Part shown: positions 1-27,639 of the stretch, one piece after another
Layout: every line of letters begins with the position of its first letter
Numbering within the stretch: position 1 is the first letter of the stretch
Virus record (IMG/VR): IMGVR_UViG_3300035133_000058
Coordinates: 1-27,639 of that record
Source of the DNA: a virus
Reading direction: 5' to 3' (one strand)
Length of the DNA: 27,639 nt
Notes under the pieces: generated by a model
What the model was told of the DNA's origin: nothing
The model's database searches: none
The model's input: the letters and a program-made list of their open reading frames with translations, nothing else
Program-made: the position numbers and the translations under genes

Positions 1-146
1 GCACGCCGACGAATATGAACTTGTCCTCGACGCTTGCGAATCGCATCTTGGATCCAGGGGACGCTTTGACCCTGGTGCTGACCAAAAACAACAGCGCTGT
101 CGGCATCTCCGCCGGCGACGTGACAGTGACGGCCAGGCTGGCCTGA
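1..146 (+). CDS. C-terminal end of a head decoration-like protein (partial)
   Basis: The reading frame enters from the left edge and ends at TGA 144-146, leaving about 47 residues. The visible part has an ILDPGDALTLVLT stretch followed by SAGDVTVTARLA, alternating hydrophobic beta-strands of the kind found at the C-terminus of phage head decoration or head-fibre beta-sandwich proteins. It lies 64 bases before the major capsid gene, where decoration proteins are commonly encoded. The function is inferred from position and strand pattern only; the N-terminus is outside the window. Confidence 0.5.
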   Translation, partial: TPTNMNLSSTLANRILDPGDALTLVLTKNNSAVGISAGDVTVTARLA

Positions 147-210
147 CAGCAGAGAGTTTTCGGTGCCCACTGGGACGGGTGCCTGGAGTGTCTAAAAAGG
201 AGCCATAGAC

Positions 211-1158
211 ATGACCGTGCATCTGGGGCATTTGACAAATCTGGACGCCAATCAGCAGATCTTTTTCGCCCGCGAGCTCGAGCACATTAAGGCGAGGACT
301 TATGACGTTCTGCGGGAGGTCCTCAAGATTCGCAGCATCGTGCCGGTGAGCAACGAAGCTGGGGCACATGCCCAGACGATCACTTACCGGCAATTTGATC
401 AAGTAGGCGTGGCCAAGATCATCAGCAACTACGCCGATGATCTGCCGGTTGCCAATATCAAGGCACGTGAATACAGCAGCCCTGTGCGGTCGCTCGGCAT
501 CGCCTTTGTCTATACGCTGATGGATATTCGCGCATCACAGGCAACCGGCAAGCGCTTGGACTATCGCGAGCAAATGGCGGCCGTGCGCGGTATGGCCGTG
601 ACCACGGAGCGCATCGGCGCGGATGGCGACGTGGACGCCGGTCTTGGAGGGTTCCTAAGCAACGCCAACGTCACGCTCCTTAGCGCCGATGATCCAGGGG
701 GAGGTACGAGATGGATTGCCGACGGCAAGACCGCCGCACAGATCTTGTACGACTTGGCGTACGCAGCCAACTACATCATCGACTTGACCAATGAGGTCGA
801 GGAGCCGGACACGCAGATCCTACCGACCCTCGAGTATGGTCACATTGCGACCAAGCCGATGTCGGACAGCGACAGCAACCCGAGCAACACGATCCTCAAA
901 TTCCACCTGTCCACCAACCCGTGGATCAAAACGGTCGGTACCTGGAATCGGCTCAAGACCGCGGACGATGCCGGCACAGGGCCGCGCATGGTGACGTACA
1001 AGCGCAGTCCGGAAAAGGTCACCCTCGAGCTCCCGCAAGAGTTTGAGATGCTGGCCGTCCAGCAGAACAACTTGGCGTACAAGACCCCGTGCCACATGCG
1101 GCATGGGGGCGTGATCTTCTACTATCCACTGTCAGTCTCGTATATGGACGACATCTGA
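211..1158 (+). CDS. Major capsid protein (DUF2184-type)
   Basis: This 315-residue protein matches the DUF2184 major capsid family of myoviruses in overall pattern. It has an N-terminal helical stretch (ARELEHIKARTYDVLRE), a beta-rich segment with TITYRQFDQVG near residue 60, a YTLMDIRASQATG region near 100, and a C-terminal strand ending HMRHGGVIFYYPLSVSYMDD. It would form the icosahedral shell. The ATG at 211 is preceded by an AAAAAGGAG ribosome site, as expected for a highly expressed gene. It is followed by connector, neck and sheath genes in canonical order. The family assignment is by eye from sequence similarity and context. Confidence 0.88.
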   Translation: MTVHLGHLTNLDANQQIFFARELEHIKARTYDVLREVLKIRSIVPVSNEAGAHAQTITYRQFDQVGVAKIISNYADDLPVANIKAREYSSPVRSLGIAFVYTLMDIRASQATGKRLDYREQMAAVRGMAVTTERIGADGDVDAGLGGFLSNANVTLLSADDPGGGTRWIADGKTAAQILYDLAYAANYIIDLTNEVEEPDTQILPTLEYGHIATKPMSDSDSNPSNTILKFHLSTNPWIKTVGTWNRLKTADDAGTGPRMVTYKRSPEKVTLELPQEFEMLAVQQNNLAYKTPCHMRHGGVIFYYPLSVSYMDDI

Positions 1159-1167
1159 GGAGGCAAC

Positions 1168-1530
1168 GTGATTCTGGTGGAAAATCGAGAGGCGCGTGTT
1201 CTAGGTCCCGCGATACCATTGGAGCTTGGGTTTTTGCGACTCAAGCCCGGCGTCAATGCGGTACCGGATGTGCAATGGAAGCACGCGCGTGGCACCAAGC
1301 TTGTCCAAGCGCGCCTAGGCAAGACCTTGATCGAGCATGGCGCGATGGACGACGAAAAGGGCATTGCTGGCATGAAGCCCATCGACGCGCTCAATCTCGT
1401 CAAGGGTACACTCGACGTCAAGCAGCTGGAGGAGTGGCTGGAGACCGAGAGCCGCGCGAAGATAACCAAAGCCATCAGCAAGCAGATCGATGTTCTCAAC
1501 GAGGGGCGTCGCGGATCCGAGGAAATCTAA
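1168..1530 (+). CDS. Hypothetical protein between capsid and connector
   Basis: This 120-residue protein starts with GTG at 1168, preceded by GAGGAGG within the 9-base gap after the capsid stop. It begins with a short beta segment (MILVENREARVLGP, then LRLKPGVNAVPD), then a lysine-rich middle. It ends in a predicted helix (LEEWLETESRAKITKAISKQIDVLNEG). Small proteins with a beta N-terminus and a helical tail commonly sit between capsid and head-tail connector genes in this phage type. I do not recognise a named family, and a virion or head-assembly role is inferred from position only. Confidence 0.7.
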   Translation: MILVENREARVLGPAIPLELGFLRLKPGVNAVPDVQWKHARGTKLVQARLGKTLIEHGAMDDEKGIAGMKPIDALNLVKGTLDVKQLEEWLETESRAKITKAISKQIDVLNEGRRGSEEI

Positions 1531-1539
1531 GGGCCGGTC

Positions 1540-1896
1540 ATGGCTGTGTCCGCCTCCGATATCAAAAGCATGGCTACCGAGCTAGCCTCGGTGGCGGATG
1601 CTACTGTGGAGTTTTGGATAGCGGAAGCCCTTCTCAGCATCAATGTGACGGCGTACGGCAACAAAGCCGACAGCGCTACAAGGTATCTTGCTGCGCATTA
1701 CGTCACATTGGCGAAGAAAGCGAGCACGGGGGCATCGTCAGGTACTGGTCCAATCCAGCAGCGTAAGGTGGGCGATGCGTCCACGACATTCGCCGTGGGC
1801 TCTGTAGCGGCCAAGGACGCTATGCTCGCGTCTACTGTGTGGGGTCAAATGTATTTGTCCCTGCGGGGCTCGGTGTTTCCGGACAGGCGGGTGTGA
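1540..1896 (+). CDS. Head-tail connector protein (DUF4054-like)
   Basis: This 118-residue protein resembles the DUF4054 head-tail connector family, which is related to HK97 gp6/SPP1 gp15 adaptors. It has an N-terminal helix, then YGNKADSATRYLAAHYVTL, where the family's hallmark G-x-K-A-D followed by an A-H-x-x-T-L helix is visible. A glycine/serine linker and the GPIQQRKVGDAS-type segment near residue 72 follow. It probably forms the ring that binds the portal and bridges the head to the neck. Its TGA overlaps the next gene's ATG by one base. Confidence 0.75.
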   Translation: MAVSASDIKSMATELASVADATVEFWIAEALLSINVTAYGNKADSATRYLAAHYVTLAKKASTGASSGTGPIQQRKVGDASTTFAVGSVAAKDAMLASTVWGQMYLSLRGSVFPDRRV

Positions 1897-2438
1897 TGGC
1901 GGCCAAGATAATCGACAAGGATCGTGGCTACAAAGCGCTCGAGAAGATTGTCAAGAATTTCAGGGGCTACACGGTGGCCGTGGGGGTGATGAAGGGTAGT
2001 GAGGAAAGACTAGAGGAGGAAAGTGAGGAGGGTAGTGAGGAGAGACCATTGGAAGAAGGCGAAAAAGAACCGCTCACCAATGTCAAGCTAGCCGGTGTGC
2101 ACGAGTATGGGCGCGAGGATGGTAGCATTCCGGCGCGCAGTTGGAATCGTGCCTGGGTGGACGAGAATAGAGCGGCCGTGCTCAGGTGGAAGTTGCGCCT
2201 GGCCAAGCGAGTAGTGAGAGGCGAGATCACGGAAAGGCGAGCGCTCGGTCAACTTGGTGAGCTGATAACCTCTGGCATGAAGAGTCGCATACAGAAGCAC
2301 ATCGCTCCGCCGTTGGCCGAAGCCACAAAAGAAGCAAGAGCTAGGCGCTTCAAGCACGGCAAAAGCGGCGACACTCCTCTGATGGATCTCGGTCTGATGG
2401 TCAACGCGATTGTGCACGAGGTGCGCGGTGCTAAGTGA
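1896..2438 (+). CDS. Neck/head-tail joining protein (HK97 gp10-like) with acidic insertion
   Basis: The start is ATG 1896, overlapping the upstream stop; a longer in-frame extension to 1839 lies inside the connector gene and is rejected. The 180-residue protein shows the gp10-like pattern: VAVGVMKG near residue 22, then VKLAGVHEYG and SIPARSWNRAWVDENR. A long helix and a C-terminal PLMDLGLMVNAI segment follow. Members of this family close the head-tail interface. Between VAVGVMKG and VKLAGVHEYG there is a strongly acidic, low-complexity stretch of about 30 residues made of Glu/Ser/Arg repeats, which looks like an expansion (DNA around 1994-2070 is GAGGA-rich). Confidence 0.75.
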   Translation: MAAKIIDKDRGYKALEKIVKNFRGYTVAVGVMKGSEERLEEESEEGSEERPLEEGEKEPLTNVKLAGVHEYGREDGSIPARSWNRAWVDENRAAVLRWKLRLAKRVVRGEITERRALGQLGELITSGMKSRIQKHIAPPLAEATKEARARRFKHGKSGDTPLMDLGLMVNAIVHEVRGAK

Positions 2439-2778
2439 GGCAGTACTCGCAGAGGCTCAAGAGGTCGAGTTTACGAGGGCCGGCACGCCTTCGTCGTCGT
2501 ACGGGCGCGTGGTGCCAGGTTCGACGACCACGTTTGCCGTGAACGTGGTTGTGCAGCCGCTATCCCCCAGGGAGAGGATGCTCCTGCCGGAGGGATCGCG
2601 CACGAAAGAGAAGGTCAAGATCTACAGCCTCTCTGCTTTGCGCATAGGATCCCCGGAGGCTGGCACGATTGGGGACAGGTTTACGCGCAACGGTGTGTTG
2701 TTCGAGGTGGACGCCGAGGCTTATTGGGCAGGTGATGGGTCACATTACCGCTACTGGGCCACCAAGGTAGAGCGCTGA
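2428..2778 (+). CDS. Head-closure / neck protein
   Basis: The likely start is GTG 2428 (MLSEAVLAEAQEVEF), because GAGGTG lies just upstream. A further upstream start at 2410 would enlarge the overlap with the previous gene without a ribosome site. The 116-residue product is beta-rich (RVVPGSTTTFAVNVVVQPLSP, then KVKIYSLSALRI, GDRFTRNGVLFEVDAEAYW). The segment 'G D xx xx NGxxFEVxxxxxW' is typical of small phage head-closure/stopper proteins that ask for a correct joint between head and tail. Position between gp10-like and terminator genes supports this. The exact family is not certain. Confidence 0.65.
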   Translation: MLSEAVLAEAQEVEFTRAGTPSSSYGRVVPGSTTTFAVNVVVQPLSPRERMLLPEGSRTKEKVKIYSLSALRIGSPEAGTIGDRFTRNGVLFEVDAEAYWAGDGSHYRYWATKVER

Positions 2779-3377
2779 TGGCGGGCCTCGCTCCATTTGA
2801 TTGGACCACGGCGTGCAACGCCTTGTACACATGGCTGTATGGACAGCTAGATGTGCCGGTATGGTGGGAGGATCAGGATCATCCGAGGGGGAGCTATCCC
2901 TATGCCACGCTCGGGGTGACAGCAGGGCCTGTGCAGGTAGGAGGGACCGATTTGCGGCGCATGTCCGAGGATGCTCCTGGTACAGGTGTCTATGAGAAGG
3001 CTGTCACCGATTACGAGATGACGATATCGTGCCAGGCATTCGTGTCGCATGACGGGGACAGCGAGATCGATTTCGATAGTAATGCCGTGGCTCTTTTATC
3101 TATTGCGCACGCGTCCCTTGGTCTCAGAGACACCATCAGCGCATTGAATGCCGCGGGATTGAGCGTGCGAGACGCAATGCCTGTGAGGAGCTTGCCTCCG
3201 TTGGCGGAGGGTTCCTTTATAGATCGCGCGATTTTTGACATGCGCTGTGGGCTTGCCTTTGTGATTGATCCGGCAGAGTATGCGACGAGCATAGGCACCA
3301 TCTACGTGTCATCTGACATGGATGGACAGTCAGGGACAGGGGATTTGGACATCGACGACGAGCCTATGGGAGGCTGA
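2778..3377 (+). CDS. Neck / tail terminator protein (LIC_12616-like)
   Basis: This 199-residue protein starts at ATG 2778, overlapping the previous TGA by one base. It begins with an amphipathic helix and a PVWWEDQDHPRGSYPYATLGV strand region. It later has a YEMTISCQAF strand and a SFIDRAIFDMRCGLAF strand, the arrangement of the phage neck-terminator gp12-like fold annotated as LIC_12616 family. Such proteins cap the tail tube and dock it to the head. The C-terminus is acidic and glycine-rich (about 25 residues) and is probably flexible. Its place directly before the sheath gene fits this role. Confidence 0.7.
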   Translation: MAGLAPFDWTTACNALYTWLYGQLDVPVWWEDQDHPRGSYPYATLGVTAGPVQVGGTDLRRMSEDAPGTGVYEKAVTDYEMTISCQAFVSHDGDSEIDFDSNAVALLSIAHASLGLRDTISALNAAGLSVRDAMPVRSLPPLAEGSFIDRAIFDMRCGLAFVIDPAEYATSIGTIYVSSDMDGQSGTGDLDIDDEPMGG

Positions 3378-3379
3378 TC

Positions 3380-4696
3380 ATGTCATTGGACTCATTGATA
3401 AACGTCACCATTACCGTACAAGGTGCCAGTGTAACGCGCGCAGGGTTCGGCACCATCATGCTGCTGGCCTACCACACCAATTGGCCGGAACGAGTGAGAG
3501 AGTACAGCATGGCCACGGTCCTGACCGACATGGTGACGGATGGTTTTGCGACGACGGACTCTGCCTACCTAATGGCCGTGGCCGTGGCCAGTCAAAACCC
3601 TCGCCCTCCCACGCTCAAGATTGGGCGCCTGGAGGAGACTCCTGTCGCGCAGTCCGTCAAGTGCACGCCCACGGCCGTGAACAACGCTACATACACGGTG
3701 GAGATCGACGGCACCGAATTCGAGTACGAGGCGGACGCCACCGCAACCGTGGCCGAGATATGCACTGGCCTGGAAACGGCGATCAACGCTGGCAGTGTAG
3801 CCGTTACCGCTACAGACAACACGACGGACATAGATTTGACGGCGGATGCTGCAGGCACCTACCATCAGATCAAGCTCTCTTGTGATGCGGGCACGCGTCA
3901 ATGGGAGCGCGATGACGAGACCACCGACCCGGGCTACGCTACAGATCTTGCGGCGATTGTTCTAGAGGACAATGACTTTTACGGGCTAGCCATCGAGGCG
4001 CACGACGCGGCGGCAATCACAGCCGTAGCGGCCTGGGCTGAGACCAACAAGAAGTTGTTCTGCCCCACCACCGGGGACACCGATTGTTTGGGTAGTGGCA
4101 GCACAGACATCATGAGCACCGAAAAGGCGCTGTCACATGTGCAGACTGCCATTTGGTACTCGGATGATCCCAGCCAATACCTGGGTGCCGGTGCGATGGC
4201 CGAGTCTTTCCCGTACAACCCCGGTGGACAGAGCTGGGCACTCAAGACAATCTCGGGTGTGTCTGCTGTGTCTATGACAACCACGGAAAAGAGCAATGTG
4301 CATGGCAAGTACGGCAACTACTACGTGGCCATGGGCGGGGTGAATATCACCTGGGAAGGCAAAACAGCCAGTGGTGAATGGATCGACACGGTGCGCGGTA
4401 ACGGGTGGCTCATTAGCACGATGCAGTCGGATCTTTTTGCGCTAGTCGTCGGCACGCGTAAGGTGCCCTACACGACTGGCGGGCTAGGTATTATCCAGAC
4501 AGCTATGCAGGGTACCTTGCAGTTGGCCGAATCACGCAATGTACTCGTGGCCGGATCCACAGGTGTTATCATGCCTGCGATTGGCGACGTGTCTGATGCA
4601 GACAAGATTGCACGCGCGCTGAATGGCGTGTCATTCTTCGGGCAATACGCAGGAGCTGTGCACAGCATGGTCATTGCTGGGTCGCTCTCGTACTAA
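3380..4696 (+). CDS. Tail sheath protein (DUF3383-like)
   Basis: This 438-residue protein follows the neck terminator after 2 bases. The N-terminus (LINVTITVQGASVTRAGFGTIM) is typical of DUF3383 sheath proteins. An immunoglobulin-like insertion at about residues 92-170 contains YTVEIDGTEFEYEADATATVAEI. The C-terminal part ends NGVSFFGQYAGAVHSMVIAGSLSY, matching the sheath C-terminal strand that links neighbouring subunits. Sheath contraction drives the tube through the host envelope. Together with the tube gene that follows, this identifies the phage as having a contractile tail. Confidence 0.88.
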   Translation: MSLDSLINVTITVQGASVTRAGFGTIMLLAYHTNWPERVREYSMATVLTDMVTDGFATTDSAYLMAVAVASQNPRPPTLKIGRLEETPVAQSVKCTPTAVNNATYTVEIDGTEFEYEADATATVAEICTGLETAINAGSVAVTATDNTTDIDLTADAAGTYHQIKLSCDAGTRQWERDDETTDPGYATDLAAIVLEDNDFYGLAIEAHDAAAITAVAAWAETNKKLFCPTTGDTDCLGSGSTDIMSTEKALSHVQTAIWYSDDPSQYLGAGAMAESFPYNPGGQSWALKTISGVSAVSMTTTEKSNVHGKYGNYYVAMGGVNITWEGKTASGEWIDTVRGNGWLISTMQSDLFALVVGTRKVPYTTGGLGIIQTAMQGTLQLAESRNVLVAGSTGVIMPAIGDVSDADKIARALNGVSFFGQYAGAVHSMVIAGSLSY

Positions 4697-4708
4697 GGAG
4701 GTGCTCCG

Positions 4709-5149
4709 GTGGCAGTCTATACTTACAACTTGGCGGAGACACAGGCCATATTCGGGCCTGTGGAGATGGGCGGCTATGGGGAGGAGGGAGGCATTCGCAT
4801 TGAATGGCAAGAGAATCTATGGGAGTATTCCAGGCATGCTGACGGCGGTGGCACGCGTAGCAAGAACAATGCGCATGATGCGTTGGTGTCTGTGACGTTC
4901 TCGCAATCGTCTGCGAAGAATGCCGAGCTGAGTGCCATAGCCGCAGTCGACAAGCTCACAGGAGCCGGTGTCTACCCTCTGATGGTGCGCGACACGAATG
5001 GCACCACCTTGTTGGCGGGGACATCGGCCTGGATTGAAAAGCGCCCGGATGTGGAATTCAACAAGACCGTGTCTACTCGTGTATGGGTTTTCCGTATCGA
5101 GAATTTTGACGGGCTTATCGGCGGTGGTAACGAGGCGACAAGCTCATGA
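4709..5149 (+). CDS. Tail tube protein (DUF3277-like)
   Basis: This 146-residue protein starts with GTG at 4709 preceded by an ideal AAGGAGG site. The segments IRIEWQENLWEYSRHADGGGTRSKNN and VSVTFSQSSAKNAELSAI match the beta-barrel and loop pattern of the DUF3277 tube family of KPP10-like myoviruses. The tube polymerises inside the sheath around the tape measure. Its end overlaps the tail assembly chaperone start by 4 bases (ATGA). Assignment rests on sequence pattern and on its fixed place immediately downstream of the sheath. Confidence 0.85.
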   Translation: MAVYTYNLAETQAIFGPVEMGGYGEEGGIRIEWQENLWEYSRHADGGGTRSKNNAHDALVSVTFSQSSAKNAELSAIAAVDKLTGAGVYPLMVRDTNGTTLLAGTSAWIEKRPDVEFNKTVSTRVWVFRIENFDGLIGGGNEATSS

Positions 5150-5610
5150 GAGACTCAGAAAGCAAAAGGATAGGCGAGCACACCTATACCGTGCGCATGC
5201 TCACGGTCGACACGGCAATAGATGTGCTTGTCGATCTTGTCGGGATGCTCGGGGAACCTGTGGCCGAGTTGCTTGCCGCGGGCAGTGCGTCGGATATTGT
5301 CACCGGCCTCAGAGAAGAGGGGGCCGAGGATGAGGAATCCGGTAGGGCTGTGGCTTTGCTCCTCAGGGTACTAGTAGGTAAGTTGCACAAGGACACCATT
5401 CACGGCATCGTGAAAAAGCTGGTAGCGGTGTCTGATGTCGACAACGTACCACTTACTCAGAGCTATGCGGCTCATTTCCGCGGGGAGCTTTGTCTATTGG
5501 CCAAGTGGCTGTGGTTCGCGTTGCAGGTGCAGTATCGGGATTTTTCAGGGGCCTTCGAAGCTATCGCTGGTTCGGAAACGCGCCAGTCCGGCCAGGAGCT
5601 AGAGGGCTGA
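5146..5610 (+). CDS. Tail assembly chaperone, upstream (G-like) frame
   Basis: This 154-residue, mostly helical and acidic protein lies between tube and tape measure, the invariant place of tail assembly chaperones. It starts with a short beta segment (YTVRMLTVDTAID) and continues with long helices. A glutamate-rich region lies around residues 55-66. Such chaperones bind the tape measure protein while the tube is built. A second open frame (-1 relative) overlaps its 3' end and continues to the tape measure gene, as in lambda G/GT. The last residues after about position 130 would be replaced if frameshifting occurs. Confidence 0.75.
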   Translation: MRDSESKRIGEHTYTVRMLTVDTAIDVLVDLVGMLGEPVAELLAAGSASDIVTGLREEGAEDEESGRAVALLLRVLVGKLHKDTIHGIVKKLVAVSDVDNVPLTQSYAAHFRGELCLLAKWLWFALQVQYRDFSGAFEAIAGSETRQSGQELEG

Positions 5611-5765
5611 TCGAAATCCCCGCTGCCGTGCAATGGCACAAATGGCGCATAGTGGACGCAGGCATGGCCACCTTGCGCGAGATAGAGACCCACTGGAGCC
5701 TGGTGGACCTGCACACGGCGCATTGGCTGCTTGATCAGCGTCAGGCGCAGGAGGACACTGACTGA
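5490..5765 (+). CDS. Tail assembly chaperone, downstream (T-like) frame, possibly reached by -1 frameshift
   Basis: The frame is open from TTG 5490 to TGA 5763-5765 and lies -1 relative to the chaperone gene, the same arrangement as the T part of lambda GT. Its conserved-looking part lies downstream of the first frame's stop: WHKWRIVDAGMATLREIETHW, then SLVDLHTAHWLLDQRQ. The stop overlaps the tape measure ATG. It may be made as a fusion through slippage near the T5 run at 5541-5545, or from an internal start such as GTG 5628. No perfect X-XXY-YYZ heptamer is present in the right phase, so the expression mode is unresolved. Confidence 0.6.
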   Translation: MSIGQVAVVRVAGAVSGFFRGLRSYRWFGNAPVRPGARGLIEIPAAVQWHKWRIVDAGMATLREIETHWSLVDLHTAHWLLDQRQAQEDTD

Positions 5766-7360
5766 TGCCGGGCCAGCCCCTCAGAGAAGTCATATCGCTT
5801 TTCGGCTTCAAGTTGGACAAAGCTTCTTGGTCCAAGGCTAACAGAGCTGTCGACAAAATGCGTGATAGCATGTTGACGCTTGGTCGTATGGCTCTTGGTG
5901 GCGCGGGTGTGTACGGCTTTCACCAGATAACACGAGCGGTAGTCGATACTGGAGATGCCTTAGACAAGACATCAAGCAAACTCGGAGTATCAACTAGCGC
6001 GCTGCAAGAATTCCATCATGCGGCGAACCTATCGGGTGTTGCTGTGCGGTCGTTCAACATGGGTCTGCAGCGCATGGCCAGGCGGGCCGCTGAGGCGGCA
6101 GAGGGGAAAGGCGAGGCCAAGGACGCGTTGAGGGAGCTGGGCATACAGCTGCGCAACAGCGACGGTAGTCTGCGCAGCACCGAGGATTTGTTCATGGACG
6201 TGGCCGGCGCTATGAGCAATGTGAGTGACTCTAATAAGCGTCTGAGATTAGCCTTCAAACTCTTTGATTCCGAGGGTGTGGCGCTTGTCAACATGCTCAA
6301 AGGGGGCAAGCAGGGATTACAATCCATGAGGGAGGAGGCGCGCGCTCTAGGCGCGGTCATGGATGAAGATCTAATCAAGATGACCGTCTCCTACAAAGAC
6401 GAATCTAGGCGCATGTGGCAAGCCATCGATGGGGTACGTAATAGTATTGTCAAAGGACTCTTGCCGGGTATGTTAGCCACGGCCAAGGCTGTCAAAGAAT
6501 GGTTGGTAGTCAATAGGCAATGGCTGGCCTCCAACATATCGGATGCCTTATCCATTGCTGGTCGCGCCCTGCAGCGCGCTGGTGAGTTTGCGCAGTTCAT
6601 GCTGTATGGGCTCAAGAGCTTGCTCGGTGTATTGGATCCATTCCAGCGCAAGTTGCTGCTTGTGGCCGGTATCATGGGTTTGCTGTCGATGTTGCTTGGG
6701 GTGTGGCCGGCGCTGGCCATTGCTGCGTTTTTAGCCATCGACGACATACTGGGGTTCTTTGAGGGTAAGCAATCTGTAACAGGACAAGTAGTAGAATGGC
6801 TCAAAGAGCTATACGAGCAGCTCGTGGCGGCGCCTTTTGACCCGAAGGATTCTTGGTATGTGAAACACTTCCAATTATTCGCCAAGGCTATTGATTGGGT
6901 GTTATCTTCGATAGATAAGCTATCTCAGAAGCTGGCAGGTCCTGTAGGTGATCTTATCTACGGTAGAGGACCTTTCTCATTGGAGAAGCTGCAGAACTTG
7001 ACCAAAGCTCTCCCAGGCGCCGAGGAGGCGGACGAGCTAGCGGGTAAGTTTGAGGAGGCGCATGTAAAGGCAGCAGAGGGAGTGTTGGGCTGGATCAATA
7101 GCATACCTGGGGTGGAGGCTTTAAACCGCCTGGGGAGCCAGGTAGGCGTAGGCGGTTCCGAGACAGCAAGACAGGCGGCAGTCTCTGCAAAGGCTCCGTC
7201 GGTGCAGAGCAACGTGACCATCCAACAAACCATCAGCCCGCCGGCTGGCACGAGCTCAGCCGAAGTGGCTGACATGGCCGGACGCAAGGCGGCCGAGGGC
7301 GTGTCAGCCGCAGAGAGACGCGAGGCTATGCGCGTTTTTGTGCCGCAGGTAGCCCAATGA
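5765..7360 (+). CDS. Tail tape measure protein
   Basis: This is a 531-residue helical protein starting MPGQPLREVISLFGFKLD and continuing with WSKANRAVDKMRDSM, the 'F-K-x-D' plus coiled-coil opening common to tape measures. A segment resembling the tape-measure N-terminal domain (ALDKTSSKLGVSTSALQEFHHAA) is at about residues 57-80. A strongly hydrophobic membrane-active stretch lies near 293-335 (LLVAGIMGLLSMLLGVWPALAIAAFLAIDD, read in parts). Length sets tail length: at about 0.15 nm per residue this implies a short tail of roughly 80 nm. That figure is an inference. The start overlaps the preceding TGA. Confidence 0.85.
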   Translation: MPGQPLREVISLFGFKLDKASWSKANRAVDKMRDSMLTLGRMALGGAGVYGFHQITRAVVDTGDALDKTSSKLGVSTSALQEFHHAANLSGVAVRSFNMGLQRMARRAAEAAEGKGEAKDALRELGIQLRNSDGSLRSTEDLFMDVAGAMSNVSDSNKRLRLAFKLFDSEGVALVNMLKGGKQGLQSMREEARALGAVMDEDLIKMTVSYKDESRRMWQAIDGVRNSIVKGLLPGMLATAKAVKEWLVVNRQWLASNISDALSIAGRALQRAGEFAQFMLYGLKSLLGVLDPFQRKLLLVAGIMGLLSMLLGVWPALAIAAFLAIDDILGFFEGKQSVTGQVVEWLKELYEQLVAAPFDPKDSWYVKHFQLFAKAIDWVLSSIDKLSQKLAGPVGDLIYGRGPFSLEKLQNLTKALPGAEEADELAGKFEEAHVKAAEGVLGWINSIPGVEALNRLGSQVGVGGSETARQAAVSAKAPSVQSNVTIQQTISPPAGTSSAEVADMAGRKAAEGVSAAERREAMRVFVPQVAQ

Positions 7361-7941
7361 CCAACGTACTGCAAGGTCTAAATGTGCGCTACCTGTTTGT
7401 CGATCAGACAAACGCGCCGGACTACGACTACGTGTCTTTTGATGCGATATCTGAAAGCACCAATCGGCGCACGGCCGATGTCACGCAGCACCCGGTGGAA
7501 GAGGGATCCGTCATTGCCGATCATGTCAACACACAGCCACGAGAGCTGGATATGATCGGGGTGATATCAGGGGTTCCGACGAGCCTTTTGGCCTGGGCCT
7601 CGCGGCCGTCCACGTATGTCTACGACTCTTACGATAGGCTGCATCAATGGATGACGAACAAAGCCAACTTGCTAATCTTCGCCGTCGACGATTACTACGA
7701 GAGCATGCAGCTTGTCGGTATCGAAAGAGGTCACGACCATACCAAGGGCAGGGCAGCGCACCTGCATCTGACCTTCAAGGAGATAAAGGTAGTCAGTACG
7801 TTGACCGTGGATGCGCCTACGCCTAAGACGGCAAGAGGGGCCAGCAGAAAAGCAAAGGGGCAGAAGGCCACAAAGACGAGCACATCTACCGAGGCCAACG
7901 AGACCTTGCTCATATCGCTCGGTAATCTACTGGGAGGTTGA
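7357..7941 (+). CDS. Dit-like baseplate protein
   Basis: This 194-residue protein overlaps the tape measure by ATGA. A beta-rich N-terminus contains FDAISESTNRRTADVTQHPVEEG followed by VNTQPRELDMIGVISG, the pattern of the phage Dit-like N-terminal domain in which a capsule-like ring surrounds the tube end. A helix near residue 88 (YDSYDRLHQWMTN) and a strand HLHLTFKEIKVV follow. The last ~45 residues are lysine/threonine-rich and probably disordered. It lies first in the baseplate gene series, as Dit proteins do. Confidence 0.75.
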   Translation: MTNVLQGLNVRYLFVDQTNAPDYDYVSFDAISESTNRRTADVTQHPVEEGSVIADHVNTQPRELDMIGVISGVPTSLLAWASRPSTYVYDSYDRLHQWMTNKANLLIFAVDDYYESMQLVGIERGHDHTKGRAAHLHLTFKEIKVVSTLTVDAPTPKTARGASRKAKGQKATKTSTSTEANETLLISLGNLLGG

Positions 7942-7942
7942 C

Positions 7943-8266
7943 ATGGCTCTGGTGCTCCCGTTAGATTCTGTCGATCCTCATTATACGGTCACGGTCAAGC
8001 TGGAGGGCGTGCGTTATCGTCTGGGTATGGACTGGAACGAACGCGAGGAGGCCTGGTACTTATCAGTGGCGCAAGAGGATGGCACCGCGATCGCGTCTGG
8101 GTTGCGCGTGGTGCCGGATTGGCCCCTGCTGAGAAGAGTTGCCGACAGCGCAAGAACTCCTGGCGAGATCGTGTTTCGCAACACCAACGCGGATGACGCC
8201 GAGCCTGGCAGGCAAGACATAGGGGAGATCTTTGTCCCTCTCTACTACGAAGAGGATGAGCTGTGA
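7943..8266 (+). CDS. Baseplate plug protein
   Basis: The start is ATG 7943, one base after the preceding stop codon, with GGGAGG upstream; a longer in-frame extension reaching 7811 would overlap the Dit-like gene and is unlikely. The 107-residue, all-beta product contains VTVKLEGVRYRLGMDWNEREEAW and GEIFVPLYYEEDEL, matching the small phage baseplate plug family found between Dit and hub genes of contractile phages. It probably seals the tube's lower end. The assignment comes from sequence pattern and fixed gene order. Confidence 0.75.
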   Translation: MALVLPLDSVDPHYTVTVKLEGVRYRLGMDWNEREEAWYLSVAQEDGTAIASGLRVVPDWPLLRRVADSARTPGEIVFRNTNADDAEPGRQDIGEIFVPLYYEEDEL

Positions 8267-9075
8267 CCCTATTTCGCCGCACATGCGTAGCCAATCTGGG
8301 CGGCATCGAGGTAACGGACTTGCGCCAGCAGTTCAAAGCCGATCACACTAGCGACAGCACACCGAACAAGCTGCAATACACTGTGTATAATCTGTCACCG
8401 GATAGCCGAGCAAGACTCTCACAGGAAAAAGACCTCACTGTGCAGATCGAGGCCGGTTATGTCGACGGACAGACTGATGTGGTTTTCTACGGCGACATCG
8501 AACGCGTGGTGCAGACGGGTGATGGTAATGACTGGATTACCCGCCTAGAGTCCGCGGATGGGGGCAAGCCATTGCGTGCGGCAAAGGTGTCGTTTTCATT
8601 CAAGGAAGGTGCCAAAATTGTCGACATGATCAAACAGGTCGGCAAGCAGATCCTTGTCGATGTCGGCAACTTGACTGACTTGTCGCAGTCTGATTTTCAG
8701 CGCCGGGTGGAGGAGTATGCCAACGGCGATGCCATATTCGGCAAGGCGAAGGATGTGCTGGACAGCTTGTGCAAGACGGGGGGGTTGGACTGGCGCGTGC
8801 AGGACGGCGCCCTAGAGGTGACCAAAAAAGGCCAGCCCTACGGTACGGAGGCTGTGGTACTCTCACCGGATTCGGGACTCATAGGCTCGCCGGAGCCTGG
8901 CGAGGAGGGCAGGGTGAGGGCTATATCCCTGATACAGCCCGGGCTCAAACCGAGGCGCAAGGTCAGGCTGGTATCGGCATCGATTGACGGTCGGTTTATG
9001 GTGTCCACGGTCAGCTATACCGGTGACACGCATGGTACCGACTGGTATGCTGTGCTGGAGATGGTGCCGCTGTGA
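8263..9075 (+). CDS. Baseplate hub protein (gp27/gp44/gpD-like)
   Basis: This 270-residue protein has a GTG start at 8263 that overlaps the plug stop (GTGA). The N-terminal strand region (LGGIEVTDLRQQFKADHTSDS, then LQYTVYNLSPDSRARL) is the usual opening of phage hub proteins, followed by a VQIEAGYVDGQTDVVFYGDIERV barrel segment. A C-terminal part contains a helical domain with ILVDVGNLTDLSQSDFQ and a final strand pair ending YTGDTHGTDWYAVLEMVPL. Hubs form a trimer joining tube and spike. Order plug-hub-spike is conserved in Mu-like and KPP10-like baseplates. Confidence 0.8.
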   Translation: MTLFRRTCVANLGGIEVTDLRQQFKADHTSDSTPNKLQYTVYNLSPDSRARLSQEKDLTVQIEAGYVDGQTDVVFYGDIERVVQTGDGNDWITRLESADGGKPLRAAKVSFSFKEGAKIVDMIKQVGKQILVDVGNLTDLSQSDFQRRVEEYANGDAIFGKAKDVLDSLCKTGGLDWRVQDGALEVTKKGQPYGTEAVVLSPDSGLIGSPEPGEEGRVRAISLIQPGLKPRRKVRLVSASIDGRFMVSTVSYTGDTHGTDWYAVLEMVPL

Positions 9076-9788
9076 CAGACAAAGGATCCACACCCAGCTT
9101 GGCGGAGGTGCTGCAAGCTGCTCTCGACAGCTTCAGGGGGCAGCTGCACGTAGCCATGCCTGGGATTGTGGTGTCCTATGATGAGGCGAAACAGAAGGCC
9201 AACGTACAGCCGCAGGTCAAGAGCTTGATCATTGATCAGGACGGCAACGAAGAATCGTTGTCCTTGCCGGAGCTGCCATCGGTGCCTGTGGTTTTCCCAC
9301 GAGGTGGCGGTTTTTTTGTGTCGTTTCCCTTGCAGCCTGGTGATCAAGTCCTGCTCGTGGTCTGCGACAGAGAGCTCAACGTGTGGAAAAGCAAGGGGGG
9401 TAATACGACGCCCCAGGATCCGCGCACGCATCATCTTGCGGATGCCGTGGCCATACCCGGATGCTATCCTTTTACCGATGTGCTTGCGGACGCGCATGCA
9501 TCCAATATGGTATTGGGCAAGGATGGCGGTGCGCAGGTGCATGTCAAAGCTGATGAGATTGATCTGTACGAGGAAAATGCCGCGGATTTCGTAGCGCTTG
9601 CGACTGATGTCAAAGGGGAATTGGACGCAGTAAAAGCAGATCTGGACGCTTTGAAAACAGCGCTTGCTGCACATACGCATATTGGAGTGACGGTGGGGAC
9701 TGCTAGCTCCGGCGTTAGTACCGGATTTGCAACTTGGACACCGCACACTCCGGGCTCTGTTGCAGCCACGAAGGTAAAGGCTACCTGA
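9072..9788 (+). CDS. Baseplate spike / membrane-puncturing protein (Gp138 N-terminal-like)
   Basis: This 238-residue protein starts at GTG 9072, overlapping the hub stop. Residues 28-130 resemble the Gp138 OB-fold: MPGIVVSYDEAKQKANVQP, then LPSVPVVFPRGGGFFVSFPLQPGD (given in parts) and VLLVVCDREL. A coiled or helical segment (LDAVKADLDALKTALAAH) leads to HTHIGVTVGTASSGVSTG at 201-218. The H-x-H motif there resembles the iron-binding apex motif of P2 gpV and Mu gp45 spikes, so the trimer would end in a metal-stabilised tip. Family by eye; the metal site is inferred. Confidence 0.8.
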   Translation: MTDKGSTPSLAEVLQAALDSFRGQLHVAMPGIVVSYDEAKQKANVQPQVKSLIIDQDGNEESLSLPELPSVPVVFPRGGGFFVSFPLQPGDQVLLVVCDRELNVWKSKGGNTTPQDPRTHHLADAVAIPGCYPFTDVLADAHASNMVLGKDGGAQVHVKADEIDLYEENAADFVALATDVKGELDAVKADLDALKTALAAHTHIGVTVGTASSGVSTGFATWTPHTPGSVAATKVKAT

Positions 9789-9789
9789 C

Positions 9790-10152
9790 ATGGACCTCAA
9801 GCTCGACAGCACAGGCGACTTGGACACCACTGGTGGCGAGCTGTCGCTTGTCACAGGGGCCGATGCGATGGCGCAGCAAGGTAAGATGCGCTTGCGTATG
9901 CTGCTCGGTGAGTGGCACCTGGACCAGCGCCAGGGTATGCCTTGGCTGCAGGTCATTCTCGCGGTCAAACCCTTTCCTTCGGAATACGCAGTATCGAAGA
10001 TTCGACAGGCTTTGTTGGGTGTCCCTGGGATAGTAGGGGTGCGCAATATTTCTGTGACGCCTGAGATGTCGACGCGTCGGGCGTTCGTGTCGTTCGAGGC
10101 GATAGGCAATGAGGGTTTGCCTGTGGTCTTTGAGGAGTTTGTCCTACCATGA
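9790..10152 (+). CDS. Baseplate wedge protein (gp25/gp46-like)
   Basis: This 120-residue protein starts at ATG 9790, one base after the spike stop. The pattern MDLKLDSTGDLDTTGGELSLVTG followed by MAQQGKMRLRMLLGEWHLDQRQGMPW is typical of the gp46/DUF2634/gp25-like wedge family. In these a lysozyme-like fold named after T4 gp25 forms part of the inner baseplate. The C-terminal strands (VRNISVTPEMSTRRAFVSFEA) also fit. It overlaps the baseplate J gene by 4 bases. These proteins initiate sheath assembly together with the J protein. Confidence 0.82.
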   Translation: MDLKLDSTGDLDTTGGELSLVTGADAMAQQGKMRLRMLLGEWHLDQRQGMPWLQVILAVKPFPSEYAVSKIRQALLGVPGIVGVRNISVTPEMSTRRAFVSFEAIGNEGLPVVFEEFVLP

Positions 10153-11339
10153 GCGGCGTCGAGTCCACGGGGTTTGTCACCAAGACGACAGCCGAGGTCT
10201 TGGCCGAGCTAGAGACGGCAGTCAAGGACGCGCTGGGTGCCGAGATGAACACCGAAGCGGATTCGGTGATGGGCATTATCCTGGGCATCCTGGCCGACAA
10301 GTACGGCGAGCACTGGGAGGTCATGCAAGCTGTATATTCCGCCAGGGATCCAGATGCCGCTGCGGCAGCCGCGCTGGATGCCGTGTGCGCTCTGACAGGT
10401 ACATTGAGGGAGGCTGCTACCAAAAGTGATGTGACTGTGACCGTGACATGCACAGGCGTTGTCAGTGTAGCGGTAGGCAACTTCATTGTCAGCGTGGACG
10501 GCAACTCGGACGCGCGTTTTGTGAATGCAGAAGCGATCACGGCCGGCGGCGCGGGTGACGTTGATGTGTTGTTTGAGGCGGAGGAAGCCGGCGCGGTTGT
10601 GGCGAATGCGGGCACATTGACCGTCATAGAGACGCCTGTGGCCAATATCTCCGCCGTGACCAACACATTGGATGCTGATACCGGCAGCGAAACGGAGGGT
10701 GATACGGCCCTGCGCACCAAGCGCCTGGTGGAGCTGGAGGCGGTCGGGGCCGGAACGTTCGACACGGTCAAGGCCCGCCTGGCTCAGGCCGACGGGGTGG
10801 AGCACAGTACCCTGTACGAAAACACGACAGGCCGCACGGACAGCAACGGTATCCTGGGTCATCACATGTGGCCGATAGTCTATGGATCGCCCATGCCTGA
10901 CGGGGACGACGTAGCCCAGGCATTGTGGGATGCGAAGCCCGCCGGTGTAGGCATGCACGGATCTTCCAGCGGGACTGCGACGGACGCTGAAGGCAATTCT
11001 CAAACCGTAAGTTACGACGAAGCCACGGTGATCACGGTGCATGTGGCTATAACAGTGAGCACGGATGCAGACCTGTACCCCACCGACGGCGATGATCAGA
11101 TCAAGGCGGCAATCATCGCCGCAAGGGAGGCTTTTATTGCAGCTCAAGACGGGCAAGGTATCGGCCTGGATGTTTATTCGGAGCTGCTCAAGGCTGCAGC
11201 ATTCGAGGTGGCTGGAGTCATAGACATCACTGCTTGGACTATAGACACGGTCGATCCTCCTGTGGCCTCTTCCAACATCGTCATAAACGTGGACGAGTTT
11301 GCCTATTTCGACACGGCAAACATAGACGTGACGAGCTGA
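10149..11339 (+). CDS. Baseplate J-like protein (gp47/gpJ)
   Basis: This 396-residue protein has the baseplate J architecture. The N-terminal helix region (TTAEVLAELETAVKDALG) with EADSVMGIILGILADKY is followed by a repeat-rich beta region with VTVTVTCTGVVSVAVG and NAGTLTVIETPVANISAVTN. After about residue 180 comes the ETEGDTALRTKRLVELEAVG segment that marks the family core, and near 250 the HHMWPIVYGSPMPDG loop. It would form the wedge that transmits the contraction signal. The ATG overlaps the preceding TGA and is followed closely by the next gene, in an operon-like layout. Confidence 0.85.
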   Translation: MSGVESTGFVTKTTAEVLAELETAVKDALGAEMNTEADSVMGIILGILADKYGEHWEVMQAVYSARDPDAAAAAALDAVCALTGTLREAATKSDVTVTVTCTGVVSVAVGNFIVSVDGNSDARFVNAEAITAGGAGDVDVLFEAEEAGAVVANAGTLTVIETPVANISAVTNTLDADTGSETEGDTALRTKRLVELEAVGAGTFDTVKARLAQADGVEHSTLYENTTGRTDSNGILGHHMWPIVYGSPMPDGDDVAQALWDAKPAGVGMHGSSSGTATDAEGNSQTVSYDEATVITVHVAITVSTDADLYPTDGDDQIKAAIIAAREAFIAAQDGQGIGLDVYSELLKAAAFEVAGVIDITAWTIDTVDPPVASSNIVINVDEFAYFDTANIDVTS

Positions 11340-11341
11340 GC

Positions 11342-12871
11342 ATGGCGCTCGAGGAGATCACCAACCACGGGGACCTGGCTGTAGGGCTTCTGCTCGAACA
11401 GCTCAAGGACGAGGAGAAGCTAGAAGCCTTCCTGCGCGCGCTTGTAGGTCCTGCGCAGGAGCTGGAGGAAGTAGCTCACGACCTGGACACGGAGATGCGC
11501 CTGGACAACGCTGTAGGCGAGCAGCTGGATATGATTGGTCGCATCGTCAACTTGCTGAGAGGAAGTCTGTCCGACAGCGAATACAGGACAAGGCTGCGCG
11601 CGCACATACGCGCCAACAGATCCGAGGGTACGCCCGATGACTTGCTTGAGGTGCTGCGCCTGATGGTGCCCACCAATGGTCTGTCCATTGAGGAGTACCC
11701 TATCGGCGCCGTGATGCGCATTGCCGATGCATTGTCCGAGGATCCGGATGCTATCGTGTCCGAGCTGACACGGACACGTCCCTCTGCTGTGCCCTTGCAT
11801 CTGGAGTACACGGTTGTCGATGACACGGACACGTTCCAATTCGCGTCGGGTGATACAGAGGAGGCGGATACTGCCGCAGGTTTTGCTGATCAAGGATGGG
11901 TCGCTGTAGGAGCCGCCACAGGATCAGGCGCTTATATTGTGACAAGCACTGATGGTACTACGTGGACACAAAGATCCAATCCTTTGGATGAGAGACTTAA
12001 CGCTGTAGCATCTAATAGAGAGAATGTACTTATAGCGGTAGGTACTGTGATAGTAGCCAAACCCTATGCTGTTAGATCTATCGACTATGGGGTCACCTGG
12101 TCACAATTGACAATAACAGATGGGTCTCCATATGCGAGTCTTAACGGTATCACATACAGCCCAGATCTGGATTTATGGGTAGCTGTAGGCGGCGATCTGG
12201 GACCTTACGCCTCTATCTACACCTCAGATGATGATGGCGATACGTGGACCGAGAGGAGCAATCCCGATGATTGTGATTTGTACAGTGTCACATGGTGCCC
12301 TGCCTTGTCTCTGTTTATTGCAGTAGGTTCGGATGACGGTGTTGATAGCTACATCATTACAAGCCCTGATGGGATTACATGGACAGAACGGGCCAATCCA
12401 AAGGCATTTGATTTGAGAGGCGTGTGCTGGAGCGAGCAGCTTGGTTTGGCTGTGGCAGTAGGTCAGCAGGACGGTGTAGACAGTTACATAGTGACAAGTC
12501 CTGATGGGATTGTATGGACGGAACGCGCCAACCCTCAAAACAAGTTCATGTATGGGGTCGTATGGAGTCCTTTGCTAGAGCTTTTTTTGGCTATCGGATC
12601 ATACGGTGTTGATAGCTATATCATCACAAGTCCTGATGGGATCACATGGACGGAGCAGACCACACCGACGACTACGAATCTATTTGGTATAGATGTATCA
12701 GGATTGGGTAATGTCATCGCTGTAGGTAGTCATGATGGTGCAGACGCTACTATTTTGCTATCGGATGATGGTACTACATGGACTGAGCAATCCAACCCAT
12801 CAAGCTATCATTTGTACGGCATCGCAGGAATGCTACAAGGCGGCACATGGGCTCACGTCAAGGAGACATAG
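11342..12871 (+). CDS. Baseplate wedge protein (DUF2612-like) fused to an Asp-box beta-propeller
   Basis: The start is ATG 11342, two bases after the J stop; an upstream in-frame extension overlaps J and is not used. Of 509 residues, about 1-155 look like the DUF2612 baseplate/tail family: LDNAVGEQLDMIGRIVNLLRGSLSDSEYR (in parts) and RSEGTPDDLLEVLRLM. From about 170 onward there are at least seven repeats of a motif like TSPDGITWTERANP followed by W-S-P-x-L-x-L-F-I-A-V-G, the Asp-box (BNR) pattern of beta-propellers. The fusion would place a propeller, probably a receptor- or glycan-binding domain, on the baseplate. Nucleotide repeats are recognisable between neighbouring blades. Confidence 0.8.
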   Translation: MALEEITNHGDLAVGLLLEQLKDEEKLEAFLRALVGPAQELEEVAHDLDTEMRLDNAVGEQLDMIGRIVNLLRGSLSDSEYRTRLRAHIRANRSEGTPDDLLEVLRLMVPTNGLSIEEYPIGAVMRIADALSEDPDAIVSELTRTRPSAVPLHLEYTVVDDTDTFQFASGDTEEADTAAGFADQGWVAVGAATGSGAYIVTSTDGTTWTQRSNPLDERLNAVASNRENVLIAVGTVIVAKPYAVRSIDYGVTWSQLTITDGSPYASLNGITYSPDLDLWVAVGGDLGPYASIYTSDDDGDTWTERSNPDDCDLYSVTWCPALSLFIAVGSDDGVDSYIITSPDGITWTERANPKAFDLRGVCWSEQLGLAVAVGQQDGVDSYIVTSPDGIVWTERANPQNKFMYGVVWSPLLELFLAIGSYGVDSYIITSPDGITWTEQTTPTTTNLFGIDVSGLGNVIAVGSHDGADATILLSDDGTTWTEQSNPSSYHLYGIAGMLQGGTWAHVKET

Positions 12872-12874
12872 GGC

Positions 12875-14014
12875 ATGACTAAACCGACAGACCTTCCCAG
12901 GTGGGCGACAGATGCCGGACGGACGCTGGAGCCGACGAGCGGGGAGAAGGACACTGGCTGGCAGGCCGCTTACAAGCCGCCCGCTCGAAAGATGAACTGG
13001 TTATTCAATAATGTGTATGAATGGCTAATGGCTATTCGAATAGGACAGGTGAAGAATTGGCAATGGGGCAACACCTATCATTCATTCTTGGGCGTAGCAG
13101 GAGATCCTTCGGAGCAAGTGTTTGCCGCTAGCGGGGTAGATGGCATTTGGGCTAGTAGAGACGGCGCGGGTTGGAAGAGGATCGCAAATTTTAGTGGTAC
13201 CGATCACGATCATTTTGCAATGCATTTTGCAGATTCTATTTGGGTAAGCGTAGGGCGCAGTGAATTGACAGATGGACATAAAGCAGAGGCTCGTTATACC
13301 TCTAGCAATGATCCTTTTGGTACCTGGAATCTTTCCACCGTCACAGGAGCGGCTGTAGATACTGCATTGCGAGGGGTCGCATATGGCAATAGCGTCTGGG
13401 TGGCTGTTGGTGATAATGCCGAAATCGTATCAGCTGCCTCTCCCCCTACTACATGGACTCGTCGCACAGCGGCTGGATCGTATTCCGGGGATTTTCAAGA
13501 TGTGTGGTTCGATGCCACGCTAAGTCTTTTCATTGCTGTGGGATCTGGAGGGGAGATTCAATATAGCAGCGATGGTACTACATGGAGCCAGGGCACGGCC
13601 GATGGGTCATATTCCGATATTTTTTATGGGGTGTGTTCCGATGGGCTGGGTACCATTGTGGCTGTGGGCGAGAATGGAGAAATTCAAAAATCAACAAATG
13701 GTAGTACTTGGGCGACACAGACAAATCCCGAAGGCATCACTTTAGCAAGTGACTACGACGATTGGGCAGGGATTCATTATGCAGAGGGTTGTTTTGTAAT
13801 CTGTGCTGCGGAGATTACAATCAATGCCGGGGATGTCTTTTTAGCCATTTCCGAGGATGGTGAGTCTTGGGAGCTTGCATCTGTGCCGGTAGTGGGTGCA
13901 GCAGGCAAGGGCATGGACGGGCCCTCGGATATAGGTTTTAACGGCTCGCGCTGGATCGTGGTTGGGGGTCCTACTAGTGCAGACTACCTTTTGCTGGGGT
14001 TGGCCTTTGGGTAA
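12875..14014 (+). CDS. Tail fibre protein with Asp-box propeller
   Basis: This 379-residue protein begins LPRWATDAGRTLEPTSGEKDTGW and PPARKMNWLFNNVYEWL, a common N-terminal attachment motif of phage tail fibres. From about residue 70 there are repeated blades with S-x-D-G-x-x-W (IWASRDGAGWKR, SSDGTTWSQ, STNGSTWATQ) separated by 'W-V-A-V-G' strands, so a beta-propeller of roughly six or seven blades is likely. It starts 3 bases after the wedge-propeller fusion and has the same repeat type, so the two probably derive from one propeller by duplication or act together in host recognition. Confidence 0.78.
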   Translation: MTKPTDLPRWATDAGRTLEPTSGEKDTGWQAAYKPPARKMNWLFNNVYEWLMAIRIGQVKNWQWGNTYHSFLGVAGDPSEQVFAASGVDGIWASRDGAGWKRIANFSGTDHDHFAMHFADSIWVSVGRSELTDGHKAEARYTSSNDPFGTWNLSTVTGAAVDTALRGVAYGNSVWVAVGDNAEIVSAASPPTTWTRRTAAGSYSGDFQDVWFDATLSLFIAVGSGGEIQYSSDGTTWSQGTADGSYSDIFYGVCSDGLGTIVAVGENGEIQKSTNGSTWATQTNPEGITLASDYDDWAGIHYAEGCFVICAAEITINAGDVFLAISEDGESWELASVPVVGAAGKGMDGPSDIGFNGSRWIVVGGPTSADYLLLGLAFG

Positions 14015-14020
14015 GCATAC

Positions 14021-14049
14021 TTGCGCAGCCTCGCAGGGGTTTGTAGAGT
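14021..14049 (+). promoter_or_regulatory. Candidate sigma70-type promoter for the exported-protein genes
   Basis: TTGCGC (14021-14026) and TAGAGT (14044-14049) are separated by 17 bases in the 54-base gap between the fibre gene and the first exported protein. The gene's AAGGAG ribosome site follows. The fit to consensus is moderate and the call rests on this pattern alone. Confidence 0.3.
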
Positions 14050-14068
14050 TATTGTAAAGGAGCACGCA

Positions 14069-14515
14069 ATGAGGACTTTGATTTTTGCTATTTGTGTTTT
14101 GATACCATCACTGGCTCTGGCTCAGCAGGAGCTTTCGGCCGACTACCTGGATATGGATGGCGTGTCGCTTGCGGACACGCCGGAAACCGAAGCCGTCCCT
14201 ATGGCGGCGCACGGGCAAATGACGCAGCTCACCCTGCGCTACACCATCACATGGGGCACATCCACAAAGATGACTGTCAAGTGCAAGACTTCCGCCAGCG
14301 AGGCATCGGGCTACACGTGGGTGGATGCATGCCAATACGACGGTACATACCACCAGTGCAAACCGCTCGTGTGGCGTTGGGACAGTACCAACAGCCCGGA
14401 TGGCTTGGCTACATTGGAGCTCCGATCAAATGCCCGGTACGTGATTTGCGTTTCCGATGATCCAGACGACGGTACCGGGACCGTGGTGGTGACTGGAACG
14501 AGGGGGCGGCCATGA
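14069..14515 (+). CDS. Exported protein with signal peptide, unknown function
   Basis: The start is ATG 14069 with AAAGGAG upstream; an in-frame extension from 14021 lacks a ribosome site. The 148-residue product has a clear Sec signal peptide (MRTLIFAICVLIPSLALA, then QQ), with cleavage likely after residue 18. The mature part is beta-rich (MTQLTLRYTITWGTSTKMTVKCKT in parts) with four cysteines after the signal, compatible with two disulfides outside the cytoplasm. No family recognised. It is the first of three signal-peptide proteins that follow the fibre genes. It could be a virion component exported before assembly, an envelope-modifying or exclusion protein; none of these is shown. Confidence 0.75.
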   Translation: MRTLIFAICVLIPSLALAQQELSADYLDMDGVSLADTPETEAVPMAAHGQMTQLTLRYTITWGTSTKMTVKCKTSASEASGYTWVDACQYDGTYHQCKPLVWRWDSTNSPDGLATLELRSNARYVICVSDDPDDGTGTVVVTGTRGRP

Positions 14516-14631
14516 CAAGCATCGCTTGGGTTGCCCATATGCCTGATGGTCAGCCGGTATATTGCGCTGTGCTGTCGGATGGTTCAATTGTAATATCATA
14601 CGACGGAATCGATTGGGAGGTGTTGCAATGA
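14512..14631 (+). CDS. 39-residue protein resembling a single Asp-box blade
   Basis: ATG 14512 overlaps the previous stop by four bases (ATGA), with GGGGGCGGCC upstream. The stop TGA (14629-14631) overlaps the next gene's ATGATG. The product reads MTSIAWVAHMPDGQPVY...VLSDGSIVISYDGIDWEVLQ (shown in parts). The segment SYDGIDWE has the S-x-D-G-x-x-W Asp-box signature of the propellers encoded upstream. It is tightly packed between two genes, which favours real translation. It could be a propeller blade relic or a small strand-donating partner. Confidence 0.5.
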   Translation: MTSIAWVAHMPDGQPVYCAVLSDGSIVISYDGIDWEVLQ

Positions 14632-16007
14632 TGTTCAGAAATGATTTTAATCGCGTGCTGGCTGCGCTTCTAGCCTCTCTGGCGGTCGCTGCTTTGCTGC
14701 TCGTCGAGGCCTCAAAAGCCCGTGCCGAAGGGTGGTTCAATCCGGGCATCGAGGGGGGTAGTGGTCTGAGCTCAGGTGAGTACGACCTGGATGGCGACTG
14801 CTTAAGATTTGACGATGCCGGAGATCCGAATACCTATTTGTGTCCGAGCGCCGCCGACGAGGTGACGCTGACTTGTGGCGGCGCCGATGTGTGGGTCTGC
14901 AACGCGTCTGGTTGCGATCTGGCAGGAGAGCTCGGTGCGGTGACGTCGTTGGATGCCACTACACTCGCTACTATCGTCGCAGCTATCAGCGGCAACGGTT
15001 CCGAGTACGATGATGACGTTTCGGTGTGCTGGGGCGACGACGATGATTTTTGTATCGAGCACGATACGGATGGTTCACCAGATGGCCTGCGGCTCACTCA
15101 GGCGGACTGTGATGGATCGCCGTGCAACCCGTTGGAGTTTTATAAGAGCGGCGGGGATAACGTGATTGCGATGCGTGCTTCGTCGTTCACGAACCCGGAT
15201 GGCAAGATGACATTCGGGCTGGCGGGAGCGTCGAGTTATGCGTGCGGGGCGAATTGCTCTCATTTTAGCGGACCTGTGGAATTTAGCGATGTGGCAAGTT
15301 TCGGTAATTATGCCCTTTTCTATAGCACTGCAGGTTTCTATGGTCATTTAACCATGGCCAGAAATAAGTTACTATACGTTGGTCCTGAGGGAATGTGGCT
15401 TGTCCTTTCTACAGAATATTCACCATATCCAGGCGGATTCTTCCTACATCCTAGTTCGAATCACTTACTTGTCGGAAGTCAAACGTATTACGAATATAAT
15501 TATGGTTATTCTGTACCAGACGACCCTACGATTATATTGAAGTCAAGCGAAAATCCAGCAACGGACAGCACTCAGGATTCGTGGTGGACATGGAACCGCT
15601 TAGCCCTTGGCGGTAACGGGGGCGGTTACGGTTGCATCAACCAAACCATCGCCTACGATGACTTCACGGATGGCGGCGGGTTAGTTGGGACTCTCATACT
15701 CAATGAAGGCATCCCGGACGGTGCGGTTGTGCAACGTTCTCTTTTGCACAGTTTGACGGGATTTACCGGTGGCGCTAACACAACAGCGACCGCCCAGATA
15801 GGGGACGGCACCGACGCAGATAGATATACCACAGGCACGCCGGACGTGTACACGTCCAACGCAAGCGGTGCGGATCTCGGCGTCCCGTCAGGTACGGTAT
15901 TTCACGACGACGAGAAAGATGTGACTGTTACCGTCACGGTCGACAATGATTGGGGCACAATTGCAGCAGGGGAAGCAACCGTAGCTGTTTGTTATTGGAC
16001 ACCTTGA
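14628..16007 (+). CDS. Large exported cysteine-rich phage protein, fibre- or decoration-like
   Basis: The start is ATG 14628 (MMFRNDFN) with GGAGGTG upstream; an in-frame extension to 14562 is rejected for lack of a site. Of 459 residues, 1-34 form a Sec signal peptide (basic N-region, AALLASLAVAALLL core, A-x-A-like ARA end). The middle contains many cysteines (LCPSAADEV, WVCNASGCD, ADCDGSPCNP, YACGANCSH) and tail-fibre-like aspartate/glycine-rich repeats. The last ~120 residues (DGTDADRYTTGTPDVY, then VTVTVTVDNDWGTIAAGEATV) resemble a beta domain widespread in phage virion proteins. An export signal on such a protein is unusual. Confidence 0.7.
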   Translation: MMFRNDFNRVLAALLASLAVAALLLVEASKARAEGWFNPGIEGGSGLSSGEYDLDGDCLRFDDAGDPNTYLCPSAADEVTLTCGGADVWVCNASGCDLAGELGAVTSLDATTLATIVAAISGNGSEYDDDVSVCWGDDDDFCIEHDTDGSPDGLRLTQADCDGSPCNPLEFYKSGGDNVIAMRASSFTNPDGKMTFGLAGASSYACGANCSHFSGPVEFSDVASFGNYALFYSTAGFYGHLTMARNKLLYVGPEGMWLVLSTEYSPYPGGFFLHPSSNHLLVGSQTYYEYNYGYSVPDDPTIILKSSENPATDSTQDSWWTWNRLALGGNGGGYGCINQTIAYDDFTDGGGLVGTLILNEGIPDGAVVQRSLLHSLTGFTGGANTTATAQIGDGTDADRYTTGTPDVYTSNASGADLGVPSGTVFHDDEKDVTVTVTVDNDWGTIAAGEATVAVCYWTP

Positions 16008-16022
16008 CGCAGAGGATTTGAC

Positions 16023-16334
16023 ATGACAGGAAAAATTATTGCATTGATCGCCGGTATTATGCTGGGTGGGATTTCGGCTAATGTACCTAAGACCTTCTCT
16101 TTATCTCTCGATAATTCCGGAGCAGTAGCACAAGCGCTGTGGAATTGGGTTGAAGCACGCAGTTGCGGTTCTTTTGATTCCTCCTATGGGCTGTCAGCGG
16201 GCACATGCGCTACGCTAATGGACCCGTGCATTGCCGGGACGGTCTTCTCAGCCACGTGCAACGGCACCACGAATCAGACGGACATGTCCGTCTCGTACAA
16301 TCCGCCCGGACAATTCGAGGTGACCGTCCCTTAG
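16023..16334 (+). CDS. Small exported protein, unknown function
   Basis: This 103-residue protein starts at ATG 16023, 15 bases after the previous stop, with an AGAGGA site. The N-terminus MTGKIIALIAGIMLGGISA looks like a signal peptide cleaved after residue 19. The mature part has four cysteines (RSCGS, GTCATLMDPC, SATC), again even in number, as expected for disulfides. It ends in a beta strand (NPPGQFEVTVP). No family is recognised. It forms a set with the two exported proteins before it and precedes the lysis-like genes. Confidence 0.65.
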   Translation: MTGKIIALIAGIMLGGISANVPKTFSLSLDNSGAVAQALWNWVEARSCGSFDSSYGLSAGTCATLMDPCIAGTVFSATCNGTTNQTDMSVSYNPPGQFEVTVP

Positions 16335-16344
16335 GAGTAGAGAA

Positions 16345-16605
16345 GTGGCAGTACAACGCAAAGGCCTGAAGTGGTGGGGAGCTGGCATCGGAATCTTCAC
16401 GACGCTACTTGGTGGATCGATTGCCGGGTTTACGCTCTGTGACAGAGTCAACGCGGCGGATCCGTGGTCGGCCCGAAAAGAGATTGATGGGCTCGACGCA
16501 CGCGTGACCGCGCTCGAGAAAGGCCAAGCGGAGATCAAGGGGATGCTTCGCGCAGTGGTCGAGGCAACCGGGGCTCGTTACGATCCACCATCTGACAGAG
16601 AGTGA
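16345..16605 (+). CDS. Membrane protein with one TM helix and a coiled coil (lysis-associated?)
   Basis: This 86-residue protein starts with GTG at 16345, with TTAGGAG upstream. The order is: short basic N-terminus (MAVQRKGLK), one hydrophobic segment at about 11-31 (WWGAGIGIFTTLLGGSIAGF), and a charged helix at 45-72 (EIDGLDARVTALEKGQAEIKGMLRAVV in parts) with heptad character. A TM helix plus coiled coil is seen in XhlA-like lysis accessory proteins and in i-spanins. The context immediately before a holin candidate favours a lysis role. The exact function is undetermined. Confidence 0.6.
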   Translation: MAVQRKGLKWWGAGIGIFTTLLGGSIAGFTLCDRVNAADPWSARKEIDGLDARVTALEKGQAEIKGMLRAVVEATGARYDPPSDRE

Positions 16606-16631
16606 CAAGGTCGCTTGTCTTGTGGTAGCAT
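16602..16631 (+). promoter_or_regulatory. Candidate promoter in front of the holin-like gene
   Basis: GTGACA (16602-16607) and TAGCAT (16626-16631) are separated by 18 bases in the 51-base gap before the holin candidate. The -10 is followed after exactly 6 bases by an ATG at 16638 that opens a five-codon ORF (MLEET), inside which GAGGAG serves the ATG at 16657. The layout resembles the early-region promoters. The match is moderate and could be chance. Confidence 0.3.
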
Positions 16632-16656
16632 CAGCGCATGCTCGAGGAGACATGAC

Positions 16657-16890
16657 ATGCAACCGCTACCTCATGACGGATGGAAAAGCCGAACCTACCT
16701 GACCACGCTTGGCCTCTTAGCCCTTGTCTTGATCGTGTCCGTCGTGTGCCTGTTCTGGCCCGGTGAGGAGCCCAAGTGTACGTTTGTCGAATGGACAGGA
16801 TTTGTGCAGGGCCCGGTGGTGTGGATTCTCGGGCTCGGTCTGGGCAAGGCGGGCTGGGACAAGCACGAGCAGCGCAAGGCTGCTCAGTGA
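16657..16890 (+). CDS. Holin candidate (small two-TM protein)
   Basis: The start is ATG 16657 with GAGGAG upstream; an in-frame extension to 16615 is unsupported. The 77-residue product has a first hydrophobic segment at about 14-34 (YLTTLGLLALVLIVSVVCLF) and a second at about 48-64 (FVQGPVVWILGLGLGKAGW, partly). It ends with a charged tail (KHEQRKAAQ). Size, two TM segments and the polar C-terminus fit phage holins, which make lesions in the inner membrane for lysis. The call rests on topology and on its place beside spanin-like genes. Confidence 0.5.
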   Translation: MQPLPHDGWKSRTYLTTLGLLALVLIVSVVCLFWPGEEPKCTFVEWTGFVQGPVVWILGLGLGKAGWDKHEQRKAAQ

Positions 16891-17180
16891 TCAAGGTGCT
16901 CAAATGGGCAGTGGGCCTGCTCGGGCTCCTACTCGGCGCCGCGGGCACGGCGCTTTGGCTGAGGCGCAAGCCCATGATCTCGGCGGATGCTGCCAAAAAG
17001 ACCGCCGCAGACGCCTCCAGGAGAGCCGAAAAGACCAGGCGGGATGCCCAGAACCTGGCGAGCTTAGAGACGCGTCAGGACCGCACAAAGACGCAGGAGC
17101 GGCAAGATGCTGACGATGTGGACCTTGGCGGCATGCTTGATCGCCTCGACGCCAGTGCCAGATCTCGCCCCAAGGGATGA
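16887..17180 (+). CDS. i-spanin (Rz)-like protein with N-terminal TM
   Basis: GTG 16887 overlaps the holin candidate's TGA; an in-frame extension to 16776 is rejected. This 97-residue protein has an N-terminal hydrophobic segment (VGLLGLLLGAAGTALWL). A long, highly charged lysine/arginine/alanine-rich helix follows (KKTAADASRRAEKTRRDAQN and further), typical of inner-membrane spanins. Its 3' part overlaps the next gene by 74 bases in another frame, the nested arrangement of Rz/Rz1 pairs. A spanin would join inner and outer membranes in the last step of Gram-negative lysis. The role is inferred from topology and nesting. Confidence 0.5.
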   Translation: MIKVLKWAVGLLGLLLGAAGTALWLRRKPMISADAAKKTAADASRRAEKTRRDAQNLASLETRQDRTKTQERQDADDVDLGGMLDRLDASARSRPKG

Positions 17181-17574
17181 TGTTTGGGAGGCGCCCTCCC
17201 TGCCAGCATGGCCAGAGGGGTTGTCTGGTTGGCGCCGTACACCGGGACAGGCCAAATGCTTCGCCGGCGGGCTCGAGCTGGGCAGAGGCATCTGGCTGCC
17301 ACATCCCTACAATGTCGCGCTGACAGAGAGACTCAAAGCCTGCGAGGGTCTACCGGGTCTGATGCAGCGACAGCTCGAGCGCATCCAAGGGAAGATCCTG
17401 CCTGACTTTGTCAACGCAGCCGTGAACGAATCTCTGGCATGGGACAGGGCGCAAAGGATCGCCGAGCAGGAGAGCGCGGGTTTTCTGTCAGATCTTGCTC
17501 TGACGGTCGCGATCGTGGTCGGTGTGTTAGGGTTCGCCGGCGGGCTCGCGATCGGCATCGTCGCTGCGCAGTAG
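17107..17574 (+). CDS. Outer/unimolecular spanin candidate (possible lipobox, C-terminal TM)
   Basis: This 155-residue protein starts at ATG 17107, with AGGAG just upstream, inside the i-spanin-like gene. Near the N-terminus LTMWTLAACL contains an L-A-A-C lipobox at residues 7-10, although the preceding segment is very short and uncharged, so processing is uncertain. The middle is soluble and helical (QRQLERIQGK, DRAQRIAEQE). Residues 128-152 form a clear TM segment (LALTVAIVVGVLGFAGG and on). Lipobox plus C-terminal TM is the architecture of u-spanins such as T1 gp11. The 3' end overlaps the convergent gene by 48 bases. Confidence 0.45.
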   Translation: MLTMWTLAACLIASTPVPDLAPRDDVWEAPSLPAWPEGLSGWRRTPGQAKCFAGGLELGRGIWLPHPYNVALTERLKACEGLPGLMQRQLERIQGKILPDFVNAAVNESLAWDRAQRIAEQESAGFLSDLALTVAIVVGVLGFAGGLAIGIVAAQ

Positions 17575-17886
17575 GTAGGCTTCTTTGAAGATTGCGAATT
17601 CGCTATCTACAACTTGTAGACGGCGCGGCCGTAAATCCGTATATACATTTACCTCCCCGTACGAGAACATGACCAATCCGATATTCACTGCCATACACTC
17701 GGGTTTTATCCATACGCGATAGCCGCCGCCTTCGTTGAAACGTAACTTGCGCCGGTGCCTGATTGCCCATGAGGCCCTATACCAGCGAAGGATCCGCCAC
17801 CGCCGGGCCAGCCCGAGGCCCAGCACCGTGCCGACAAAAGCGCCGAGCACGGTGCATGTGGCGAACAGAAGCAAGTGCTCAGACAT
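17527..17886 (-). CDS. Small membrane protein, unknown function
   Basis: The likely start is ATG 17886 (MSEHLLLFATC) with AGGAGAGG upstream; a much longer in-frame extension to 18072 overlaps two genes and is rejected. The 119-residue product has one N-terminal hydrophobic segment (LLLFATCTVLGAFVGTVLGLGLA), a basic stretch (RRWRILRWYR, HRRKLRFN) and a beta-like C-terminus. It is the last gene of the minus-strand array, and its 3' end overlaps the late lysis cluster by 48 bases. I do not recognise a family. Confidence 0.6.
   Translation of the reverse strand: MSEHLLLFATCTVLGAFVGTVLGLGLARRWRILRWYRASWAIRHRRKLRFNEGGGYRVWIKPECMAVNIGLVMFSYGEVNVYTDLRPRRLQVVDSEFAIFKEAYLLRSDDADREPAGEP
17594..17619. 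other. Two adjacent palindromes at the convergent gene junction
   Basis: GCGAATTCGC (17594-17603) and CTACAACTTGTAG (17607-17619) are perfect inverted repeats separated by three bases. They lie 20-45 bases past the late-gene stop and inside the 3' coding end of the convergent minus-strand gene. They could bind a protein or form short hairpins in either transcript. No U-tract follows, so an intrinsic terminator is not supported. Confidence 0.4.
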
Positions 17887-18166
17887 CAGTCCTCTCCTTT
17901 CTGGAAGGCTCGTACACCTCCCGCCATCGCCCGGCATCGAGCAAGTACCAGCGCACAACCGAGACGAGTCCCGACATGCAACCGCATGGCACGCCTTTGC
18001 GTCGTAGCCCCCTCCATATCTTGGAGGCTCTGTCAGGACCCATCTGGATGCGCGCCCAGCGCAGAGCCACATCCTTGGACACGCCGGACGACTGCAGGTA
18101 GCCCCACCACCGCCGCTGGTTGTCGTTGAAAATCACTTGCGCTGCACCATGGTGTCGTCCGGCCAT
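17879..18166 (-). CDS. Small basic protein, possible DNA/RNA binding
   Basis: This frame encodes up to 95 residues from ATG 18166. A GTG at 18136, overlapping the upstream TGA as GTGA, would give 85 residues and fits the overlap style of its neighbours better. The product is basic and tryptophan-rich, with a helical middle (SSGVSKDVALRWARIQMG, ASKIWRGLRRKGVPCGC). The pattern 'S-K-x-x-A-L-R-W-A-R-x-Q' could be a helix-turn-helix-like segment, but no family is recognised. It overlaps the following gene's start by 8 bases. Confidence 0.5.
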   Translation of the reverse strand: MAGRHHGAAQVIFNDNQRRWWGYLQSSGVSKDVALRWARIQMGPDRASKIWRGLRRKGVPCGCMSGLVSVVRWYLLDAGRWREVYEPSRKERTDV

Positions 18167-19032
18167 ATGGTCACGCCGGGTATTGGCAGCGAGGTACCAT
18201 ACCTTTGGGCATGTGCTCGTATCTTGGCTGGATCGGGACTACAGAAATCACGCGGCACGAGATCGGGCGCGTTGATTTGAAAGGAGTAATGCTCGATCTG
18301 GTGCATGCCTTTGGGTAAGTGCGTTTCGGCGGCAGACGCTGTCTGCACCATGGCTTGTACCGTGCGCATGTCTCCTGCCTGGTGCGCGCCCTGGACGGAT
18401 TGCAACGCCACTACGCGCGCCTTCTCCAGCTCCGCTCGGCCGTCCCGGATGCGTGCCTTCACAATGCGTTCGGCTTCGGAGTAGAATTCTATGGCCGGAT
18501 TGAACCAATTGCTCACGCGCTCGAGCTGTTTGTTGAATGGACGGCGAGCCTCGATTTTTTCATCCTTGTACCACTTGAGCTTGGCTTTGACATGCCGCAG
18601 GATACTATCCGCCGAATCGATGTCCCTCTGGTCGCGTATCGGCAAGGACCGGAGCGTGATCAAAGTCTGCTCCTTCTTGCGGAGATCCCCCTCGACCTTA
18701 TCGCGCACGGCTCTGTCGGCAAGGACGGCCAGCATGGCCTGTACTCCCTCGTCGGCCTGTACATCCCCGTCGGTCTGAAGTGAGCCTTGCGCGGACGCTA
18801 TCAAAGCCCCGGTCTGCTCGGACGGCTGAAGGACAGCAGGCATTTGCGCGGGCCCGTGGAGCGCTGCCTGCATAGCATTCAGGTGAAAGGCGCAGAGCGG
18901 GAGCATTGCCGCATCCTGCTGCCTGTCAGGATAGACCTGTCTTGCATCGGTTGTCGCAACGGCTTGTGACTTGCACCGCATGACGGCGCAAGTATCGGGT
19001 TTGATCTTCTTTTTGATGTTGAGCAGTTTCAT
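18133..19032 (-). CDS. Phage coiled-coil protein with putative N-terminal zinc site
   Basis: This 299-residue protein starts at ATG 19032, overlapping the previous gene's stop (ATGA). The N-terminus has C15-x4-C20 and later C47-x2-H50, a plausible zinc site of the 'CAVxxC...LCxxH' type. Residues ~115-215 form a coiled coil that includes KKEQTLITLRSLPIRDQRD and ARRPFNKQLERVSNWF. The C-terminus has VPRDFCSPDPAKIRAH and IPGVTIW. This coil plus the 'P-D-x-K-I-R ... I-P-G-V' ending is common in phage DNA-metabolism regions, but its biochemical role is not known to me. Confidence 0.7.
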   Translation of the reverse strand: MKLLNIKKKIKPDTCAVMRCKSQAVATTDARQVYPDRQQDAAMLPLCAFHLNAMQAALHGPAQMPAVLQPSEQTGALIASAQGSLQTDGDVQADEGVQAMLAVLADRAVRDKVEGDLRKKEQTLITLRSLPIRDQRDIDSADSILRHVKAKLKWYKDEKIEARRPFNKQLERVSNWFNPAIEFYSEAERIVKARIRDGRAELEKARVVALQSVQGAHQAGDMRTVQAMVQTASAAETHLPKGMHQIEHYSFQINAPDLVPRDFCSPDPAKIRAHAQRYGTSLPIPGVTIWPDDTMVQRK

Positions 19033-19226
19033 TCGGGGTTCTCCTCGATGTGTTTTATGTCAGCAATCAAAGCATCCGCTTGATCCATTATGTTTTGCAA
19101 TGGCTCGGACAAGCCGATGGTGTGCTTGACATTAAGCAGGGAAAGGTGCAAGTGAGCCACTAGTATCTCTATAGCTCGCATGTCGTGCATGTGCCAGCAC
19201 AAGCCATTATTTATTTTGAGTATCAT
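19029..19226 (-). CDS. Small helical protein, unknown function
   Basis: The likely start is ATG 19226, overlapping the upstream stop by ATGA; a longer in-frame extension to 19340 lies inside the upstream gene. The 65-residue product reads MILKINNGLCWHMHDMRAIEIL at its start and continues with helices (NVKHTIGLSEPLQNIMDQAD). Several His and Met residues occur near the N-terminus (CWHMHDM), which might bind metal; this is speculative. Overlapping start and stop codons on both sides indicate co-translation with its neighbours. Confidence 0.6.
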   Translation of the reverse strand: MILKINNGLCWHMHDMRAIEILVAHLHLSLLNVKHTIGLSEPLQNIMDQADALIADIKHIEENPE

Positions 19227-19822
19227 TGGGCGGGTACTCCAGGGCAATGCTCCTTTCGAAGCATCTCGTTGATCCTGTCTGTCATGCCATCGGGGCCGAA
19301 TAGCCGAAGCGGATGGGGATCCGTTGCTACTGCCGTACACGACCTGCCACGCACATAGCGGTCATACCGGTGCATGAGCTCATGCACCAGAGATGTGCGG
19401 AACACGCACTGCGTTCCCGATGGCACATATACCCGGATCTGTTCGTTGCGGGCGCACATGAGAGACGTGCCGGCAACGAGTCTGTGGGTAACGGGGTTGA
19501 TGATGGGTCGATTCGAGAACCAAATGGAAAAAGGATGCATATCGCTGTCACCCAGTACTGTAGTGACTGCATCACGCACAGCAGCCTCGTCCACAGGCTC
19601 ACCCAAGATCGGTATTCGAGCCTCCTGCTCTTTGGACCAGTCCGTCCAGCTGCCGCAGCCGGGCAGTAGCCGGCTGACAATAAAGGCCATCCCTATTACC
19701 CAAATCATGGTCTTATAGGGACCGAATTTCCAAAGGCAGAATAGCCCATTTCCCAGTACTATCAATGACCCGATAGTAAATACCACACCGTACACAAACG
19801 CACCCATTACCTCAATATACAT
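19223..19822 (-). CDS. Membrane-anchored HExxH metallopeptidase-like protein
   Basis: The start is ATG 19822, two bases after the upstream TAA, with a GGGGG stretch before it; a TTG at 19834 is less likely. The 199-residue protein has two hydrophobic segments near 7-30 (GAFVYGVVFTIGSLIVLG) and 37-54 (KTMIWVIGMAFIVSRLL). A soluble part follows with VHELMHRYDRY: H147-E148-x-x-H151 is the zincin catalytic pattern, and H170 in ATDPHPLRLF could be a third ligand. Zinc peptidases of this type cleave peptides or cell-wall crosslinks; the substrate is unknown. It lies among small early genes, not in the lysis cluster. Confidence 0.6.
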   Translation of the reverse strand: MYIEVMGAFVYGVVFTIGSLIVLGNGLFCLWKFGPYKTMIWVIGMAFIVSRLLPGCGSWTDWSKEQEARIPILGEPVDEAAVRDAVTTVLGDSDMHPFSIWFSNRPIINPVTHRLVAGTSLMCARNEQIRVYVPSGTQCVFRTSLVHELMHRYDRYVRGRSCTAVATDPHPLRLFGPDGMTDRINEMLRKEHCPGVPAQ

Positions 19823-19824
19823 GA

Positions 19825-20088
19825 TTACCCCCAAGGTGTCCCGTCAGAGTTAGTCATCGGGGCGTTCGCGCCAGTTTTGACGCCTCTATCCTTGTAGTTG
19901 CTCCATTGCTTGACCATGTCGCCAAACCCGCTGACAATGTATGCTACGTTGTCAGCGGGTTTGCTGTTGTCGCTTTTGCAGTTGTTGCAAATGAGCCCCC
20001 GGCCGAAGTGCACCCAGCCGCATGCCTTGCATACCCATCGCTCACCTTCTTGTAGATGAGCCCGGCACCTGCGTACGTTGCGCGGCAT
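19825..20088 (-). CDS. Small zinc-ribbon protein
   Basis: The start is ATG 20088 with GAGGTG upstream and overlapping the previous TGA (TGATG); an in-frame extension to 20268 is rejected. The 87-residue product has C20-x2-C23-x10-C34-x2-C37 in VCKACGWVHFGRGLICNNCK, a classic zinc-ribbon pattern suggesting nucleic-acid or protein binding. A DNA segment inside this gene (19924-19962) forms a 39-base near-perfect inverted repeat, described separately. No specific family recognised. Confidence 0.65.
   Translation of the reverse strand: MPRNVRRCRAHLQEGERWVCKACGWVHFGRGLICNNCKSDNSKPADNVAYIVSGFGDMVKQWSNYKDRGVKTGANAPMTNSDGTPWG
19924..19962. repeat. 39-base near-perfect inverted repeat (hairpin) inside a coding gene
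   Basis: The arms AAACCCGCTGACAA (19924-19937) and TTGTCAGCGGGTTT (19949-19962) are exactly complementary over 14 bases. Three further pairs (GTA/TAC) close a 3-base loop after one T:G position. In plus-strand RNA this T:G is a U:G wobble, giving an almost continuous 18-bp stem; in minus-strand RNA it is a C:A mismatch. It lies wholly inside the zinc-ribbon gene. Confidence 0.75.
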
Positions 20089-20393
20089 CACAAACACCTC
20101 GGATCTACCAGCGCGTCCAAAGGTCCGGCAAGACCCTCGTACGGCAAATCGGCCAGCACCCCCGTGGCTGTCAGGATGTGCGTGGCCCGAAACGAATAGT
20201 GAAACGCCGCTCCGTGCGCGCCCAGGTTGGCAAATGGTAGGGACTTGCATGGTCCGGTGCAGCCGCAAAACGATATCAACCCCACCAGTAATCCCAGCAG
20301 CAGTCCCAGCAGCACCTTGAACAGATGCCGATCAGCCCAGTCCGATGCGACAAGTATTTCAATCGACCTCTCAACCCTTCTCAATAGCTTCAT
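20088..20393 (-). CDS. Small membrane protein or lipoprotein, unknown function
   Basis: This 101-residue protein starts at ATG 20393 with GAGGAG upstream. A basic N-terminus (MKLLRRVERS) leads to a strong hydrophobic segment near 25-43 (FKVLLGLLLGLLVGLISF). CGCTGPC follows immediately. The cysteines just after the membrane segment resemble a degenerate lipobox, but the residues at -1 and -3 are unusual, so lipidation is uncertain. The remainder is soluble. It ends with a TGA that overlaps the zinc-ribbon ATG. Confidence 0.55.
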   Translation of the reverse strand: MKLLRRVERSIEILVASDWADRHLFKVLLGLLLGLLVGLISFCGCTGPCKSLPFANLGAHGAAFHYSFRATHILTATGVLADLPYEGLAGPLDALVDPRCL

Positions 20394-20613
20394 TGCCGTG
20401 CTCCTCTCCTTTGGTTCGGTTTTTCTTCAAGCGATCCAGCAGCCTGGCTCCGCGGGCCGCCGACCTGAGCGTGCTGCGGTAGGCTTCCTCGGCTACCGAC
20501 GTATCACCGGTGCCGAGCTCTGTGCGCATGATCTCGATCTGTGCGCGCATTTTTTGCAAGCCGAGCACATCGTCTTTTTGGCCTTCGCCCTCGGGTCTGC
20601 CGCAGTACCTCAT
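20371..20613 (-). CDS. Small charged helical protein, unknown function
   Basis: This 80-residue protein starts at ATG 20613, overlapping the upstream gene's stop (ATGA). It is rich in Glu/Lys/Arg, with helices (LGLQKMRAQIEIMRTELG and AYRSTLRSAARGARLLDRLKKN). Its 3' end overlaps the next start by 23 bases. No family is recognised. The overlapping arrangement and lack of a promoter suggest cotranscription with the upstream genes. Confidence 0.6.
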   Translation of the reverse strand: MRYCGRPEGEGQKDDVLGLQKMRAQIEIMRTELGTGDTSVAEEAYRSTLRSAARGARLLDRLKKNRTKGEEHGNEAIEKG

Positions 20614-21035
20614 GCTAGCTCGGGCTCCATGACGATGGCCCCGTCATCCATGATGCCCACCGACATAGTGGTACCGCAAGGGCAATTTCGTAGCTCGAGC
20701 TCTGCTGGTTCGCCGGGCTCGCGCATCTCCACCGGCATCCGACCGGTGTACGGCAGATCCTGCCATCCTTCCAGCGTGTAGGTCGTGCCGCAGCATGTGC
20801 AGTCTTTCGTACCCGGACAGATAACGCTCGAGCACAAGGCCCGTGCCATCGCGCGCGCATCTGCTTTGCCGACATCTATGCCGAGCGCGATCAGCTCTTG
20901 TAAGTGCTCAGCCACGACAGGCGTGTACTTGTTGTGCCCTAATGCCACGCAGCACACGGCTACTCGCAACCAGTCGCGGGCATCGACAGCTTCGAGCCTT
21001 AATTGATCGATTTGGTCGTCTGTGATTGTCCTCAT
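20610..21035 (-). CDS. Cysteine-rich accessory protein with phage-type N-terminal helix
   Basis: This 141-residue protein starts at ATG 21035 with AGGAGAG upstream. The N-terminus TITDDQIDQLRLEAVDARDW is a motif common to small accessory proteins of phages and plasmids. The second half contains cysteine groups: CPGTKDCTCC near 73-82 and later NCPCG near 117-121, which could bind zinc. The protein ends with GAIVMEPELA. The hairpin repeat at 21059-21100 lies 24 bases upstream of the start. A specific function is not known. Confidence 0.6.
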   Translation of the reverse strand: MRTITDDQIDQLRLEAVDARDWLRVAVCCVALGHNKYTPVVAEHLQELIALGIDVGKADARAMARALCSSVICPGTKDCTCCGTTYTLEGWQDLPYTGRMPVEMREPGEPAELELRNCPCGTTMSVGIMDDGAIVMEPELA

Positions 21036-21058
21036 TGGCGTCTCTCCTGGCGGTAGCG

Positions 21059-21100
21059 CTGCCTAGCCCTCCGGCCCCGCGGGGCTGGAGGGCGCGGCAG
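21059..21100 (-). repeat. Hairpin repeat, copy 1
   Basis: A 42-base inverted repeat reads on the minus strand CTGCC-GC-GCCCTCC-A-GCCCC-GC-GGGGC-C-GGAGGGC-TA-GGCAG. It starts 12 bases after the stop codon of the gene ending at 21113 and precedes the next gene. A second copy is at 21687-21727. No U-tract follows, so a simple intrinsic terminator is unlikely. It may be an RNA-stability, attenuation or REP-like element. Confidence 0.7.
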
Positions 21101-21112
21101 ACGGGCTACTGC

Positions 21113-21364
21113 TCAGCCCACTCGGGCTGCCGCGCGGCTCCTAGCCTCGCCGCAGCAGTAGAGTCTGGCGGCCTCGTCGCCCTCAGACGCTTTGTCGCAC
21201 ATCTCCATAATGGGGGTCTCGCCCATCAGATGAGCTTCACAATAGAGGTCGCCCAAGTCGTCCGCCGAGAAGTGTCTCGCCATAATCCGTAAATCATAAT
21301 CAGAATAGTCGGGATGGATCGTCGTCTTCTTTGTCATCGTCTCTGTCTCCTGTGTCATCGTCAT
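21113..21364 (-). CDS. Small acidic protein driven by duplicated promoter copy 1
   Basis: The first ATG is at 21364, exactly 6 bases after the promoter -10 GATACT, which would give a leaderless message and 83 residues. A later ATG at 21334 has AGGAG upstream and is the alternative start. A far longer in-frame extension to 21571 runs through promoter DNA and is rejected. The product is acidic, with segments YSDYDLRIMARHFSADDLGD, MGETPIMEMCDKASEGDE and a final YCCGEARSR. The function is not recognised. A hairpin repeat follows the stop after 12 bases. Confidence 0.6.
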   Translation of the reverse strand: MTMTQETETMTKKTTIHPDYSDYDLRIMARHFSADDLGDLYCEAHLMGETPIMEMCDKASEGDEAARLYCCGEARSRAAARVG

Positions 21365-21466
21365 GATCCTAGTATCGGCGACTTTGTCGCAAACTTCAAG
21401 GAAATCGACACGGGATGATCGACTTTTTTCGTCAATGGAATCGAGTACTTCCGTGAGCATTAGCTG
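21361..21466 (-). repeat. 106-bp direct repeat, copy 1 (promoter cassette)
   Basis: This segment matches 22346-22452 over about 106 bases with roughly 90% identity by eye and one single-base gap. It contains a remnant of the HTH gene's C-terminal codons (a frame reading LTEVLDSIDEKS), an A6 tract, the operator/promoter and the ATG. In this copy the remnant is not part of a complete gene. Confidence 0.8.
21371..21399 (-). promoter_or_regulatory. Early promoter, duplicated copy 1, with palindromic operator
   Basis: On the minus strand TTGAAG (21394-21399) and GATACT (21371-21376) are 17 bases apart, and the spacer holds GCGACAAAGTCGC, a perfect palindrome with a 3-base centre. The -10 is followed after 6 bases by ATG 21364. 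Spacing and similarity to the copy at 22356 support function. Confidence 0.6.
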
Positions 21467-21467
21467 G

Positions 21468-21659
21468 CTAGCGCTCAGTCCACTCGCCGATCTTGAGCTC
21501 GCCGGGCGCAAGAGGAACATCCATCCCGACCTCTTGCGCGTTGCGGCGCGCGATTTCGAGCAGCTCTTCATCCGTCATGTGCGATTGCTCCTCGCACGTT
21601 AGGACTACGGAGGCTTGTCGATCGGCCGATACCCAGTAGCACGCTCTGTAGGTTCTCAT
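21468..21659 (-). CDS. Small phage protein, unknown function
   Basis: This 63-residue protein starts at ATG 21659 with GAGGAG upstream. It begins MRTYRACYWVSADRQASVVL with a strand pattern, continues with SHMTDEELLEIARRNAQEVG and ends in a short tail with WTER. Short proteins with this layout (beta start, then 'S-D-E-E-L-L' helix) occur widely in phage accessory regions, with unknown function. A hairpin copy (21687-21727) lies 27 bases before the start. Its stop is next to the end of the promoter repeat. Confidence 0.6.
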   Translation of the reverse strand: MRTYRACYWVSADRQASVVLTCEEQSHMTDEELLEIARRNAQEVGMDVPLAPGELKIGEWTER

Positions 21660-21686
21660 CGTCTTCGTCTCCTCTCAGCAGTAACG

Positions 21687-21727
21687 CTGCCTAGCCCTCC
21701 GGCCCCGCGGGCTGGAAGGCGCGGCAG
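21687..21727 (-). repeat. Hairpin repeat, copy 2
   Basis: This 41-base element is nearly identical to 21059-21100. It differs by one C/G loop-side deletion and one stem change: in minus-strand RNA GCCUUCC pairs with GGAGGGC through a U:G wobble, whereas plus-strand RNA would have an A:C mismatch. Structure conservation in minus-sense RNA supports action in that transcript. It starts 9 bases after the stop codon of the gene ending at 21737. Confidence 0.72.
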
Positions 21728-21736
21728 GCTCTACTG

Positions 21737-21910
21737 CTAGTCGATATTCTGCAGGTTCTCGAGGTACTCCAAGTCAGCGTCCGACAGAAACCGTCTCACG
21801 CTGCCGAGTCTGACCGACCCGTCATCCAGCAGCTCGACGTGATCCCAGTTGGTAGCTATGACAATGAGGTCGGCTTCGGGCATCGTGTCTTTGATATCTG
21901 AGGTCTCCAT
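21737..21910 (-). CDS. Small acidic protein, unknown function
   Basis: The preferred start is ATG 21910 with AAGGAG and 6-base spacing (57 residues). ATGs at 21937 and 21934, just after the previous stop, would add eight or nine residues, and an extension to 22261 overlaps another gene and is rejected. The product is acidic and compact: EADLIVIATNWDHVELLDDG, then RLGSVRRFLSDADLEYLENL. The upstream leader (ATGATGACACAA...) resembles the start of the neighbouring gene at 22349. No family is recognised. A hairpin follows the stop. Confidence 0.55.
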   Translation of the reverse strand: METSDIKDTMPEADLIVIATNWDHVELLDDGSVRLGSVRRFLSDADLEYLENLQNID

Positions 21911-21941
21911 GATTTGCTCCTTGAGTTGTGTCATCATCTCT

Positions 21942-22349
21942 TTAAAGTTGGATGGCACCAACCAACAACGGTTCGCCATCGCTACCTTTGTCGTAGTGCA
22001 GCCACCCAGCCACTTTGCGCACTGGACGGTCTTGCCCTCCAAAACCTCGCATCCAATCGTAGGCATCGCTCCCATCGAGCAACCGCGCCACCGACACACC
22101 AGCCTCGGCTTTGTCGTCCGCGTAGTTGCGTGACACACCCGACTCGGGTAGATCCCCGTAGCGCTCCGCCTCGACCCAACGGGGCTCCTGCTCATCATTG
22201 TAGCCGGCATGCCAAAATAACCGCAGCACCGGGTCGTCCATCCAATGGCCCCAGCGCTCACCGTCTGGCCCGTAAGCGATGTCCATCATGTCTTGGCCAG
22301 CATGGGCTTTGCCGTGTCGATAGGCTTGCTGCATTTCTTGCGTCATCAT
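21942..22349 (-). CDS. Small protein with Rmf/CrpP-like N-terminal pattern
   Basis: The start at ATG 22349 (MMTQEMQQ) lies 6 bases after promoter -10 GATACT, so the message is probably leaderless; an extension to 22430 would run through the promoter and is rejected. The 135-residue product contains QAYRHGKAHAGQD and later LRLFWHAGYNDEQ. This A-x-x-x-G-x-x-A ... R-x-x-W-x-x-G spacing is loosely like ribosome modulation factor/CrpP-like small proteins. The C-terminal half (WLHYDKGSDGEPLLVGA) is unassigned. The family suggestion is tentative. Confidence 0.55.
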   Translation of the reverse strand: MMTQEMQQAYRHGKAHAGQDMMDIAYGPDGERWGHWMDDPVLRLFWHAGYNDEQEPRWVEAERYGDLPESGVSRNYADDKAEAGVSVARLLDGSDAYDWMRGFGGQDRPVRKVAGWLHYDKGSDGEPLLVGAIQL

Positions 22350-22452
22350 GATCCTAGTATCGGCGATTTTGTCGCAGATATCAAGACAAATCGACACGAA
22401 ATGATCAACTTTTTTCGTCAATAGAATCAAGTACTTCCGTGAGCACTAGCTG
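22346..22452 (-). repeat. 107-bp direct repeat, copy 2 (promoter cassette)
   Basis: This is the counterpart of 21361-21466. In this copy the left-hand codons (LTEVLDSIDEKS) are the genuine C-terminus of the HTH gene ending at 22405, followed by the A6 tract, operator, promoter and ATG of the next gene. It is therefore the likely source of the duplication. Confidence 0.8.
22356..22384 (-). promoter_or_regulatory. Early promoter, duplicated copy 2, with palindromic operator
   Basis: On the minus strand TTGATA (22379-22384) and GATACT (22356-22361) are 17 bases apart, and the spacer contains GCGACAAAATCGC (GCGA...TCGC arms). The -10 is followed after 6 bases (AGGATC) by ATG 22349. The promoter overlaps the 3' end region of the HTH gene. 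Confidence 0.62.
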
Positions 22453-22659
22453 ATACCTCGAGCCCCCGGGCCCGTGCCGGCTATCTCGGACCACGAGCTC
22501 CTGGCCTGCCTGTCTGCCGGCGGCGTCCGCCCGGCGCAACCACCGGTGCACCGTGGCCCTGTCGACACCGAGCCATTCCTGCAGCGCCGCGAAGGTGTGT
22601 GGACACTGCAGCAGAGCCACCAGCCGATCGAGAACCCTCAGATCAAATGAGCGCGGCAT
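22405..22659 (-). CDS. Small helix-turn-helix DNA-binding protein
   Basis: This 84-residue protein starts at ATG 22659 with AAGGAG upstream, overlapping the previous gene's stop. It has an HTH: ALLQCPHTFAALQEWLGVDRATVHRWLRRADAAG (read in parts), with 'D-R-A-T-V-H-R-W-L-R-R' as the likely recognition helix. A short wing-like tail follows (RDSRHGPGGSRYQLVLTEVL). It could repress or activate the nearby promoters, whose spacers share a CGACAAA element. Its last codons are part of the promoter repeat. No specific family assigned. Confidence 0.7.
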   Translation of the reverse strand: MPRSFDLRVLDRLVALLQCPHTFAALQEWLGVDRATVHRWLRRADAAGRQAGQELVVRDSRHGPGGSRYQLVLTEVLDSIDEKS

Positions 22660-22853
22660 CAGGACTCCTTCGACCCATGCTCTTGCAACAAGATGCGCTC
22701 GGCATGGTTAAAGGAGCCTCTTCTGCCCAGATCATAGCGACGGTCTGCCACCTGCAAGAACCATCTACCTTTTTGCTTGATCAGCAGGGCTGGTACTTTC
22801 CAGCTAGTCAGCTCGTACCCCTCTTCGATCTTGATCCAGTGTGGTTTGCTCAT
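22659..22853 (-). CDS. Small protein upstream of the HTH gene
   Basis: The start is ATG 22853, 6 bases after the -10 TACAAT of a promoter, giving a leaderless 64-residue product; a TTG at 22871 would add six residues but overlaps the promoter. The product is basic and beta-like: PHWIKIEEGYELTSWKVPALL, then LIKQKGRWFLQVADRRYDLG. No family is recognised. The stop overlaps the HTH gene's start, so both are probably expressed from the same message. Confidence 0.6.
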   Translation of the reverse strand: MSKPHWIKIEEGYELTSWKVPALLIKQKGRWFLQVADRRYDLGRRGSFNHAERILLQEHGSKES

Positions 22854-22859
22854 ACATGT

Positions 22860-22887
22860 ATTGTACGGCAATTTTTGTCGGATGCAA
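22860..22887 (-). promoter_or_regulatory. Early promoter for the HTH-containing operon (leaderless geometry)
   Basis: On the minus strand TTGCAT (22882-22887) and TACAAT (22860-22865) are 16 bases apart. The spacer contains CGACAAAAATTGCCG, related to the palindrome of the duplicated promoters. ATG 22853 follows the -10 after 6 bases (ACATGT). Confidence 0.6.
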
Positions 22888-22899
22888 GTGCTTTTATCG

Positions 22900-23124
22900 T
22901 CAGGCTGACGGCAGCTTCGCAGGCACGTCCAAGATCTCGACGGTTACGCCGTTCGGGCCGGGCCTAGCTACCACATCATAGCCATACCTGCGGAGCATGC
23001 CCAGACGCCGGTAGGCCGTGCGCTGGCTGATGCCACAGCCCGACACGATGTCTTCGATCGTTCGCGGCCCGTCGGCCAGTAGCTCGGCCACCTCGAGCAT
23101 GCCTGGGATATTGGGAGGAGGCAT
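22900..23124 (-). CDS. Small winged-HTH regulator
   Basis: This 74-residue protein starts at ATG 23124, 6 bases after promoter -10 TAGGAT. It has a winged helix-turn-helix layout: MLEVAELLADGPRTIEDIVSG, then GISQRTAYRRLGMLRRYGYDVV, with SQRTAYRRLGMLRR as the recognition helix region. A wing strand follows (NGVTVEILDVP). Such small proteins commonly regulate phage early genes. It lies between the resolvase gene and the first of the operator-bearing promoters. Confidence 0.72.
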   Translation of the reverse strand: MPPPNIPGMLEVAELLADGPRTIEDIVSGCGISQRTAYRRLGMLRRYGYDVVARPGPNGVTVEILDVPAKLPSA

Positions 23125-23130
23125 CGGCTA

Positions 23131-23159
23131 ATCCTACCCTACAGCCGCATGTCCGTCAA
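23131..23159 (-). promoter_or_regulatory. Promoter for the winged-HTH gene (leaderless geometry)
   Basis: On the minus strand TTGACG (23154-23159) and TAGGAT (23131-23136) are 17 bases apart, and ATG 23124 follows the -10 after 6 bases (TAGCCG). Part of the promoter lies in the last codons of the resolvase gene. Unlike the other early promoters its spacer lacks the CGACAAA element. Confidence 0.6.
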
Positions 23160-23660
23160 CAATTGCCGCACGCGCCACAAGCCCAGCCCGACCGCATCGG
23201 CTACATTGTGGGCCTTTCCGAGGGGTATTTCCTTCGGCAGGTAACCCCTGCCGAAGACCTCCACGTTGCGCCGGTGCACGATGTAGCTTTCGATATCAGA
23301 CGCTTTGTCCGGCTTGGGTATGCCGCCCTTCCAAGCATGTGGCAATACGCGCTCGCCATACCCGCGTATGCCGCAGAGCACGCCGCACAGCACTAGCAAG
23401 CTGGCGATGTCAGACTGTCTACCTTTTTGCTGACCAGCCCGGTAGATCTGCGGTGCCTCTACGACAAACTTGTCGCAATCGATCCGCTTGAGCAGTGCAC
23501 CCACACCTACAAAACGATCCATTTCCTCGGTATGCAGCCTGCTGTCCTGCACCAAGCCGCATCTGACAAGCCGGAAAAAGCGAACACCATTGTCCAGACC
23601 ATGCTCGAGCAGCGCCCACCCGCACGCGTGCACCCCTGGATCCACAGCAAGTAGCTTCAT
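23139..23660 (-). CDS. RuvC-like Holliday junction resolvase
   Basis: This 173-residue protein starts at ATG 23660, overlapping the previous stop (ATGA). The pattern LLAVDPGVHACGWALL (Asp7), KFVVEAPQIY (Glu68) and AHNVADAVGLGLW (His151, Asp155) matches the RNase-H-fold active site of RuvC-like resolvases. Phage members cut branched DNA during recombination, replication and packaging preparation. It lies next to the polymerase and HD genes, in the replication block. The gene ends where the winged-HTH promoter begins. Confidence 0.75.
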   Translation of the reverse strand: MKLLAVDPGVHACGWALLEHGLDNGVRFFRLVRCGLVQDSRLHTEEMDRFVGVGALLKRIDCDKFVVEAPQIYRAGQQKGRQSDIASLLVLCGVLCGIRGYGERVLPHAWKGGIPKPDKASDIESYIVHRRNVEVFGRGYLPKEIPLGKAHNVADAVGLGLWRVRQLLTDMRL

Positions 23661-24301
23661 TGTGATAGCTCCCCCGTCAACCTGATGCCACGTTCCGCGG
23701 CCAGCTCGATAAAGGTCGATCGAAACTCGAGCTCAGCATGCTCCGGCGGCCAACCCTCGATTACCAAATCATATGGCAACACGCTGTCGGGCAGAGACCA
23801 CGGTTGTGGAGGAGGTCCCAGAATCTGTTGGCGCTCGGTCTGCAACATGCGCGCATCCGCTTCTTTGATGGCAGTACCCGTCAGCCCGTCGTTTTTGAGA
23901 GACCATTTCCTGTCTATGGCTTTTTGCACACGGTCTTTGATAATTGCTATCGGATCTGCATACATGCCATACTTCATGCATATGCACTGCACGGCCACGA
24001 TCATGGGATAGGGTATGTCGCTTGTGTACGCCTCATGCGCGTCGTGCATAAGAAACTCCAGCGCAATGTTTCTATCTACCGCCCTGGACCCGAGCACGCA
24101 ATGCTCCGCCACAGTGATTGCCGGATCACCTCCTCCCCCGTAGCGCACAATTCTGGACAGGTGCCTGCTGATGTCCAAAAACCCAATTGTCTTGGGATCC
24201 GGATTCAAAAGATTGACCGCCGCCCCATGATGAGTCTGCGACCATGCCGATCTCTTTTTTTCTTCAAGCTGCCTTTGCTTCATCTCTGTTGTCTGATTCA
24301 T
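23657..24301 (-). CDS. HD-domain phosphohydrolase (nucleotidase-like)
   Basis: The start is ATG 24301, overlapping the polymerase stop (ATGA), with GGAGG upstream; an in-frame extension to 24409 is rejected. The 214-residue protein has DISRHLSRIVRYGGGG (His47), TVAEHCVL (His67) and LMHDAHEAYTSDIP (His86-Asp87, and Asp95), the metal-binding pattern of the YfbR-like HD family found in many phages. Such enzymes dephosphorylate deoxynucleotides, which fits its place between polymerase and resolvase genes. The later part is helical with ADARMLQTERQQILG. Confidence 0.78.
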   Translation of the reverse strand: MNQTTEMKQRQLEEKKRSAWSQTHHGAAVNLLNPDPKTIGFLDISRHLSRIVRYGGGGDPAITVAEHCVLGSRAVDRNIALEFLMHDAHEAYTSDIPYPMIVAVQCICMKYGMYADPIAIIKDRVQKAIDRKWSLKNDGLTGTAIKEADARMLQTERQQILGPPPQPWSLPDSVLPYDLVIEGWPPEHAELEFRSTFIELAAERGIRLTGELSQ

Positions 24302-26202
24302 TTTGGCCTCCATGGGACGAGCATGCCGTCCCTGTACACAGGTTTTGCTTTTTTGTACCACCGCCACATCAGGCAAGGCTCGGCCTGCGTCGGACAATGA
24401 GGTATCCACCTATTGGCTGTTGTCTCCATTATATTCTGTATTTCCATTGCGCATGCATGCGCGGCTTGCGGTTCGGCCGGCACCTCGGCAATAGTCTCAT
24501 CATGCGGAAAGTTGACCACCCTGCATTGGTGTTTATATAGAATAGATTCGCAATCCGCATAGCATGCGCGAATCAGCATGTACAGCGCCGCCAGTGCCGC
24601 GTCCGACGCCAAGGCTTGAAAAAACGTGTTGGACCTTGTCGTGTAGGGTATGCCAGCGCGCATCCTACCACTGTAGATATGAGTGACGGTAGCCAGCTGG
24701 CCGCCGCCGGCCATGGCGCGAATCCAATCGAAGTAGCCCTGCATGTCAGGCCAGGTCCGATGGTAGACCTTGATCAGCCACTTAGCTTTTGCCAGATCAA
24801 ATTCTACCTTGTAGTTGGCCTTGGCGTAGCGCATGAGACCCTGCGCGCCCATGCCTCCGGCCAAACCGAAGTTGACCGGCTTGCTGACCTGCCTGGCATC
24901 ATCGACATCAGGATCATCCTTGCGTTGTTTCGCCTCTTCATAAGAGATCCCCAATACGTTGGCTGCCATCATTAGATGCGCGTCCTGGCCGCGATTCAGC
25001 GCATCACCCAATGTGCTTCTGCCAAAGATGTGATACTGCACCTCAGCGTGCGTGTGTAGCTCGAGCTGGGAAAAGTCACATGCACAAAACAAACGACCTT
25101 CGCGCGGCGCATGGCATTCGCGCGCGCCCCCCTCGCGTCCCCAGTTCTGGGCATTGTGCCCTATGCCCGTGTCCTTGTCCTTTCTGGAGCTCACCCTACC
25201 GGTCGTCTTGAGCGAGTCAAAATAGGGATGCATGGGCATGTCGACGCCTTTTTCCAGCGCCCTGCAATCCTTTGACAGCGTACTTTGCAGCCTTTGATAA
25301 TCGGCCACCAGGCTAAGCAGGATGTCCCCGCTGTCATTGCACGTATCTTCGTTGACCTGAGGGTACCTACCGCTATCCGTCCTTGGGCAACCAGGCCACA
25401 CGGCAAGCATCCTGTCGCGTATCTCCTTGACGTTGCGGCTCCCGTCCGCTCTGACAAGACCCTCATGCTCCAATACGATGCGCACCAGCTCCAGCTCCCG
25501 CTCAGCCCTTTCGCGCAAAAGCTTCACAGCCGCTCCGTCGGTGCGCATGCCCCATGCATGCACGCATCTCAACGCAATGTCATGACTGACCTGTCGATGT
25601 CGATCCACGAGCAGCCTGCCACCGTGTCGCCTGTCGATGTCTTCGTGCAGATCATGGATCGGTCTAAGGATGGCTGAGTCCTTGAGCGCGTACTCTCTGG
25701 ACCTGTCCGGCCATTGCCCCAAAGGCACCTGCCAGAGCTCCCCGAAGCCTCCGCGTACCTCCTTGTCTTTGTCGAGCTCCTCTCCCAATAAACGCTTGGC
25801 CAAGGCGGCCAGCTTGTACTCGCGCAGGACCGGCTTGCCGTTGCTATTTGGGACCTTGATATCGCCGGTACCTATATCGATAAGCTTTTGATCCAATGCC
25901 GTGTCGATGATGCCATTGGCATCGTAGGCATCGAACACCAGCGGTATCAGATCGGGATTGTCCGCCATGATACAGGACATGTCATAGGCCACGACATGCC
26001 CAAGTATCAAAAGATGCCCTCTGGCAGCCATCCGCAAATTTGATTCAATCTCATTCCAATGATTGATGTCCCACGCAGGAGCCAGCCAGTTGCCGTTGCC
26101 ATCAGCAAACGACGACACGACAACCGGCGGCGCCATGCGGCCCGGGCGGAACGGGAAGGTCTCCGTGTCCCAGGCTACATATGGGACCTGCGCTAAGGGC
26201 AT
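24298..26202 (-). CDS. DNA polymerase, family A, with 3'-5' exonuclease domain
   Basis: This 634-residue protein starts at ATG 26202, overlapping the methylase gene by 10 bases. Exo motifs: WDTETF (Asp12, Glu14), GHVVAYDMSC (Asp74) and YALKDSAILR (Asp175). Polymerase motifs: TGRVSS near 334, motif A CDFSQLELH (Asp376), motif B RQVSKPVNFGLAGGMG (Arg437, Lys441, Phe445), motif C FPHDETIAEV (Asp568, Glu569). Motif B carries Gly where bacterial Pol I has Tyr (Taq Tyr671), as in many phage PolA proteins with NFGxxGG. Phe445 equals E. coli Phe762. It replicates the phage genome. Confidence 0.9.
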   Translation of the reverse strand: MPLAQVPYVAWDTETFPFRPGRMAPPVVVSSFADGNGNWLAPAWDINHWNEIESNLRMAARGHLLILGHVVAYDMSCIMADNPDLIPLVFDAYDANGIIDTALDQKLIDIGTGDIKVPNSNGKPVLREYKLAALAKRLLGEELDKDKEVRGGFGELWQVPLGQWPDRSREYALKDSAILRPIHDLHEDIDRRHGGRLLVDRHRQVSHDIALRCVHAWGMRTDGAAVKLLRERAERELELVRIVLEHEGLVRADGSRNVKEIRDRMLAVWPGCPRTDSGRYPQVNEDTCNDSGDILLSLVADYQRLQSTLSKDCRALEKGVDMPMHPYFDSLKTTGRVSSRKDKDTGIGHNAQNWGREGGARECHAPREGRLFCACDFSQLELHTHAEVQYHIFGRSTLGDALNRGQDAHLMMAANVLGISYEEAKQRKDDPDVDDARQVSKPVNFGLAGGMGAQGLMRYAKANYKVEFDLAKAKWLIKVYHRTWPDMQGYFDWIRAMAGGGQLATVTHIYSGRMRAGIPYTTRSNTFFQALASDAALAALYMLIRACYADCESILYKHQCRVVNFPHDETIAEVPAEPQAAHACAMEIQNIMETTANRWIPHCPTQAEPCLMWRWYKKAKPVYRDGMLVPWRPK

Positions 26203-26891
26203 ATCCTAAACAACCTGTCGTATACTCTTTTGGCCTTGTCCTTCCTAGCTACTGTCTCCCCTCTTTCAATATGCAACAACTCGACAGCGCTTATTGGGCA
26301 ATAAAACTCCGACACATAAACAGGGACAAATAAAGACCATTGCCTACACAGGTTCCAGAACAGATCATGATTGAAGGTTTTTGTGGAATACTCTTGGGTT
26401 CCTTTGTATGGAGGATCGCAATACAGAATCGCTTCTATATCAAAAGGTCTGACATTGAGAAATGACAACTCAGCAAATTGCCATGCATCGCTATCCCATA
26501 AAGACTTCATCCTGAATATGTTCCCGCATGCTTCATTACCGAAATGTCGTTTGCCGCCTCTTGCAAATCCACCAAACCATTTACCTCCAAACGAACAACC
26601 AAATCCAAAAAACGCCTTCGCTGGATTGCTATCTGGCAACAAACGCGCAGCTTGGTATTGCTCTTCTGTTATATTAAAAGGAGGCACCCATCCCTGCTGC
26701 AGAGCTTTATACATCGATATTAGCGCAGGATGTATATCAGAAGCTAATCCAATGAAGCCTTGTCTTTGGAATTCGGCTGTAACCGCAGCTCCTCCGCAGA
26801 ACGGCTCCCATACCTCGCGCAGGATCGTGTCCTTGCTTATTGCCGACACGATCCTGCGCGCAAGTTTGCTTTTACCTCCTAAATATCGCAC
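26193..26891 (-). CDS. DNA adenine methyltransferase (D12 class, Dam-like)
   Basis: This 232-residue enzyme starts with GTG at 26891. RYLGGKSKLARRI is the N-terminal SAM-binding segment, VWEPFCGGAAVTAEF is motif I, SDIHPALISMYKALQ follows, and YCDPPYKGT (159-162 DPPY) is the catalytic motif IV of N6-adenine methylases. It would modify adenines in a short DNA target, most simply to protect phage DNA against restriction. The gene looks more AT-rich than its neighbours, which suggests recent acquisition. It precedes the polymerase gene by an overlap of 10 bases. Confidence 0.87.
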   Translation of the reverse strand: MRYLGGKSKLARRIVSAISKDTILREVWEPFCGGAAVTAEFQRQGFIGLASDIHPALISMYKALQQGWVPPFNITEEQYQAARLLPDSNPAKAFFGFGCSFGGKWFGGFARGGKRHFGNEACGNIFRMKSLWDSDAWQFAELSFLNVRPFDIEAILYCDPPYKGTQEYSTKTFNHDLFWNLCRQWSLFVPVYVSEFYCPISAVELLHIERGETVARKDKAKRVYDRLFRICP

Positions 26892-26892
26892 G

Positions 26893-27639
26893 TCACTGAC
26901 CGCCGGAGAATTCCTCGGGCCTGTAGGGGCGCCACTTGTGCGCGGTGACCTGTCCTCCCTTTTTGGTGCTCGTGGGTGCGGTATCCAGGCGCACCAGCTT
27001 ACCCCTCAGAGGGTTGGCCGGGCTTATGGCGAGCTCACCGGCAGCCACCGCGCTTTGCTCAGTGGGAAAGGCCTGTTTGAGCGCATCCTTGTCATAAGGA
27101 TCCACTCCATTAGCCGCGCCGATAAAGCCTTTCAGGCGCCCCCTCCAACCTTCCCAGGCACAGGATTGATACCAATTCCAGGAGGTACCGACGGCAACAG
27201 AGGGGTTGCCCGACCAGACGATTTTGAAATCGACGATCACGGAATTGCTTTGCCGGCCCTGGTTGAAAAACACGCGCTCTATTTCCGCCACGTATGTCGC
27301 TGTGGCCAGAGGCATATAGTTGCCGGTCTGAGATGGGTCCTCGTTGCCCATGCCATCAAATATGCTCCCACCGCCACCGGTAAACGGCTGGCCATACTGC
27401 TGTGCCGGCTGCTGCGGGGGATAGCCGGGCTGGGCCGGTTGCTGCCCGAAAGGCGGATAGGCGAAGCCGGGCTGGGCCGGGCCGGGCTGGGCCGGGCCGG
27501 GTTGCTGCGTGGGATAGCCGGGCTGGGCCGGGCCGGGTTGCTGCGGGGGATAGCCGGGCTGGGCCGGGCCGGGTTGCTGCGGGGGATAGCCGGGCTGGGC
27601 CGGGCCGGGTTGCTGCGGGGGATAGCCGGGCTGGGCCGG
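26893..27639 (-). CDS. Replication-associated SSB/DUF669-like protein with Pro-Gly-Gln repeats (partial)
   Basis: The frame runs open to the right edge (248 residues visible), so the ATG at 27351 that opens the C-terminal body is not the true start. The N-terminal part is a repeat of YPPQQPGPAQPG (12 residues, 36 bp), followed by a glycine linker ending SIFDGMGNEDPSQTG. The body has strands (YVAEIERVFFNQG, VIVDFKIVWSG) and KLVRLDTAPTSTKKGG. This resembles OB-fold/DUF669-type phage replication proteins, but that is an inference. A disordered PGQ tail on a DNA-binding protein could drive condensate-like clustering. It is the first gene of the visible minus-strand block. Confidence 0.6.
   Translation of the reverse strand, partial: PAQPGYPPQQPGPAQPGYPPQQPGPAQPGYPPQQPGPAQPGYPTQQPGPAQPGPAQPGFAYPPFGQQPAQPGYPPQQPAQQYGQPFTGGGGSIFDGMGNEDPSQTGNYMPLATATYVAEIERVFFNQGRQSNSVIVDFKIVWSGNPSVAVGTSWNWYQSCAWEGWRGRLKGFIGAANGVDPYDKDALKQAFPTEQSAVAAGELAISPANPLRGKLVRLDTAPTSTKKGGQVTAHKWRPYRPEEFSGGQ
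27421..27639 (-). repeat. 36-bp in-frame tandem repeat encoding YPPQQPGPAQPG
   Basis: The unit boundary ATAGCC occurs at 27514, 27550, 27586 and 27622, each 36 bases apart, and the array continues past the right edge. Degenerate units occur at 27421 and 27457. The repeats stay in frame with the partial gene, so the array varies in steps of 12 residues. Confidence 0.85.

Follow-up and report, generated by a model that had tools for sequence, protein, structure and literature searches.

The window, the whole stretch of viral DNA that was analysed (27,639 nt, the 27.6-kb record of a virus that we call W), carries on its minus strand an array of five small genes laid out as R1-a-b-R2-c-R1′-d-R2-e, where R1 is a repeat with a putative promoter and R2 is a repeat that folds into a hairpin. 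The array lies behind a gene for an 84-aa HTH protein (22405–22659), whose 3′ end falls inside R1 copy 2. Gene a (21942–22349, about 135 aa) has a probable leaderless start and is followed by gene b (21737–21910, 57 aa), gene c (21468–21659, 63 aa), gene d (21113–21364, about 83 aa, with a second in-frame, SD-preceded ATG at 21334), and gene e (20610–21035, 141 aa), in which an N-terminal cassette domain is fused to a C-terminal CTCCGT domain. None of these cassette genes gave a significant match to Pfam or PHROGs, and the structure predicted for gene a, at a pLDDT of 38, was too poor to use.

We compared W with the near-identical G001 (3300042731_009922), a second assembly that is 99.6–99.96% identical to W across the stretches it covers; with A (G002, 3300036975_000082, locus L004) and B (G003, 3300035137_000063, L005), which share roughly 70–80% nucleotide identity with W across shared stretches; and with G004 to G010, additional records found via the R2 hairpin. 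Small array genes outside the window are lettered g, h, i, j, k, and l. Homologs of gene a are present in G004 (96%) and G009 (86%) at other array positions, and the G004 homolog of gene b is preceded there by another gene and R2. Gene c recurs in B, fused to another cassette, and in G009, after a degenerate hammerhead; gene d had no homolog in the other arrays. The N-terminal domain of gene e is as in A and G007, and its C-terminal CTCCGT domain is conserved and terminates the arrays of A and B. Acidic proteins make up 8 of the 11 cassette products encoded at 20610–22349 and in the relatives' arrays (net charge −5 to −17 per 100 aa; the mean over all ORFs under 400 aa is +1.5, for comparison), and they could possibly be DNA mimics.

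The two R1 copies (21358–21466 and 22343–22452, both on the minus strand) are 88.2% identical over 110 nt (in-window BLAST, E = 6e-33), with the match broken into two pieces by a 1-nt indel in one alignment; the promoter repeat that an earlier note had put at ~106 bp and ~90% by eye is thus real. Sequence matches to the four parts that the note had named occur in each copy: an A6 tract, the palindrome GCGACAAA(G/A)TCGC as candidate operator, promoter boxes of the form TTGA(AG/TA)-17-GATACT, and the ATG of a small gene. In copy 2, which we regard as the ancestral head promoter, TTGATA (22379–22384) and GATACT (22356–22361) stand 17 nt apart, with the palindrome at 22363–22375 and the ATG at 22347–22349. 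In copy 1, a derived duplicate that retains an HTH remnant, TTGAAG (21394–21399) and GATACT (21371–21376) have the same spacing, with the palindrome at 21378–21390 and the ATG at 21362–21364. In its upstream half, including A6, R1 consists mostly of HTH coding sequence from the 3′ end of that gene, and the strongly conserved core is the ~44 nt from the −35 box to just beyond the ATG. A programmed frameshift at A6 was considered and rejected because the slippery heptamer is out of frame and the tract was not found in the head promoters of other lineages.

All head promoters that we found have the arrangement TTGNNN-17-(−10 box)-6-ATG. Because the −10 box lies 6 nt before the ATG, transcription would start on or beside the A of the start codon, and the R1 transcript is probably a leaderless mRNA; a second, SD-preceded ATG in frame with the first is found in W copy 1, in A, and in both G004 arrays. 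R1 is probably a sigma-70-type promoter that would head an accessory-gene operon. Scans for the head-promoter pattern and for gene g, one of the cassette genes, yielded no additional records.

The R1 palindrome is located between the −35 and −10 boxes. Spacer palindromes read GCGACAAAATCGC in R1, CCGACAAAATCGG in G009, AGCGAAAGATTCGCT in G007, and CGCTA-N7-TAGCG in one G004 promoter, and the spacers of three head promoters (that of G006 and two of G004) have no palindrome; by chance, arms of 4, 5, and 6 occur in 8.6, 1.2, and 0.2% of random 17-mers. The HTH protein matched Pfam HTH_23 with E = 2.5e-5, just below the cut-off, and has homologs in the W lineage and G009 only. The operators of both contain CGACAAAATCG, and HTH homologs occur only in lineages with a CGACAAAATCG operator, an association that is thin because just two operator lineages carry the HTH gene. 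A further putative promoter, P0 (22851–22887, minus strand; TTGCAT-16-TACAAT-6-ATG), precedes the genes leading to the HTH gene, and its spacer resembles that of R1 (P about 0.001). The small protein is likely the repressor of R1, acting via the spacer palindrome, perhaps with autoregulation.

A and B have one R1 each, behind the same HTH gene, which indicates that copy 2 is the ancestral one. The HTH-coding part of copy 1 is identical to copy 2 at 40 of 46 positions (34–35 of 46 for A and B), and its promoter core has diverged (38/44); the core of copy 2 is 43/44 identical to those of A and B. Being nearest to copy 2 in the HTH part and diverged in the core, copy 1 is best seen as a duplicate that arose in this lineage, in agreement with the earlier proposal that it is derived. 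Both copies are present in G001 near its two contig ends, and ~200 nt of the window is missing between them. A single crossover at R1 with a donor bearing a-b-R2-c probably inserted these genes and left the second R1 behind.

R2 occurs in the window at 21028–21113 and 21652–21738 (81% identity over 90 nt, in-window BLAST, E = 1.7e-14). Its hairpins fold with −42.4 and −40.7 kcal/mol (z-scores of −4.1 and −4.4), and 0 of 200 shuffles folded as well. On the minus strand, the hairpin core of copy a spans 21050–21112 (82.7 bits with the covariance model described below), with the SD and ATG of gene e reaching to 21033, and that of copy b spans 21678–21737 (71.2 bits), with the SD and ATG of gene c reaching to 21657. 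At 60–63 nt, the cores are longer than the 41–42 nt first assigned to them, because the outer stem includes a GCARTAG segment. The hairpins had also been thought to close the gene groups. The copies end 1 and 4 nt before the SD (AGGAG) of the next gene and are followed by no U-run, so they are intercistronic joints that connect genes rather than end groups, in the order stop codon, hairpin, Shine-Dalgarno, start codon. Predicted accessibility of the ribosome-binding site is 0.54 with the hairpin and 0.49 without it, and a role in pure insulation of that site is weakly supported since the gain is so slight.

Viral contigs were scanned for an R2 pattern and then for a looser one, and a covariance model was built from 16 copies. 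The looser pattern added one further true record (L054); by the covariance model, its other new contigs were chance matches. With the model, R2 is found in 11 records (about nine distinct viruses), in one to three copies each and in five lineages, with E-values of about 1e-14 to 1e-18 except for one divergent copy in B. All copies point in the sense of the array and, G004 excepted, lie at one locus per record. The consensus has 22 pairs, 98.8% of cells are paired, and four pairs are changed on both sides; none of 500 shuffles reached these values, and slid structures collapsed. One-sided changes make G-U pairs on the sense strand, and sense scores (70–88 bits) exceed antisense scores (30–46 bits), also in the divergent copy (49.9 versus 22.5). 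It is thus the sense strand that folds, and its simplest identity is the mRNA. Of 17 copies, 11 have their internal TAG in a reading frame that stays open over 50 codons or more, and this TAG probably serves the preceding gene as its stop codon. In all 17, the SD of the next gene begins 0–6 nt past the stem. We found no matching family in Rfam, the hammerhead models included.

By ORF content, the five lineages are W/A/B, G004/G006, G005/G010, G007, and G009 with the fragment G008, and only 1–8 ORFs of at least 80 aa are shared between lineages. The DNA polymerase and major capsid protein of W have homologs in G001–G003 only and none in G004–G010. The portal of W belongs to phrog_146, and from our reading of its ORFs the virus presumably has sheath-like and baseplate-like genes; G009 is marked by a P22 portal and an integrase, G004 by Terminase_3, and G007 by a phrog_2662 portal. 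The ORFs that W shares with other lineages are mainly tail-fibre-like and neighbouring genes (11234–17574). Among them, a tail-fibre-like protein and the small gene after it (14562–16334) are common to otherwise different phages, and in the 103-aa protein at 16023–16334 W shares 96% identity with the P22-like G009. This sharing suggests a common host, and the five lineages probably infect the same bacterium. A search for the host among genome contigs, with the R2 pattern and with a tail-fibre profile, gave no match. Isolate phages and plasmids did not match the array DNA, which had 0 matches among 50,697 phage records, and no phage protein matched gene a or the tail-fibre-like protein. Elsewhere in the window, gene 11234–12871 of the tail region encodes a repeat-rich, beta-propeller-like protein and contains internal repeats of ~135 nt (12320–12654); diverged direct repeats (72%) occupy the window end (27407–27639), with more copies in G001; and palindromes lie within other genes at 19923–19963 (41 nt, 88%) and 19369–19388 (20 nt, perfect).

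Arrays of different lineages share small genes at 70–97% nucleotide identity in other orders, and this sharing of joints and cargo by five lineages, which lies outside the window, is the more important fact. In B, G009, G004, and G010, a different gene comes after gene h and its R2 each time. After gene j and R2, the next gene is h in G009 and b in G004. A and B lose homology 14 nt past the R1 ATG and regain it 1 nt before R2, with different genes in between. Overall, 58 of 194 homology-block ends coincide with an edge of R2 or of a hammerhead or with a head ATG, where random slides give an expected 24.5 ± 4.5 and reached as high a count in 0 of 1000 trials, the ends not being independent of one another. 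The same parts thus accompany different small genes in related phages, as a check proposed with the earlier note had asked, and its idea of a plug-in module holds insofar as the promoter with its operator and the hairpin carry exchangeable small genes, for which it had suggested a possible role in host takeover. Its view that promoter and hairpin were duplicated together as one unit is not supported, because R1 is single in close relatives and R2 numbers one to three, the two varying independently. In-frame cassette fusions through a translated SD-ATG linker were seen where R2 is absent, in B (L005:7154–7735, 193 aa, linker ...EQKTM...) and in G007 (L045:3442–4482, 346 aa, linker ...EQETM...); the hairpin looks either to have dropped out of them or never to have entered.

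Some joints carry a ribozyme in place of R2. Type II hammerheads scoring above the Rfam gathering score occupy a joint in A (L004 7814–7879, 47.3 bits) and one in G010 (L083 1107–1165, 40.2 bits), and a third, in G009 (L046:4764–4833), is degenerate at 30.1 bits. Gene l, present in both of the sister phages G005 and G010, follows R2 in one and a hammerhead in the other; the block of homology begins 6–7 nt past R2 and past the hammerhead alike. This replacement is the best evidence that R2 acts on the message, where it probably marks a cut. Directly ahead of its array, G005 has an ordinary U-rich intrinsic terminator (L043:2555–2612), indicating that these phages use U-runs where they terminate.

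We consider it reasonably probable that the array is a cassette system with a leaderless, repressible head promoter and with R2 joints that serve both as processing sites and as homology for exchange. R1 would start a leaderless mRNA, with the small HTH repressor acting through the spacer palindrome. In the transcript, R2 would fold and mark a processing site, by RNase III-like cleavage or as a stability barrier; that RNase III makes the cut is a guess from stem length and position. Each small gene would become a separately translated message, whatever its neighbours, and in some arrays a self-cleaving type II hammerhead would act at the joint position instead of R2. R2 is probably an mRNA-processing joint that additionally offers homology for cassette exchange: since the joints repeatedly present the same R1 and R2 DNA, co-infecting phages could recombine and swap cassettes there, and a swap would work even between phages with few other shared genes. 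More tentatively, we propose that myovirus-like, P22-like, and other lineages on one host exchange cassettes by a route without a dedicated recombinase, in which an undescribed RNA element and hammerheads would be interchangeable joints that cut the message and supply the homology for swapping.

R2 might instead be a recombination patch only, the kind of conserved linker repeat seen in other mosaic phages, with a hairpin that has no function in RNA. Homology blocks do end at R2, and identity of the element between lineages reaches 97%. We nevertheless consider this unlikely, given the two-sided compensatory changes, the sense-strand G-U pairs, the fixed position between stop codon and SD, and the hammerhead that replaces R2. 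A further alternative makes R2 a transcription terminator or attenuator at the close of each gene group. The strong, GC-rich hairpin fits such a role, but there is no U-run, an SD and start codon follow directly, and a terminator scan gave no match at R2, whereas G005 has a normal U-rich terminator before its array. This we regard as improbable.

Marginally less probable again is a single-strand recombination site like the integron attC, moved by a dedicated recombinase. In an integron, a single head promoter serves the cassette array and every cassette has its own folded site; the likeness extends here to a hairpin at each cassette end, variable cassettes, and a tyrosine recombinase in G008 and G009. 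However, none of the 16 aligned R2 elements contains the attC core RYYYAAC/GTTRRRY, no tyrosine integrase was found beside an array, and among 10 records the Phage_integrase matches in G008 and G009 lie several kb from the joints, the other eight records, some of them fragments, being unmatched. The joint, moreover, bears the SD of the next gene and can be replaced by a hammerhead. Least likely of all, we think, is that the shared arrays are assembly chimeras of co-occurring phages. All of the records stem from a small number of samples, and assemblers can be misled by 63-nt repeats, but homologous cassettes differ by 3–30% between genomes, which gives each its own home; the G009 array was found again in a second sample (L016, L017); and the second assembly, G001, matches the window over the stretches it covers.

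The arrangement of processing joints and exchangeable cassettes that we favour would be one possible way for phages to acquire small accessory genes and express them immediately. Because joints, head promoter, and swapped cargo are visible in 11 records of five lineages, the exchange route is directly testable. R2 joints make up a new family of structured RNAs, and the hairpin is a sequence handle for finding more small genes of the pool. Replacement of R2 by hammerheads suggests a natural role for these ribozymes in cutting polycistronic accessory messages into units.

Among known systems, the early genes of T7 have RNase III sites, intercistronic hairpins of about 20 pairs near stop and start codons. 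The R2 stem resembles them in lying between cistrons and in its 22 consensus pairs (the criterion is about 20 or more); it differs in that its cleavage is predicted from sequence and that it is the joint of a cassette pool, a role in which, to our knowledge, T7 RNase III sites are not known. Type II hammerheads have been described in phage-related polycistrons, and in Agrobacterium tumefaciens three of them flank the anti-restriction gene ardA (PMC3088659). The likeness is a self-cleaving RNA near accessory genes, with the same family at two joints here; the difference is that R2 itself is no hammerhead.

The nearest arrangement is that of the SAS and ESAS repeats of Cluster K mycobacteriophages, which lie before the starts of small non-structural genes (PMC3203893, PMC11373665). 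SAS is an SD-bearing start motif, with a leaderless transcript predicted for one gene (PMC3203893, PMC11373665), and ESAS are SigA-like promoters with an inverted repeat (PMC11373665) whose arms gave no support for RNA pairing (PMC3203893). R1 and several other head promoters likewise combine a promoter of this type with an inverted repeat, a likeness that does not mean descent; the fixed 13-bp SAS GGGATAGGAGCCC, which in those phages stands just before the start codon, is absent here, with 11 sites of at most 3 mismatches against 8.5 expected and none at the joints. ESAS accompany the same gene families within a single phage cluster, whereas R2 forms an RNA fold, sits between cassettes, and is spread over five lineages. 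The nearest concept is that of the PeSLs of T4-like phages (Arbiol 2010 and Comeau 2014, as cited in PMC4177764 and PMC5931544), small promoter–stem-loop cassettes that, to judge from those references, were proposed to mediate modular shuffling of phage genes. Both systems, as far as those citations describe PeSLs, pair small regulatory cassettes with modular gene shuffling. Going by the title, a PeSL combines promoter and terminator in one composite motif and is described within T4-like phages, whereas R1 and R2 are separate and differ in copy number, the R2 hairpin has no U-run, and the carriers are other lineages, five in all.
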